DNA from: Lutibacter sp.
GTDB lineage: Bacteria > Bacteroidota > Bacteroidia > Flavobacteriales > Flavobacteriaceae
Assembly: GCF_016342705.1 (NCBI RefSeq)
Contig: NZ_JAEINV010000005.1
Coordinates: forward strand, 1-64,000
DNA length: 64,000 bases
Direction: 5' to 3'
In this document: one piece after another, positions 1 through 64,000 of the stretch
Position numbering within the stretch: position 1 is the stretch's first letter
Layout of the letters: each line of letters begins with the position of its first letter
Made by a program: the position numbers and the translations under genes
The notes under the pieces: model-generated
Told to the model about the DNA's origin: nothing
Database searches by the model: none
The model's input: only the letters and a program-made list of their open reading frames with translations

Positions 1-3000
1 TATAAGTTCCTGGTTGTAAATTTGAAACTGTTAAACTATTGTTGGTAAAATTATAATTAGTTCCATTTATAGTTGCCACATACGGATGTGATGCTTGGCC
101 TGTAATAACTATCTGACCATTGTTTTTGTTTGGACAGGTTTCACTGATGGCTGTAACTGAAAAGTTGGATGCAGGTAAACTAAAAATAGGGCAGCCTGTA
201 GCGTTTACATTTATCCCTAACGGTGTGTTTGGACATAAATCAGATGAATTAAAAACCCCATCTTTATCATCATCATCACTTATTACAACAACTCCACAAA
301 CATCTAAGCTCCAACTATTAATCACTCCAATATCATCTGGCCCTTCATCTATTACTAATAATTGCCATTCACCATATGATTCTTCATTTAAAAATTTACT
401 TAAACTTTCTTGAGGAATAAAAACCCCAGTAAATGGAGGCATACCTAAGTTTATAATATCAGTACCAGCATCGTCAAAAGTTGTATTATCAAAACCATCC
501 CCTTCATCTCCAACATTTGCAGCCAATAAAACTGTTGTTCCTTTTGGACTTATTAATTTTAATGTTAAGTCACCAACCCAAGGATGTGTAATATTAACTG
601 TTAAAATAAGATCTGTAATAATTTTATTCTGAGTAATACTTATTTTTGAACTGATCCCAACAATTGAATTATCGGGAATATTAATTGGAGTATCTGTAGA
701 ATTTATTGAATTGCAAACTTCATCAGCTGTTGTAAAATTAAAAACTGTTGAGTAAGAACTTTCACCACAATCATTTTTACTTTTAACTCTCCAAAAATAT
801 TTAGTATTTAATTGTAACAGACTTGCGCTATATTTATTTTCAACTACCGTTGCAGATTCTAATATATTTGTAAATGTGTTATCTGTTGTAACTTCAACAA
901 TATATTCTAGCGCATTTATATCTGATTGCCACGATAAATTATATGGCTTTAAAACACTAATTGCATTGTTTTCTGGCAATATTAAATTTGGAGCAGAAAT
1001 AACAGATGAAAAAGCATTTAAATTAACCGAAGTAGTTTTAACCTTCGCTGTTGTAGCAGAAGTTCCTGTAACCGAAATATTAAATTCACCAATATCTCCT
1101 ATATCTAATCCACTAATTACCATTTCTACTGGTGTATTATTATTTTGCGCTTTTGTTGGATTAAATGTAACGGATGATCCAGCAGGTAAATTAGTTGCTG
1201 AAAAGGTTGTTTCTTCATTAAAACCTAAGAAAGTAGTATATGTGAAATTATAAGTTACATCATTTGGCAAACAAGACTTTTTTGAAAACTCCTGAAAATT
1301 CATTACAAACTCTGAAGTTTGAATTGCTATTTTACTTGCATTAATTGCATAAAAGATATTACCTACACTTTCAATTTTTATCCTTCCTTGCGCTGTTCCT
1401 ACTAACGGAGCCACAATAACATGACTTCCATTATTATCAACGTTAGACGCTAAAACTGTTGGATATGTTAATCCTCCATCTGAAGAAAATAAAATATTTA
1501 CTAGGCTACAATTTACAGGTGCATTATTTGTGTTAGCCACATTCCACGTAATTGTTTGAGATGTTCCCGCATCCCAAGTTACTGAAGTAGATTGTGAAGT
1601 AACTGCAAATGGACCCGCAGTTGCATCAAATGTAATTACATTTTCTTTACTTGCCGTTTGACCTCCTCCAACAAAATTATCTCTAACGTTTACACCAAAT
1701 CGCATTGTTCTTGAAACTGAAGGTAAAACCTCCCAAGTACTTTGTAAATTTCCAGCTAATACAGTTGCCACATCTGGAAAATATCTTTTCGAAGAGGTAG
1801 ATGGTTTTACAGATCGAAATGCAGGTCCAACTGTAGATGTTGAAACTAGGGGATGTACAGCTATTTCAGTGTCCAATTGCTCCCAAGTATACGTTAAATT
1901 ATCACCATTCGCATCTGTTGCACTTGCATTTAAAACAAAAGGTGTAGAAACAGGAATAGTATAATTTTGAAGTGCTGCTATAACAGGTACACTATTTGAA
2001 GTTGCTGTTTGTACAGCACATGTACTATTTCCTGCTGAAATATTATTCCACATTTCTCTAATACTAACTAAATGAAAATAATCATCACTAGCATTTTGAA
2101 CATTTTGAGGTGTACAAATTCCTGCATACGCCATAATTGTAGATCCACTTCCAGGCTCTACAGCTGTGCTATTATTTCTGTTGGTTCCACTACAATTTCC
2201 TGCATCGCCATTAAAAGTATGATGTGCCCCAAACTGATGCCCCATTTCGTGAGCTACATAATCAATATCATACGCATCACCAATTGGACTACCTGACCCT
2301 GTAATTCCCCTTGCTTTATTAGTAGTACAAGGCGAGTTTAATTGCGCTAAACCACCACCTCCGGTACTAAATGTATGTCCAATATCATAATTACTTATAC
2401 CAATCCCTGCATTTATTTTTGTTTGACTTTCATCAATCAATTTATCACTATCATCATTTGTAAAACCATCAGTGGCTGCATCTAAAAAAATTATGTTCTT
2501 GTTAGTTGCTACTAAAACCATAGTTAAAGCCACATCCCTCTCAAAAATGCCATTCACTCTTGTCATAGTTGCTACTATAGCCGATAAAATTGCTGTTTTC
2601 TTTTCGTCGTCAGTTGCTGTTGCTAAAATCCCTTGATTTGTTAAGTGAAATTGCGAATATTCTCCTGTGGTTGCAATGGCCAACCTAAAGGTTCTTAATT
2701 TACCATCATTAGCGTTTTCAGCTTTAGCACTTACATCACTTGTATTGGTTTTAACATTTTGGTTTATTTCATCAAATTTACATTCAAAAGGATCTATGGC
2801 AGGTAAATTATTTTTTGAGTACACTACATAAGAGTTGTCATTTTTTGCTTCTGGATCTATATAAACTGTAGATTCTCCATCTTTTAAAATCATTCCATGT
2901 AAACCCATTGGAGTAACAGTAAATCGAATTAAAGCATTTGAATTATGTATTCCCTTTCCTACATAAGATCTTATTGAAGGATTTTCTTTTTGAAGTTTTT

Positions 3001-3319
3001 CATCCATTATTGAAGCTTCAACAACAGTGTATTGTTCTAAAATACCTTCAGCATTTGGAAAACTAATTGTAACTCCATTGGAAATCTGGCTTCCTTTTCT
3101 TTGCGGTATATTTTTAAGTTTACTTTTTAATAAATCAACATTTAAACTGAACTCATTAAACTTTGTTGGAATGGTTTTTCTAATATATTTTTTCGAACTA
3201 TTTTTTTTAGAGTTCCCGCCCTTTTTCCATAATTCATCAGCATTTTGCCCAGAAACTGCGACACTTAAAAAAAACAATAAAACAACACTACAAATAGTAT
3301 TTAACTTCAAATTACTCAT
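1..3319 (-). CDS. Secreted reprolysin-like zinc metalloprotease with P-domain (proprotein convertase) and thrombospondin type 3-like calcium-binding segment; C-terminus truncated by window edge
   Basis: Open minus frame from ATG at 3319 to the window edge (absent from ORF track because no stop is in the window). N-term signal-like MSNLKLNTICSVVLLFFLSVAVSGQ; zinc motif IDYVAHEMGHQFGAHHTFNG (HExxHxxGxxH); later EWQLLVIDEGPDDIGVINSWSLDVCG (P-domain-like) then DDDKDGVFNSSDLCPNTPLGINVNATGCP (TSP3-like). Confidence 0.88.
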   Translation of the reverse strand, partial: MSNLKLNTICSVVLLFFLSVAVSGQNADELWKKGGNSKKNSSKKYIRKTIPTKFNEFSLNVDLLKSKLKNIPQRKGSQISNGVTISFPNAEGILEQYTVVEASIMDEKLQKENPSIRSYVGKGIHNSNALIRFTVTPMGLHGMILKDGESTVYIDPEAKNDNSYVVYSKNNLPAIDPFECKFDEINQNVKTNTSDVSAKAENANDGKLRTFRLAIATTGEYSQFHLTNQGILATATDDEKKTAILSAIVATMTRVNGIFERDVALTMVLVATNKNIIFLDAATDGFTNDDSDKLIDESQTKINAGIGISNYDIGHTFSTGGGGLAQLNSPCTTNKARGITGSGSPIGDAYDIDYVAHEMGHQFGAHHTFNGDAGNCSGTNRNNSTAVEPGSGSTIMAYAGICTPQNVQNASDDYFHLVSIREMWNNISAGNSTCAVQTATSNSVPVIAALQNYTIPVSTPFVLNASATDANGDNLTYTWEQLDTEIAVHPLVSTSTVGPAFRSVKPSTSSKRYFPDVATVLAGNLQSTWEVLPSVSRTMRFGVNVRDNFVGGGQTASKENVITFDATAGPFAVTSQSTSVTWDAGTSQTITWNVANTNNAPVNCSLVNILFSSDGGLTYPTVLASNVDNNGSHVIVAPLVGTAQGRIKIESVGNIFYAINASKIAIQTSEFVMNFQEFSKKSCLPNDVTYNFTYTTFLGFNEETTFSATNLPAGSSVTFNPTKAQNNNTPVEMVISGLDIGDIGEFNISVTGTSATTAKVKTTSVNLNAFSSVISAPNLILPENNAISVLKPYNLSWQSDINALEYIVEVTTDNTFTNILESATVVENKYSASLLQLNTKYFWRVKSKNDCGESSYSTVFNFTTADEVCNSINSTDTPINIPDNSIVGISSKISITQNKIITDLILTVNITHPWVGDLTLKLISPKGTTVLLAANVGDEGDGFDNTTFDDAGTDIINLGMPPFTGVFIPQESLSKFLNEESYGEWQLLVIDEGPDDIGVINSWSLDVCGVVVISDDDDKDGVFNSSDLCPNTPLGINVNATGCPIFSLPASNFSVTAISETCPNKNNGQIVITGQASHPYVATINGTNYNFTNNSLTVSNLQPGTY

Positions 3320-3433
3320 ATAAACCTAATTTTAGGGGTATTTAAGACAACAAATATATCATTAATAAATAGTTTGAATACAACTTTTGTACCATTATAT
3401 TGTAGTTAATATTTCACATTGCAATAAAAAAAG

Positions 3434-3441
3434 TACTTTTG
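3434..3441 (+). promoter_or_regulatory. Putative Bacteroidota -7 element TACTTTTG upstream of ribF
   Basis: Matches TAnnTTTG; 25 bp before the TTG start; -33 element not clear. Confidence 0.4.
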
Positions 3442-3466
3442 CACACTAATTTCACTTGTTATTATT

Positions 3467-4411
3467 TTGAAGATATTTAAAAATATATCTACCTACAAAT
3501 CCACAAATAAATCATTTGTTACCATTGGAACTTTTGATGGTGTTCATTTAGGGCATCAAAAAGTGATACAAGATTTAGTTGAAAGTGCTAAAAAAAATAA
3601 TGCAACATCTGTATTACTTACTTTTTTTCCACATCCCAGAATGGTGCTTCAAAAAAATGCAACAATTAAATTAATAAATACTATTGAAGAACGTATTAAA
3701 TTACTTGATAACATTGGGCTTGATGCTATAATTATTCACAAATTTTCTGATGAATTTGCAAATTTAACAGCCTTTGAATTTGTCAAAAATATTTTAGTAG
3801 ACAAACTGAAGATTTCTAGATTAGTAATTGGCTACGATCATCATTTTGGGAAAGACAGAACTGGAAATTTCACTTCTTTACAAAAATTTGGTACTGAATT
3901 TAACTTCACACTTAAAGAAATTTCACAACAAGATATTAGCAATAGTACCGTTAGTTCTACCAAAATTAGAGCCGCTATAGAAAAAGGAGAAATAGAAAAA
4001 GCAAACAGCTATTTAGGGTATAATTTTATGTTAACTGGCAGTGTTGTAAAAGGTAAAAACTTAGGTGAAAAAATAGGGTTTCCAACAGCAAATATTCATA
4101 TAAAAGAAACTTACAAATTAATTCCTAAAACAGGTGCTTACATTGTAAAATCTACTATTGAAAATAGCGTTGTTTTTGGCATGATGAATATTGGCTACAG
4201 ACCAACTGTCAGTGGTAAAAACCAAACTATTGAAATCAATTTTTTTGAGTTACATAAAGATTTATACAATCAAATTTTAACAATTGAAGTGTTACATTTT
4301 TTACGGGATGAAATTAAATTTAACTCCATTGAGAAATTAACAATTCAGCTTAAAAAAGATAAACAAAAATCGTTAGAAATCATTCGTGGCACTTTTTTTG
4401 AAACTAATTAA
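3467..4411 (+). CDS. ribF: Bifunctional riboflavin kinase / FAD synthetase
   Basis: VTIGTFDGVHLGHQKVI nucleotidyltransferase motif, GxxxGFPTANI kinase motif; TTG start. Confidence 0.93.
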   Translation: MKIFKNISTYKSTNKSFVTIGTFDGVHLGHQKVIQDLVESAKKNNATSVLLTFFPHPRMVLQKNATIKLINTIEERIKLLDNIGLDAIIIHKFSDEFANLTAFEFVKNILVDKLKISRLVIGYDHHFGKDRTGNFTSLQKFGTEFNFTLKEISQQDISNSTVSSTKIRAAIEKGEIEKANSYLGYNFMLTGSVVKGKNLGEKIGFPTANIHIKETYKLIPKTGAYIVKSTIENSVVFGMMNIGYRPTVSGKNQTIEINFFELHKDLYNQILTIEVLHFLRDEIKFNSIEKLTIQLKKDKQKSLEIIRGTFFETN

Positions 4412-4426
4412 GTGAAATTCATTCTT

Positions 4427-4954
4427 ATGAAAAAAAACATCTTTTTAACACTTATTCTTTTTGCAACATTAAGTTCTTGCAAAAGTTTTAACTTTCAAAT
4501 AAACGAACCGATAATGATAGATTCTTTAGATTGTCCAGAAAATGGAACGTGTAATTTAGAACTTCTTCCGAATAAATCTATTGAATTTAAATCGGATGAA
4601 TTTGGGAATTTATATCCGGTTATTTCAGATGGAGATAAAACACTCTTTCAATATACTTTTCAAAAAAATCCTTTAAAAAATACCGAAGACAGCAATTATA
4701 CCGAAATTATCTATGCCGAATTACCTTCTGAAATTACAGAAGTTTCAATAACTAATGAAGAACTTCAAAATGTAAAACTTTATTTTGGAAGATTGTGTTA
4801 CTGCAAAGGTGCTACAGGTTATTACGCTATAAAAAATGGTGAATTTAAAATTTCAAAAGCATCAAAAGATAGCATTACTTTTAAGGTAGATTTTAAAATA
4901 ACCGAAGTTCCTCAAATTATTTCAACAATACACCAAACGGTTTCTTTAAAATGA
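4427..4954 (+). CDS. Hypothetical lipoprotein
   Basis: MKKNIFLTLILFATLSSCKSF lipoprotein signal; start moved to the ATG at 4427. Confidence 0.6.
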   Translation: MKKNIFLTLILFATLSSCKSFNFQINEPIMIDSLDCPENGTCNLELLPNKSIEFKSDEFGNLYPVISDGDKTLFQYTFQKNPLKNTEDSNYTEIIYAELPSEITEVSITNEELQNVKLYFGRLCYCKGATGYYAIKNGEFKISKASKDSITFKVDFKITEVPQIISTIHQTVSLK

Positions 4955-4990
4955 TTTGAAACTAAATAGTTACTATTAGCAGCATTTTCT

Positions 4991-4998
4991 TAAATTTG
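4991..4998 (+). promoter_or_regulatory. Putative -7 element TAAATTTG upstream of serS
   Basis: TAnnTTTG match 25 bp before start codon. Confidence 0.4.
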
Positions 4999-5022
4999 CG
5001 CATCATTTAAAGGAAAAAAACA

Positions 5023-6297
5023 ATGTTACAAGTAGCTTTTATTAGAGAAAACAAAGAAATTGTTTTAAAAGGTTTAGCCAAAAGAAATTTTAAAAACGCT
5101 GAAGAATTAGTTGATAAAACTATTGCTGCAGATGAAGAACGTAGAGCAATTCAAACAGAATTGGATGCAATGCTTGCCGAATCTAATAAATTATCGAAAG
5201 ATATAGGAATGCTTTTCAAATCTGGAGAAACTCAAAAAGCTGATATTTTAAAGAAAAAAACAGTTCAATTAAAAGATAAATCGAAAGATTTAACTGAAAG
5301 TCTTCAAAATAAAGCGAATGAATTACAAGAATTACTGTATTTAATTCCGAACATTCCAAATGAAATTGTTCCGAATGGCGTTTCTGCGGATGATAATTTA
5401 ACTGTTTTTCAAGAAGGTAAAATTCCGGTGTTACACAAAGATGCTTTACCACATTGGGAATTAGCAAAAAAATATGATATTATAGATTTTGAACTTGGAA
5501 ATAAAATTGCTGGTGCCGGATTCCCAGTTTATAAAGGTAAAGGTGCAAAATTACAACGCGCTTTAATCAACTATTTTTTAGATAAAAATACTGCTGCGGG
5601 TTACGATGAAGTTCAGGTGCCGCATTTGGTAAACGAAGCTTCTGGATTTGGAACAGGTCAATTGCCAGATAAAGAAGGGCAAATGTACCACGATGCACAA
5701 GATAATTTATATTTAATTCCTACTGCTGAAGTTCCAGTAACTAATATTTTTAGAGATGTAATTTTAAAAGAAGATGAATTTCCTATCTGCAAAACTGCTT
5801 ACACTCCTTGTTTTAGACGTGAAGCTGGTTCTTATGGAGCACACGTTAGAGGCTTAAACAGATTGCACCAATTTGATAAAGTTGAAATTGTACGAATTGA
5901 ACACCCAAACAATTCTTATAAAGCTTTAGACTCCATGGTTAACCACGTAAAAAGTATTTTACAAGAATTAAACATGCCATATAGAATTTTACGCTTATGT
6001 GGTGGAGATATGGGCTTTACATCAGCCTTAACATATGATTTTGAAGTATTTTCAACAGCACAAGATCGTTGGTTAGAAATAAGTTCAGTATCTAATTTTG
6101 AGAATTTTCAAGCAAATCGCTTAAAACTTCGTTTTAAAAATAGTGAAGGCAAAAGCGAATTAGCACATACTTTAAACGGAAGTTCTTTGGCATTACCACG
6201 CGTTTTAGCTGGTTTATTAGAAAACTGCCAAACACCTGAAGGTATAAAAATACCTAAAGTTTTAGTGCCTTATTGTGGATTTGATTTAATTAATTAG
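5023..6297 (+). CDS. serS: Serine--tRNA ligase
   Basis: Class II aaRS motifs (LIPTAEVPVTNIFRD, TPCFRREAGSYG, LNGSSLALPRVLAGLLEN). Confidence 0.97.
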   Translation: MLQVAFIRENKEIVLKGLAKRNFKNAEELVDKTIAADEERRAIQTELDAMLAESNKLSKDIGMLFKSGETQKADILKKKTVQLKDKSKDLTESLQNKANELQELLYLIPNIPNEIVPNGVSADDNLTVFQEGKIPVLHKDALPHWELAKKYDIIDFELGNKIAGAGFPVYKGKGAKLQRALINYFLDKNTAAGYDEVQVPHLVNEASGFGTGQLPDKEGQMYHDAQDNLYLIPTAEVPVTNIFRDVILKEDEFPICKTAYTPCFRREAGSYGAHVRGLNRLHQFDKVEIVRIEHPNNSYKALDSMVNHVKSILQELNMPYRILRLCGGDMGFTSALTYDFEVFSTAQDRWLEISSVSNFENFQANRLKLRFKNSEGKSELAHTLNGSSLALPRVLAGLLENCQTPEGIKIPKVLVPYCGFDLIN

Positions 6298-6433
6298 ACT
6301 GAACAGCTATTAATAATTTTTTATAATAGTTCATTTCAATTAACGCATCAAAATATGCATTGATTTGACCTTTTTTCATAAATTTTATAGCTTTCTTTTT
6401 TGCTGTTTCGTAGTGTTTGATTAAGTCGTTCAT
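6290..6433 (-). CDS. Small 47-aa basic protein, unknown function
   Basis: Complete frame MNDLIKHYETAKKKAIKFMKKGQINAYFDALIEMNYYKKLLIAVQSN*; below ORF-track length cutoff; convergent with serS and overlapping its stop by 8 bp. Confidence 0.5.
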   Translation of the reverse strand: MNDLIKHYETAKKKAIKFMKKGQINAYFDALIEMNYYKKLLIAVQSN

Positions 6434-6570
6434 TTTAATAAAATTTAGTTGTTTTATATTGTTAAGACAATTTCCGTGCCAAAATGTAACAGCGCCTAGT
6501 TCAAAATAACTTGTATTTATAAAAACTTTAACACTTGTTTGTGCTATATTTGATTGATAAACTATAGATA

Positions 6571-8346
6571 ATGCGCTATTTATTTTTCATATTTTTTTGT
6601 TGTTTTTCTCTGCAATTTCAAGCACAGGAACAACAATTAGCATTTCAATATTTACGAAATGGTGACTATGAAAAAGCAGCAGCATTATACAAACCTTTAC
6701 ACGAAGAAAACCCTTACAATTCTATTTATTTAAACTATTTAATTGACTGTTATCAACAATTACAACAATTTGATACTGCTAATGAAGTTATAACTAAACA
6801 AATTAATACTTTAAAAAATCAGCAATATTTATTTATTGAAATTGGTTACAATTATCAATTACAATATTTACCAGAAAAGGCAGAGGAATTTTACAAAAAA
6901 GCGCTTAACGCAATAAATGAAACTCCAAATTTAGGTTACATTGTAGGTAAAACATTTCAAGATAATCATTTGTTAGATTATGCCCTATTAGCTTATAAAA
7001 AAACGATGGAATTAATTCCAAAAGCAAACTACAATTTTCAAATTGCTTTAATTTATGGTGAAAAAGGTGAAATTGAAAATATGTTTAATACATATTTAGA
7101 TATGATTTTAATTAATGATACGTATTTACCTACTTCAAAAAGTTATATGGGAAGGTTTATAACAGATGATTCAGAAAATGAAAATAATCTTATACTTAAA
7201 AAAATATTAATAAAACGTCTTCAAAACAATCCCATAACAAGTTGGAATCAATTATTAAGTTGGCTTTTTATGCAGCAAAAAGAATATGAAAAAGCACTAA
7301 TTCAAGAAAAAGCTATTTTTAAAAGAAATGAAGCTGGTTTAGAAAACATTATTGAAATTGGTAAAATTGCTTTTGAAAACAAATCTTACGAAGCTTCAAA
7401 AAATTGTTTCCATTTTGTATTGGAAAATATTTCAAATCTAGAAACAGAATTAACTGCAAAATTGTACTTACTAGAAATTGATATGAAAACAAACGCTTCA
7501 AATGAAAGCATTGAAAATCAGTTTCAACAATTATTTTTACAATATGGAAAAACTAAAAACACTATTGGAATACAAGCTATTTATGCCGAATTTTTAGCTT
7601 TCAAAAAGAATGAGCCTGAAAAAGGAATTGACGTACTTAAAGATGCTTTAAAAATACCTATTAATGAATTTCAAACTGGCTATTTAAAAACAAAATTGGC
7701 TGATATTTTAGTGTTTACTGGTAAATTTAATTCAGCTTTAATTTATTATACACAAGTTCAGAACGACCTAAAAAATCATACAATCGGACAAACTGCGCGT
7801 TTTAAAATTGCACAAACCTCTTATTTTAAAGGTGATTTTGAATGGGCACAATCGCAATTAAAAGTACTAAAAAACTCAACGTCGCAATTAATTTCGAACG
7901 ATGCTTTAGACTTAAATTTGTTAATTACAGATAATGCCGTAAAAGACAGTTTAAAAATAGCTTTAAAAACCTATGCTAAAGCCGATTTATTAGCTTTTCA
8001 AAATAAAAACCAACAAGCAATTGATACTTTGCAAGTTATTTTAAACAACTATAAAGGTCACCCAATTGAAGACGAAGCTTTATTTAAACAAGCGCAACTT
8101 TTTGAAAAAACAAATCAGTTCTCAAGCGCTGAACAAAATTATTTAAAAATAATATCCATTAATAATGATGATATTTTAGCCGATGATGCGCATTATTTTT
8201 TAGCAGAATTGTACTTAAATAAATTACAAAATATAGAAAAAGCCAAAGAGTATTACCAAAAAATTATATTTGAATATCCATCTAGCATATTTTTAGTAGA
8301 TGCTCGAAAAAAATTCAGAAATTTACGAGGAGACAACATTAATTAA
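6571..8346 (+). CDS. Tetratricopeptide repeat protein with signal peptide
   Basis: MRYLFFIFFCCFSLQFQAQ signal; repeated TPR-like helices. Confidence 0.8.
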   Translation: MRYLFFIFFCCFSLQFQAQEQQLAFQYLRNGDYEKAAALYKPLHEENPYNSIYLNYLIDCYQQLQQFDTANEVITKQINTLKNQQYLFIEIGYNYQLQYLPEKAEEFYKKALNAINETPNLGYIVGKTFQDNHLLDYALLAYKKTMELIPKANYNFQIALIYGEKGEIENMFNTYLDMILINDTYLPTSKSYMGRFITDDSENENNLILKKILIKRLQNNPITSWNQLLSWLFMQQKEYEKALIQEKAIFKRNEAGLENIIEIGKIAFENKSYEASKNCFHFVLENISNLETELTAKLYLLEIDMKTNASNESIENQFQQLFLQYGKTKNTIGIQAIYAEFLAFKKNEPEKGIDVLKDALKIPINEFQTGYLKTKLADILVFTGKFNSALIYYTQVQNDLKNHTIGQTARFKIAQTSYFKGDFEWAQSQLKVLKNSTSQLISNDALDLNLLITDNAVKDSLKIALKTYAKADLLAFQNKNQQAIDTLQVILNNYKGHPIEDEALFKQAQLFEKTNQFSSAEQNYLKIISINNDDILADDAHYFLAELYLNKLQNIEKAKEYYQKIIFEYPSSIFLVDARKKFRNLRGDNIN

Positions 8347-8386
8347 AGCACCTCAAATTATAATAATATTAAATAAAAACACAAAA

Positions 8387-8719
8387 ATGTACATATACAA
8401 CGTAACAACTAATGTAGATGAATCTATTCACGATGAATGGCTTAATTGGATGAAATCAAAACATATTCCTGATATGTTAGCCACCGGTAAATTTACAGTT
8501 GCAAAAATGAATTTAGTTTTAATTGATGAAGAAATGGGTGGCTCAACATATGCAGTTCAATATTCAACGGATAGTATTGAAACACTTCATAAATATTACA
8601 AAGAAGATGCACCAAAATTACGCGATGAAGCCATGAATTTATTTAAGGATAAAATTGTTGCATTTAGAACTGAATTAAAAGTTATTAACGAACAATTTAG
8701 TACAAGTATAAACAACTAA
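8387..8719 (+). CDS. DUF4286-like small protein
   Basis: [37 protein letters not shown]; internal ATG at 8387 used as start. Confidence 0.7.
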
Positions 8720-8723
8720 TTTT

Positions 8724-9500
8724 ATGAGTGTAAAAGCAAAAAAACACCTAGGTCAACATTTTTTAACGGATGAATTAATTGCACAACAAATTGCAGATAG
8801 TTTAATAGGAACTAACTATAAAAATGTGTTGGAAATTGGTCCGGGAATGGGTGTTTTAACAAAATACTTGCTTAAAAAAGATTTTACAACGCACGTTATT
8901 GAAATTGATACCGAATCGGTTGAATATTTAAAAGCACATTATTTAAATTTAGCTGAAAGAATAATTTCTAAAGATTTTTTAAAAATTAATATATCTGAAT
9001 TTTTTGGTGAAGAACAAGTAGCTATTATTGGAAACTTTCCTTACAATATTTCAACACAAATTGTTTTTAAAACATTAGAAAACAGGCATCAAATTCCAGA
9101 ATTTGCTGGAATGTTTCAAAAGGAAGTTGCTTTAAGAATTGCTGAAAAAGAAGGCAGCAAAGTATATGGGATTTTATCGGTTTTAACACAAGCTTTTTAT
9201 GATGTTGAATATTTATTTACGGTTCCTCCAACGGTTTTTAATCCGCCTCCAAAAGTAGATTCTGGCGTAATTAGATTGGTGAGAAAAGAAAATTACACAC
9301 TTCCTGTTGATGAAAAATTGTTTTACAAAGTGGTAAAAACAGCCTTTCAACAAAGAAGAAAAACCTTACGCAACAGTTTAAAAACTTTGAATTTATCGGA
9401 TAATTTAAGAGAAGATACTATCTTTGCCAAACGCCCAGAGCAATTATCTGTTCAGGAATTTATCAATCTCACTTCAAAAATAGAGAACGATGCCATTTGA
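8724..9500 (+). CDS. rsmA: 16S rRNA (adenine(1518)-N(6)/adenine(1519)-N(6))-dimethyltransferase
   Basis: [33 protein letters not shown]. Confidence 0.96.
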
Positions 9501-10842
9501 AATTACCAATGAATATATTCAACAAATTCAACAATTAATTGCTGAAGATAATGAAGATGCACTGCTAACACTGTTAGAAGAAGTGCATTATGCCGATATT
9601 GCTGAAATAATTGAAGAAATTGAATATTCTGAGGCTATTTACATCATTAAATTATTAGAAAGCGATGTAACTTCTGAAATTATTGCCGAATTAGATGAAG
9701 ATACACGTGAAAATATTTTAAAAGGACTTTCATCAAAAGAAATTGCAGAAGAATTATCAGAACTAGATACCGATGATGCTGCCGATATTATTTCTGAACT
9801 TTCCGACAAGCAAATAAAAGAGGTAATTTCTCATATTGAAGATGAGGAGCACGCCAAAGACATCATTGAACTTTTAAGGTATGATGAAGATACTGCGGGA
9901 GGTTTAATGGCAAAAGAGTTAGTGAAAGTTAACGAAAACTGGAACGTACTAACTTGTGTAAAAGAAATGCGTGCGCAAGCAGAAGAAGTTTCTCGCGTAC
10001 ATTCAATCTATGTGGTAGATGATAACAATATTTTAAAAGGTCGTTTATCATTAAAAGATTTATTAACAACCTCAACAAAAACGGCCATAAAAGATGTTTT
10101 TATTAAAAAAGTAGACTCGGTAACTGTTAATGATGATGCGGAAGATGTTGCTAAAATTATGCAAAAATACGATTTAGAAGCAATTCCGGTTGTTGATGAA
10201 TTAGGTCGTTTAGTTGGTAGAATTACTATTGATGATATTGTAGACGTAATAAAAGAAGAAGCCGAAAAAGATTACCAAATGGCCGCAGGTATTTCGCAAG
10301 ATGTAGAAGCCGATGATACCATTTGGGAATTAACAAAAGCACGGTTACCTTGGTTAATTTTAGCATTGTTTGGTGGTTTTGTAAGTGTTTCCATTTTAGG
10401 CGGATTCGCAACTGCTATGATAAAATATAAAGAGCTTTTCTTTTTTACACCATTAATTGCAGCAATGGCTGGAAATGTAGGTGTGCAATCTTCAGCAATT
10501 ATTTTACAAGGTTTAGCCAATGATAGTTTAAAAGGTTCTTGGTGGAAAAGGCTTATAAAAGAAGTTTCTTTAAGCTTATTAAATGGTTTTGTTCTTGCGG
10601 CACTTTTAATGTCAGCAGGAATGTTTTTTCTAGGTTTTGATATTAAAGTTGGACTTACCGTAGCTATTTCTTTAGTTTCCGTAATAATAATTGCCTCCAT
10701 AATTGGAACTTTTGTTCCTATAATTTTAGATAAAAGAGGAATTGATCCTGCGTTAGCTACTGGTCCTTTTATTACTACCAGTAATGATATTTGTGGGATT
10801 TTAATCTACTTTTGGATTGCCAAATTAATTTTAGGCTTCTAA
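9490..10842 (+). CDS. mgtE: Magnesium transporter MgtE
   Basis: MgtE_N, tandem CBS and C-terminal TM domain ([17 protein letters not shown]); overlaps rsmA end by 11 bp. Confidence 0.96.
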
Positions 10843-10848
10843 ATTATT

Positions 10849-10945
10849 TGGGCATTTCACGCTGTGTCAGGCTTTTCACACTCGCTTTCTAATTGTTTTT
10901 CAACAATTAAAAGAGCTCAAACAAATGCTTCAATCCTTAATGCAA
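10849..10945. repeat. Candidate copy of a recurrent Flavobacteriaceae intergenic element
   Basis: GGGCATTTCACGCTGTGTCAGGCTTTTCACACTCGCTTTCTAATTGTTTTTCAACAATTAAAAGAGCTCAAACAAATGCTTCAATCCTTAATGCA resembles from memory the GGGCGTT...GTCGGGCTTTC...GAGCTCAAACAA..GCTTCAATCCCTAACGCA pattern; internal hairpin AATTGTT/AACAATT. Confidence 0.5.
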
Positions 10946-10954
10946 AACAACCTT

Positions 10955-11485
10955 TTAAAATTGCATTTTTTTAAACAAATCCCATAAAACAACACCAACA
11001 CTCACCGAAATATTTAAAGAATGTTTGGTTCCCAATTGTGGAATTTCAACACAATAATCAGAAGCAGAAACTACTTTTTGCTGAACTCCTTTTACTTCAT
11101 TTCCAAAAACTACCGCATATTTTTTATTCAATTCAATGCTAAAATTTTGCAACATCGTACTGTTTTCGGCCTGTTCAATAGATGCAACAATAACACCCTC
11201 TTTTTTTAACTTTTCAACCAAAGCCAAGGAATCTTCCACATATTCCCAATCAACAGATTCTGTTGCTCCCAAAGCCGTTTTATGAATGTCCTTATGTGGC
11301 GGTTGCGCCGTAATTCCACAGAGGTATATTTTTTCAATTAAAAAAGCATCACTAGTTCTAAAAACCGAACCAATATTGTTTAAACTTCTAATATTATCCA
11401 ACACCACAATTAAAGGAATTTTAGTTGTTCCTTTAAATTCTTCAATAGTTGGCCTGCCTAATTCGCTATTTTTTAATTTTCTCAT
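10955..11485 (-). CDS. TrmH/SpoU family RNA methyltransferase
   Basis: VLDNIRSLNNIGSVFRTSDAF, VFGNEVKGV, HSLNISVSVGVVLWD. Confidence 0.9.
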   Translation of the reverse strand: MRKLKNSELGRPTIEEFKGTTKIPLIVVLDNIRSLNNIGSVFRTSDAFLIEKIYLCGITAQPPHKDIHKTALGATESVDWEYVEDSLALVEKLKKEGVIVASIEQAENSTMLQNFSIELNKKYAVVFGNEVKGVQQKVVSASDYCVEIPQLGTKHSLNISVSVGVVLWDLFKKMQF

Positions 11486-11548
11486 AAATTCGTTTATCTT
11501 TAAAACGGAATAATTAACTTCGCAAAACTAACTTAATTTCCTATAAAA

Positions 11549-14155
11549 TTGGCAGCAAAAAAAGAGAAAGTCACACCATTAATGAAACAATACAACGCAA
11601 TTAAGGTAAAATACCCTGATGCAATGTTGCTATTTAGAGTGGGCGATTTTTATGAAACTTTTGGAGAAGATGCAAAAAAGGCTTCTAAAGTTTTAGGAAT
11701 TATTTTAACAAAACGTGGCGCAGGAAGTGAAACTGAAACTGCACTAGCTGGTTTTCCGCATCACTCCTTAAACACCTATTTACCAAAATTAGTAAAAGCA
11801 GGAATGCGTGTTGCTATTTGCGATCAGCTAGAAGACCCAAAAATGACGAAAACCATTGTAAAACGTGGTGTAACGGAATTGGTAACGCCAGGTGTTGCTT
11901 TAAATGATGAAGTATTACAATCCAACACCAATAATTTTTTAGCAGCTATTCACTTTGGAAAAAAACATTTAGGAGTTTCATTTTTAGATGTATCAACAGG
12001 GGAATTTTTAACGGCACAGGGGAATACAGAATATATAGATAAGTTGTTACAGAACTTTAACCCAAGTGAGGTTTTGGTTCAAAAACAATATAAAAATAAG
12101 TTTAAAGAACTTTTTGGTGATCGCTTTTATACTTTTTATTTAGAAGATTGGATTTTTCAGGAAACCTATGCGATGGAAACCTTAACCAATCATTTTAAAG
12201 TAAAAACGTTAAAAGGTTTTGGTGTTGATGAATTAAATGAAGGAATTATTTCATCAGGTGCCGTGCTATATTATTTATCCGAAACGCAACATAATAAACT
12301 GGAACATATTTCCGTAATTAACCGTATTTCTGAAGATAATTATGTGTGGATGGATCGTTTTACCATCCGTAATTTAGAATTGTACAATTCAACTTCGGTA
12401 AATGCAGTAACGCTTTTAGATGTTATTGATAAAACCATTTCGCCAATGGGCGGACGTTTATTAAAACGCTGGCTTGCATTGCCTTTAAAAGACATTAGCA
12501 GAATAAAAAAACGACACGATATTGTAAAATATTTAATAGATAATGATGACTTTTTTGAGTTAACAACCTTTCAAATTAAACAAATTAGTGATATTGAGCG
12601 TTTGGTTTCTAAAGTTGCAACCGGAAAAGTAAATCCGCGTGAAGTTGTATTGCTTAAAAATTCCTTAAATGCTATTATTCCAATAAAAGAAGCTGCTGAA
12701 AAAAGTGATAACGAAAGTTTAAAAATAATTGGCGAACAATTACAAAACTGCAATACGCTTCGTGAAAAAATAACAAAAACTTTAAACGAAGATGCACCAG
12801 TAAATATTAACAAAGGAGATGCAATTGCCGAAGGTGTTTCAAAAGAATTGGATGATTTAAGAGCTATTTCAACCAAAGGAAAAGATTATTTAGATGCTAT
12901 GTTGGCTCGCGAAATTGAGCGTTCTGGAATTACATCATTAAAAATAGCATTTAATAATGTTTTTGGTTATTATATTGAAGTTAGAAACACACATAAAGAT
13001 AAAGTACCTGCCGATTGGATTCGCAAACAAACTTTGGTAAGTGCTGAGCGTTATATTACTGAAGAATTAAAAGAATACGAAACCAAAATTTTAGGTGCAG
13101 AAGAAAAAATTGGGAAACTTGAAAGTGAATTATTTGCAGAGTTAATCAGTAATTTAATAGATTATATTCAACCAATACAATTAAACGCACAACTTATTGC
13201 GCAAATAGATTGTTTATGTTCCTTTGCGCAAATTGCCAAACAACACAATTATGTACGTCCACAATTGGATGAAAGCACCGATTTAGAAATAAAAAATGGT
13301 CGCCATCCTGTTATTGAAAAGCAATTACCCATTGGTGAAGAATACATTGCAAATGATGTTGTTTTAAATACGCATCAACAGCAAATTATTATGATTACAG
13401 GACCGAATATGAGTGGTAAATCGGCTATTTTACGTCAAACCGCTTTAATTGTTTTATTGGCGCAAATGGGAAGTTATGTTCCTGCTCAAAATGCTCGAAT
13501 TGGAATAGTCGATAAAATTTTTACACGTGTTGGTGCCAGTGATAATATTTCTATGGGCGAATCTACTTTTATGGTAGAAATGAACGAAACTGCTAGTATT
13601 TTAAATAATATTTCGGACAGAAGTTTGGTGTTGTTAGATGAAATTGGACGCGGAACAAGCACATACGATGGAATTTCAATAGCTTGGGCAATTGCAGAAT
13701 ATTTACACGAACATCCTTCAAAAGCAAAAACATTATTTGCTACACATTACCACGAATTAAATGATATGACCAATACTTTTGATCGTATTAAAAACTTCAA
13801 CGTTTCGGTAAAAGAATTAAAAGATAAAGTTATTTTCTTACGTAAATTAGTTCCTGGAGGAAGCGAACATAGTTTTGGTATTTATGTAGCTAAACTAGCA
13901 GGAATGCCGAGTTCTGTTATTCATAGAGCAACAAAAATGCTGAAGCAATTAGAAAAAAATCATACCAATTCAGAAGTAAAAGAAACATTAAAAAATGCCG
14001 CTGAAAATGATATGCAATTAAGCTTTTTTAAGTTAGACGATCCTTTATTGGAAAATATAAAGGAAGAAATACTATCAACAAATATTGACACGCTTACACC
14101 AATTGAAGCTTTAATGAAATTGAATGAAATAAAAAGAATGTTAGTAAAGAAATAG
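11549..14155 (+). CDS. mutS: DNA mismatch repair protein MutS
   Basis: [29 protein letters not shown]; Walker [32 protein letters not shown] start. Confidence 0.98.
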
Positions 14156-14253
14156 TTATTGCTTCTAAACAAGAAGCTATTTAATACAAACTTTCTTTAA
14201 CATTTTTTTGACATATTTTTTAATTACCTTTGTTTATTCTAAAGTTTAAAAAC

Positions 14254-14571
14254 ATGTATTTATTTATTAGTGGTGCTGAAATATTTGTTGTTTTAATTAT
14301 CGCTGTTATGTTATTTGGCGCTGATAAACTTCCCGAAATTGCTAGAGGATTAGGGCAAGGTATGAGACAAATAAAGGATGCAACAAATGATATTAAAAGA
14401 GAAATTCAGAATAGTGCTGAAAAACATAATATTGATGTTGACCTTGCTGCAAAAGTAAGAAATGAAATTAGTAAAGTAACTGATAATGTTGAGGATATAA
14501 CACAACCCGTTAAAAAAATTAAAGACAAAATTATTGATGACATTACTGGGCCAATAAAAAGAAACTTGTAA
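14254..14571 (+). CDS. tatA: Sec-independent protein translocase TatA/TatE-like
   Basis: Single TM followed by LFGADKLPEIARGLGQGMRQIKDATNDIKREI amphipathic helix. Confidence 0.88.
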   Translation: MYLFISGAEIFVVLIIAVMLFGADKLPEIARGLGQGMRQIKDATNDIKREIQNSAEKHNIDVDLAAKVRNEISKVTDNVEDITQPVKKIKDKIIDDITGPIKRNL

Positions 14572-14573
14572 TA

Positions 14574-15134
14574 TTGGATCTATTAAATTCGCTTATTAAT
14601 TACGACAAAGAATTACTGCTTTTTCTGCATTCAAAAGGAGCTACTCCGTGGGATGAGTTTTGGATATTTATCACCAATCCTTTATATTGGATTCCTTTAT
14701 TTTTTATATTATTTTATGTTGGTTTTAAAGCTTTTGGCTTTAAAAAAGCTATTATTATAGCAATATTTACAGCATTAAGTGCCGCTTTTTCTTTATTAAT
14801 TGTACATTTTATAAAAAATTATGTAGAACGCCTTAGACCTATAAATGACTTGAGTGTTAATGAATCTATTAGGGTATTAATTGAAGCACACGATTTTAGT
14901 TTTGTTTCTGGCCATTCTACAGTATCATTCACGGTTGCTTTTTTAACATTTTGGATATTGAAAAAACACTACAAATTTGCTTCGCTTATATTTTTATTTC
15001 CAATATTATTTGCATACAGTAGACTATATTTAGCGGCTCACTATCCATTAGATATTTTATTTGGAATGCTTTTAGGTTTTAGTATTGCATTCTGTTTTTA
15101 CAAAATATTAAATAAATTTTTCCTTAAAAATTAA
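14574..15134 (+). CDS. PAP2 family phosphatase (membrane)
   Basis: VERLRP, FVSGHSTVSF, SRLYLAAHYPLDILFG phosphatase motifs; TTG start. Confidence 0.88.
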   Translation: MDLLNSLINYDKELLLFLHSKGATPWDEFWIFITNPLYWIPLFFILFYVGFKAFGFKKAIIIAIFTALSAAFSLLIVHFIKNYVERLRPINDLSVNESIRVLIEAHDFSFVSGHSTVSFTVAFLTFWILKKHYKFASLIFLFPILFAYSRLYLAAHYPLDILFGMLLGFSIAFCFYKILNKFFLKN

Positions 15135-15778
15135 ACAGTTTTTACTCTACTAATTGTTAAACCATCTCTAATTGGCAATAAAACTGTTTCAATTCTTTTA
15201 TCATTATTTAATAATTTATTGTAAGCTAATAATTCTAAAGTATCCATATCATTTGGCTTAACATCTTCAATTACTTTTCCGCTCCAAAGTACATTATCTG
15301 ATAAAATAATACCTCCTGGATTCATTTTTTCAATAATTAATTGAAAATAATTACTGTAATTCACCTTGTCAGCATCTATAAATACCAAATCAAACTTTTT
15401 ATTGATGGTTGGAATAATTTCTAACGCGTTCCCTATTTCTTGTTTAATTTGATTTTTATATTCTGAAGCATCAAAATATTTCTTGCAAATAGCTTCTAAT
15501 TCCTCATTTTTATCAATGGTAATTAGCGTTCCATCTTTTTGTAAACCTTCAGCCAAACACAATGCAGAATAACCTGTATAGGTTCCTATTTCTAATATGC
15601 TTTTAGGATTTATTATTTTTGAAATTATAGATAAAATTCTTCCTTGATAAGCACCACTTAGCATTCTTGGATTTAATACCTTCTGCCAAGTTTCTTTATT
15701 TAATTGTTGTAAAAGCAGTGGTTCATTTTGAGAATGACTTACCACGTAATCGTCTAATTTTTCAGGTAAAAATTTCAT
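15131..15778 (-). CDS. Class I SAM-dependent O-methyltransferase
   Basis: LEIGTYTGYSALCLAEGL, DLVFIDADKVNY, NPGGIILSDNVLWSG. Confidence 0.92.
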   Translation of the reverse strand: MKFLPEKLDDYVVSHSQNEPLLLQQLNKETWQKVLNPRMLSGAYQGRILSIISKIINPKSILEIGTYTGYSALCLAEGLQKDGTLITIDKNEELEAICKKYFDASEYKNQIKQEIGNALEIIPTINKKFDLVFIDADKVNYSNYFQLIIEKMNPGGIILSDNVLWSGKVIEDVKPNDMDTLELLAYNKLLNNDKRIETVLLPIRDGLTISRVKTV

Positions 15779-15797
15779 TATTTTTATTTAAAAAAGT

Positions 15798-15933
15798 AAA
15801 AAGGCTATTTAAAAAGAATTGAAAACCATCATTCTGAACTTAATTCTTATAATCAACATACAAATAATCAACAATTATAAGTACCTCAACAAGGAAAGGT
15901 TGATGAAAATTTCACTTTTTAAATAGCCTTTTT
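15798..15933. repeat. 136-bp element bounded by perfect 19-bp inverted repeats with internal hairpins (structured RNA / complex terminator / MITE-like)
   Basis: Left arm AAAAAGGCTATTTAAAAAG (15798-15816), right arm CTTTTTAAATAGCCTTTTT (15915-15933); internal CTTATAAT/ATTATAAG and TCAAC/GTTGA pairings. Confidence 0.7.
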
Positions 15934-15946
15934 TATATTATTATAT

Positions 15947-16195
15947 TTAAATTTTTGTTTTCAATTCCTGCTCCATTTGCTTCTTTTCCTGCTCACACAA
16001 ACACATTTTTTGCTTATTTAAATCGGTTTTATGTTTTTCAATACATTTAGTAATTATTCCATTTTGTTTGGAATAAAGACCGCATTTTTTACATAAAATT
16101 AAATGAATATTTAGTTTTATAATTTCCCAAAAAGATGCCTGCTTATATTGGCTTTTATCACAAATTGTGGTTGCTTCGTTACACGTTAATTTCAT
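15947..16195 (-). CDS. Short zinc-binding-like putative anti-sigma factor
   Basis: HLILCKKC fits the H-x3-C-x2-C ZAS motif; immediately downstream of an ECF sigma gene; no TM segment. Confidence 0.6.
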   Translation of the reverse strand: MKLTCNEATTICDKSQYKQASFWEIIKLNIHLILCKKCGLYSKQNGIITKCIEKHKTDLNKQKMCLCEQEKKQMEQELKTKI

Positions 16196-16206
16196 TTGTA
16201 CTTTCT

Positions 16207-16773
16207 TTAATTTTTAAACCAATTATCTTCCATACATTTTCTGAGTTGTGTTCTGGCTCTGTGAATTATTACCCAAAGATTTGACGAAGTAATTTCTAAC
16301 TCCTTACAAATATCATCTGTTTCAAGCTGTTCAATAGTTTTCATTCTAAATACCATTGCATATTTTTCTGGTAAGCCATTTATACATTTTTCCAATACAA
16401 CACTTAACTCTTCATTCTCAATGTTTTTTTCTATTTCATTATTCCAAGATGATGGAACTCGCTCTTCAATCCAATCACCTTCTCTTTCGCCATCAGCATA
16501 AAAATTCATTTTAACTTCAGCTTTTCCTTTTGTTGAATTTATTTTTCGATAATAATCAATAATTTTTCTTTTTAAAATAGCAACCAACCAAGTTCTTTCG
16601 CTTGCCAACCCTTGAAAGTTATCCATCGCTTTTAACCCCGCAAAAAAAGTATCTTGTACTAAATCTTTTGCTAAATCATGATTGTTTATTCTACCTATAG
16701 TAAAATTGTACAAATAATCGGCGTGAAGTTTCACCCATTTATCAGGGCTCAATTGGTGTTTTTCTTTTGACAT
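16207..16773 (-). CDS. ECF-type RNA polymerase sigma-70 factor
   Basis: AKDLVQDTFFAGLKAMDNF (region 2), ITSSNLWVIIHRARTQLRKCM (region 4). Confidence 0.92.
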   Translation of the reverse strand: MSKEKHQLSPDKWVKLHADYLYNFTIGRINNHDLAKDLVQDTFFAGLKAMDNFQGLASERTWLVAILKRKIIDYYRKINSTKGKAEVKMNFYADGEREGDWIEERVPSSWNNEIEKNIENEELSVVLEKCINGLPEKYAMVFRMKTIEQLETDDICKELEITSSNLWVIIHRARTQLRKCMEDNWFKN

Positions 16774-16841
16774 TCGTTAATATTACTTTTGTCTTAATTT
16801 ATTTAGAGTTATTATAATTTATAGATTGAACTATTTATTAA

Positions 16842-19800
16842 TTATAATTTTGATGCGTAAGTGCTTAAAAGTGCAAATAATTTTTTTCTGTCTATTGGTT
16901 TAGATAAATACTCATCAAATCCGTTTTTTAAGGCCGTTTCTTTATCTGATTCCATTGCAAAAGCAGAAAGTGCGATAATTGGTATATTTGGATTGAATTT
17001 TTTTATTTCATGCATAGCTTCAATACCATTCATAATTGGCATTTTTATGTCCATAAAAATCAGCCCAATATCTTTATTAGATTTTGCCAAATCAACAGCT
17101 TCCTGACCATTAAATGCCTCAAGAATATTTATTTTTGAGTTAGAAAAAAGCTCATTCATATAAAGCATATTATATTCCTCATCCTCTGCTATTAGAATTG
17201 TAAGTTCCATATTTTCGATTGGTATTTGTGTGGTTTTTTGTTCTACAACTGATATTATTGGCTTTGCCTTAGATTTTAAATAAGGAATTGTAAAATAAAT
17301 TGATGTTCCTTTTTTGTTAGAGTCTATCCAAATTTGTCCACCAAATAATTCAACAAATTTTTTAGATATCGCTAAACCTAATCCTGTCCCTTTACTTTGT
17401 TTACTTAAATTTAAGTTTGCTTGCATAAATCTGTCAAAAATTACAGAATGCAATTCTTTATCTATACCAACTCCAGTATCTTTTACATAAAACAATAAAG
17501 TTTCATTATCTTTTAATTCATATCCAAATTCAACACCACCTTCTTCCGTAAATTTAAAAGAATTTGACAATAAATTTGTTAATATTTGATTCAATTTTGG
17601 ACCATCTATTTCAATAAAACTTTTTGCACTATCTAAACCTTTGCTAACTTTTAAATTTAAGTTATGATCCTTTGCAATTTGCTTGTAAAACTCATGTAAA
17701 TCATCAATTAAATGGTTAATATTTGTACTTTGATAATTTAATTTTACTACACCTGCCTCAATTTTAGAAATATCTAATATATCATTTACAATAGCAAGTA
17801 ACCGCTTACTACTATTTACTACTATATTAGCATATTTTTTTCTATCAAAATTTGATAACTCCGGATTTAAAAATAATTCTGAAAACCCAATAATACCATT
17901 CATTGGTGTTCTAATTTCATGACTCATATTGGCTAAAAAAGAAGATTTCAGCTTATCAGATTCTTGGGCCTTTATCAATGCTTTTTTAAGTTCGTCTTCA
18001 CTGTTTTTTCTTTGTATAGTTATACTTATTTGATCAGCAACAAATTCCAGTAATTGTAAATCATCTTGATGGTATGCATTAATATTACTGTAACTTTGAA
18101 CAGCTATAGCGCCAATAATTTTATCTTGAATTTTTAGAGGTACTCCAACCCAAATTTCGGCTTCCTCACCCACTAAATCTACTATTCCAAGATCTATAAG
18201 TTGTTTATGTTGTTGGTTAGAAACCATTAACGGTTTTCCAGATTTTATTACATAACCTGTTAAACTTTTTTCAGCAGGAAACTCAATTAAGTCTTCCTTT
18301 TCATCAACCATTACTGGCATTTTTATCATATCTGTACTTTCTTCATAAAGCGCTATATAAAAATTGCTAGTGTCAATAATTTTATGAAGTTCTTCTTTAA
18401 TAAATAAACTAAATTCATTAAAATCATCTATTGCAGATGCTCCTTTGGAAATATTATATAATACATTTTCAAGTTCCTCTTTCTTTACTCTATCTGAAAT
18501 ATCTATTACTACGGCATGTATAGTTGTTGAATTATCAATATCTTCTATTTTTGTTAAGGTTACTTCCGCCGGAAAAACCTCACCGTTTTTACGTTTATGA
18601 TACCATTTAAATCTATTAAAACCTTTTTCAACGGCTATACTTATTACTTTTTCAGCTTTAATAAATGAGTTTCTTTCGTCCTTTTGAAATTCAGGCGATA
18701 GTTCTGATGGATGTAACTTTAATAAATCTTCTTTATTTTTAAAACCAAACATTTTTAAGGTTGCCTCATTACAATCTGAAAATAATCCGTTTTTAAGCAC
18801 CATTACGGAGTCTACTGATTTTTCAAAAATATCTTTATACTTTTTTTCAGACTTTTCAAGAAGTTTTTTAGCTTTTACCCGCTCTGTAATGTCATCAACC
18901 ATACAGGCAACTCCAATTGTGTTGTTTTTAGCATCTTTAAGAGTAACGCTATACCAATCGCAAGTTATTATTTTACCGCTTTTTGTAATATTTTGGTTTG
19001 TATGCCTGAATCTATCACTTTCAATTAATGAGGTTTCTCTTATAGTTTTCATTTCATTTAACAAATGCGGTGGCGTTAGTAAATCTTTATTAGATTTCCC
19101 TTTTACCTCTGCTGAAGAATATCCAAAAATACGTTCTGCTGCATCATTCCATTCAATAATATTAAAATCTAAATCCCAAATTATGGATGCCAAAGGAGTA
19201 TTATTGAATAAGTGTTTTAATCGTTGACTACTTTCAAAAAGTAATTCTTCAGTTTTTTTTCGTTCAGTAACATCTTCGGCTAAAGATGCAATACCTGTAA
19301 TATTACCATAAGAGTCTTTTAGTGTTACATTATACCAATCGCAAATAATTATTTTACCGTTTTTGGTTTTATTTTTATTGGTACTTCTATAACCTCCTTT
19401 GTCATTTATTAAATTTTCCCAAATAGCTTCTACTTTGGTAAATGTGTCTTTTAATAACAATAACTCATTCACATGCTTTCCAATTGCTTCAGCTGCTGTA
19501 TAGCCAAATATTCTCTCCGCAGATGAATTCCACTCTAAAACATTAAAATTATAATCCCAAATTATAGATGCTAATGGAGTATTATTAAATTGCTCTTTTA
19601 ATTGTTGGTTACTTTTAAAAAATAAATCTTCGGTGTTTTTTTGCTCCGTATAATCTTCAACTATCCCTTGAATATGAGTTATTTCATTCTGTTCATTTCT
19701 AATAACATCAATATTAGGTTTAATCCACTTTATAGTTTTATCTTTTGTATAAACTCTAAAAGGTTTAGGCTTTATAGTTATTAAATTACTTTTTATTAGT

Positions 19801-21251
19801 TTAAAAATTTCGTTTCGTATATAACTTAAATCTTCAGGGAATACTGTGTCATGTATTTTTACACTTCCATTTAAAAAATCTTCTTGACTATACCCAAATA
19901 ATTTTTCGGCATTTTCTGAGGCAAAAACAACTGGAAAATCTCTTTCATTCTTACATAGAATAGCAACGGAAGAACTTTTATTTATAATATTATACGCTTC
20001 CCTAATTATGTTTTCATTATGTTTTTTTTCGGTTATTTCATGAAAAAACACCATCAAACCCTTTTTTGAAGGTATAATTCTATTTTCAAACCATCTATTC
20101 CAAGGTTTAAAATAGTTTTCAAAACTAATTGGTTTGTTTGTTTTTATTGCAATTTGAAAATTATCATAAAATATGTCACCTTCTTTTTCTGGATACTCTA
20201 TCCAAATATTTTTACCCAACAAATAATCTACACTCCTACCTAATAAATCTGCTGCTCTTTGGTTTAAATAAACATAATTGGCATTTGAATCTAAAAGTAT
20301 AAATCCTTCTTTTATACTTGAAATAGTATCTGACAACAAGTCTTTTGTTAAATTAATTTCATGTTCTGCTAAAACACTTTCTGTAACATCTTGCGCAATT
20401 CCAATTATTTTAACAATTTTACCATCCTCAACAATAACACTTCTTTTTTCGGTTAAATATTTTAACTTATTGTTGCTTGTAATAATTCTATAATTTAACT
20501 GCTGATTGGTGTTTTTTAATAAATGTTCTAACGAAAAATTACAAACCACCGCTCTATCATCTTCATGTATAAATGATTCAAAAAACGATAAAGAAGGCTC
20601 AATTGATTGTGGTTCAATTTCAACCATATTAAAAGCTTCATCAGACCAATGAGTTTCATTTGTTTTAAAATTATAAAACCAACTTCCTAATTTTGCAATG
20701 GACTGAGATTGTTTGTAGCGACTTTCGCTTTCCTTTAATTTATTTCTAATTTTTACCTTTTCAGTAATGTTTTCAATAGATATCACTACATTTTCAAGAG
20801 ATGCTATACTGTCATTTGCTACTTTAAATCTTATTAAAATATCAAATTCTTCACCCTCAATTGTTTTGTTTACCGTTTCTAATTCCGTTTCCGTTCTACC
20901 TAACAAAACATCTACAATTAATTTTGCAAATCCTGCATTAGATTTTTCGGTAAAAACAATGTTTAAATTATTTAATAAGTCTTTTTTACTTTTGGCTTTA
21001 TAGAGTTGTACGGCAGTTTTATTTACATCTTTAATAGTAACTAGTGAAGCTAATTCTGGTATAAGGTGAGGGTTTTTGTTTAATAAGTCTATTAAATTAG
21101 TATTATGTTCCTTCAGTTTATTTTCAATAAATAATTTAGCTTTTGAAAAATCTTCAATCCACAATGCAATTGGAGCATATTCAAAAAAATTAAAATAATT
21201 AAAGTTTAAACTCTCATCATTCGAACCATTAGTAATAATTCTTTCCTTCAT
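16842..21251 (-). CDS. Multi-PAS/GAF hybrid sensor histidine kinase with C-terminal receiver
   Basis: Repeated PAS/PAC segments, GAF (WVGVPLKIQDKIIGAIAVQSY), H-box SSFLANMSHEIRTPMNGIIGF, ATPase GTGLGLAISKKFVELFGG, receiver LIFMDIKMPIMNG. Confidence 0.94.
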   Translation of the reverse strand: MKERIITNGSNDESLNFNYFNFFEYAPIALWIEDFSKAKLFIENKLKEHNTNLIDLLNKNPHLIPELASLVTIKDVNKTAVQLYKAKSKKDLLNNLNIVFTEKSNAGFAKLIVDVLLGRTETELETVNKTIEGEEFDILIRFKVANDSIASLENVVISIENITEKVKIRNKLKESESRYKQSQSIAKLGSWFYNFKTNETHWSDEAFNMVEIEPQSIEPSLSFFESFIHEDDRAVVCNFSLEHLLKNTNQQLNYRIITSNNKLKYLTEKRSVIVEDGKIVKIIGIAQDVTESVLAEHEINLTKDLLSDTISSIKEGFILLDSNANYVYLNQRAADLLGRSVDYLLGKNIWIEYPEKEGDIFYDNFQIAIKTNKPISFENYFKPWNRWFENRIIPSKKGLMVFFHEITEKKHNENIIREAYNIINKSSSVAILCKNERDFPVVFASENAEKLFGYSQEDFLNGSVKIHDTVFPEDLSYIRNEIFKLIKSNLITIKPKPFRVYTKDKTIKWIKPNIDVIRNEQNEITHIQGIVEDYTEQKNTEDLFFKSNQQLKEQFNNTPLASIIWDYNFNVLEWNSSAERIFGYTAAEAIGKHVNELLLLKDTFTKVEAIWENLINDKGGYRSTNKNKTKNGKIIICDWYNVTLKDSYGNITGIASLAEDVTERKKTEELLFESSQRLKHLFNNTPLASIIWDLDFNIIEWNDAAERIFGYSSAEVKGKSNKDLLTPPHLLNEMKTIRETSLIESDRFRHTNQNITKSGKIITCDWYSVTLKDAKNNTIGVACMVDDITERVKAKKLLEKSEKKYKDIFEKSVDSVMVLKNGLFSDCNEATLKMFGFKNKEDLLKLHPSELSPEFQKDERNSFIKAEKVISIAVEKGFNRFKWYHKRKNGEVFPAEVTLTKIEDIDNSTTIHAVVIDISDRVKKEELENVLYNISKGASAIDDFNEFSLFIKEELHKIIDTSNFYIALYEESTDMIKMPVMVDEKEDLIEFPAEKSLTGYVIKSGKPLMVSNQQHKQLIDLGIVDLVGEEAEIWVGVPLKIQDKIIGAIAVQSYSNINAYHQDDLQLLEFVADQISITIQRKNSEDELKKALIKAQESDKLKSSFLANMSHEIRTPMNGIIGFSELFLNPELSNFDRKKYANIVVNSSKRLLAIVNDILDISKIEAGVVKLNYQSTNINHLIDDLHEFYKQIAKDHNLNLKVSKGLDSAKSFIEIDGPKLNQILTNLLSNSFKFTEEGGVEFGYELKDNETLLFYVKDTGVGIDKELHSVIFDRFMQANLNLSKQSKGTGLGLAISKKFVELFGGQIWIDSNKKGTSIYFTIPYLKSKAKPIISVVEQKTTQIPIENMELTILIAEDEEYNMLYMNELFSNSKINILEAFNGQEAVDLAKSNKDIGLIFMDIKMPIMNGIEAMHEIKKFNPNIPIIALSAFAMESDKETALKNGFDEYLSKPIDRKKLFALLSTYASKL

Positions 21252-21341
21252 TTTATTAATTTATGGGGTTTAAATTATAAATATACTAAATATTTGTAGG
21301 ATTTTACTTGTTGAAAAACTTAAAGTTTAGGATTAAAATTC

Positions 21342-22190
21342 CTAATTATTTGTTGGTAGGGAAATTGTAAATGAAGAACCTTTTAAAATTTCACTTTTTA
21401 CAGAAATTTTTCCTTCATGTTTTTTTACAATTTTTTGTGCAATTGGCAAGCCTAAACCAATACATTTTACTTTATCTTCTGAATAGGTATTAACAACGCT
21501 AAACTCATTAAAAATAAACGACAAATCCTTTTCTTCAAGCCCAATGCCATTATCCGATATGCTAATAATTAAATTAGGGTTTTCATGAACTATCTCAACT
21601 TCAATTTCTGTATTTTCTTTTGAATAGCGAATCGCATTATTCAATATATTTAAAATTGCAATTTCAAGTTCATTCTTATCAAACTTAAATTCAATAACAG
21701 CTAATGGTATATGCTTTTTTATACGAATGCTTTTTTTATTGGCTAAAACTTCTGCTTTTTCAATTACAGCATTTATAAAATTATTAAAATTATATGCTAA
21801 AAAAGTAAACTTTAAATCAGGTTGTTGATATCTCGCATATTCCGCCAGTTTATTCAAAAAATTCAAAGAAAACTCGGCCGAATTTTTAATAATTTCAATA
21901 TGACTTTTTAGTTTATCTGGGTTGTAATTTGGTAATCCTTCCAAAATCATTTCTGAAAATGAGAACGACACACCAACTGGATTTTTTAAATTATGAATAA
22001 GCTTTTTAAAAATTAAATTATTTAGGTCAACTACCTCGTTTAATTCGTTGTTTTTATTCTTTAGTTTTAGGCTTAATTCAATAATTTTTTCTTCTAGTTC
22101 ATCCGTGTAATATTGCAACTCTTTAATCTCTTTTTTCAAAATAACATATCTTTTTACGGTAAATTTAAATGTATTACAGTAATAATTCAA
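21342..22190 (-). CDS. Sensor histidine kinase (soluble)
   Basis: HNLKNPVGVSFSFSE H-box; ISDNGIGLEEKDL; GLGLPIAQKIVKKHEG; no TM. Confidence 0.87.
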   Translation of the reverse strand: MNYYCNTFKFTVKRYVILKKEIKELQYYTDELEEKIIELSLKLKNKNNELNEVVDLNNLIFKKLIHNLKNPVGVSFSFSEMILEGLPNYNPDKLKSHIEIIKNSAEFSLNFLNKLAEYARYQQPDLKFTFLAYNFNNFINAVIEKAEVLANKKSIRIKKHIPLAVIEFKFDKNELEIAILNILNNAIRYSKENTEIEVEIVHENPNLIISISDNGIGLEEKDLSFIFNEFSVVNTYSEDKVKCIGLGLPIAQKIVKKHEGKISVKSEILKGSSFTISLPTNN

Positions 22191-22302
22191 ATTTTTATAT
22201 AAATATTATAATTCTAGCGCATCAAAACCTATAAATTGAACATTCTTTTTATAGCAATGTTTTTTCATTACTTTTACCGTTACTTATAATAATACACAAA
22301 AA

Positions 22303-23121
22303 ATGTCGACTGCAAAAAAAGACTATAAGAGAATTACTACCAAAAGTTTGGTGGAAATGAAAAAAAATGGTGAAAAAATTGCCATGCTAACAGCCTATGA
22401 TTACACCATGGCAAAAATTTTAGACAATGCTGGTGTAGATATTCTTTTGGTTGGTGATTCTGCTTCAAATGTAATGGCTGGTCATGAAACAACTTTACCA
22501 ATTACTTTAGATCAAATGATTTACCACGCAAGCTCTGTAATTAGAGCTATTGACCGCTGTTTGGTAGTGGTAGATTTACCTTTTGGAAGCTATCAAGGAA
22601 ACTCACGTAGTGCGCTTGATTCTGCCATAAGAATTATGAAAGAATCTGGTGGACACGCAGTGAAACTAGAAGGTGGAAACGAAATTAGAGAATCTATTTC
22701 TCGTATTTTAACAGCCGGAATTCCTATAATGGGACATTTAGGTTTAACACCACAATCTATTTATAAATTTGGATCTTATACAGTAAGAGCAAAAGAAGAA
22801 GAAGAAGCTGAAAAATTAAAAGAAGACGCTTTGTTATTAGAAGAATTAGGTTGTTTTGCAATAGTATTAGAAAAAGTTCCAGCAAAATTAGCCAAAGAAG
22901 TTGCAGAAAGTATTTCAATTCCTGTAATTGGAATTGGCGCAGGAAATGGTGTTGACGGTCAAGTATTAGTAACACACGATATGTTGGGAATGACACATGA
23001 ATTTCACCCACGTTTTTTACGTCGTTATTTAGATTTATATTCTGAAATGACAACAGCCTTTGAAAATTACGTTACCGATGTAAAAAGCAGTGATTTCCCT
23101 AACGATAATGAACAATATTAA
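22303..23121 (+). CDS. panB: 3-methyl-2-oxobutanoate hydroxymethyltransferase
   Basis: [44 protein letters not shown]. Confidence 0.96.
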
Positions 23122-24471
23122 ATGAAAATACTTCTTATAGATACCAATCATAGTATTTTAAAAGCTGGTTTAGAAAAATTAGGCTGTATTTGTGACGAAG
23201 ATTATACTTCTTCAAAAGAAAAAATTGAAGAAAAAATAAGCAATTATAACGGTATTGTAATAAGAAGTAGATTTGATATAGATCAACATTTTATAAATAA
23301 AGCCACCAACCTTAAATTTATTGCTCGTGTTGGTGCAGGGATTGAAAGTATTGATGTTGATTATGCCAAAACAAAAGGAATTCATTTAATTTCATCTCCA
23401 GAAGGAAATAGAAATGCTGTTGGAGAACACGCACTTGGAATGATTTTATCTTTATTCAACAATATTAAAAAAGCCGATTTAGAAATCCGTCAAGGGAAAT
23501 GGTTACGTGAAGCAAACAGAGGAATTGAACTAGAAGGCAAAACAGTTGGAATTATAGGTTACGGAAACATGGGAAAAGCCTTTGCCAAAAAACTAAAAGG
23601 TTTTGATGTTGAAGTTATTTGTTATGATATAAAAGAAGGTGTTGGTGATGAAAATTGCAAACAAGTAACATTGACTGAATTACAAGAGAAAGCAACTGTT
23701 TTAAGTTTGCACACACCATTTAATGAATTATCTTATAAAATGGTAAATACTAGTTTTATTTCAAAATTCAAAAAACCATTTTATTTAATAAACACTGCTA
23801 GAGGATCTGCCGTTGTAACAAATGACTTAGTTGAAGCACTTATAAATAAAAAAGTGTTAGGCGCTTGTTTAGATGTGTTGGAATACGAAAAATTATCTTT
23901 TGAAAATTTATTTGAAAACGATATTTTACCGGAAGCGTTCAGCTATTTAATAAAAGCTGATAATGTATTATTATCGCCACATATTGCTGGTTGGACAGTG
24001 GAATCTAAAGTTAAATTAGCCCAAGTAATTGTTGATAAAGTGCAAACTACTTTTTTTGAAGAAAATAGTATTGAAGAAAAAACAACAACTAAAAGAGTTA
24101 CCGGAATTGGTGGATTATTTTTTAAAACCGAAAATCCAACTGAATTAAAAGAATGGTATAAAAAACATTTAGACTTTAATGTAGATGATTACGGATGTAC
24201 TTTTTGGTGGAAAAACAACAATAACAAACCCGCAAGTACGCAATGGAGTCCTTTTAAAAGTGACACCACTTATTTTTCTCCTTCAAAAAAAGACTTTATG
24301 TTTAACTATAGAGTTGAAAATTTAGTAGATTTATTAGTGCAATTAAAAAATGAAGGCGTCACCATTGTTGGAGAAATGGAAGCATACGAATACGGTAAAT
24401 TTGGTTGGATTTTAGACCCTGAAGGTAATAAAATTGAACTTTGGGAGCCAATTGATAGTGCTTTTTTATAA
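23122..24471 (+). CDS. D-2-hydroxyacid dehydrogenase fused to C-terminal VOC (glyoxalase-like) domain
   Basis: GKTVGIIGYGNMGKAFAKKL, LINTARGSAVVTNDL, LSPHIAGWTVE; C-term GIGGLFFKTENPTELKEWYKKHLDF...GWILDPEGNKIELWEP. Confidence 0.88.
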   Translation: MKILLIDTNHSILKAGLEKLGCICDEDYTSSKEKIEEKISNYNGIVIRSRFDIDQHFINKATNLKFIARVGAGIESIDVDYAKTKGIHLISSPEGNRNAVGEHALGMILSLFNNIKKADLEIRQGKWLREANRGIELEGKTVGIIGYGNMGKAFAKKLKGFDVEVICYDIKEGVGDENCKQVTLTELQEKATVLSLHTPFNELSYKMVNTSFISKFKKPFYLINTARGSAVVTNDLVEALINKKVLGACLDVLEYEKLSFENLFENDILPEAFSYLIKADNVLLSPHIAGWTVESKVKLAQVIVDKVQTTFFEENSIEEKTTTKRVTGIGGLFFKTENPTELKEWYKKHLDFNVDDYGCTFWWKNNNNKPASTQWSPFKSDTTYFSPSKKDFMFNYRVENLVDLLVQLKNEGVTIVGEMEAYEYGKFGWILDPEGNKIELWEPIDSAFL

Positions 24472-24495
24472 AAAAATTAATTAAAACAATAAAAA

Positions 24496-24771
24496 ATGGA
24501 TGTAATTGATGAAAAAGGAAACGTAATTCCAAAAAGCAGTGAAGAAAGTAAAAGAGTATTGGCGGGAATTTTAGCTATTTTACTTGGTACCTTAGGTGTT
24601 CATAAATTTGTACTGGGATACACAAAAGAAGGTATTATTCAACTTATAATATCGGTATTCAGCTGCGGAACATTAGGAATAATTGGTTTTATTGAAGGAA
24701 TAATTTACCTAACAAAATCTGATGAGGAATTTATTTATATGTACCAAACCAATAAAAAAGGCTGGTTTTAA
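24496..24771 (+). CDS. TM2 domain-containing protein
   Basis: RVLAGILAILLGTLGVHKFVLGYTKEGIIQLI. Confidence 0.88.
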   Translation: MDVIDEKGNVIPKSSEESKRVLAGILAILLGTLGVHKFVLGYTKEGIIQLIISVFSCGTLGIIGFIEGIIYLTKSDEEFIYMYQTNKKGWF

Positions 24772-24773
24772 AT

Positions 24774-26612
24774 TTATTCTGAAGCTGAAGTTTCATTAGG
24801 AGTTTCAGCTTCATTGTTTTCATTTTCCAAACGGCTTTCTAACTCTGCCTGAAATTCTTCCATAACAGGTTTTACAGTGCTTTCTGGTATTTCAGAAATT
24901 CTGATATACATTAATCCATCAACAGAATTATTAAACAACGGGTCAACATTAAACGCCACTAATCGTGCATTTTGTTTTACGTATTTTTTAATTAATACAG
25001 GAATACGCAATGCTCCAGGTTCAATTTCATCAATAACCTTATCAAATTTATTCATATCTGCCTGCGTAGCATCAAAAACAAAATCTTTATCGGCATCTTT
25101 TAGTTTTACTTTATATTCTTTTTTAGGATGAATATATTGCGCAATGTATGGATCGTAATAATGAGATTTCATAAACTCAATCATTAACGATTTTGAAAAA
25201 TTAGAGAACTGATTGCTAATACTAACTCCGCCAATTAAATATTTATATTCTGGATATCGCAATGTAACGTGTACAATACCTTTCCAAAGTAAAAATAAAG
25301 GCATTGGCTTTTGTTGGTATTCTTTTATTATAAAAGCACGCCCCATTTCAATAGAATATTCCATCATGGAATATAATTCGGGCTCAAACTTAAATAAGGT
25401 TTGCACGTAAAAACCGTGAATACCATACTTGGCGTAAATATCTTTTCCCAATCCCATTCTATAAGCACCAGCTAAAGCTTTTGCTTCATCGTCCCATAAA
25501 AATAAATGATGATAATAACTATCAAAACTGTCTAAATCTATAGCTTCATTAGTTCCTTCTCCAACCTCTCTAAAAGTAATTTCACGCAAACGACCAATTT
25601 CAAAAATTAAATTTGGTATATCTTTTCTTTGTGCAAAAAACACTTCGTAATTCTTACTCTTTAGCAATCGCCCACCATTTTCTCTTAATGCATCAACCTC
25701 AGAAATCATCTTATCCGTGTCTCTTTGCCCAACAATTTCTTTTGGAGCTTTTGGTAATTTAAGTGCTGCAGTAGTTAGCGGTTTTGATTCCTTTTGATAA
25801 GGATTTGCTAACATATATGTTTTCCTACGAATAAAATCGCAAAAATCGTGAGTGCTTTTATACTCTTCTTGATCTGCAACCGAAATTGCTTTCCCAATCC
25901 TAACTTTAATAACTCTACCTTTTTGAGATAATAGTTCTGAAGGTAATTTAGCTGTACGAAAGGTTGGATTTAATTTTGATAACAAATAAAACAACCTGCT
26001 ATTTCTAGCATGAAAATATATTGGAATTACAGGTACGTTGGCTTTTTGAATTAATTTAATGGCACCTTCTTCCCAAGGTCTATCAACAATTAGTTTTCCA
26101 TCTTTATAAGTAGACACTTCACCGGCAGGGAAGACTCCTAGTGGGTTTCCAGCTTTTACATGAGCTAAAGCATTTTTTAAACCAGAAACACTTGATTGCG
26201 CCTCCTTTCTATCTTCAAAAGGATTTACAGGCATTATAAACGGTTTCATAGGTTCAATTCTATGCAATAAAAAATTGGCTATTATTTTATAATCAGGACG
26301 TTTTTCAATTAATAATTTAAGTAATAAAATTCCGTCAATTCCACCTAGTGGATGATTAGAAACAGTAATAAAGGCTCCTTCTTTTGGGATTCTCCTTAAA
26401 TCTTCTTCAGGAATTTCAAACTTTATTTCTAAATCATCTAAAAGAGCCGTGAAAAATTCTAAATCTTTTAAATGTTTATGCTTGCTATAAATTCTATTTA
26501 TCGCAGAAATTCTAAGCACTTTCATAAGCACCCAGCCAAAAAATGTCCCTATAAATCCATATTTATCAAGGTTTACAGCCTTTGCAACTTCTTTAGCAGA
26601 TACTAAACTCAT
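24774..26612 (-). CDS. Two-domain acyltransferase: PlsC-like O-acyltransferase + GNAT-like N-acyltransferase (OlsF/aminolipid type)
   Basis: N-term VSNHPLGGIDGILL and FPAGEVS (PlsC-like); C-term EVFFAQRKDIPNLIFEIGRLREITFREVGEGTNEAIDLDSFD (OlsB-like). Confidence 0.8.
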   Translation of the reverse strand: MSLVSAKEVAKAVNLDKYGFIGTFFGWVLMKVLRISAINRIYSKHKHLKDLEFFTALLDDLEIKFEIPEEDLRRIPKEGAFITVSNHPLGGIDGILLLKLLIEKRPDYKIIANFLLHRIEPMKPFIMPVNPFEDRKEAQSSVSGLKNALAHVKAGNPLGVFPAGEVSTYKDGKLIVDRPWEEGAIKLIQKANVPVIPIYFHARNSRLFYLLSKLNPTFRTAKLPSELLSQKGRVIKVRIGKAISVADQEEYKSTHDFCDFIRRKTYMLANPYQKESKPLTTAALKLPKAPKEIVGQRDTDKMISEVDALRENGGRLLKSKNYEVFFAQRKDIPNLIFEIGRLREITFREVGEGTNEAIDLDSFDSYYHHLFLWDDEAKALAGAYRMGLGKDIYAKYGIHGFYVQTLFKFEPELYSMMEYSIEMGRAFIIKEYQQKPMPLFLLWKGIVHVTLRYPEYKYLIGGVSISNQFSNFSKSLMIEFMKSHYYDPYIAQYIHPKKEYKVKLKDADKDFVFDATQADMNKFDKVIDEIEPGALRIPVLIKKYVKQNARLVAFNVDPLFNNSVDGLMYIRISEIPESTVKPVMEEFQAELESRLENENNEAETPNETSASE

Positions 26613-26649
26613 TTATATAAAATTAACGTAGCTACAAAAATACATAAAT

Positions 26650-27897
26650 TTATTTCAATACAAGTTGAACAGTGCCTTTTGTAGCTTGTTTTAATAATAT
26701 TTCCCCTTTTTCCTCAATTGTATTTACAGCCTCTTCATTTGCGTGTCTTACGGTATATAACGAAACATTTTCGGAATATGTTACTTTATATTTTTGATTT
26801 ATTTCTGATAAAAATTGTTGGAAATTATTAAACTTATCTTCAATACACACTGAAAAACTTAATGCTGAATTTTGAATTAAGTTTACCTTTAATTTATAAT
26901 TATGTAAAATTTTAAAAATATCACTTAAATTATATTCTACCATAAACGAAAAATCCAGCGCTGCAATGGACACCAATATTTGTTGTTGCTTTAAAATGAA
27001 ACAAGGAATTTCTGGCAATAAATGATGTCCTTTTCCTACAATAGTTCCTTTTGACTCTAAATCGAAAAAAGAACGAACAAATAACGGTATATTTTTATTT
27101 TCTAATGGTTTCAAAGTTTTTGGATGAATTACTGAAGCACCATAAAATGCCATTTCAATAGCTTCCCCATAAGATATTTGTTGCAATAGTTGAGCGTTAT
27201 TAAAAAACCTCGGATCTGCATTTAAAACTCCATCCACATCTTTCCAAATTGTTAAACTATCTGCATTTAAACAGTAGGCAAAAATTGCAGCTGAATAATC
27301 TGACCCTTCTCTTCCTAAAGATGTTGTGTTTCCTTGAGGCGTTCTTCCTAAAAACCCTTGTGTTATGTATAAATTATTTGGATTTAACGTTGAAATATTT
27401 TGCAACGTACTTTCCCAATTCACATAAGCATCGCGATAATTATCATCTGTTTTTATATAATTCCGAACATCAATCCAACTATTTACAATCCCAATTTCAT
27501 TTAAATAAATACTGACAATTTTTGTAGAAAGTAATTCTCCAAAACCAATAATTTGATCGTAAATAAAGTTGTAATCTTTAATTTTATTTTTAATTAAAAA
27601 TCCACTTAACTGACCAAAAAACTGTTCAATTTCTAAAATAATTGTTGCCTTATTATTTGTAAATAAATTGTCAATAATATTAAAGTGATACGTTCTTACA
27701 AATTCAATTTTTTGAGATAAATCGTCCTTCTTAGTATGATACGAATGTATAATTTCTTCAAATGCATTGGTCATTTTTCCCATTGCAGAAATTACAATTA
27801 AAGTATTTTCAAATCCTTCATGTTGTAAAACTCGTACAACATTTTTTATACTTTCTGCATCTTTAACTGATGCTCCTCCAAATTTAAAAATTTTCAT
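26650..27897 (-). CDS. Aspartate kinase
   Basis: MKIFKFGGASVKDAESIKNV; TTSLGREGSDYSAAIFAYCLNADSLTIWKDVDGVLNADPR. Confidence 0.92.
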   Translation of the reverse strand: MKIFKFGGASVKDAESIKNVVRVLQHEGFENTLIVISAMGKMTNAFEEIIHSYHTKKDDLSQKIEFVRTYHFNIIDNLFTNNKATIILEIEQFFGQLSGFLIKNKIKDYNFIYDQIIGFGELLSTKIVSIYLNEIGIVNSWIDVRNYIKTDDNYRDAYVNWESTLQNISTLNPNNLYITQGFLGRTPQGNTTSLGREGSDYSAAIFAYCLNADSLTIWKDVDGVLNADPRFFNNAQLLQQISYGEAIEMAFYGASVIHPKTLKPLENKNIPLFVRSFFDLESKGTIVGKGHHLLPEIPCFILKQQQILVSIAALDFSFMVEYNLSDIFKILHNYKLKVNLIQNSALSFSVCIEDKFNNFQQFLSEINQKYKVTYSENVSLYTVRHANEEAVNTIEEKGEILLKQATKGTVQLVLK

Positions 27898-27908
27898 GTT
27901 TACTAATT

Positions 27909-28388
27909 TTACAAACTGTTTATATAATTTTCAATTGCTTCATTTTCAATGTGTACCGTATCCCAATCTCGTAAAACACGCGCGCCCGTTTTTTCATAAA
28001 AATCAATTGCTGGCTTGTTCCAGTCTAGCACAGCCCATTCAATTCTTCTTACACCCTTGTTGTAACCAAATTCAATTACTTTGGTATATAAAGCACTTCC
28101 AATTTTAAGTCCTCTTTTCTTTTCGGTAACTATTAAATCTTCTAAATGAATTGTTGGCCCTTTCCAAGTGGAATATCTTGAATAAAATAATGCCATTCCA
28201 ACAATTTTTGAGTCAATTTCAGCAACAAAACAATTGAATAAAGGTATTTTCCCAAAACCATCGTTTTCTAAATCTTCAACCGTAACTTCAACAGCCTCGG
28301 TTTCCTTTTCAAAATGTGCTAATTCTTTAATTAAACTTAACACTTCAGACATATCCTCTTTAATTGCTTCTCGAATAGTAAAACTCAT
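27909..28388 (-). CDS. GNAT family N-acetyltransferase
   Basis: IHLEDLIVTEKKRGLKIGSALYTKVIEFGYNKGVRRIEWAVLDWNKPAIDFYEKTGA. Confidence 0.9.
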   Translation of the reverse strand: MSFTIREAIKEDMSEVLSLIKELAHFEKETEAVEVTVEDLENDGFGKIPLFNCFVAEIDSKIVGMALFYSRYSTWKGPTIHLEDLIVTEKKRGLKIGSALYTKVIEFGYNKGVRRIEWAVLDWNKPAIDFYEKTGARVLRDWDTVHIENEAIENYINSL

Positions 28389-28511
28389 TGTAAATAAAAA
28401 TATTTAATTAGTGTTGCTAAAGTAAAAAATTTGAACACAAAGTATCTTACAATCTCTTCATTATTAAAAAAAAAAATCTCGATATTTGTAAAAAACAATT
28501 CAACTTTTAAT

Positions 28512-29534
28512 ATGAAAAACGACAATCTTACCTTAGGAGAATTTATTATTGAAAATCAAAAACACTACAAATACACTTCTGGAGAATTTTCTAGATTGTT
28601 GAGCTCCATCAAATTAGCAGCTAAAATTGTAAATTATAAAGTTAACAAGGCTGGTTTAGTAGATATTTTAGGAGCAGCGGGAGATACTAATATTCAAGGT
28701 GAAGATCAGCAAAAATTAGATGTTTACGCGAACAATGTTTTTATGCAAACACTTATAAATAGAGAAATTGTTTGTGGAATTGCCAGTGAAGAAGAAGATA
28801 ATTATGTAACAATTAAAGGAAAACACGGTACTAATGAAAACAAATATGTAATGCTTATTGATCCATTAGATGGATCTTCAAATATTGATGTAAATGTTTC
28901 CGTAGGTACAATTTTTTCTATTTATAGAAGAATTACTCCAATTGGCGCTCCAGTTGAACAAATTGATTTCTTACAAAGGGGAAACCAACAAGTTGCAGCA
29001 GGTTATGTAGTTTACGGAACTTCAACAATGTTGGTGTATACATCGGGCCACGGAGTAAACGGATTTACTTTAAACCCTGCAATTGGCTCCTTTTATTTAT
29101 CACATCCAAATATGAGTTTTCCTAAAGATGGTAAAATATACTCTATAAATGAAGGTAACTACGTACACTTTCCACAAGGAGTTAAAGATTATTTAAAATA
29201 TTGTCAGGAAGAAAAAGATGACAGACCTTATACATCACGTTATATTGGATCATTAGTTTCAGATTTTCATAGAAACATGATTAAAGGTGGAATTTATATT
29301 TACCCGACAAGTTCCATTGGTCCAAAAGGTAAATTACGTTTATTATATGAATGTAATCCAATGGCATTTTTAGCTGAACAAGCAAATGGAAAAGCAACTG
29401 ATGGATATAAAAATATTTTAGAAATTAAACCAACCGAACTTCATCAACGTGTTCCTTTCTTTTGCGGAAGCACTAATATGGTTGATAAAGCTGGCGAGTT
29501 TATGGCTAAATATCCTGAAAATGCCAATTATTAG
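28512..29534 (+). CDS. fbp: Class 1 fructose-1,6-bisphosphatase
   Basis: [25 protein letters not shown]; start moved to the ATG at 28512. Confidence 0.95.
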
Positions 29535-29653
29535 TTTTAAATTTAATAACTTAAAACAATAGTACTATAAGAACAATCAATTCTAAGATTTTTTAGAATG
29601 AAAACCGTTCATTACCTTTGATTACAATAAATGTTGAACTAAAAAATACAATT

Positions 29654-30262
29654 ATGGCTTTTGAATTACCAAAATTACCGTACGCTTACGATGCACTAGA
29701 ACCACATATTGATGCAAGAACTATGGAAATACACCATACAAAACATCATGCAGGATATACAAACAACCTAAATAATGCTATTGCTGGAACAGCTTTAGAA
29801 GGAAAATCTATTGAAGTTATTTTAGCTGATTTAGATATGAATAATGCTGCTGTTAGAAATAATGGTGGTGGTTTTTATAATCACTCATTATTTTGGGATG
29901 TTATGAAACCAGAAGGAAAGGGATATTTATCAGGAGAATTAAAAGATGCTATTATAGCTGCTTACGGTTCTGTTGATGCCTTTAAAGATGTATTTGCAAA
30001 AGCTGCTGCAACTAGATTTGGATCTGGATGGGCTTGGCTTTGTGTACATAAAGGAGGAAAAGTTGAAGTTTGCTCAACTCCAAACCAAGACAATCCATTA
30101 ATGCCAGGTGTTACTTGTGGAGGAACACCAATTTTAGGATTAGATGTTTGGGAACACGCATACTATTTGCATTATCAAAACAGAAGACCAGACTATATTA
30201 ATGCATTTTTTAATGTTATTAACTGGAACGAAGTTGAAAGACGTTACGCTGAAAGTAAATAA
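29654..30262 (+). CDS. Superoxide dismutase (Fe/Mn)
   Basis: [53 protein letters not shown]; start moved to the ATG at 29654. Confidence 0.96.
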
Positions 30263-30284
30263 TTTATTTACCACTAACTAAAAT

Positions 30285-30313
30285 AAAAAAGTCCGCAATT
30301 GCGGACTTTTTTT
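30285..30313. terminator. Rho-independent terminator downstream of SOD
   Basis: AAAAAAGTCCGCAATTGCGGACTTTTTTT perfect palindrome with T-tract. Confidence 0.9.
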
Positions 30314-30418
30314 ATCTCAATTATTTGCTTTTTAAACAGCTTTAAATAAGTTTATTATTGCACATAAACTTAGTAAGTTTTAAGTACATTAGCTCCTTAA
30401 ATTTTATTGTTGATACTT

Positions 30419-31342
30419 ATGTTAACATCTCATTTAGGGGAACTATTCGCTTTATTAACCGCCGTTTTTTGGACAACCACTAGTTTATCCTTTCAACAAG
30501 CAACAAGAAGAGCTGGATCATTATCCGTTAACGTTTTACGTTTAATTATTGCATTTTTCATTTACGGTATTATATCCTATTTTACTAGAGGTTTATTTTT
30601 ACCTTTTGATGCAGGTACTCATCAATGGATATGGATGTCTATTTCCGGATTAATTGGTTTTGTTTTTGGAGATTACTTTCTATTTAAATCGTATGAGTTA
30701 ATAAGTGCCAGAATCTCCATGCTAATCATGTCTTTAAGCGCACCAATAGCTGCTATTATTAGTTGGTTTTTATTAGGTGAAACAATGAACTTATTATCCA
30801 TTTTCGCAATGTTTATAACCATTTTTGGTATAATGATGGTTATTACTGAAAAAAAGAAATTAGATGATGAAAAAGCAGGAATAAAAAACAAAAAAATCCA
30901 ATTTTCATTTTCTCCAAAAGGCATGTTATTTGCATTTTTCGGTTCAATTGGGCAAGCTTTAGGATTGGTTTTAAGTAAATATGGAATGCAAGATTACAAT
31001 GTTTTTGCAGCCACTCAAATTAGAATTATTACAGGATGTATTGGTTTTATAATTTTAATTTCACTTATAAAAAGGTGGCCTAAAGTTAAACAAGCAGTTG
31101 CAGATTCTGTTTCCATGAAATTTATTGTAATTGGCTCTATTTTTGGACCATTTTTAGGTGTTTATGTTTCATTGTTAGCTGTTAAATTTACTACTGTAGG
31201 AATTGCATCTACTATTATGGCTATTATTCCAGTTTTAATTATTCCTCCCGCAATTTTATTATATAAAGAAAAAGTAACCTTAAAAGAAGTTATTGGAGCA
31301 TTTATAGCGCTTAGCGGAATTGTATTGTTTTTTATCAACTAA
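30419..31342 (+). CDS. EamA/DMT-family transporter
   Basis: About ten TM helices in two EamA-like halves; start moved to the ATG at 30419. Confidence 0.88.
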   Translation: MLTSHLGELFALLTAVFWTTTSLSFQQATRRAGSLSVNVLRLIIAFFIYGIISYFTRGLFLPFDAGTHQWIWMSISGLIGFVFGDYFLFKSYELISARISMLIMSLSAPIAAIISWFLLGETMNLLSIFAMFITIFGIMMVITEKKKLDDEKAGIKNKKIQFSFSPKGMLFAFFGSIGQALGLVLSKYGMQDYNVFAATQIRIITGCIGFIILISLIKRWPKVKQAVADSVSMKFIVIGSIFGPFLGVYVSLLAVKFTTVGIASTIMAIIPVLIIPPAILLYKEKVTLKEVIGAFIALSGIVLFFIN

Positions 31343-32066
31343 GCTTGGGGTGTTCTTTTTTTCTGGGATCTTGATTTAATAATTGCGCTAAAGAATTATA
31401 TAATTTTGGTAGTTTTTGACTAAACTCATCAGGTTTTTCAAAAAAAGACTCTAATGATACCGAAAAAAATTCCATCAAATTTTCGCCTCCATAATTTCGT
31501 AAAAAAGAATTCTCGGCAGCTCTTATTTGAGCTATAAAATAGTTGGCAGTATTGCTATAACTTTTAAAATTATTTTCATTAAAAATTCCAATATAATTTC
31601 TTTTGGAATTTTCAATTATTAAACAATGACCAAATTCGTGAATACATAAGTTTAAAGCATCATCAGAAATTTTAAAACCTCGCTCCACCGCAGGCCAAGA
31701 TAAATTTACACGACTAGTTTTCACATTAACATCCCCATCAAAAAACTGATGAACTCTTTTATAAGTGTACGATGAAGGAGCAATAAAAATAGTGTTAAAT
31801 TTAGAAAATGTAACAATTTTCAAACCAAATGTAACTTGTGTAAATGCACTTGAAATTACTATTTTCATTTCTGGGCTTATATAAAAATTGGGATCCGATA
31901 AAAACCGCGTAGTTTTAATAAATATTAAGGTTCTGATTTGAAATATTTCTTGATTTATGGTTGATAAATCCTTGTAATAAGAACTCCATTTCAATAACAC
32001 CCAATGAACTTCGGCTTTTGATTTCTCTTTTAAAAAATACCCTAAAACTTTATATTTTAAACTCAA
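31335..32066 (-). CDS. MtfA-like (M90) zinc-dependent peptidase
   Basis: ALNLCIHEFGHCLIIENSK HExxH motif; MtfA-like layout; convergent 8-bp overlap with upstream transporter. Confidence 0.7.
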   Translation of the reverse strand: MSLKYKVLGYFLKEKSKAEVHWVLLKWSSYYKDLSTINQEIFQIRTLIFIKTTRFLSDPNFYISPEMKIVISSAFTQVTFGLKIVTFSKFNTIFIAPSSYTYKRVHQFFDGDVNVKTSRVNLSWPAVERGFKISDDALNLCIHEFGHCLIIENSKRNYIGIFNENNFKSYSNTANYFIAQIRAAENSFLRNYGGENLMEFFSVSLESFFEKPDEFSQKLPKLYNSLAQLLNQDPRKKEHPKLS

Positions 32067-32069
32067 TGA

Positions 32070-32762
32070 TTATTCAAAATTTAACGGACCAAAATAACCC
32101 ATTTGCCTTACAATCCAGTTTTTTCTTCTCTCAATATAGTTAGAAGATCTAACAGCTTTGTATTTTCTAGGATTTGGTAAAATAGCGGCAATAGATGCAG
32201 CTTCGTATGTTGATAGTTTTTTCGCAGATTTCCTAAACCAATGTTGTGCTGCAGCTTCGGCTCCGTAAACGCCATCACCCATTTCAATACTATTTAAATA
32301 CACTTCTAAAATGCGTTCTTTACTCCAAATTACTTCAATTAAAAAAGTAAAGTAAAGTTCAAAACCTTTTCTTACATAACTTCTTTGTGGCCAAAGAAAA
32401 ACATTTTTTGCAGTTTGTTGCGTAATTGTACTTCCTCCTTTAATTTTTTTCCCTTTTTTATTACCTTCATAAGCCTTTTCCATTGCTTCCATATCAAAAC
32501 CAAAATGCTCCGAAAATTTTTGATCTTCACTTACAACAACTGCTTTTGCTAAATTTGGAGATATGTTATCCATAGAAACCCATTGATGAGTAAGTGTAGC
32601 CGGTTTGCCTTGAGACCATTGTTCAATATTTCTAATAAACATTAACGGTGTAAATGGAACTGGCACCCATTTAAATACAATAACTGCGAGTATAGATGTG
32701 ATAAAAAAGACAATGATTGCTTTAAAAAACCATCGTTTTATTTTTTGAAAAAAACCTTTCAT
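32070..32762 (-). CDS. mtgA: Monofunctional biosynthetic peptidoglycan transglycosylase
   Basis: VVSEDQKFSEHFGFD, KGGSTITQQTAKNVFLWPQRSYVRKGFELYFT. Confidence 0.93.
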   Translation of the reverse strand: MKGFFQKIKRWFFKAIIVFFITSILAVIVFKWVPVPFTPLMFIRNIEQWSQGKPATLTHQWVSMDNISPNLAKAVVVSEDQKFSEHFGFDMEAMEKAYEGNKKGKKIKGGSTITQQTAKNVFLWPQRSYVRKGFELYFTFLIEVIWSKERILEVYLNSIEMGDGVYGAEAAAQHWFRKSAKKLSTYEAASIAAILPNPRKYKAVRSSNYIERRKNWIVRQMGYFGPLNFE

Positions 32763-32943
32763 TCAACAAAATTTCAGTAAAAGTATTGATTTTTTGATTT
32801 GTTTGGAATTTTATTTTTAAGTGATTTAGATTTTAAAAATTTTAGATTTTAAAAAAATAAGCCTATTTTGTAAAGAAATTCTAATGTATTTATTAAAATT
32901 TAAAAAAAATAGAAGACTTTTGTCAATTCTTATTTAACATATA

Positions 32944-35247
32944 ATGAATAATTTTCTGAATAGTATTAAACAATTCCTTTTGAAATTTAATTTTAAGAAT
33001 TTCACTTTTAAAAAAGCTGTAAAATATGGTTTTATCATATTTTCATTTCTTTTTTTAAGTTTTTTTATAGCCATTTATTTTGGTTATTTTGGAAGAGTTC
33101 CTACCAACAAAGAAGTGCAACTTTTTCAAAACATGGAAGCTTCAGAAGTATATTCTGCAGATAACATTTTGTTGTATAGATTTGATAAAGAAAATAGACT
33201 AAATATACCATACGACTCTATTCCAAAACATTTGGTAAATGCCTTAATTGCCACAGAAGATACTCGTTTTTTTGAACATAGTGGTGTAGATATAAAAAGT
33301 TTATTTCGTGTTTTAGTGAAAACCATAATTATGCGCGATAAAAGTTCGGGCGGAGGAAGTACCATTACGCAACAATTGGTTAAAAATTACTTTCCAAGAA
33401 AATCTCATCGCTTTTTCTCAACACCAATTAATAAGCTTGAAGAAATGGTTGCTGCTTATAAATTAGAACAACATTTCACTAAAGAACAACTTATAGAATT
33501 TTATTTTAATACCGTTCCATTCGGACAATCTGCCTTTGGGTTAGAAAGTGCAGCACAACGTTTTTTTAGCACAACAACTTCAAAATTAACAGTTGAACAA
33601 AGTGCAGTTTTGGTTGGAATGTTAAAAGCAAGTTACACCTATAATCCTGTGAAATTTCCAGAAGCTTCCAAAAAAAGAAGAAATATTGTTTTAAACTTAA
33701 TGAAAGAAGCTAAATTTCTAACACAAAAAGAAGAAGATTCTATTTCAGATCTACCTTTAGTTACCAAGGAGAAAAGACTGGTTCGCCACGTTGGAAAAGC
33801 AAAATATTTTACTGAATATGTGCGTTCTGAAATGAAAAAATGGCTAGAAGTAAATAAAAAACCGAGTGGTAAAGATTACGATTTATATAAAGATGGATTG
33901 AAAATTTACACTACTTTAAATTACGAAATGCAACAATATGCAGAGCAATCTGTTTCTAAACAAGTAAAAAAATTACAACAAGAGTTTAATTACGAATGGC
34001 AAAATGAAGAACCTTGGAGTGCTATTCCGGTTGTTTTAGAGAATGCTATAAAAAATTCTAGTAGATATAAACGCTTAAAAGAAAAAGGGATTTCTGAAGC
34101 CAATATTAGAGCAAATTTTAATACTGAAATTCCAATGAAAATTTTCACTTGGGATGGAGACAAACAAGTAACAATGTCTCCGCTTGATTCTATAAAACAT
34201 TATTTAAGACATTTACACGCTGGTTTTATAGCTATTGAGCCACAATCAGGTCATATTAAAGCCTATGTTGGCGGAATTAACGAGCAACATTTTCAATATG
34301 ACCACGTAAAAACAAAACGACAAGTTGGTAGTACATTTAAACCATTTGTTTACACGGCTGCAATAGAAAAAGGTGTTTCTCCTTGTGATATGTATCCAAA
34401 TATTTTAATAAAATATCCTCAATATGAAGATTGGGAACCTAAAAATTCTGATTGGATTTATGGCGGTGAATTTAGCGTTTGGGGAGCTTTGGCAAATTCC
34501 ACAAATACAGTTACCGTACAATTAATGGAAAAGGCTGGATTAAAAAACATTATTAATTTAGCACATAACATGGGTATTGAAACTAAACTACCTGAAATTG
34601 GTTCTTTATCCCTAGGTACAGCAGAATTATCGCTGTTAGAAATGACACGGGCGTACACTACATTTCCTAATTATGGAAAACCAGTACACGAAGTTTTTTT
34701 AACTAAAATTGTGAGCCGTGATGGTGAAAACTTACCGCTTTTTGAAGAAAAAATCAAAAAACCCGTTTATTCTGAAAAAACAGGTGAGATAATGGTACAA
34801 ATGTTGAGTAAAGTTATTAAAAATGGAACTGCCGCATCTTTAGTTTATGACTATGGTTTATACAACGATTTGGGTGGAAAAACAGGTACATCACAATCAC
34901 AAGCTGATGGATGGTTTTTTGCGTTTTCATCGAATTTAGTAACTGGAACTTGGGTAGGAGCAGAAAATCCATCCATTCATTTTAGGACAATGGATAAAGG
35001 GCAAGGCTCACATTCAGCATTACCAATAAATGGTAACTTTTTAAGATCATTAAACAATAATCAATCTTTTAAATATTACTTAACAGGTGAATTTAAAAAG
35101 CCATCAAAAGAAGTTTTAAAACTGTATGATTGTTTATCTCGCAAGGGTGTTCCTTCACCTAAAAAAGATACGTTGGATATTGTTATTGATTCTTTAACTA
35201 TTGATCCATCAAACATTGTGTTAGATTCTATTCAACCACAAAATTAA
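32944..35247 (+). CDS. Class A penicillin-binding protein (PBP1A-like)
   Basis: ATEDTRFFEHSGVD, GGGSTITQQLVKNYF; transpeptidase STFKPFVYTAAIE, NSTNT, GKTGTSQ. Confidence 0.95.
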   Translation: MNNFLNSIKQFLLKFNFKNFTFKKAVKYGFIIFSFLFLSFFIAIYFGYFGRVPTNKEVQLFQNMEASEVYSADNILLYRFDKENRLNIPYDSIPKHLVNALIATEDTRFFEHSGVDIKSLFRVLVKTIIMRDKSSGGGSTITQQLVKNYFPRKSHRFFSTPINKLEEMVAAYKLEQHFTKEQLIEFYFNTVPFGQSAFGLESAAQRFFSTTTSKLTVEQSAVLVGMLKASYTYNPVKFPEASKKRRNIVLNLMKEAKFLTQKEEDSISDLPLVTKEKRLVRHVGKAKYFTEYVRSEMKKWLEVNKKPSGKDYDLYKDGLKIYTTLNYEMQQYAEQSVSKQVKKLQQEFNYEWQNEEPWSAIPVVLENAIKNSSRYKRLKEKGISEANIRANFNTEIPMKIFTWDGDKQVTMSPLDSIKHYLRHLHAGFIAIEPQSGHIKAYVGGINEQHFQYDHVKTKRQVGSTFKPFVYTAAIEKGVSPCDMYPNILIKYPQYEDWEPKNSDWIYGGEFSVWGALANSTNTVTVQLMEKAGLKNIINLAHNMGIETKLPEIGSLSLGTAELSLLEMTRAYTTFPNYGKPVHEVFLTKIVSRDGENLPLFEEKIKKPVYSEKTGEIMVQMLSKVIKNGTAASLVYDYGLYNDLGGKTGTSQSQADGWFFAFSSNLVTGTWVGAENPSIHFRTMDKGQGSHSALPINGNFLRSLNNNQSFKYYLTGEFKKPSKEVLKLYDCLSRKGVPSPKKDTLDIVIDSLTIDPSNIVLDSIQPQN

Positions 35248-35256
35248 TAAGAATTA

Positions 35257-37458
35257 TTACAAAACCAATAGTCCATGTTTTCTAAGCGTGTCTATTGGTT
35301 TTGAATACCAAAAAAGCTCAAAATTTTCTAAATCAATTTCAAAATCAGTTTTTAAATGTTGAATTGTGAGCGATTCATTGGTATAAACACTTAACTTTTT
35401 TAGATTTTGAACCAACCAATTTCCATAATTTTCAGGAACTGAAATTTCAAAATTTCCAGTTGCAACAAAAAAAGTAAGTTGCAACATTTGCCACGTATTT
35501 CCTTTTTTAGTTTTTGAAAAAGCACGAACCAAAGGTTCTCCACCTAACCAAATTACTTTTGCTGTTGGTTTAAAAATTTCAAAAGATTGATTTTCTAATG
35601 ATGAACTAATAAAGTTATTTTTAATACTAGTTCTCGGAATTTTAAAACTGAACCAATCTTGCAATGGTAAGTTAAAACCTATGCCGTACATAAAATTAAA
35701 GATAGACTTTTTTAAACCTTCACTAAATTTTTCGTGATGAATACCCGATTTATCAGTAAACTCAATATCATTATTTGCAAACGAAATATTTTTTAAATCA
35801 GGAATAATATGGTAATTCTCAGTATTTCGTCCAATTGGACTATGTGTTGTTAAAGCAAATTGATGCCAAAAACCAGATTTTATAATTCCAAGTTCAAAAC
35901 ATTGACGTACCATTTCTAAACTATCAACAGTTTCTTGAATAGTTTGTGTAGGAAAACCATACATTAAATATGCGTGAACCATAATACCAGACTCAGTAAA
36001 ACTCTTTGTTACTTTAGCAACTTGTTCAACGGTTACACCCTTTTGAATTAATTCTAACAATCTATCTGAAGCAACTTCCAAACCGCCAGAAACAGCAATG
36101 CAGCCTGATGCTTTTAGCAACAAACACAAATCTTTGGTAAAACTTTTTTCAAACCGAATGTTTGTCCACCAAGTCACAATTAACCTTCTTTTAATTATTT
36201 CAATCGCCAACGCGCGCATTAAAGCTGGAGGTGCTGCTTCATCAACAAAATGAAAACCAGTTTCTCCAGTTTGGGCAATTATTTGCTCCATTCTGTCTAC
36301 TAATAATTTCGCGGTAATGGGTTCGTAAATTTTAATATAATCGAGAGAAATGTCGCAAAAAGTGCATTTTGCCCAATAACAACCATGCGCCATTGTTAAT
36401 TTATTCCAACGTCCATCGCTCCATAAACTGTGCATTGGATTTGCAATTTCTATTACGGAAATATAGTTTTCTAACAATAAATCGCTATAATCTGGCGTGC
36501 CGATTTGTGCCTGCTTGTAATCGTTTTTTATGGATGAATTATTATAAATAACTTCACTATTTAATCGTAAAAAAGTTCTTTTAAAATTATTAAAATCTAA
36601 ATTTTCTTGGGTTGGATTTACAACATTTGAAAAAAGAATCTCAATAGGTAATTCGCCATCATCTAAAGTTATAAAATCGAAGAAATCAAAAACACGATTA
36701 TCCGTTAAACTGCGCAATTCTGTATTTGGAAATCCTCCACCCATGGCAATTTTAATGGTTGGATAATTGACTTTAATATATTGCGCACATCTAAAACCAC
36801 TATACAAATTCCCTGGAAATGGAACTGAAAAACACACTAGTTTTGGTTGAATTGTTTGCAATTTATCCTCTAAAATTTTCAAAGAAATTTCATCAATAAA
36901 ACTTGGTTTTGCTTGCAAATTCGTATGCAATTCATCAAAGCTATTAGCACTTTTTCCTAATTGTTCTGCATAACGGCTAAAGCCGAAGTTTTCATCAATA
37001 CATTCAACAATAAAATCAGATAAATCTTCTAAATACAACGTGGCTAAATGTTTTGCCTGATCTTGAATTCCCATAGAACCAAATGCCCATTCTAAATCAT
37101 CAATTTCATTAAATCTGGAAGCTTTAGGGAGAAAGTTTTCTGAACAAATTTGTCGTGCAAAAGTTTGATTTTTACCTTGAAGAAATTTAATAATTACATC
37201 AATAGTGCTTATATATTTATTGCGCAATCCATAAATAAGTTGTGCGTTTTCAGAAGAAATAGTTTGCTTTTCAAAAGCTAATTCAAAAACCTCATGAAGT
37301 TTATCTTTAGAAAAAAGCACTAAAACAACTTCAATCCCTAAATCTGCTTGAAACGAAGAAATATTCTTAGTATTCAAAAAACCTTTTAAATACATAGTAG
37401 CTGGATACGGTGTATTTAACTGGGTAAACGGAGGAGTAATTAAAAGAATATCTTTCAA
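35257..37458 (-). CDS. B12-binding-domain radical SAM protein
   Basis: N-term cobalamin-binding-like fold; cluster motif GCYWAKCTFCD; IMVHAYLMYGFPTQT. Confidence 0.85.
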   Translation of the reverse strand: MKDILLITPPFTQLNTPYPATMYLKGFLNTKNISSFQADLGIEVVLVLFSKDKLHEVFELAFEKQTISSENAQLIYGLRNKYISTIDVIIKFLQGKNQTFARQICSENFLPKASRFNEIDDLEWAFGSMGIQDQAKHLATLYLEDLSDFIVECIDENFGFSRYAEQLGKSANSFDELHTNLQAKPSFIDEISLKILEDKLQTIQPKLVCFSVPFPGNLYSGFRCAQYIKVNYPTIKIAMGGGFPNTELRSLTDNRVFDFFDFITLDDGELPIEILFSNVVNPTQENLDFNNFKRTFLRLNSEVIYNNSSIKNDYKQAQIGTPDYSDLLLENYISVIEIANPMHSLWSDGRWNKLTMAHGCYWAKCTFCDISLDYIKIYEPITAKLLVDRMEQIIAQTGETGFHFVDEAAPPALMRALAIEIIKRRLIVTWWTNIRFEKSFTKDLCLLLKASGCIAVSGGLEVASDRLLELIQKGVTVEQVAKVTKSFTESGIMVHAYLMYGFPTQTIQETVDSLEMVRQCFELGIIKSGFWHQFALTTHSPIGRNTENYHIIPDLKNISFANNDIEFTDKSGIHHEKFSEGLKKSIFNFMYGIGFNLPLQDWFSFKIPRTSIKNNFISSSLENQSFEIFKPTAKVIWLGGEPLVRAFSKTKKGNTWQMLQLTFFVATGNFEISVPENYGNWLVQNLKKLSVYTNESLTIQHLKTDFEIDLENFELFWYSKPIDTLRKHGLLVL

Positions 37459-37491
37459 GAGCTATTTATTTTTATTGTTTTTTAAACTTTT

Positions 37492-40077
37492 CTATTCCAA
37501 TTTAACACTAATAATTGAAATTCCATGCTTATCTTCTAATTGGTTTTTTAAAATTCCTGGACCAATTGAAAACTGCAAACTTTCAACTTCATTAATATTA
37601 AAACTAGAAGTTAATTTATGAGTTAAATAATATGGTAAAAAACTAGGATATGGTCTTGGAAGTGTCACCGTTTTAACAGGTTTTAAATTATTTAAAGCTA
37701 TTTTATATTCCTTTAATTCTGTTCCAATTTCAATTACTTCACCATATGAATTTCCATCGGTCATAACAAAAGCAATTTGCAATTTGCACGGTTTATTATT
37801 TAACGCTTTTCCATAAAAAACAATATTTTCTTTACTTGAAAGGTCTTCATTCCTCCCTTTTATTTTATTAATTATAAAGTGTTTAAAGGAGTAATCATAT
37901 ATTGGTTTTGCATTTAAATTTTCATTATCTGTAACAAATAGCTTTTCAATATTTATTTGATATTCTGCCTCATTTTCATTTTTAGTTGGCAATAACTTAA
38001 ACTCATTTCTCCATTCTTTTACTAATAAATCTGAGTCTGTTTTTGCATTAAAAAGATATATTGGATTTTCTATAGGTACTATTCGAGTTTCATAAAAGGA
38101 TCTGTCATAAAAATCCCAATCAAATAAATTTCCTTCTTTATTTGCAGGAAACGAATGTGTTGCATTATTTTCTTTTACACTAATTACATATTTTAAATAG
38201 CCTTTTGAAAGAAGTTCTTTAGGAATAGTCACCGAATAATTATAGCCACTGCTTCTCTCCATTTTTAACACTTTTCTTATGTAACCATTATTTGCAATTA
38301 ATTGAACCGAGGTTGGTGTTTTAGGCGTAACAATTTGGGCAGAAATTTCTATTGGAAGCCCTTTTGTAATTTCAACAGCTGGTATGTGATTTACATAAAT
38401 TTTATCAACTGTATTTTCTGTAGCAAAAAAATCTTTTAGTTGGTTGTTTTTCCAGAAATCTGTTGATTTCCACTTTTTATCAACTCCTATTTTATTTAAA
38501 ATATATGTTCCTGGTTTAATATTAAAACTAGACTCTTTCACTTTTGGAGAATACTCATTTCCATCATTTATAGCCTGAATTGTAAAATTTTCACCTAAAT
38601 CTTTTAGGTTTAATTTCATATTCCATTCATTCCATTTTATAACAGCCACTGTTTTTTTAAGACTATTTTTTCCAAACGGATTGTCAACCCAAACAGCATC
38701 TGGCATTACTTCTAATCTCCAGATTCCGTTAGATAATTTATCTAAAAAATACGCGCCTAAACCTTGGTAATTAACAACAACTGAATTCCCAAAACCTGCA
38801 ATTTGCTTTAGCGAATTTTCATCAACAATTTTAGAATTAGTTGTATTTGTATATATAAATTTTTCTTTAGTATTGTATTCCGCCAAATCCGCTTTATAAT
38901 TTATTTTGAAATCACCAAAAGAAGTGTTGTTCGGATATTCTTCAAATTTTGAATACATTGGAATTTGATGAAAAACCTCTGAAGCTATCATTAAACTTAA
39001 AGCCTTTTGAGGCGTATAAACCAAATTCATATAATGCGTATTATATTCTGTATTTGCATACGCTACATATGTTGGCTCATAGGCAAAATGAGTCGCAATT
39101 TGAATTCCTGCAGTTCTAAAACTTCTTGCCATTGCAGGATAAATATAAGATCTGCCTACATCGGCAGCATCAAATTCATATACTAATTTTGCGCCTTTAT
39201 GGTTTTTTATAGTTTCATTAAAAGGAATATTATAATCATTAACATTTGGCAGCAAATTTCCCGAAAGTTCTCGTTGGTATCCTAAACCTGTGGGATACCA
39301 TTGAAAAGTTCCACCTTGAATACCAGCATTAAAGTAAGCATCCATAAAGTGAACTGCGTGACTAACATTATAAAAAATGGGTTTTGTACAATTCGTTTTC
39401 CGCATTGATTTCACCATGCCTTTTATAAATTTTGTAACTAGTTTAGCTTCACCTTTATGATGTGGTTCGTTACTAATTTCAAAAGCAATTAAATTTGGCT
39501 CATTTTTATAGGCTACTCCTGTATATGGGTTTGTGTGATTCAAAAACTGGTACAAATAATTTTGCTGTGCTTTAATAGCTTCTGGGTTTGTAAGGCAATC
39601 TGCTTTTCCATATTTATTTGAAAATCCAGGTGTGTTTTCATCAGGTTCTGGCCATCCATTTCCCCAAAAAGCAATTGGCGTAATTACAAAATTAATGTTC
39701 TTTTCTTTTAACTTTTTTAGTAAGTAATCAAAAGTATCTAAATGTTCATTTTGTATTAAATTACCTAATGTATCACTAATTTCAGTATCCCAAACGTGAA
39801 TTCTATACAAATCAAAGCCCAATCTTGAAAAATGATAAACATCATTATCAATAGCTTTTTTAACATTAACATTCATTGCTTTTGCAGAACGAAAGGCATG
39901 TGCAAAAGGAGCTGTATAATTTACACCAAATCCTTTTACTTCATCATTACTTTTTTCCCAACGCATGGTGCCGTGGCTATCTATATAAACATTGTTTATA
40001 TGACTATTTTTTTGAGCAATTAAAAATGAAGTATTTAATAATAGCAAAAAAAATAAAAGAGTTGCTTTTGTTTTCAT
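37492..40077 (-). CDS. Secreted cellulase/GH5-like glycoside hydrolase
   Basis: MKTKATLLFFLLLLNTSFLIAQ signal; RIHVWDTEI; LIAFEISNEPHHKGE (NEP acid/base motif). Confidence 0.72.
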   Translation of the reverse strand: MKTKATLLFFLLLLNTSFLIAQKNSHINNVYIDSHGTMRWEKSNDEVKGFGVNYTAPFAHAFRSAKAMNVNVKKAIDNDVYHFSRLGFDLYRIHVWDTEISDTLGNLIQNEHLDTFDYLLKKLKEKNINFVITPIAFWGNGWPEPDENTPGFSNKYGKADCLTNPEAIKAQQNYLYQFLNHTNPYTGVAYKNEPNLIAFEISNEPHHKGEAKLVTKFIKGMVKSMRKTNCTKPIFYNVSHAVHFMDAYFNAGIQGGTFQWYPTGLGYQRELSGNLLPNVNDYNIPFNETIKNHKGAKLVYEFDAADVGRSYIYPAMARSFRTAGIQIATHFAYEPTYVAYANTEYNTHYMNLVYTPQKALSLMIASEVFHQIPMYSKFEEYPNNTSFGDFKINYKADLAEYNTKEKFIYTNTTNSKIVDENSLKQIAGFGNSVVVNYQGLGAYFLDKLSNGIWRLEVMPDAVWVDNPFGKNSLKKTVAVIKWNEWNMKLNLKDLGENFTIQAINDGNEYSPKVKESSFNIKPGTYILNKIGVDKKWKSTDFWKNNQLKDFFATENTVDKIYVNHIPAVEITKGLPIEISAQIVTPKTPTSVQLIANNGYIRKVLKMERSSGYNYSVTIPKELLSKGYLKYVISVKENNATHSFPANKEGNLFDWDFYDRSFYETRIVPIENPIYLFNAKTDSDLLVKEWRNEFKLLPTKNENEAEYQINIEKLFVTDNENLNAKPIYDYSFKHFIINKIKGRNEDLSSKENIVFYGKALNNKPCKLQIAFVMTDGNSYGEVIEIGTELKEYKIALNNLKPVKTVTLPRPYPSFLPYYLTHKLTSSFNINEVESLQFSIGPGILKNQLEDKHGISIISVKLE

Positions 40078-40098
40078 GCTACCAAATTTAAGAATTAT

Positions 40099-42000
40099 TT
40101 AATAAGCTCTTCCCTTATTTCCTTCATAAAAATTAATGAATGAATCATTTACAACTCTGTTTCCACCAGGAGTTGGATAATCTCCGGTAAAATACCAATC
40201 CCCTAAATGGTTTGGACAAGCTATGTGTAAATTTTCAACTGTTTGAAAAATAATTTCAACTTCAGAGTTTATTTCTGGAGTTTTTAGCATTTCAGCAATT
40301 TTATTTGAAATTTGCTCATTTGTAAATGGCTGGTAAATTTCCTTAACAGCATTGCTTATTTCTGCATCTTCAAGCGGTTGCATTTCTTTACATTTATTGT
40401 AAACCTCCTCCACAATATGGTATTGATTTGTGTCTTTTAATAGCTCTAAAGCAGCTCTAAAGGCAATAAAATCTCCCATACGTGCCATGTCAATTCCATA
40501 ACAATCTGGGTAACGAATTTGAGGAGCTGATGAAACTATAATTATTTTTTTAGGATGTAATCTGTCTAAAATTTTAATAATACTTTTCTTCAAAGTTGTT
40601 CCACGAACAATACTATCATCAATTACAACTAAATTGTCTTTCGGTTTTACAATTCCGTAAGTTACATCATAAACATGCGCTACTAAATCGTCTCTACTAT
40701 TATCATCTGCAATAAAAGTTCTTAATTTTGCATCTTTTATAGCCAACTTTTCAATACGTGGTCTTGCTGATAAAATTTCGGTCACCTGTTCGGCAGAAAG
40801 TGTTCCTCTACCATTTAAAATTGCTTTTGTTTTTTGAAGGTTTAAAAAATCTTCAGCTGCTTCCCGCATTCCATAAAATGAGGTTTCAGCAGTATTTGGA
40901 ATGAAAGAAAAAACAGTGTTTTTTAAATCATTTTTTATTCTTTTTAGTATTTCAGGAAATACTAATTTTCCTAATTTTTTGCGTTCATTATAAATATCCG
41001 CATCACTTCCTCTTGAAAAATAAATTCGCTCAAAAGAACATGATTTTTTTGGCAAAGGTTCAATGATTTTATTCATTGTAATTTTACCATTTCTTTTGAT
41101 GATTAAAGCACAACCAGGATCAATTTCTTTAACATCTTTAATTTGAATATTAAAAACTGTTTGAATAACAGGACGTTCAGAAGCAACCACCACAATTTCA
41201 TCATCTTTATAATAAAATGCTGGTCTAATTCCAGCTGGATCACGCAATACAAATGAATCTCCATGGCCTAATAAGCCAGCAATTGCATAACCACCGTCCC
41301 AGTTTTTTGCAGAGCGTTTTAATACTTTTTTTATATTAATATGTTCTTCTATTAAAGGAGATGCATCCTTTTTATTTACGCCTCTTTCTTCTTTAATTTT
41401 TTTATATAATTTGGCAACCTCATCATCAATAAAATGACCAATTTTTTCCATAACCGTTACAGTATCAGTCATTTCTTTTGGGTGCTGACCAATTTCAACT
41501 AAATCATTAAATAACCGTTTAGAGTTAGTCATGTTAAAGTTACCGGCCACAATTAAACTTTTATGCATCCAATTGCTTTGGCGTAAAAATGGATGCACAC
41601 TTTCTATACTGTTTTTACCAAAAGTTCCGTAACGAACATGACCTAAATACAAATTCCCTATATAAGGAGCGTTGTTAACTTGCCAATTAACATCCTCAAT
41701 TTTCTCAGGAAATTCTTCATTTAAATCGTTTAATCTACCATTTATTTGTGCAAAAATATCTTGAATTGGCTGATCTGCATTAGAACGAATTCTACTAATA
41801 TAGCGTGTTCCTGGCGCAACATTAAATTTTATACTTGCCAAACCAGCACCATCTTGCCCACGATTATGCTGTTTTTCCATTAACAAATACATTTTATTTA
41901 AACCATAAAAAGCAGAACCATATTTATCTTTATAATACTGTAATGGTTTTAATAACCTAACCATTGCAATTCCACATTCGTGCTTAATAGCGTCGCTCAT
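40099..42000 (-). CDS. purF: Amidophosphoribosyltransferase (long Bacteroidota-type)
   Basis: HECGIAMVRLL; QHNRGQDGAGLASI; VVIDDSIVRGTTLKKSI PRPP loop. Confidence 0.92.
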   Translation of the reverse strand: MSDAIKHECGIAMVRLLKPLQYYKDKYGSAFYGLNKMYLLMEKQHNRGQDGAGLASIKFNVAPGTRYISRIRSNADQPIQDIFAQINGRLNDLNEEFPEKIEDVNWQVNNAPYIGNLYLGHVRYGTFGKNSIESVHPFLRQSNWMHKSLIVAGNFNMTNSKRLFNDLVEIGQHPKEMTDTVTVMEKIGHFIDDEVAKLYKKIKEERGVNKKDASPLIEEHINIKKVLKRSAKNWDGGYAIAGLLGHGDSFVLRDPAGIRPAFYYKDDEIVVVASERPVIQTVFNIQIKDVKEIDPGCALIIKRNGKITMNKIIEPLPKKSCSFERIYFSRGSDADIYNERKKLGKLVFPEILKRIKNDLKNTVFSFIPNTAETSFYGMREAAEDFLNLQKTKAILNGRGTLSAEQVTEILSARPRIEKLAIKDAKLRTFIADDNSRDDLVAHVYDVTYGIVKPKDNLVVIDDSIVRGTTLKKSIIKILDRLHPKKIIIVSSAPQIRYPDCYGIDMARMGDFIAFRAALELLKDTNQYHIVEEVYNKCKEMQPLEDAEISNAVKEIYQPFTNEQISNKIAEMLKTPEINSEVEIIFQTVENLHIACPNHLGDWYFTGDYPTPGGNRVVNDSFINFYEGNKGRAY

Positions 42001-42031
42001 AATAGTAGTTTTAGTTGTAGTTTTTTAAATA

Positions 42032-42058
42032 AAAAATTCCGCACAGATGCGGAATTTA
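42032..42058 (-). terminator. Terminator downstream of the PfkB gene, before purF
   Basis: Minus-strand AAATTCCGCATCTGTGCGGAATTTTTT hairpin with T-tract. Confidence 0.75.
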
Positions 42059-42062
42059 AATG

Positions 42063-42989
42063 TTATCCTATTTCAATATCAAATTGAGTTAACAACTTAA
42101 ATTGTAATAATCGCTCTTGTATTTCGTTATGTGTTAAATTTTCCATACGCTCAGTTCCAAATTTTTCAACACAAAACGATGCTAAATTTGATCCTGCAAT
42201 TACACCTCTTTTCATATTTTCAAAAGAAATATCTTCCGTTTTTGCCATATGTCCAATAAATCCACCTGCAAAAGTATCTCCTGCTCCTGTTGGATCAAAA
42301 ACCTCTTCTAATGGTAACGCTGGCGCAAAAAATACATTGTCTTCATGAAATAATAATGCTCCGTGCTCACCTTTTTTAATTACCACATATTTTGGACCCA
42401 TTTCATAAATTTTTTGGGCTGCTTTTACTAAAGAATATTCACCAGATAATTGTCTAGCTTCTTCATCATTAATAGTAATTACATCAATTTTTGCAATAAC
42501 TTCCATAAGTGCATCCCATGTGTTATCCATCCAAAAATTCATAGTATCTAACACTACTAACTTTGGACGAACTGGAATTTGATTAATTACAGCCATTTGA
42601 ACTGCTGGATGCAAATTTCCTAGCATTAAAAATTCTGGTTGAATAAATTTTTCTGGTACCACTGGATTAAAATCTGCCAATACATTTAAATCTGTTATTA
42701 AAGTATCTCTAGAATTTAAATCGTTATGATATTTTCCTTTCCAAAAGAAAGTTTTTCCTTCTTCAATAATTTCAATACCATCGGTATTAATATTTCTATC
42801 ATTCAGTTTTTTCAGATATTCTTTTGGAAAATCTCCTCCCACAACCGAAACAATACCAGATTCAACACCAAATTGCGAAGCTGATAGCGAAATATATGTA
42901 GCTGCGCCACCTAAAATTTTATCTGTTTTTCCGAACGGAGTTTCAATAGCATCAAATGCAACTGTACCTACAATTAATAATTTACTCAT
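42063..42989 (-). CDS. PfkB-family carbohydrate/nucleoside kinase
   Basis: LGGAATYISLSASQFG; DPTGAGDTFAGGFIGHMA. Confidence 0.93.
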   Translation of the reverse strand: MSKLLIVGTVAFDAIETPFGKTDKILGGAATYISLSASQFGVESGIVSVVGGDFPKEYLKKLNDRNINTDGIEIIEEGKTFFWKGKYHNDLNSRDTLITDLNVLADFNPVVPEKFIQPEFLMLGNLHPAVQMAVINQIPVRPKLVVLDTMNFWMDNTWDALMEVIAKIDVITINDEEARQLSGEYSLVKAAQKIYEMGPKYVVIKKGEHGALLFHEDNVFFAPALPLEEVFDPTGAGDTFAGGFIGHMAKTEDISFENMKRGVIAGSNLASFCVEKFGTERMENLTHNEIQERLLQFKLLTQFDIEIG

Positions 42990-43062
42990 ATTTTTAAATT
43001 TCTTTTCACACCTTAAAATGGTATATTTTGTGTTTATATTTTTTTTAAACAGCAGATGTGAT

Positions 43063-43070
43063 TAATTTTG
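43063..43070 (+). promoter_or_regulatory. Putative -7 element TAATTTTG upstream of sufE
   Basis: TAnnTTTG match 18 bp before ATG. Confidence 0.35.
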
Positions 43071-43088
43071 CAAAAATAAGTTTAAAAA

Positions 43089-43511
43089 ATGACTATCAAA
43101 GAAATACAAGAAGAAATTATAGATGAGTTTTCAATGTTTGAAGATTGGATGGAACGCTATGAGTATATTATAGAAATTGGAAAATCTTTACCAATCATTA
43201 ATGAAACATTTAAAAAAGATGAAAATTTAATTGTAGGATGCCAATCTAAAGTTTGGTTACATTCTGAAATTGAAGGAAATAATTTACAATTTACAGCAGA
43301 TAGCGATGCTATTTTAACTAAAGGAATTGTAGCGCTTTTACTACGTGTTTTCAACAATCAAAAACCACAAGATATTTTAGATGCAGATTTATATTTTGTT
43401 GATGAAATTGGACTGAAAGAACACTTATCTCCAACACGAGCCAATGGATTGGTTTCTATGATAAAACAAATTAAATTGTATGCCTTAGCTTTTCAATCAA
43501 AATTAAGTTAA
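43089..43511 (+). CDS. sufE: SufE family Fe-S sulfur transfer protein
   Basis: LIVGCQSKVWLHSEIEGN; GLKEHLSPTRANGLVSM. Confidence 0.93.
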   Translation: MTIKEIQEEIIDEFSMFEDWMERYEYIIEIGKSLPIINETFKKDENLIVGCQSKVWLHSEIEGNNLQFTADSDAILTKGIVALLLRVFNNQKPQDILDADLYFVDEIGLKEHLSPTRANGLVSMIKQIKLYALAFQSKLS

Positions 43512-43562
43512 ATAGTGTATATTTGCACTTATTTAGAATGAATATAAAGAAAGGTTTATACA

Positions 43563-43883
43563 ATGAATAGTGAACGCGTAGCAGATTTAGGAGATAAAAT
43601 AGTGGAAAAATTGAAGACTATTTACGATCCAGAAATACCTGTAGATATTTTTGAATTAGGTTTAATATATGACGTTTTTGTGAGTGAAAACAATGACGTT
43701 AAAATATTAATGACGTTAACTTCACCAAACTGTCCAGTTGCAGAAACGCTGCCTGTTGAAATTGAAGAAAAAGTTAGAACCATTGAAGAAGTTAAAAGTG
43801 CTGAGGTTGAAATTACTTTTGATCCAATGTGGACACAAGATATGATGAGTGAAGAAGCAAAACTAGAACTTGGTTTTTTATAA
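43563..43883 (+). CDS. MIP18/DUF59 family Fe-S assembly protein (SufT-like)
   Basis: YDPEIPVDIFELGLIYDVFV; MTLTSPNCPVAETLP; FDPMWTQDMMSEEAKLELGFL. Confidence 0.92.
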   Translation: MNSERVADLGDKIVEKLKTIYDPEIPVDIFELGLIYDVFVSENNDVKILMTLTSPNCPVAETLPVEIEEKVRTIEEVKSAEVEITFDPMWTQDMMSEEAKLELGFL

Positions 43884-44393
43884 ATGGCAGATGAAATTGT
43901 AAATAGAGTTGCGAATAGCAACTTAATAACAATTAACCTTGAGGATTTTTATCCAAAAGGAGAAAGGACCATTATTGATATAAAAAACTGGCTTTTTCAT
44001 GAATTAATTTTAAAAGAAGTTGATTTTAGAGAACATTTAAAAAACCATGATTGGAGCCAATATCAAAACCATTATATTGCTTTAACCTGTTCTTCTGATG
44101 TTATAATACCCTCTTGGGCTTATATGCTTATTACAACATTTGTAAGCCCTTTTGCTAAAAACATTGTTATTGGAAACCTAAAAGAATTAGAAACTTCCAT
44201 TTTCCAAGATATTATTACAAACCTAGATGTTGAACAGTTTAAAGATAAACCAGTAATTATTAAAGGTTGTGCCCACAAACCAATACCTGAAACTACTTAT
44301 ATTCAGTTAATTCAAAAATTACAGCCAATTACCAAAACAATTATGTTTGGTGAGGCTTGCTCTACAGTTCCTCTTTTTAAAAGAAAAAAATAG
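43884..44393 (+). CDS. DUF2480 family protein
   Basis: DFYPKGERTIIDIKNWLFHELILKEVDFREHLKNHDWS; conserved-hypothetical appearance, translationally adjacent to SufT-like gene. Confidence 0.7.
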   Translation: MADEIVNRVANSNLITINLEDFYPKGERTIIDIKNWLFHELILKEVDFREHLKNHDWSQYQNHYIALTCSSDVIIPSWAYMLITTFVSPFAKNIVIGNLKELETSIFQDIITNLDVEQFKDKPVIIKGCAHKPIPETTYIQLIQKLQPITKTIMFGEACSTVPLFKRKK

Positions 44394-44474
44394 TTTTATT
44401 GTGACTTTTTCACAAAATTATTGTCCTATATAAAAATATCAAAAACACATTAAGTAAAAATTAAATCAAAAGGT

Positions 44475-45317
44475 ATGAAGAAAATAGTTTTATTTTTAGC
44501 AATTGTATGCAGTATTAACTCAGTAGTTGCTCAGGAAAAAGAAGGACCTAAAGAAGGATGGACTAAAAAAGGAAATATTTCATTACTATTAAATCAATCA
44601 GCATTTAATAATTGGGCAGCTGGAGGAATAGATAATGTTGCCGGTAATTTAGGTCTGAATTATGATTTTAATTACATAAAAGGTGATATTACTTGGGATA
44701 ACAAAATTATTGCAGCTTACGGAATAACAAAAATTGATGGAGGTGATCAACAAAAAACCGATGACCGATTAGAACTTAACTCTTTAGTTGGTAAAAAAGC
44801 CAGTGGTTTTTGGTACTATTCTTTATTTGCTAACTTTAAAACTCAAATGGATTCTGGATTCGACAAAGCTACCAACGTAAAAACTACACATTTTATGTCT
44901 CCTGCTTATTTACAAGTTGGACCAGGTATGTTATGGAAAAAAAGGGATAATTTAAAAGTAAATATTGCGCCTGCAACATCTAGATTAATTTTGGTTCACG
45001 ATCATTTTACTGTTTTAGGACCATCATTTGGTGTTGAACAAGGTGAAACTTCAAGATTTGAATTAGGAGCTTCCGTTGCCGCTTACTATAAATTAAATAT
45101 AATGGAAAATGTTTCTATGGAAAATACTTTAAATTTATATTCAAACTATTTAGAAGATGCACAAAATGTAGATTTAGATTATACTATGAATTTAGTGATG
45201 AAAATCAACAAATATTTATCTGCTAACTTAGCATTTCAAACAATTTATGACGATAATGCGTACCAAGGATTTCAAACAAGAGAAGTATTTGGTTTAGGTG
45301 TTAACTACGGATTTTAA
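44475..45317 (+). CDS. DUF3078 domain outer-membrane-like protein
   Basis: Signal peptide; GWTKKGNISLLLNQSAFNNWAAGGIDNVAGNLGLNYDFNY. Confidence 0.85.
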   Translation: MKKIVLFLAIVCSINSVVAQEKEGPKEGWTKKGNISLLLNQSAFNNWAAGGIDNVAGNLGLNYDFNYIKGDITWDNKIIAAYGITKIDGGDQQKTDDRLELNSLVGKKASGFWYYSLFANFKTQMDSGFDKATNVKTTHFMSPAYLQVGPGMLWKKRDNLKVNIAPATSRLILVHDHFTVLGPSFGVEQGETSRFELGASVAAYYKLNIMENVSMENTLNLYSNYLEDAQNVDLDYTMNLVMKINKYLSANLAFQTIYDDNAYQGFQTREVFGLGVNYGF

Positions 45318-45337
45318 ATCTAAAAATATAATTATTT

Positions 45338-45367
45338 AAAAAGACGCTCTTGGTAGCGTCTTTTTTT
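45338..45367 (+). terminator. Rho-independent terminator after DUF3078 gene
   Basis: AAAAGACGCTCTTGGTAGCGTCTTTTTTT hairpin. Confidence 0.87.
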
Positions 45368-45416
45368 ATTGTTAAATTGAATTTTTATTGTATAAATTTG
45401 TCCAAACTTTATAATA

Positions 45417-46508
45417 ATGTCATTATTAATATTTTATGCGGTTGCCGCTATTTTCTTTTCATTTTTATGCTCCATATTAGAAGCTGTTCTATTAAGCATA
45501 TCTCCAACATTTATTAATATTAAAAAACAAGAAGGAAAAAAATTTGCTTTCATTCTTGAAGATTTAAAAAAAGATGTTGACAAACCTCTTATTGCTATTT
45601 TAACAATAAACACAATGGCACATACAGTTGGCGCCATTATGGTTGGGGTTCAGGCAGAAACTCTTGATTATAAAATTGACATATTAGGTGTAAATACCGT
45701 TGGTATTGTATCTGCAATTATGACTGTTTTAATTTTAGTCTTATCTGAAATTATTCCAAAAACAATTGGCGCTAAATACTGGAAACAATTGGCAGGTTTT
45801 ACTGCTAATGCTTTAATCCCATTAATTGCATTTTTAAAATACACAGGTATTTTATGGATTTTACAACTTACAACTAAACTTATTGGAGGTGGCGCAACTC
45901 ATGGTTCAATTTTAAGTAGAGAAGATTTTCATGCAATGACAGACATGGCGCATGAAGATGGTGTTTTTGAAAAAAATGAAAGCGCCATCATTAAAAATTT
46001 ATTGACTTTTAAACAAGTACAGGTTAAAGATGTTATGACACCTAGAACAGTTATGGTTAGAGCTTCTGAAAACGCTACTGTGCAAGATTTTTTTGATGAA
46101 CACCCAAAATTACGTTTTTCAAGAATTCCTATCTATAAAAAAAATTCTGATAATATTACTGGCTTCATTTTAAAGGATGAAGTAATGGAAGAAATTATAA
46201 ATGGAAATGGAAATAAAAAACTATCAGAAATAAAACGAGAACTATTAATTACAAATAGATCTATACCAATACCTAGCCTTTTTGAAAAATTTATAGCCAA
46301 TAAAGAACATATAGCTTTGGTTGTTGATGAATATGGTTCTACTAGCGGTATTGTAACTATGGAAGATGTAATTGAAACTTTACTTGGTTTAGAAATTATG
46401 GATGAAAGCGACAATGTGGAAGATTTACAACTTTTGGCTAGAAAAAGCTGGGAGACAAGAGCGAAAAAATTTGGCTTAATAGATGAAAACAATAAAAATG
46501 AGGAATAA
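45417..46508 (+). CDS. CNNM/CorC-type transporter (DUF21 + CBS)
   Basis: TM DUF21 domain; VKDVMTPRTVMVRASENATVQDFF; VVDEYGSTSGIVTMEDVIETLLG. Confidence 0.93.
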   Translation: MSLLIFYAVAAIFFSFLCSILEAVLLSISPTFINIKKQEGKKFAFILEDLKKDVDKPLIAILTINTMAHTVGAIMVGVQAETLDYKIDILGVNTVGIVSAIMTVLILVLSEIIPKTIGAKYWKQLAGFTANALIPLIAFLKYTGILWILQLTTKLIGGGATHGSILSREDFHAMTDMAHEDGVFEKNESAIIKNLLTFKQVQVKDVMTPRTVMVRASENATVQDFFDEHPKLRFSRIPIYKKNSDNITGFILKDEVMEEIINGNGNKKLSEIKRELLITNRSIPIPSLFEKFIANKEHIALVVDEYGSTSGIVTMEDVIETLLGLEIMDESDNVEDLQLLARKSWETRAKKFGLIDENNKNEE

Positions 46509-46637
46509 ATTATTTGCTACTTATCCTCAAAGCTAATTTACAAATAATAATTAAGAAGTATTTACTAAACCTCAGTAGAAATATTTTTACTATCCTTTTT
46601 TTAAAATTGCAAAATATTTGTAGTTAAAATCCATCAA

Positions 46638-46667
46638 TCTATTGATTCAATTCTTTAGTTGGTTGAA
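46638..46667 (+). promoter_or_regulatory. Putative LytTR operator A: TCTATTGAT-N12-TTGGTTGAA
   Basis: Direct repeats at 46638-46646 and 46659-46667, 21-bp period; 32 bp before TTTG of TACTTTG (46697-46703). Confidence 0.7.
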
Positions 46668-46696
46668 TGTTTTTTATTTATACACACTTGCAACGT

Positions 46697-46703
46697 TACT
46701 TTG
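46697..46703 (+). promoter_or_regulatory. Putative -7 element TACTTTG of the ferredoxin operon
   Basis: TTTG core 32 bp after repeat pair; 37 bp before ATG. Confidence 0.55.
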
Positions 46704-46740
46704 TTTCATAATAGTAAATGAATTTTGAAAACAAAGAATT

Positions 46741-46956
46741 ATGTCCATTGAAAGTATAAACGGTTGCGTAGGATGTGAGGAGTGCATAAAAAGCTGTCCT
46801 ACAGACGTAATTAGGTTAAATTCCACCACAAAAAAAGCAGAGATTTTATATCCGGAAGATTGTCAAATATGTCATTTATGCCGTATGTATTGCCCGGTAG
46901 ACGCTATTACAATTTCTCCTGAAAAAAGTATTCCAGTAATTGTATCATGGGGTTAA
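46741..46956 (+). CDS. Small 2x[4Fe-4S] ferredoxin
   Basis: CVGCEECIKSCP and CQICHLCRMYCP (two CxxCxxCxxxCP). Confidence 0.92.
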   Translation: MSIESINGCVGCEECIKSCPTDVIRLNSTTKKAEILYPEDCQICHLCRMYCPVDAITISPEKSIPVIVSWG

Positions 46957-46958
46957 TT

Positions 46959-47600
46959 ATGAAAAAACAACGTAATATATTTAGACTATTAGTACTTGCC
47001 GTACTTTTCATAATTGTACCCATAATATTATACCTCTTAGGAGATTTTTCAAAACGTAATTTTTTAATGGAAACATTATCAATCATTACAATTCTGGGAT
47101 TTACTTTATTTCTTTCACAATTTTTTTTAACTAGAATAAATCAAAAATTGGTAAAAGATATTAGAATGGTTAATGTGCTGAAAATTCACAAAATAATTGG
47201 ATACACTTTTATAATAATACTACTCTTTCACCCAATATTTATTATTGTGCCAAAGTTTTTAGATAATACTGTAGCACCTGTTGATGCCTTTTTAAAACTA
47301 ATTACAACTTTCAGTAGTTTGGGTGTTATATTAGGTTTAATAGCCTATGTATGTATAATTGTAATATTAATTACCTCATTCTTTAGGTTTAAGTTACATT
47401 TAAAATATAAAACTTGGAGAAGTTTACATGGCTATTTTACAATGCTATTTGTAATTACAGCAACTTGGCATGTAATTAATATTGGACGCCACAGCAATAC
47501 TCCACTCTCAATTTATTATGTATTAATGGTAGCAAGCGGAATAATATATCTGCTAAAAACCTACCTATTTAAATCTCCAAAAAATGAAAGAATTAATTAA
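46959..47600 (+). CDS. Ferric-reductase-like membrane cytochrome b-type protein
   Basis: Multiple TM segments with spaced His (HKIIGYTFIIILLFH; WRSLHGYFTMLFVITATWHVINIGRH). Confidence 0.78.
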   Translation: MKKQRNIFRLLVLAVLFIIVPIILYLLGDFSKRNFLMETLSIITILGFTLFLSQFFLTRINQKLVKDIRMVNVLKIHKIIGYTFIIILLFHPIFIIVPKFLDNTVAPVDAFLKLITTFSSLGVILGLIAYVCIIVILITSFFRFKLHLKYKTWRSLHGYFTMLFVITATWHVINIGRHSNTPLSIYYVLMVASGIIYLLKTYLFKSPKNERIN

Positions 47601-49323
47601 CAATATCTCTCGAAGAAAATTTATAACATTAGCTGGCGGAGCAGCAAGTTTTTCGGCATTAGCAGCAATGGGATTACCAACTGATTGGGCAACAAATAAC
47701 CCAGAAATTGATGTAGACTCCTTAAATATTGATAAAATAAGCACCGATGTTTTAGTAATTGGAGGTGGAATGGCAGGTCTTTTTGCTTCAGTAAAAGCAC
47801 ATGATGCCGGAGCAAAAGTTTTAATGGTTTCAAAAGGAAGATTAGGAGCTTCTGGACAAACCCCTTTTGCTAAAGGAATATTTGCCTATGTTCCTAAAAA
47901 AGAAAAATTAAGCATTGATGAATTTGCACAAGCCGTATCAAGATCAGCTCTAGGAACCAATAATCCTGCTTACACAAAACAATTAGCAGAACATTCACTA
48001 GATAGAGTAAATGAATTAAAACAAAGGGGATTTTTTGATTCTTCATTGTACAACAAAAGCTTTAGTAAACCCATAAACGAACGCAATATTCCTCTACAAG
48101 AGCGTGTAGTAATAACACATTTAATAAAAGAAAATAATAAAATTGTGGGCGCTGCAGGATTTAGTTTAGATTCTGAAAAAATTATTTTTTATGAAGCAAA
48201 GAGCGTGATACTTTGTACAGGAGCAGGTGGTTTTAAACCAAACGGATTTCCTATTTGCGATTTAACGCATGATGGCACTATAATGGCTTACAACATTGGT
48301 GCAAAAGTAACAGGTAAAGAATGGAACGATGGACATCCTGCAAAATCTGAAAATGCAGCAGCCTGTTATGATGGTTGGGGAGATATGTTTGAGAAAAAGC
48401 CTGAAACCACAAGTGTTGAAATTCGTCACGATTTAGGCATAGATATGAATTATACTGCATATATAAATGGTGGCGCTGCACAAATGGGACCTCCAGGAAT
48501 GGGAAAACAGGAAAACACAGTGGTAGGAGGCCCATATAGACCAGAGGAATTTAACAATGCTGGCGGTCATCCGGGTGGAGAAAAAGAAGGTGAAAAAAGA
48601 CCTCCAAGAAAAGAAGGTAAAGGAGGTCCTCCAGGAATGGGAGGTAGTGTAGTTGGTGGTTCTTCTGCCGGAATGTCTATTCACAAAGCTGAGGGAATAG
48701 TTCCCATAAATGATCAATGCGAGTCTAACATTCCAGGTTTATTTGCTGCAGGTGATGCTTTAGGGTCTTATATGGCTGGCGCAATTTACACGCAAATTGG
48801 TTCTTCATTAGCAGGTTCTGCAGTTCAAGGAGCTGTTGCAGGTAAAGCTGCTGCTAAGTATAGTAAAACTGTAAAAACAGCAAGTATTTCTTCAAGTAAA
48901 ATAAAAGAAATTCAAGAAGAAATTTTAGCACCATTAAAACGTGAAGCTGGTTACAGCGCTGCTTGGGTTACGCAAACATTACAAGGAATTATGATTCCTA
49001 ACTTTATAATTTATATAAAAAAGGAAAACTTATTAAAAGGCGCTTTGGCTTATGTTGAAGAATTAAGAGATCATCATTTACCAATGTTAAGAGCAAAGAA
49101 TTTTCATGAATTGCGTTTGGTACATGAAACAGCAAATATGATTGTTACTGCTGAAATGAAATTGAAAGCATCTATTATGAGAACTGAAAGTAGATGTAGC
49201 CATTACCGTTTGGATTATCCCAAAGTAGATTATGAAAATTGGAATGTTTGGATAAATATTTTTAAAGGTGAAGATGGAACTATGCAGTTTGAAAAACAAC
49301 CTTTTAATACTTGGCCCGTATAA
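47584..49323 (+). CDS. Tat-exported FAD-binding fumarate reductase/succinate dehydrogenase-like flavoprotein with Gly/Pro-rich insertion
   Basis: Twin-arginine NISRRKFITLAGGAASFSALAAMG; VLVIGGGMAGLFASVKAHDAGAKVLMVSKG; insertion GPPGMGKQ...KGGPPGMGG; overlaps upstream gene. Confidence 0.87.
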   Translation: MKELINNISRRKFITLAGGAASFSALAAMGLPTDWATNNPEIDVDSLNIDKISTDVLVIGGGMAGLFASVKAHDAGAKVLMVSKGRLGASGQTPFAKGIFAYVPKKEKLSIDEFAQAVSRSALGTNNPAYTKQLAEHSLDRVNELKQRGFFDSSLYNKSFSKPINERNIPLQERVVITHLIKENNKIVGAAGFSLDSEKIIFYEAKSVILCTGAGGFKPNGFPICDLTHDGTIMAYNIGAKVTGKEWNDGHPAKSENAAACYDGWGDMFEKKPETTSVEIRHDLGIDMNYTAYINGGAAQMGPPGMGKQENTVVGGPYRPEEFNNAGGHPGGEKEGEKRPPRKEGKGGPPGMGGSVVGGSSAGMSIHKAEGIVPINDQCESNIPGLFAAGDALGSYMAGAIYTQIGSSLAGSAVQGAVAGKAAAKYSKTVKTASISSSKIKEIQEEILAPLKREAGYSAAWVTQTLQGIMIPNFIIYIKKENLLKGALAYVEELRDHHLPMLRAKNFHELRLVHETANMIVTAEMKLKASIMRTESRCSHYRLDYPKVDYENWNVWINIFKGEDGTMQFEKQPFNTWPV

Positions 49324-49367
49324 TAGTAGTATTTAAATAATTAATATTTTTGGTTTGAATTAAGTTG

Positions 49368-49400
49368 AAAAAATCGGTCAGTCATAGGCCGATTTTTTTT
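49368..49400 (+). terminator. Rho-independent terminator after flavoprotein operon
   Basis: AAAAAATCGG-TCAGTCATAGG-CCGATTTTTTTT. Confidence 0.82.
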
Positions 49401-49485
49401 GTCCGTTTTGTAAAACCATTTTCATCAATAATAAAGTATAAGTTTTTTAAAGTTTATAAAGTTATTAGTGCTAAAGTATCCGAAT

Positions 49486-49515
49486 TTGGTTGATAAAATA
49501 CCTGAGTACATTGAT
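49486..49515 (+). promoter_or_regulatory. Putative LytTR operator B: TTGGTTGAT-N12-TACATTGAT
   Basis: Direct repeats at 49486-49494 and 49507-49515; 32 bp before TTTG (49548-49551). Confidence 0.75.
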
Positions 49516-49593
49516 TTTAGTTTCTAAAAATACACTCATTTCATTTCTTTGTTTCAGCAAATGATTAAATAACAACCTTTTAAAAATAAAATA

Positions 49594-50013
49594 ATGAAAT
49601 TAAAAATGAACAAAATTTGGAAAATGTTAGTTGTAGTATTAGTAATTACAACAACAGCTTGTGGACAACAAAGAGGTGGACAAGGTGACGGACAGCAAAG
49701 AGGTGGACAAGGAGGACCTCCTGCGTTACCAACAGCAAAAGAAATTAAAACTATGGTTAGTGATTTATCAAAAGAGATTCTTTTAAGTGATGAACAAGAA
49801 GCACAAGTTTTAAAATTATATACTGCACATTTTGAAGAAGTGAAAGAAAAAACAAGTGCTGGAAGACCAGATAGAAATGAAATGGAATCTTTAAAAACTT
49901 CATTTGAAAATAAAGTTAAATCCATTTTAACAAAAGATCAACAAATAAAATACGCTTCTTTTTTAAAGAAAAATCTTATGAAAAAAATAAAAAGTGATTT
50001 GAATAAGCATTAA
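49594..50013 (+). CDS. Spy/LTxxQ-like small lipoprotein with Gly/Gln-rich N-terminus
   Basis: MLVVVLVITTTACGQQRGGQGDGQQRGGQGGPPALP lipobox; LSDEQEAQVLKLY and LTKDQQIKYASFL. Confidence 0.75.
   Translation: MKLKMNKIWKMLVVVLVITTTACGQQRGGQGDGQQRGGQGGPPALPTAKEIKTMVSDLSKEILLSDEQEAQVLKLYTAHFEEVKEKTSAGRPDRNEMESLKTSFENKVKSILTKDQQIKYASFLKKNLMKKIKSDLNKH
49663..49716 (+). repeat. Two tandem 27-bp units encoding GQQRGGQGD/GQQRGGQGG
   Basis: GGACAACAAAGAGGTGGACAAGGTGAC / GGACAGCAAAGAGGTGGACAAGGAGGA. Confidence 0.85.
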
Positions 50014-50053
50014 AATATCAGTTTGAGTTAATAATTAAGTTTGGTTAAATTTT

Positions 50054-50092
50054 CCCCACATTTTAATTTCTTTAAAATGTGGGGATTTTTTT
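50054..50092 (+). terminator. Rho-independent terminator after Spy-like gene
   Basis: CCCCACATTTTAA-TTTCT-TTAAAATGTGGGG-ATTTTTTT. Confidence 0.9.
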
Positions 50093-50094
50093 AT

Positions 50095-50124
50095 TTGGTT
50101 GATAAAAAAAGCCAGTTCGTTGAT
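50095..50124 (+). promoter_or_regulatory. Putative LytTR operator C: TTGGTTGAT-N12-TTCGTTGAT
   Basis: Direct repeats at 50095-50103 and 50116-50124; 32 bp before TTTG of TACTTTG (50154-50160). Confidence 0.78.
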
Positions 50125-50193
50125 TTCTTTTCTTAAAACCTTGCATATCCATTTACTTTGTTCTCAAATAAACAAAACCACAAATACTAAATT

Positions 50194-50799
50194 ATGGAAT
50201 TTTTAGATATCCCAATTTTTGATGAAGATTTTTACAAAATGCTTTTTAGATTTTGTTTAAACATATTTTTTCTAACTATCATAATTAGGTTTTTATATTA
50301 TAAAAATTCAAAACGAAAAGACTATTTATTTACTTATTATATGATTAGTCTTATAGTATTTTTCTTATGCTTTACCCTAAAAAAATACAATTTAGACATT
50401 GGTATGGCGCTTGGACTTTTTGCAATTTTTGGAATTATTAGGTACAGAACTGATGCTATTCCCATAAAAGAAATGACCTATTTATTTATAGTTATTGGCG
50501 TTTCTGTAATTAATTCATTAGCTAACAAAAAAATGAGCTATTCAGAAATTTTAATCGCCAATACACTTATAATTTTTGTACTAACTATTCTAGAAAAATT
50601 CTGGCATTTAAAACATGAAGTCTCTAAAAAAATTACCTACGGAAATATTGAAAATGTAAAACCTGAAAATTATAGTTTGTTAAAACTAGATTTAGAGAAA
50701 AAAACTGGGTTAACTATTAATAGAGTTACAATTGGTGATTTAGATTTATTAAAAAATACTTCAAAGGTTACAATTTACTATTACAACGGAAAACCATAA
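50194..50799 (+). CDS. DUF4956 membrane protein
   Basis: MALGLFAIFGIIRYRTDAIPIKEMTYLFIVIGVSVIN. Confidence 0.85.
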   Translation: MEFLDIPIFDEDFYKMLFRFCLNIFFLTIIIRFLYYKNSKRKDYLFTYYMISLIVFFLCFTLKKYNLDIGMALGLFAIFGIIRYRTDAIPIKEMTYLFIVIGVSVINSLANKKMSYSEILIANTLIIFVLTILEKFWHLKHEVSKKITYGNIENVKPENYSLLKLDLEKKTGLTINRVTIGDLDLLKNTSKVTIYYYNGKP

Positions 50800-50813
50800 T
50801 TAAAAATCACCCC

Positions 50814-51515
50814 ATGAAAAAAATAAAACTTCAAGCATATCTAATTATTTTGTCTATAACAATTTCAAGTATTGGTTATACTCAAAACAACAATGATTTT
50901 GGGTCTTGGTCTACTTTAGCATTGGAATATAAATTCAATAAAAAATTAAGTTTCGGATTAGAAGAACAACTTAGATTAAAAGAAAACATATCGCAAATAG
51001 ATGAATATTTTACAGAAATAAGCACTGAGTACGATTTAACAAAAAACTTCTCAATTGGCGCTGCTGCAAGATTCATTAAAGAAAATGATAATGAAGGAAA
51101 AATTCAAGGATATGAAAATCATTTCAGATTTCAATTAGATGCAGCTTATAAACATAAAATTGATCAGTTTTCACTTAAATACAGACTTCGTTATCAAAAT
51201 AAAAATGAATTAGGAATTAGCACATCTGAAGGCGACTATGCTAACCAACATATTCGATTAAAAACTTCAATAGGCTATAATATTAAAAATTGGAAATTAG
51301 ATCCTGAATTTTCTGCAGAACTATTTAATCACTTCGAAAAAAATGAAGAAAATGGGTTTGATAAATACAGATTATCTATAGGAACTGATTACGATTTGAA
51401 AAAATATGGAAAAATAAATTTGTACTATCAATTTGAAAAAGAACTTAATTCAACAAATCCAAATTCCTTAAATGTAATAGGACTTAAATATAAATACACT
51501 TTTAAAAACAATTAA
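50814..51515 (+). CDS. DUF2490 beta-barrel-like outer membrane protein
   Basis: Signal peptide; FGSWSTLALEYKFNKKLSFGLEEQLRLKEN; alternating beta-strand pattern. Confidence 0.82.
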   Translation: MKKIKLQAYLIILSITISSIGYTQNNNDFGSWSTLALEYKFNKKLSFGLEEQLRLKENISQIDEYFTEISTEYDLTKNFSIGAAARFIKENDNEGKIQGYENHFRFQLDAAYKHKIDQFSLKYRLRYQNKNELGISTSEGDYANQHIRLKTSIGYNIKNWKLDPEFSAELFNHFEKNEENGFDKYRLSIGTDYDLKKYGKINLYYQFEKELNSTNPNSLNVIGLKYKYTFKNN

Positions 51516-51517
51516 AC

Positions 51518-52957
51518 ATGAAAAATTCAACTATTAAAATTGCATTACTTTTTATTGCAATTTCTATCGCATCTTATGTGCATATTAGCTGTTCTGATGA
51601 TGAAACAATTTCTGATGCAGATGCAACTGAAACAACTGAGACAACTGACGCAGTTGTAGACGATTTAGACTTTACACCAACAGATTGGACAACCGAAACT
51701 CACAGCAAAGATGCAGACCCAAATTACACAGAAGTATTTGATAATACTGTTGTAAAAAGATTAGACTTTGTAGTATCAAACACTAACTGGAAAGCCATGT
51801 TAACTGATATGACAAGCCTTTACGGAACCTTTGGGTCATCAAATTCTGGCCCTGGTGGTGGTGGCACAAGTTTTTCTGATGAAGACCCAATTTTTGTTCC
51901 AGCTTCTGTATTTTATAACGGAAAAGAATGGTATAAAGTAGGTATTCGTTTTAAAGGAAATTCTAGTTTATCATCAGCCTGGGAATCAGGAATTTTAAAA
52001 CTTTCTTTTAAATTAGATTTTGATGAATATGAAGATGATTATCCACAAATTAAAAATCAACGTTTTTACGGTTTCAAAAAATTTAGTTTAAAAAATAATT
52101 ATGATGACGATGCTTTATTAAGAGAAAAAGTTGCAGCAGAAATTTTTAAAAATGCTGGTTTAGCTGTTTCAAACACTTCGTTTTATACCTTATATGTTGA
52201 CTACGGTGATGGACCACAATATTTTGGACTATATACATTGGTTGAAGAAATTGATGATACAGTTATTGACACTCAATTTTCAAGCGGTGATGGAAATTTA
52301 TACAAACCTGAAGATGATGGTGCAAATTTTGCAAACGGATCTTTTAATGAAGATGGATTTGAAAAGAAAACAAACGAAGATGAAGCTGATTGGAGCGATG
52401 TTAAAGCAGTATTTAGTGCCTTACACGCTAGCACTAGAACAACAGATCCTGCAGCTTGGAGAGCAGGTTTAGATGCTGTTTTTGACACAGATGTATTTCT
52501 TAATTATTTAGCTGTAAATACAGTAATTCAAAATTGGGATACTTATGGTAGAATGGAACACAACTATTATTTATATAACAATCCTTCTACTAATAAACTA
52601 ACTTGGATTCCTTGGGATAATAATGAAGCTTTACAATCAGGAAAACAACAAGGTGCTTTAAACTTAAATTTCTCAAATCTTTCTGGTGATTGGCCATTAA
52701 TATCCTATTTATATGCAGACAGCGTTTACAAAGCAAAATATGACGCCTATGTAAAAGCAACTATAGATGGCCCATTTGAAACAACATACATTCAAGGTGT
52801 TTATGATACTTATGCAGATTTAATAGAACCATACGCAACAACAGAAGTTAAAGGATACTCCTTTTTAAGTAGCAGCAGTTCATTTTATTCTGGAATTAGC
52901 ACCATAAAATCTCATGCAAGCAGCAGAGCAAGTGCAGTAACAACTTATTTAAAATAA
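51518..52957 (+). CDS. CotH kinase-like surface lipoprotein
   Basis: Lipobox HISCSDDE; VVKRLDFVVSNTNWKAML; LREKVAAEIFKNAGLAVSNTSFYTLYVDYG; NWDTYGRMEHNYYLYNNPSTNKLTWIPWDNNEAL. Confidence 0.88.
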   Translation: MKNSTIKIALLFIAISIASYVHISCSDDETISDADATETTETTDAVVDDLDFTPTDWTTETHSKDADPNYTEVFDNTVVKRLDFVVSNTNWKAMLTDMTSLYGTFGSSNSGPGGGGTSFSDEDPIFVPASVFYNGKEWYKVGIRFKGNSSLSSAWESGILKLSFKLDFDEYEDDYPQIKNQRFYGFKKFSLKNNYDDDALLREKVAAEIFKNAGLAVSNTSFYTLYVDYGDGPQYFGLYTLVEEIDDTVIDTQFSSGDGNLYKPEDDGANFANGSFNEDGFEKKTNEDEADWSDVKAVFSALHASTRTTDPAAWRAGLDAVFDTDVFLNYLAVNTVIQNWDTYGRMEHNYYLYNNPSTNKLTWIPWDNNEALQSGKQQGALNLNFSNLSGDWPLISYLYADSVYKAKYDAYVKATIDGPFETTYIQGVYDTYADLIEPYATTEVKGYSFLSSSSSFYSGISTIKSHASSRASAVTTYLK

Positions 52958-52969
52958 ATTGATTTTAAT

Positions 52970-53017
52970 ACCTTTGTTTATACATTAAATCATAAATTGT
53001 ATAAACAAAGGTGTTTT
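52970..53017 (+). terminator. Long-stem hairpin/terminator between cotH-like and kinase genes
   Basis: ACCTTTGTTTATACA (52970-52984) and TGTATAAACAAAGGT (52998-53012), perfect 15-bp arms, followed by GTTTTTAA. Confidence 0.65.
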
Positions 53018-53049
53018 TAAAATAGAATAAAGATAGAAACCTTTAAACG

Positions 53050-54162
53050 ATGAGCTTAATTAAAAAAAAATACAAATTCAATTATTTTGAGCCTTTAATA
53101 ATTATTGCCTTTTGGGCATTATTATTTGCATCTCCTCTCTTATTTGGACGATTTGAAGACCAAATTGAGTGGCAAAAAGTACAAACTGCTTGGTTAAACT
53201 TTTTACCTTTATTAGTGTTGTTTTTCATCAATCGTTTTGCTTTATTACCTAGGCTTTTTTTTAAAGGAAAAAGAGTTGGTTATTTTTTGAGTACCATTTC
53301 AATAATAGTCCTTTTTGCTGTTAATATTCATTTTTTTAATGACATTCCAACACAAAAAAGACCACGACCAGAAGGAATTGAAAATTCAGGATTATTAACA
53401 GAGCCTCCAAGAGGTTTTGATAGAATGCCACCTCCAAATATCAGACCTTCAGAATCTGCACCTCAGCCAATTCCTCCATCAATAAACTTTTTAATTTTAG
53501 CCGTTTTATTGGTTGGTTTTGATACTGGATTACAAATTTCTATGCGTTGGTCTAGTTTAGAAAAAGAAAAATTTAAACTTGAAAAAGAAAGTGTTGAAAA
53601 CCAATTGGCTATTTTAAAAAACCAAGTAAGTCCGCACTTTTTTATGAATACTTTAAACAATATTCACGCATTAGTAGATATTGATTCTGAACAAGCAAAA
53701 ACCTCTATTATTAAACTCTCTAACCTAATGCGTCATTTATTATATGATTCTGAAGGTACAAAAACACCCATAAAAAAAGAAATATCCTTTATTGAAAGTT
53801 ATATTGAATTAATGAAGCTACGCTTTTCTGAAAAAGTAAAAATAACAGTAGATATTCCTACCGTAATTCCAGAAAAATTAATTCCACCACTACTTTTCAC
53901 CTCATTAATTGAAAATGCTTTTAAACATGGAATTAGTTATAATTCAACTTCTTTTATTGAAGTAAAAATGAGTTTTACAGAAGAAAATTTAATTTTTATA
54001 ATTAAAAATAGCAATCCTAATTTCAATAAAACAAATGAAACAAAAGGAATTGGAATTGAAAACACTAAAAAGAGATTAGACCTTATTTACAGCGAAAATT
54101 ACACTTTAAATGTTGATGAAAATAAGGAATTTTACATGATAAATTTAAACGTACCACTATGA
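53050..54162 (+). CDS. LytS/YesM-type sensor histidine kinase with 4 TM helices and Pro-rich loop
   Basis: NQVSPHFFMNTLNNIHALVDID; LLFTSLIENAFKHGI; GIGIENTKKRLDLIY; loop RPRPEGIENSGLLTEPPRGFDRMPPPNIRPSESAPQPIPP. Confidence 0.94.
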   Translation: MSLIKKKYKFNYFEPLIIIAFWALLFASPLLFGRFEDQIEWQKVQTAWLNFLPLLVLFFINRFALLPRLFFKGKRVGYFLSTISIIVLFAVNIHFFNDIPTQKRPRPEGIENSGLLTEPPRGFDRMPPPNIRPSESAPQPIPPSINFLILAVLLVGFDTGLQISMRWSSLEKEKFKLEKESVENQLAILKNQVSPHFFMNTLNNIHALVDIDSEQAKTSIIKLSNLMRHLLYDSEGTKTPIKKEISFIESYIELMKLRFSEKVKITVDIPTVIPEKLIPPLLFTSLIENAFKHGISYNSTSFIEVKMSFTEENLIFIIKNSNPNFNKTNETKGIGIENTKKRLDLIYSENYTLNVDENKEFYMINLNVPL

Positions 54163-54872
54163 TTACATGCATAACAATTGATGATGAACCATTAGCTTTA
54201 AAACAAGTGGTTAGTTATATAAATAAAACACCCTTTTTAGAATTAAAAGGCAATTTTGAAAGTCCAATTGAAGCATTTTCTTTTATTCAGGAAAACACTA
54301 TTGATTTGATTTTTATTGATATTAACATGCCTGATTTAAACGGATTAGATTTTGTAAAATCATTAAAAAATCCGCCAAAAATTATTTTCACTACGGCTTA
54401 TAGTGAATATGCTTTAGAAGGTTTTAAAGTAGATGCTTTAGATTATTTGTTAAAACCTATTGATTATGCTTCGTTTTTAAAAGCAGCCAACAAAGTCAAA
54501 GAATGGTTCGATTTAAAACAAAATGCTGCTGAAGAAATAAAAAGTAATGACGATTATTTATTCATAAAGTCTGAATATAAAATTGTACGTGTAAAATTAG
54601 ATGACATCACCTACATTGAAGGAATGCGCGAATATGTTCGAATTCATTTAACAGTTGAAAAACCAATTATGACTTTGCTAAGTATGAAGCTTTTAGAGCA
54701 ACAATTACCTTCAAGCAAGTTTATGCGTGTACACAGATCTTACATTGTTAATTTAACAAAAATCTCCACAATTGAAAGAAACAGAATTGTATTTGATAAA
54801 ACGTATATTCCTATAAGTGAACAATATAAAGATGTTTTTCACCAATTTATTGAAAAGAATTTTTTACAGTAA
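54159..54872 (+). CDS. LytTR-family response regulator
   Basis: CITIDDEPLALKQVVSYI receiver; LTKISTIERNRIVFDKTYIPISEQYKDVF LytTR domain; overlaps kinase gene by 4 bp. Confidence 0.95.
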   Translation: MITCITIDDEPLALKQVVSYINKTPFLELKGNFESPIEAFSFIQENTIDLIFIDINMPDLNGLDFVKSLKNPPKIIFTTAYSEYALEGFKVDALDYLLKPIDYASFLKAANKVKEWFDLKQNAAEEIKSNDDYLFIKSEYKIVRVKLDDITYIEGMREYVRIHLTVEKPIMTLLSMKLLEQQLPSSKFMRVHRSYIVNLTKISTIERNRIVFDKTYIPISEQYKDVFHQFIEKNFLQ

Positions 54873-54876
54873 ATTT

Positions 54877-56127
54877 TTAATCTTCATCCGTATATTCTTC
54901 GTATAAAAAGTCGTTATACGGAAAACGAGTGATGTGAATTTTCTTTATTTCTTCAAAAACTTTTTCTTTAAACTCTTCTAAATTTTCTTTATTTAAAGCG
55001 GAAATAAACAGGCAGTTATCACCTAATTTATTCATCCAAGTTTTACGCCATTCATCTAATGTATAGTGAATTTCTGTTTTTTCAGTCACTAAATCATCGG
55101 CTTCAATAACTTCTGGTTCGTACGCATCAATTTTATTAAAAATCATCATTGTTGGTTTATCTGAACACTTAATTTCATCTAAAATTTTATTTACAGATGC
55201 AATATGATCTTCAAAACTAGCATGTGAAATATCTACAACATGTAATAATAAATCTGCCTCGCGAACCTCATCTAACGTAGATTTAAAAGATTCTACCAAT
55301 TGTGTAGGTAATTTTCTAATAAAACCAACAGTATCCGTTAACAAAAATGGAATGTTTTTTATAACTACTTTTCTAACTGTAGTATCTAACGTTGCAAACA
55401 ATTTATTTTCAGCAAAAACATCGCTTTTACTCACCACATTCATTAAGGTAGATTTTCCAACATTGGTGTAACCGACCAATGCAACACGCACCATTTTTCC
55501 ACGGTTTTTACGTTGCACGGCCATTTGCTTGTCAATTACCTTTAATTTTTCCTTCAACAAAACAATTTTTTCCCGAATAATACGTCTATCCGTTTCAATT
55601 TCAGTTTCACCAGGTCCTCTTAACCCAATTCCCCCTTTTTGTCTTTCAAGGTGTGTCCATAAACGCGTTAAACGTGGCAATAAATATTGACATTGTGCCA
55701 ATTCAACTTGCGTACGTGCATAACTAGTTTGCGCACGAGAAGCGAAAATATCTAGAATTAAATTGGTTCTATCTAACACTTTGCAATTTAACACTTTCTC
55801 TATATTTCTTAATTGACCTGAAGAAAGTTCATCATCAAATATAGCTGTTTCAATATTGTGCGTTTCCATAAAAGCTTTCACTTCATCTAACTTTCCTTTA
55901 CCAATAAATGTTTTAGGATTTGGACTTTCTAATCTTTGCACAAATCTTTTCACCGCAACTCCACCAGCAGTTAAGGTTAAAAACTCTAATTCATCTAAAT
56001 ATTCATTAGTTTTTTCTTCTGTTTGATGTTGCGTTATAATTCCTATTAAAACGGCTTCTTCAGATGTAACTTTTCTTTCTTCAATCATATTCAAAATGAA
56101 ATTTTTGTACTTAACTATTTGCTGCAA
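54877..56127 (-). CDS. hflX: GTPase HflX
   Basis: GGIGLRGPGETEIETDRR; VGYTNVGKSTLMN; DTVGFIRKLPTQLVESFKSTL. Confidence 0.95.
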   Translation of the reverse strand: MQQIVKYKNFILNMIEERKVTSEEAVLIGIITQHQTEEKTNEYLDELEFLTLTAGGVAVKRFVQRLESPNPKTFIGKGKLDEVKAFMETHNIETAIFDDELSSGQLRNIEKVLNCKVLDRTNLILDIFASRAQTSYARTQVELAQCQYLLPRLTRLWTHLERQKGGIGLRGPGETEIETDRRIIREKIVLLKEKLKVIDKQMAVQRKNRGKMVRVALVGYTNVGKSTLMNVVSKSDVFAENKLFATLDTTVRKVVIKNIPFLLTDTVGFIRKLPTQLVESFKSTLDEVREADLLLHVVDISHASFEDHIASVNKILDEIKCSDKPTMMIFNKIDAYEPEVIEADDLVTEKTEIHYTLDEWRKTWMNKLGDNCLFISALNKENLEEFKEKVFEEIKKIHITRFPYNDFLYEEYTDED

Positions 56128-56183
56128 AGATACAATACTAATGTAAATCTAATTTTGTATTTTGGACTTTTAATATATTATTT

Positions 56184-57155
56184 ATGTTTTCATTTTTTAA
56201 ATCGGTAGGAAAAAACAAACAAGCCTATACCATTGCATTTTACAACCTTGAAAATTTGTTTGACACAAAAAAAGATCCATTAATTTTAGACGATGATTTT
56301 ACACCTAATGGAAAAAAGCATTGGAATATTAAACGATATAAAAGAAAAATAAATAAATTAAGTAATGTTATCTCTCAAATAGGAACAAAAAGGTCGTTTT
56401 TTTCACCAGCAATAATTGGTGTTGCAGAAGTTGAAAATGATATCGTTCTAAATGATTTAATACAAACAATTAATTTAAAAAATGAACATTATGGAATTGT
56501 GCACTATGATTCTCCTGATGAACGTGGAATAGATGTAGCTTTATTGTATAAAAAAGAGTTGTTTGAATTATTACATTCCGAAACCTTTACTTTAAATATT
56601 GAAAACGAATATGGTGAACGCGATTTTACTAGAGACGTACTGCTAGTAAAAGGAAATCTTAATGGTGAATTAATGCATATTTTAATAAATCATTGGCCTT
56701 CTAGAAGAAGTGGTGAAGATGTTTCTGAAGAAAAAAGAATTAAAGCAGCAGAATTGGTAACATCTATTGTGCATCAAATTAATTATGAAACAAATAATGC
56801 TAAAATAATTGTAATGGGCGATTTTAATGATGACCCAACAAACATTAGCGTTAAAAAATATTTGGTGAATGATACTTTTTACAATCCAATGGAACGTTTA
56901 ATAAGTACTGGACACGGAACCTTAAATTACCAAAAGAAATGGCATTTGTTTGATCAAATTATTTTTACAAAAAACTTTATTGAAATTGAAGAAAATAAAC
57001 ACTCCTTTAAATATGCAGAAGTTTTTGATGAACATTTTTTAAAAGAATGGAAAGGAAAATATAAAGGAAATCCGTTTAGAACATATATAGGAAAATGGTA
57101 TCAAGGAGGTATTAGCGATCATTTTCCTGTTTATGTGTATTTAAAAAAGAACTAA
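56184..57155 (+). CDS. Endonuclease/exonuclease/phosphatase family protein (no signal peptide)
   Basis: YTIAFYNLENLFDTKKDP; INHWPSRRSGED; MGDFNDDPTN; GGISDHFPVYVYL. Confidence 0.9.
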   Translation: MFSFFKSVGKNKQAYTIAFYNLENLFDTKKDPLILDDDFTPNGKKHWNIKRYKRKINKLSNVISQIGTKRSFFSPAIIGVAEVENDIVLNDLIQTINLKNEHYGIVHYDSPDERGIDVALLYKKELFELLHSETFTLNIENEYGERDFTRDVLLVKGNLNGELMHILINHWPSRRSGEDVSEEKRIKAAELVTSIVHQINYETNNAKIIVMGDFNDDPTNISVKKYLVNDTFYNPMERLISTGHGTLNYQKKWHLFDQIIFTKNFIEIEENKHSFKYAEVFDEHFLKEWKGKYKGNPFRTYIGKWYQGGISDHFPVYVYLKKN

Positions 57156-57167
57156 TATTTCTTAAAA

Positions 57168-57198
57168 AAAAAACTCAAGCACTAGGCTTGAGTTTTTT
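57168..57198. terminator. Bidirectional-type hairpin terminator
   Basis: AAAACTCAAGC-ACTAG-GCTTGAGTTTTTT between convergent genes. Confidence 0.85.
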
Positions 57199-57217
57199 CA
57201 TTACTATTTTTGGTTAT

Positions 57218-57553
57218 TTAATATTTGGTTACTACGTTAATTGGCATTGTATATTCTCTATTTACTCTACCTGGTTTATCAAATTTTTTGTGATTTAATT
57301 GTTCACGAATAAATTTTAAAATATTTTCATTCATTGAATCAACTTTTAAAACAATAATTTCTCCCTCTGTATTAAAAGTAAATGTAATATTTACATAAGA
57401 GTTTTGTTCAAAAGAAAGCTCAGAAGAATCAAAAAGTTCAACAATTTGTTTTCTGATTTCATCTTTTGATACGTTTGGAGTTTCAATATTGTTAGCAAAT
57501 AAACCTATAGTTCCTATTGCAAATGCTACTAAAAATAATTTTACGTTTTTCAT
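57218..57553 (-). CDS. Small secreted hypothetical protein
   Basis: MKNVKLFLVAFAIGTIGLFANN signal; TonB C-terminal-like FTFNTEGEIIVLKVDS...YTMPINVV. Confidence 0.6.
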   Translation of the reverse strand: MKNVKLFLVAFAIGTIGLFANNIETPNVSKDEIRKQIVELFDSSELSFEQNSYVNITFTFNTEGEIIVLKVDSMNENILKFIREQLNHKKFDKPGRVNREYTMPINVVTKY

Positions 57554-57744
57554 ACTATTTAGCTTTAATTTTTATGTCTAATTTTTATACTTCAAATTTA
57601 CGACTAAAAAGGCTTATTTTTAAGCTAAGGTTAGATTTGCTACTTTTGAAATGATTTTTCACCAGTATTACATTATTCGCAATTTATAGATATTTTTTAT
57701 ATTCTATTTTACGTTTTGTTAGTTTTTTTGTACATTTTTTTACA

Positions 57745-59811
57745 CTATCTTAAATTTGGAGAGAAGTCATTTGGTGCAATTTTCGGCGAATTTGGGTAAG
57801 AAATCAAATTATTTGCTGCATCTGAATAAACTGTCCATTCACTAATTTCAAAGACAGAATTTGGCTCAATTATATCTAAATTTCTTACAGCCCTTCCATC
57901 CAAATATTCCCAATTTGTTCCATTTCCATCCTCACCTATTACACCATATATATCTATTGTTGCACCAGAGTTATCCACCAACTCATAAACATCATCACCA
58001 TTTCCGGAAATATATGTAGATTCAATTTCAGGAATGTCATTAAATACCGTTTTATAATCTGAATTTGCAATTATCACAAAACCGCCTGCTGAAATGGTAA
58101 TTCCATTTAAATCAATAGCACCGCTTGATACATTCACTGATCCATTTACATATTTATTCAACTTCCATCCTGATAAATTAATTTCCGAATCTCCAGCATT
58201 AAATAGCTCTACAAATCGAGCAGACACATTATTAATAGGATCAGCAACTTCAGTAATCATTATTTTTGGAATAATTACTTCGCAAACTTCATAAGCTGCT
58301 TCAAATTGAACATCATCAACCGATCTAATTTCTATATTTTCACCTAAAACACCAACAATTGAGCCGTGACCTTTTGGGAATAATTGATTTGCAAAATTTG
58401 CATTACCATTAGTAAAAACAATTAATTTAAATGATTCTCCACAAGTTTCCAAAGTTCTACTTCCATCATTATCTCCAGTAAAAAATGCAAATGCTTTGCC
58501 TAGTTCATTTTGAACCAATTGCACATCTGTTACTTTTACCAATGTATTTTGATATTGTTCATTTAAAATATCTGAAATATTAATTTCTGTTGGAAGAATA
58601 GCTTTATTTTCTCCACTATTATAAATAAAACTTCCAATTGCTTCGGTTTCAATGGCTGCAATTTTTGTTCCATTCGGATAACCCACTGTTAAAACGCCAT
58701 CAACTTTGGTCATATATAACTTGTTCAGTTTTACAAAAACCTTATCGCCAATTTCGAATTGCTCAAAAATAGCATCATTATCCATTAAAATAGTAATTCC
58801 TGCAGTTGGATTTTCAACCTTATCTTGAATTACTAATTTCTTTTCAAAGCTCCCATTCAAATCACTTGAAACCACATAACCTTCCACAATATAGTCTGTT
58901 GAAACACCAAATTCAATCATTGCTCCGGTGTACATCGCTTTTATTTCTGAAATTGTTTTTGTTGGAGTTAACACATTTGAATAATCACAACGTGGCTGCG
59001 TTAATTGAACATCATCTGTATCTCTTAAATACAATTGATAATCTTCATAATAATTACTAAAAATAGCAACAACACTTCCTTTTCCTTCTGGTAATAGTTC
59101 ATCTTTAAATTTTGAATAGCCGCTATTTCTAACAATTACCTCATCAACCAAATTACAATTGTTATCAAAACTTTCTAAAACTCTATTTACAGTAGCTGTA
59201 TTACCAACATTTCCGTAAGCTTGACCAATATCGACTGTTTTAAATTGTATGTTTTCAATTTCAACTAACATTTCTAACATACTTTCATTCAACTCATTAA
59301 TGATAACTTTTTTAGGAACAATAGCAGCAACTTCACAAGAGCGAATAATGTAATTATTTATTTCATAGCTTGAAATTCTACCTAATTCTCCCGCAACTGC
59401 TTTCCCAATTTGAACACTTCCAAAACTATAACCAACAGCTAAACCTTTTAGTTTTACATAAATTTTTCTACCAACTTCATACTTTGCGTATAAATTGGTT
59501 TCATCAATAGAGATTTTTATTGCTGATGTTGGGTTTTCTGGCTTATCTTGAATTGAAATTGATTTATAAATATTACCAGATTTATCGCTAGAAACTACAT
59601 AACCTTCAATTATTACATCATTTTCAATTACTGTTGCGCCGCCAAAAGTGTACATGTCTTTTACTTGGGAAATGGTATTTGTAACTTGCAATAGAGGCTC
59701 ATCACAATCTACATTTGGAGTTGAAAAGTCCTGGTCTTTAACACAACCTGCAAAAACACTAATTAAGAGTACTAATGAAGTTGTAAATTTTATAGTTTTA
59801 TTATTTTTCAT
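57745..59811 (-). CDS. Lipoprotein with two DUF5689 domains and a lamin-tail domain
   Basis: Lipobox VFAGCVKDQDF; two copies of IxEGYVVSSDxxGxxxKxxxIQDKxENPTxxI; ITEVADPINNVSARFVELFNAGDSEINLSGWKLNKY. Confidence 0.87.
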   Translation of the reverse strand: MKNNKTIKFTTSLVLLISVFAGCVKDQDFSTPNVDCDEPLLQVTNTISQVKDMYTFGGATVIENDVIIEGYVVSSDKSGNIYKSISIQDKPENPTSAIKISIDETNLYAKYEVGRKIYVKLKGLAVGYSFGSVQIGKAVAGELGRISSYEINNYIIRSCEVAAIVPKKVIINELNESMLEMLVEIENIQFKTVDIGQAYGNVGNTATVNRVLESFDNNCNLVDEVIVRNSGYSKFKDELLPEGKGSVVAIFSNYYEDYQLYLRDTDDVQLTQPRCDYSNVLTPTKTISEIKAMYTGAMIEFGVSTDYIVEGYVVSSDLNGSFEKKLVIQDKVENPTAGITILMDNDAIFEQFEIGDKVFVKLNKLYMTKVDGVLTVGYPNGTKIAAIETEAIGSFIYNSGENKAILPTEINISDILNEQYQNTLVKVTDVQLVQNELGKAFAFFTGDNDGSRTLETCGESFKLIVFTNGNANFANQLFPKGHGSIVGVLGENIEIRSVDDVQFEAAYEVCEVIIPKIMITEVADPINNVSARFVELFNAGDSEINLSGWKLNKYVNGSVNVSSGAIDLNGITISAGGFVIIANSDYKTVFNDIPEIESTYISGNGDDVYELVDNSGATIDIYGVIGEDGNGTNWEYLDGRAVRNLDIIEPNSVFEISEWTVYSDAANNLISYPNSPKIAPNDFSPNLR

Positions 59812-59824
59812 TGCTAATTATTTT

Positions 59825-62584
59825 TTAAAATCTTAGATATACGTTTAAATAATATGAGGTTTTATTGCCATACCAATATTTAGGTCCAAAAATCGGCTTG
59901 TTTAATTGTTTGTCTTCTTTAAACTCTGGATAATTAGATTTTCTGGATTGTTCAAAACCTCCAGTTTTGTACAATTCACCTAAAACATTGTTTATTCCAG
60001 CAAAAAAACCAACATATTTATTATCAATTCTCCAAGATTTTCCTCCAACAACATCCAACAAAAAGGCATCATCAAATTTTTCTTGAACCAATAAATCATC
60101 TACTTGTTTTTGAGTGATTTCCAATCCTGTTTCATCATCTAAAAATGGAACACCATCCGCATCTATATAAAAATTATCTGTGCGTAATAATGGCGAAATA
60201 TCTAAATAGTTGTTGCTTAAAAAACTTCCATTTACCTGAAACCACCAATATGCCGGATCTCTATATTCAAAAGCTAAAGAATAGGCTCTTTGTGGCGTTC
60301 CTGAAACTCTATAATCTTTTAAATACGCCGTTCCAAAATCACTATCTTCATTAATTAAACTTTCTGATTGAATGTATAAATGCGGATTGTTATTATATGT
60401 GAATTGACCGAAAGAGCCAGAACCTAATAATTTTATAGTTGCTGTAACTTGGTACTCTAAACTTAACTCGGCACCGATATTTAATTTATCTACACCTGTT
60501 GTAATTTCATTAACAAAATCTGCCTGATCACCTAACAATCCTTCAGCAAAAAAGAAGGACGTTTCAATGGCATCGCTAAACTTTGTGTAATATGTTGTTA
60601 ATCTCGATTGAAATTTTGGGGATCTAAAAATATAACTAACATCACCAGTTACAATTTTCTCACTAGTTAATTCTGGCGTAATATTATTGTTAACTCTTGA
60701 ATTTGAAAAAGTAGTTCTAATACTTGGAGCGTTTGATATAAACGCGCCATTTACATTAAATAAATGCCTACCTGTTAATTTATAAGTAAAACCAGCTTTT
60801 GCACTAACATCAAAAAAAGATTGTTGCTCACCTTTACCATAAGAATTATTAAAATACGTTCCGTTTTTATACAATCCTTCACGTTGATAACTAGTTGATT
60901 TAAAGCTAATACCAGCAAAATAATCTACTTTTCTATTTACAACTTGTATTTGGGCAAATACACCAGTAACACTCCCATTAATTAAATAATCATATTGAAA
61001 TTTGTCGCCTTTACCAACAATTCTATTTGGGTTATTTAAATCGTTTTGTTGTGCATCACCAATAGCGTATTGATCTAAATCAACAAAACCTTCGCTCCCC
61101 AATAAATCTAACATTTTACCGTAATTTTTCGAAGTTAAATTGGTGTAATTAACTCCTGCATTTAGAATACTATTATTTTTTAAATTGGTATTTAACACCG
61201 AGTTAAATGTAAGCTGGGTGTCGTCTACTCTGTCTTCATATAAGTAATACAATGCATTGCTTTTATTTGCATTCAGCTGGTAAATTTCTTCCCAATTAAT
61301 TTGTCCGTTATTTATAAAATTTTGTTCGGACAAATACGCATTGGCGTAATCTAAATTATCTTCATAACGCAAATAACTACTTGGTAAATTTTTCCAATAC
61401 GTTGGATCTGGATTTGGTGCGTTTGAATATCCTAAACGGCTGTTCCCAATATGCCCAAATTGATACGCAACAGTTGATTTAATTGTGGTGTTTTCCTTTT
61501 CATAATAATGAGTTAGCATAACAATTGGCTCAATTACTTCCTTTATTCTGGAATTTCGCTTATCACCTTCCTGATTTCCCCAATAAGCATTGTATTGATA
61601 TCCTTTTAAATCAAACACCTCTTGTGTGTTTGGTGAAGATTTCCCTCTGCGGTTTGGTGAAGTAAATGCTGTTAAATTTAAACTATGATTGTTATTCAAC
61701 TTTTTTTCAACAGCTAAAAATGCAGCCCAAGCATTGTACGTTGTTCCTTCAAAATAACCTTCATCTGCAAATCTTCTTGAAGCCGAAACAGCAAAAGCCC
61801 AGTTCTTTTTATTAAGATCTGTTGCATAATTTGCCATAATTCTTCCCGTATAACTCTTGTTAGTTGCCGCTGTAGAAACTTTACCTCCTGCTTTATAATC
61901 TGATACTCGTGTTGTAAAATTGGTTGTTCCTAAAACATTTCCAAAAGAATGATCGGACGCTGCCAATCCGTTTGAAAATTCTTGATTTCTAAAAACATCG
62001 TTTAATCCACCCCAATTTCCCCATTGTGGTCTTCCATCGTACAGTTTATTCATTTCAATTCCATTAATTGAAATAACTCCATAGCTAGAATCGTACCCAC
62101 GAACTTTAAACCACGCCTGGCTGAAATTAAAAGCTGCTGCTCTTAAAAATGCGTCTTTTGATGATTGAAAAAGACCTGCAATATTATCCGAACTACGCTC
62201 ACCATCATCTAATAAATCATCATCAGACAATAAAATAATGCTCGATTCCTGGATTTCTTCAAATAATTGCTGCAAATAAATTGCACCTAAATCATACGCT
62301 GTTGTATTTGAAATAGTTATAGGTATCTTTTGGTTTTCAAATCCTTTAAAAGAAATTTCAATAATATAATTTCCTTTTGGAATGTTTTCAAAAATAAATA
62401 ACCCTTTGTTATTTGATTGAATAAAAAAAGAAGTGTTTAAAATTTTCACTGCTACTCCATCCAATTCCTTTTTAGAATTGTAATCATACACAACACCTTT
62501 TAATGTTGAGCTGTTTTGTGCCGATAAATTAAGAATACAGAAAATTAAAACACTAGCAGTAAATACTAAATGTTTCATATACAA
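59825..62584 (-). CDS. TonB-dependent receptor-like outer membrane protein with carboxypeptidase-regulatory-like N-domain
   Basis: STLKGVVYDYNSKKELDGVAVKILNT; WFKVRGYDSSYGVISINGIEMN plug; C-terminal ...YLNVYLRF barrel ending. Confidence 0.9.
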   Translation of the reverse strand: MYMKHLVFTASVLIFCILNLSAQNSSTLKGVVYDYNSKKELDGVAVKILNTSFFIQSNNKGLFIFENIPKGNYIIEISFKGFENQKIPITISNTTAYDLGAIYLQQLFEEIQESSIILLSDDDLLDDGERSSDNIAGLFQSSKDAFLRAAAFNFSQAWFKVRGYDSSYGVISINGIEMNKLYDGRPQWGNWGGLNDVFRNQEFSNGLAASDHSFGNVLGTTNFTTRVSDYKAGGKVSTAATNKSYTGRIMANYATDLNKKNWAFAVSASRRFADEGYFEGTTYNAWAAFLAVEKKLNNNHSLNLTAFTSPNRRGKSSPNTQEVFDLKGYQYNAYWGNQEGDKRNSRIKEVIEPIVMLTHYYEKENTTIKSTVAYQFGHIGNSRLGYSNAPNPDPTYWKNLPSSYLRYEDNLDYANAYLSEQNFINNGQINWEEIYQLNANKSNALYYLYEDRVDDTQLTFNSVLNTNLKNNSILNAGVNYTNLTSKNYGKMLDLLGSEGFVDLDQYAIGDAQQNDLNNPNRIVGKGDKFQYDYLINGSVTGVFAQIQVVNRKVDYFAGISFKSTSYQREGLYKNGTYFNNSYGKGEQQSFFDVSAKAGFTYKLTGRHLFNVNGAFISNAPSIRTTFSNSRVNNNITPELTSEKIVTGDVSYIFRSPKFQSRLTTYYTKFSDAIETSFFFAEGLLGDQADFVNEITTGVDKLNIGAELSLEYQVTATIKLLGSGSFGQFTYNNNPHLYIQSESLINEDSDFGTAYLKDYRVSGTPQRAYSLAFEYRDPAYWWFQVNGSFLSNNYLDISPLLRTDNFYIDADGVPFLDDETGLEITQKQVDDLLVQEKFDDAFLLDVVGGKSWRIDNKYVGFFAGINNVLGELYKTGGFEQSRKSNYPEFKEDKQLNKPIFGPKYWYGNKTSYYLNVYLRF

Positions 62585-62669
62585 TTTTTTTCGAAAATAA
62601 CTATTTTTTATTTTTTTTCCAAATTGAATTTTTATAAACTGATGCCAAAAACTTGTTCTAAATCAATCT

Positions 62670-63752
62670 TTGTTTGTAAATTTAGGCCCCAAAAAAGTAT
62701 ATATGAAAATTTTTAGCTTCCTCCTTGCATTTATTTTATTAACATCAAATTCAATTTTTAGTCAAAAAAGTTATGATATAAAGACTATTGCTTTTTACAA
62801 TTTGGAAAATCTTTTTGACACAGAAAATGACACGCTGATTAATGATGAAGCAAGTCCTATCATGGAAATTAAAGAAAATAGAACAGAAATTTATCAGAAA
62901 AAATTAAATAATATGGCTAAAGTTCTTTCTGAAATTGGCACAGATGAAGCTAAAAATAGCCCAGTAATTATTGGTGTTGCAGAAATAGAAAATAGAAAAG
63001 TGTTAGAAGATTTAATTGCTACTGATTATTTGAAATCTAAAAAATACAGCATCATACATTACGATTCTCCAGATTTAAGAGGAATTGATGTTGGCTTTTT
63101 ATATCAGCCGAATTTTTTTAGACCCATTCATCATGAAACTTTTGAATTAAAACTATGGGAAGAAAACGGAATGAGAATTTACACAAGAGATCAATTATTA
63201 GTTTCTGGTTATTTAGGTGATGAATTGATTCATATTATTGTAAACCACTGGCCATCTAGACGAGGAGGAGAAGAAAAAAGTCGACCAACAAGAGAAAAAG
63301 CAGCTTATTTAAACACTCAAATAATTGAGCAAATTAAACTAACAGATCCAACCCCGAAAGTAATTATTATGGGTGATTTAAATGATGACCCAATTAATAC
63401 AAGTTTAAAAGAAGTATTAAAAACTAAAGCAATAAAAGCCGAAGTTAATGAAGGAGATATTTACAACCCTATGGAAGATATATTTAGCCGTGGACAAAAC
63501 ACCTTAGTTTATCGCGATCAAATAAATTTATTTGACCAAATTATGTTCACCTCTCCATTGTTAACAACTACAAAAGATTATAGTACCTATAAAATGTACA
63601 AAGCAAATGTATTCAATCCTCAATATTTAACAACCCAAACAGGTAAATATAAAGGATATCCATTTAGAAGCTGGAGTTATAGCGGATTTACTGATGGTTA
63701 CAGCGATCATTACCCTGTGTATATTTATTTAATCAAAGAAACTACCGAATAA
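62670..63752 (+). CDS. Secreted endonuclease/exonuclease/phosphatase family protein (likely start at 62703)
   Basis: MKIFSFLLAFILLTSNSIFSQ signal; TIAFYNLENLFDTENDT; VNHWPSRRGGEE; MGDLNDDPIN; DGYSDHYPVYIYL. Confidence 0.9.
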   Translation: MFVNLGPKKVYMKIFSFLLAFILLTSNSIFSQKSYDIKTIAFYNLENLFDTENDTLINDEASPIMEIKENRTEIYQKKLNNMAKVLSEIGTDEAKNSPVIIGVAEIENRKVLEDLIATDYLKSKKYSIIHYDSPDLRGIDVGFLYQPNFFRPIHHETFELKLWEENGMRIYTRDQLLVSGYLGDELIHIIVNHWPSRRGGEEKSRPTREKAAYLNTQIIEQIKLTDPTPKVIIMGDLNDDPINTSLKEVLKTKAIKAEVNEGDIYNPMEDIFSRGQNTLVYRDQINLFDQIMFTSPLLTTTKDYSTYKMYKANVFNPQYLTTQTGKYKGYPFRSWSYSGFTDGYSDHYPVYIYLIKETTE

Positions 63753-63759
63753 ATTTAGG

Positions 63760-64000
63760 TTACATTTCTTCTTGCAAATCTTTTAATAGCAACTGTAAGG
63801 ATGTATTACCATTCCAATGGTTTTCATCAATATTGTAGGCTGCTTTAAATGGTTTTCCATGTTGAATTAAATCAATTTTATTGCCCATACTAAAACCAAT
63901 AGCGTTATACGTAGTTTGGTTAGAACCTTCAAAAATATTTAATTTTAAATGTGTTTCATCAGCTCCAACTTTTTTACCATAACCATTATCTCTTAATCCA
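63760..64000 (-). CDS. recJ: Single-stranded-DNA-specific exonuclease RecJ, C-terminal fragment (runs off window)
   Basis: GLRDNGYGKKVGADETHLKLNIFEGSNQTTYNAIGFSMGNKIDLIQHGKPFKAAYNIDENHWNGNTSLQLLLKDLQEEM*. Confidence 0.82.
   Translation of the reverse strand, partial: GLRDNGYGKKVGADETHLKLNIFEGSNQTTYNAIGFSMGNKIDLIQHGKPFKAAYNIDENHWNGNTSLQLLLKDLQEEM

Follow-up and report, generated by a model that had tools for sequence, protein, structure and literature searches.

The window, the whole 64,000-nt stretch of Lutibacter sp. DNA analysed here, carries three consecutive transcription units, A, B and C, followed by overlapping genes for a LytS-type histidine kinase and a LytTR response regulator (Table 1). 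Unit A encodes a small ferredoxin, a membrane protein resembling ferric reductases and a flavoprotein resembling fumarate reductases, the last with a Tat-like signal (SRRKFI) read from its sequence. Among 301 family genomes, this flavoprotein is present in two, each of which also carries the regulator. Unit B encodes a small Gly-rich Spy-like secreted protein, which has no Pfam or NCBIfam match, and unit C a DUF4956 membrane protein (97% identity with its Lutibacter maritimus counterpart), a DUF2490 protein and a CotH kinase-family protein. Most relatives carry a VTC polyphosphate-polymerase-like gene between operator C and DUF4956; here the gap spans 50125–50194, and no VTC gene was found at this locus or anywhere in the whole genome. 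Gly/Pro/Arg-rich low-complexity stretches are common to the Spy-like protein, the flavoprotein and the kinase.

Table 1. Features of the three units and the adjoining two-component system, in window coordinates
Feature	Coordinates	Strand	Basis or remark
Operator A, half-site 1	46617–46625	+	TTTGTAGTT
Operator A, half-site 2	46638–46646	+	TCTATTGAT
Operator A, half-site 3	46659–46667	+	TTGGTTGAA; 32 nt before TTTG
Promoter A, −7 box	46696–46703	+	TTACTTTG
Small 2x[4Fe-4S] ferredoxin, unit A	46741–46956	+	Pfam Fer4
Ferric-reductase-like membrane protein, unit A	46959–47600	+	PF01794
Fumarate-reductase-like flavoprotein, unit A	47584–49323	+	PF00890, PF02910
Terminator-like hairpin ahead of operator B	49367–49399	+	
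Operator B, two half-sites	49486–49515	+	41.8 bits, model without window sites
Promoter B, −7 box	49544–49551	+	TTTCTTTG
Small Gly-rich Spy-like secreted protein, unit B	49594–50013	+	Named by sequence reading
Terminator-like hairpin ahead of operator C	50053–50085	+	
Operator C, two half-sites	50095–50124	+	45.9 bits, model without window sites
Promoter C, −7 box	50153–50160	+	TTACTTTG
DUF4956 membrane protein, unit C	50194–50799	+	PF16316
DUF2490 protein, unit C	50814–51515	+	PF10677
CotH kinase-family protein, unit C	51518–52957	+	PF08757
Conserved terminator-like hairpin between CotH and kinase genes	52968–53014	+	Long, strong
LytS-type histidine kinase	53050–54162	+	PF06580
LytTR response regulator, proposed to control A, B and C	54159–54872	+	PF00072 + PF04397; motif co-occurrence

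Both domains of the regulator score beyond the cut-off (receiver PF00072, E = 3e-19; LytTR PF04397, E = 2e-21), and the LytTR signature FhRhHRS (PMC4227749) appears in it as FMRVHRS. Its best named family match is BtsR (NCBIfam NF008677), which has the same domain order, but at 133 bits against an equivalog cut-off of 246 we rejected that identity; the libraries searched contain no named counterpart of the two-component system. We likewise rejected assignment to the LytTR Regulatory System (LRS) class, as the regulator is paired with a histidine kinase and the search showed no autoregulatory operator. Neither in the window nor in the fetched loci of relatives does the operator motif occur upstream of the kinase–regulator pair, and a strong hairpin precedes the kinase, so the pair may be expressed by partial readthrough from promoter C, or else from an unseen promoter. 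Every Lutibacter locus that carries the regulator keeps this hairpin, as does the family genome G260, and it is a possible attenuator of the pair.

The initial annotation described an identical direct-repeat operator at the three promoters: TCTATTGAT-N12-TTGGTTGAA at A (46638–46667), TTGGTTGAT-N12-TACATTGAT at B and TTGGTTGAT-N12-TTCGTTGAT at C. All of these coordinates are correct, and at each promoter exactly 32 nt separate the last half-site from the TTTG of the −7 box. The repeat itself is shared, with 9-bp direct repeats and a 12-bp spacer that fits the definition of a LytTR operator (spacer 11–13 bp; PMC6193735), but the operators are similar rather than identical, and A is poor in the register first given, scoring 5.5 bits there against 23.1 bits one half-site upstream (46617–46646). 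Operator A thus has three half-sites with a 21-bp period, the first of which had gone unnoticed; its counterpart is present in L. maritimus, in loci L161 and L163 and in Maribacter locus L040. Three half-sites, some degenerate, recur with the same period in the ferredoxin promoters of the window, of these four relatives and of L155, where TTACTTTG is placed with its TTTG 32 nt after the third half-site.

Bacteroidota sigma-A promoters have a −7 box, TAnnTTTG, at −12 to −5 (PMC9723704). The candidate −7 boxes of A, B and C read TTnCTTTG, with TTTG in place but T for A at −11; the same TTnCTTTG is kept at the same spacing in relatives. The −33 region holds a conserved TTT block without its G. 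Taking the −7 box as −12 to −5, the second, promoter-proximal repeat would end at about −41, some 4–5 nt before the TTT block, and the centre of the pair would lie near −55. Terminator-like hairpins precede operators B and C, as had been annotated.

How specific is this motif? In the genome-wide scan that the initial annotation had proposed, a strict pattern matched the 3.63 Mb genome twice, at B and C only, with no match expected in shuffled window sequence. The bare core, RTTGAW-N15-RTTGAW, was rejected as a diagnostic, with 227 matches in the genome against 69 for a reversed-pattern control, a surplus that is probably due to coding bias. Because the bare core is uninformative, an operator claim requires evidence of conservation, and the significance of the predicted sites lies in the extended motif TTSRTWGATRAAAT-nnn-CCAGTTSRTTGATT together with the fixed promoter spacing. 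A sequence-only model built from 37 external sites found two significant matches in the genome, C and B (scores in Table 1), with noise starting at 15.7 bits, and split operator A into two weak pieces of 13.3 and 13.0 bits. On the window, a 39-site matrix ranked C (41.7 bits), B (32.1 bits) and A, in its upstream register, ahead of a next-best site at 10.2 bits. Support for the putative operator A therefore comes mostly from conservation in relatives and not from the whole-genome model score.

That conservation was traced through loci from the genus Lutibacter, two other family genomes (G260 and G120), Maribacter and Marinifilum, which belongs to another order. The collection comprised 80 DUF4956 loci, as well as LytTR orthologues from the genus and family together with as much as 20 kb of surrounding sequence. 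An early footprint of the 350 bp upstream of DUF4956 in the 80 loci recovered the motif in L. maritimus only, because in most relatives the VTC gene intervenes between operator and DUF4956 and most of the loci lack the regulator. A position matrix whose training set excluded the sites of the window and of L. maritimus settled on 39 sites, so that the phylogenetic footprinting suggested at the outset now places the motif outside the window before the same target genes. The consensus, the extended motif given above, is followed by the TTT block at −33 and TTnCTTTG at −7. Every one of the 39 sites is followed by a start codon on the same strand, that of a ferredoxin, Spy-like, VTC/DUF4956 or CotH gene or, in a few species, of one of the further genes named below. 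TTTG stands at +32 in 25 of them and at none of the other offsets from 20 to 45; counting TTTA as well, the figure is 32 of 39. In 1.2 Mb of DUF4956 loci that do not have this regulator in the vicinity, no match reached 16 bits, and no motif was found near LytTR relatives of 50–60% identity (L157–L159, L170 and L171), which therefore do not belong to the same regulon.

In those few species the sites precede genes that we named by sequence reading. They encode DUF1566-like lipoproteins in some Lutibacter (L163:5719–7014 and 8067–9338, L164:10720–12012 and L166:13038–14294) and, outside the genus, a small secreted protein of EF-hand-like type in G120 (L156:774–1055).

The motif also travels with the regulator. 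In the genus, 38 genomes were compared: all 11 that have the LytTR orthologue contain sites above 28 bits, and none of the 27 that lack it does (hypergeometric p = 8e-10, uncorrected for relatedness). This value overstates the independent evidence, since the genomes are related and motif and regulator sit in one locus, so that their co-occurrence is in part a matter of the module being inherited as a whole. A stricter-filter scan of 199 relatives returned these 11 genomes alone. Matches in the genus genomes without the regulator are partial and score at most 24.5 bits, and the two that we inspected have no site of at least 14 bits with the 30-nt matrix. In genome G302, a site lies about 50 kb from the regulator, upstream of a Spy-like gene. 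For G260, G120, Maribacter and Marinifilum, the sites were located in the fetched loci, and there, as in Lutibacter, the LytTR gene next to the motif is this orthologue.

Taken together, the conserved motif, its constant targets, the promoter spacing and the co-occurrence largely support the proposal that the LytTR product governs a regulon of three units, most likely as an activator. We put the probability at roughly 0.88 that the two-component system controls units A, B and C through the shared operator, and a genuine regulon, of a familiar type, is very probable. LytTR monomers would bind the 9-bp half-sites on one face of the DNA at the 21-bp period, two per operator and probably three at A. 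With the promoter-proximal half-site ending at about −41, a few nucleotides upstream of the weak −33 element, the bound regulator would most likely activate the sigma-A polymerase from a fixed position. Activation from the repeats is suggested by the repeat centre near −55, the conserved TTT block lacking its G and the precedent of AgrA and HdrR.

Several alternatives deserve weighing. The operator could be real and the regulator a repressor, or a protein acting both ways: both signs are known among LytTR regulators, the sign is unreadable from sequence, and PlnC activates while PlnD represses through the same repeats (PMC2714321). We consider this unlikely, given that the repeats lie wholly upstream of the −33 and −7 elements, at one fixed distance from which AgrA and HdrR activate, and that the −33 block lacks its G. 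It is more improbable still that a different LytTR protein occupies the operator. The genome encodes eight, seven besides this one, and the operator geometry is common to the family, but the motif follows this orthologue through all 11 genus genomes, is absent from those without it, adjoins this gene in all five groups sampled and is missing from the loci of its 50–60% relatives. Chance resemblance in AT-rich intergenic DNA, to which the abundance of the bare half-site core might point, is scarcely credible against conservation across species, the fixed +32 spacing and the absence of the extended motif from the 1.2 Mb of control loci.

The preferred arrangement, with the LytTR regulator activating all three units, has close precedents. 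Published LytTR operators are 9-12-9 repeats directly upstream of the −35 element (PMC6193735). At the agr P2 and P3 promoters of Staphylococcus aureus, a LytTR dimer of AgrA occupies a pair of direct repeats immediately ahead of the promoter, as proposed here, with the repeat centre near −60 (near −55 for the window pair) and with weak promoters that need the activator, as those of the window probably would (PMC4227749). Unlike AgrA, whose signature is FFRCHNS, the window regulator has a different half-site sequence, a Bacteroidota sigma-A promoter and another sensor and set of targets. The HdrR/BrsR LRS of Streptococcus mutans also uses 9-bp repeats 12 bp apart, 4–11 bp upstream of the −35 element (PMC6193735), but there the LytTR protein is autoregulated and partnered by an inhibitor membrane protein, whereas the window has a histidine kinase and a receiver-domain regulator with no operator before the pair. 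The architecture is that of classic LytTR systems such as AgrA and HdrR. What the literature searched does not contain is the motif, its setting in a Bacteroidota promoter and the make-up of the regulon; in these open-access papers we found no defined LytTR operator from Bacteroidota.

The output would be an envelope module comprising the Tat-exported flavoprotein, the membrane cytochrome-like protein, the ferredoxin, the Spy-like protein, DUF4956, DUF2490 and the CotH kinase. In the literature, DUF4956 appears in an accessory cluster of pel (PMC7112168), and our search returned only one further entry, an iron response in Bacteroides thetaiotaomicron. Gram-positive pel clusters (PMC7112168) join CotH, a polyphosphate polymerase and DUF4956 as an accessory trio, as do the relatives with VTC; the likeness concerns these accessory families. 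The window lacks VTC and adds DUF2490, the Spy-like protein, the redox trio and LytTR control. One tentative picture, which we hold to be possible but rather less than even, is that the LytTR system runs an envelope programme in which extracytoplasmic protein phosphorylation by CotH with VTC/DUF4956 is coupled to electron transfer by the Tat-exported flavoprotein, with the third half-site tuning the redox operon.

The two-component system gains a predicted binding motif, with a candidate regulator and a set of targets. A single switch would link CotH, VTC/DUF4956 and DUF2490, families of poorly known function, with an electron-transfer trio, so that the function of the whole module may be tested through one regulator.

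Follow-up and report, generated by a model that had tools for sequence, protein, structure and literature searches.

A candidate LytTR-controlled regulon of surface proteins and an exported redox enzyme in Lutibacter and other bacteria

The stretch of Lutibacter sp. DNA that we analysed (64,000 nucleotides, hereafter the window) contains nine genes on one strand that encode a ferredoxin, a membrane cytochrome, a flavoprotein, a small secreted protein, a DUF4956 protein, a DUF2490 protein, a CotH-type kinase, a LytS-like histidine kinase, and a LytTR response regulator (Table 1). All nine are where a sequence-only reading of the window had placed them, and their families were confirmed with Pfam, except that the Spy-like assignment of the small secreted protein is tentative. 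The genes form four units, which are split by terminator-like sites and by an 18-bp inverted repeat. Because terminators separate the units, the genes, described as linked in that reading, are better regarded as co-regulated units than as one operon. A role in anti-phage defence was also considered and dropped, as PADLOC gave no hits.

Table 1. Genes and control elements of the locus, with their positions in the window
Feature	Position	Strand	Evidence or remarks
Operator and promoter 1	46617..46703	+	Half-sites at 46642 and 46663; -7 box TTACTTTG at 46696; precedes ferredoxin gene
2[4Fe-4S] ferredoxin	46741..46956	+	Fer4 E=3e-10; two CX2CX2CX3CP motifs; no signal peptide seen; 71 aa
Ferric_reduct-type membrane cytochrome	46947..47600	+	PF01794 E=3e-12; two HX13H pairs
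Tat-type flavoprotein, complex II / APS-reductase alpha-like, Gly/Pro-rich insert	47584..49323	+	FAD_binding_2 E=2e-21; Succ_DH_flav_C E=7e-11; structural matches
Terminator-like site 3' of redox unit	49367..49399	+	
Operator and promoter 2	49486..49551	+	Half-sites at 49490 and 49511; -7 box at 49544; precedes Spy-like gene
Small secreted helical protein, tentatively Spy/CnrX-like	49594..50013	+	Gly/Gln/Pro-rich N-terminus; LSxxQ/LTxxQ motifs
Terminator-like site 3' of Spy-like gene	50053..50085	+	
Operator and promoter 3	50095..50160	+	Half-sites at 50099 and 50120; -7 box at 50153; precedes DUF4956 gene
DUF4956 membrane protein	50194..50799	+	PF16316 E=3e-51
DUF2490 protein, putative outer-membrane beta-barrel	50814..51515	+	PF10677 E=2e-27
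CotH-type kinase, predicted lipoprotein, C-S-D-D-E start	51518..52957	+	PF08757 E=4e-71; Bacillus CotH structure 5jd9 E=1e-14
18-bp inverted repeat, probable terminator between CotH and histidine kinase	52967..53015	+	
LytS-like histidine kinase, Pro-rich loop between predicted TM3 and TM4	53050..54162	+	His_kinase E=2e-23
LytTR response regulator	54159..54872	+	LytTR E=2e-21; Response_reg E=3e-19

Three of the four units are preceded by a common element, TTGAT-N16-TTGAW, the half-sites of which are 21 bp apart. At all three promoters the distance from the first half-site to the start of the -7 box (TWnCTTTG, which we take to be of the Bacteroidota type) is exactly 54 bp. The ferredoxin operator (46617-46668) possibly contains a third half-site 21 bp upstream, which would make three half-sites at 21-bp steps. 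No such operator was found in the window for the kinase-regulator unit. The single shared operator proposed in the sequence-only reading thus holds for the ferredoxin, Spy-like, and DUF4956 units, but not for the unit that encodes the two-component pair. The exact full pattern occurs five times in the 3.63-Mb genome (genome-wide scans were pattern-based, not matrix-based), three times at the locus and twice inside ORFs. Published LytTR sites consist of two direct or inverse repeats of 9–11 nt with spacers of 11–13 nt (PMC4847170), and the 21-bp period found at all our sites fits this rule. Judged from its sequence, the operator has LytTR-type geometry, and the LytTR regulator of the locus, with which it co-occurs, may bind it.

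The kinase and the regulator are encoded by adjacent genes, with a His_kinase domain in the first and Response_reg and LytTR domains in the second, as in LytS/LytTR two-component systems. They resemble such systems, e.g., YpdAB (PMC4847170), in these domains and in the tandem-repeat geometry of the sites, but differ from them in the Pro-rich sensor loop (9–15 Pro in 65 residues in the orthologues with agreeing start codons) and in a regulon made of several surface and redox units.

The distribution of these genes was determined in 38 Lutibacter genomes. An orthologue of the kinase (at least 62% identity) was present in 11 of them, and CotH (at least 74% identity) in the same 11; a twelfth CotH match, in G184, was a 60% fragment. 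The flavoprotein was found in 9 of the 11 kinase-carrying genomes and in none of the other 27. According to the gene maps, DUF4956-DUF2490 was present in 9 and VTC in 7 of the 11, and the Spy-like gene in all 11 if a relocated copy in G152 is included, this last count covering the kinase-carrying genomes only. Some relatives had extra members, i.e., Lcl_C/DUF1566 lipoproteins and Cthe_2159-type lipoproteins. VTC, the one cassette enzyme with a known product in homologues, was found nowhere in the window genome. In this genome and in its nearest relative (G157), DUF4956 has no adjoining VTC, and the operator that precedes VTC in relatives directly precedes DUF4956 here. We also observed a transposase-like gene pair near the cluster in G175 (L089, after position 16600), which fits with gain and loss of the cluster as an island. 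The sequence-only reading had named a neighbourhood not conserved in relatives as one result that would refute it; both the gene set and the operator do recur in relatives.

Relatives of the flavoprotein numbered 144, of which the best 80 (about 60–80% identical) were examined; their loci span Bacteroidota, Desulfobacterota, Proteobacteria, Campylobacterota, spirochaetes, and others. A first matrix, built from 12 exact Lutibacter sites, identified 40 distinct operators in the Lutibacter loci, all of them on the strand of the system and, by position, before system genes. The matrix derived from these 40 sites was then applied to untrained loci of Maribacter, Aureibaculum, Labilibaculum, Ancylomarina, and others. 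In 14 kinase-containing loci of other genera it gave 41 matches, all 41 on the system's strand. Thirty-four of them were at most 260 bp upstream of a system gene, versus 4.7% expected by area (binomial ~1e-38, a value to be taken as descriptive because neither the sites of one locus nor the loci of one genus are independent of each other). Several of the 7 remaining matches precede members that had been missed by our gene labels, such as the kinase in L145, an EF-hand protein in L138, and a CotH of divergent sequence in L148. The 63 loci without kinase (1.19 Mb) gave 4 matches, each of which lies upstream of a system gene in one of two Bacteroidota loci, and mononucleotide shuffles gave none. 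In a genus-wide pattern search, no perfect core match was found, among the genomes listed, where the kinase was absent. One perfect off-cluster operator, in G152, lies directly before the relocated Spy-like gene. Two other perfect matches outside the cluster, one in G157 and one in G159, were not linked to any system gene; that of G159 falls inside a coding sequence.

These data also bear on whether the neighbourhood could be due to chance, i.e., to unrelated operons that happen to adjoin, with an operator that is no more than AT-rich repetition. AT-rich DNA often contains degenerate half-sites, and with one mismatch allowed the window has 30 matches against 20 expected. This explanation is nevertheless scarcely credible in view of the exact architecture of the sites, the co-inheritance of the genes, their shuffled yet linked order, and the specificity of the operator across genera; a chance operator was rejected on account of the architecture, this specificity, and the off-cluster site of G152.

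Because the 80 loci had been chosen via flavoprotein homology, a kinase-based search was added as an independent bait. A close orthologue of the kinase was found in 3 of 301 Flavobacteriaceae genomes, that of the window included. In G296, operators accompany the redox unit together with genes for the kinase, the regulator, CotH, and Lcl_C; in G120, they accompany genes for the kinase, the regulator, CotH, Lcl_C, and EF-hand proteins. The gene order of the set is shuffled among related bacteria. The apparent single switch that had been proposed for the redox module, the small secreted protein, and the CotH cassette is retained in relatives, and the sequence comparisons give good support to a LytTR regulon specific to these envelope and redox genes.

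The flavoprotein is absent from the whole genomes of G152, G166, and G120, which keep the kinase, the regulator, and CotH. Because these genomes lack the redox module, the latter is a frequent but not an obligatory member: its place under the shared operator, as first proposed, stands, but it is not indispensable to the system. Conversely, many Proteobacteria have the flavoprotein without CotH or the LytS/LytTR pair.

The flavoprotein has the complex II flavoprotein fold. Searches with its predicted structure (AlphaFold/Foldseek) yielded PAPS/APS reductase alpha subunits, SdhA, and FrdA (TM ~0.63), with APS/PAPS reductase alpha (1jnr, 8a8o) among the best matches. A flavocytochrome of the Fcc3 type was rejected, since the structural matches favour PAPS/APS reductase and FrdA/SdhA. 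An SRRKF Tat motif was found in 9 of 9 Lutibacter orthologues. The segment equivalent to NRLGSNSL of FrdA, which contains the dicarboxylate-binding arginine, reads YTQIGSSL, and the arginine is missing. Residues I401, Y402, T403, Q404, G406, and S408 were invariant in 41 homologues. Because the fumarate-binding arginine is missing, the protein was not identified as a fumarate reductase; the sequence of this segment makes a reaction with fumarate or succinate unlikely and does not allow the substrate to be predicted. The stretch corresponding to the capping domain is short and rich in Gly and Pro, and the confidence of its structure prediction is low.

A Tat-exported enzyme of the complex II type is known, the methylmenaquinol:fumarate reductase (MFR/SdhABE) of Wolinella (PMC2680327). 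The module of the locus shares with it a complex II-family flavoprotein, a Tat signal, and a gene for an Fe-S partner. Unlike in MFR, this partner is a 71-aa 2[4Fe-4S] ferredoxin rather than an SdhB-type subunit, the anchor is of the Ferric_reduct type rather than SdhE, and the fumarate-binding arginine is not conserved. Similarity with APS/PAPS reductase alpha lies in the structural match and in the 2[4Fe-4S] ferredoxin-like partner gene, but the cap is replaced by a short Gly/Pro-rich insert, the protein carries a Tat export motif, and there is no sulfate-reduction context. In MsrPQ, a Ferric_reduct-type heme protein serves an exported Tat molybdopterin enzyme. The locus likewise combines a Ferric_reduct-type heme protein with an exported Tat enzyme, the difference being that the partner is a flavoprotein. 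The two HX13H pairs of the membrane protein presumably bind two hemes b, and the arrangement that appears likeliest would keep this diheme protein within the membrane and place the flavoprotein and ferredoxin on the outer side.

These properties raise the possibility that the system is a regulon for a respiratory or detoxifying reductase, in which the flavoprotein reduces or oxidises an external small molecule and CotH and the Spy-like protein are accessories to life on that compound. Flavoprotein, ferredoxin, and cytochrome are indeed the most widespread core, conserved at about 60–80% identity across phyla, and the precedent of MFR and the top structural matches (PAPS/APS reductases and FrdA/SdhA) point the same way. 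However, the segment that replaces the arginine region is mostly invariant and gives no substrate, and the kinase, regulator, and CotH persist where the flavoprotein is missing. We therefore consider this interpretation rather unlikely.

The small secreted protein owes its Spy-like label to LSxxQ/LTxxQ motifs and to a model with four helices, along with weak Pfam matches for some family members. For LTXXQ, 10 of 19 members matched weakly (best 6.5e-4, below the cut-off), the window protein not being among them; for Metal_resist, 14 of 19 did so. A fold search of the PDB with the four-helix model gave no match below E=0.7. About half of the orthologues lack a cysteine at the cleavage site, so that the term lipoprotein does not apply to the family in general. 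Of the Spy-like lipoprotein first described, the small, secreted, helical protein remains; the Spy similarity is weak, the cysteine partial, and the fold match missing. Like Spy, CpxP, and CnrX, it is small, secreted, and all-helical, with LSxxQ/LTxxQ motifs, but its N-terminus is disordered, rich in Gly, Gln, and Pro, with a conserved Gly/Gln-Pro-Pro motif, and no fold match was obtained. A Spy/CnrX-like identity is, from its sequence, tentative.

Small secreted proteins with Gly/Pro motifs adjoin the flavoprotein in other phyla too. Outside Bacteroidota we observed a cluster of them (L144, L152, L156, L166-L168, L175, L200, and L201) with a GPPPEAIxACxGKxxGDxVxFxxRxGE-like motif; the member tested had no Pfam family, and these proteins are possible counterparts of the Spy-like protein. 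The Gly/Pro likeness between such secreted proteins and the kinase loop is a lead only, because it was noticed post hoc and without a background rate. YHYH-type proteins were seen at the flavoprotein loci of Winogradskyella (L131:19921-21120, Pfam-confirmed, with EF-hands) and Thalassovita (L193:6868-7875, by similarity). In Maribacter, a membrane protein of about 172 aa, PepSY-like by eye, recurs with CotH on one side and the redox genes on the other (L135:7653, L137:7665, L139:8203, and L140:7652), and it is found again near the relocated Spy-like gene of Lutibacter G152 (L209:1663-2178).

A regulon against metal or redox stress of the envelope was also envisaged, in which Spy/CnrX-like, YHYH, and EF-hand proteins would bind metal or protect proteins, and the flavoprotein would shift a metal, or surface proteins that have become oxidised, to another redox state. 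The weak Metal_resist and LTXXQ matches go in this direction, as do a clear Metal_resist protein that adjoins the flavoprotein in L150 and the EF-hand and YHYH proteins of other loci. Yet no metal-efflux pump or metalloregulator was recognised, by eye, among the recurrent neighbour clusters, and the Spy-like family stays below the Pfam cut-offs and without a PDB fold match. This makes a metal-stress regulon improbable.

The CotH of the locus is a predicted protein kinase, its QNxD and IPWD motifs aligning with 5jd9. Its C-S-D-D-E start resembles what we take to be a surface-export signal. Among the best 80 of the 144 flavoprotein loci, CotH was found in 24 and Lcl_C in 22, across phyla and in shuffled order. 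For CotH this compares with 1.3 loci expected if 3 CotH genes per 4 Mb are assumed (binomial 8e-24), or gives a binomial of 6e-13 at an assumed 5% per locus; these background rates are assumptions, the only observed anchor being the two CotH copies of the window genome. The second of these copies (G000:C3:269307-270281, L074) is more divergent and was not tied to the operator pattern. In a family-wide survey of DUF4956, we found DUF4956-DUF2490, sometimes with CotH, without a redox unit in other Flavobacteriaceae, indicating that the cassette also exists alone. CotH, a polyphosphate polymerase (VTC), and DUF4956 form an accessory cassette of Gram-positive pel loci (PMC7112168). The present locus similarly encodes CotH and DUF4956 together, with VTC in 7 of the 11 Lutibacter genomes that have the cluster. 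In contrast with the pel cassette, no adjoining pel genes were recognised, VTC has been lost here, DUF2490 has been added, and the cassette stands under a LytTR-type operator together with a redox unit.

The anatomy, the operator, the co-inheritance, and the conservation of the regulon are read from sequence; for regulator binding and activation, the electron route, the substrate, the activity of CotH, and the physiological role, we infer the following scheme. The LytS-like kinase would read an extracytoplasmic signal, for which its conserved proline-rich loop is the probable sensor. Once phosphorylated, the LytTR regulator would bind the pair of half-sites, with their 21-bp period, that lies directly ahead of the -33/-7 promoter, and would switch on every effector unit. 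The Tat-exported flavoprotein probably pairs with the 2[4Fe-4S] ferredoxin, which would either be co-carried via Tat or act as a cytoplasmic donor, and may use the diheme Ferric_reduct-type protein for electron exchange with the membrane, its substrate being some extracytoplasmic compound. The small helical Gly/Pro-rich protein may protect or scaffold exported proteins, and the DUF4956-DUF2490-CotH cassette, which most relatives extend by VTC, may modify or build surface (lipo)proteins or polymers. The net role would be to build and condition the cell surface on an outside cue. We lean slightly toward this proposal as a whole, that of a self-contained, two-component-controlled envelope and surface regulon that conditions the cell surface; the role of the system could be surface conditioning, use of an external acceptor, or metal/redox stress.

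A broader scheme would see here a widespread, undescribed extracytoplasmic redox system, composed of flavoprotein, ferredoxin, and cytochrome with small Gly/Pro-motif proteins (Spy-like, EF-hand, 'GPPPEAIxAC'). The Pro-rich loop of the kinase would mimic these proteins to sense the same ligand or modification, e.g., a polyphenol, which proline-rich proteins bind, and the CotH/VTC/Lcl_C cassette would have been wired in by the LytTR operator in Bacteroidota. We regard this extension as doubtful.

We found no description of the combined system in the open-access literature searched. Its parts are already known, i.e., the CotH-VTC-DUF4956 cassette, exported complex II-like enzymes, and LytTR switches. 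The multi-part system appears to be real and, as a union under one operator, undescribed. CotH, VTC/DUF4956, DUF2490, Lcl_C, and Cthe_2159 proteins occur widely, and little is known of what they do in such bacteria. The conserved operator ties these surface proteins to an exported redox enzyme and to one sensor, so that an inducer of one promoter would make the whole set testable. It has already predicted a relocated member, the Spy-like gene of G152. The flavoprotein family is itself an uncharacterised exported redox enzyme, present in several phyla.
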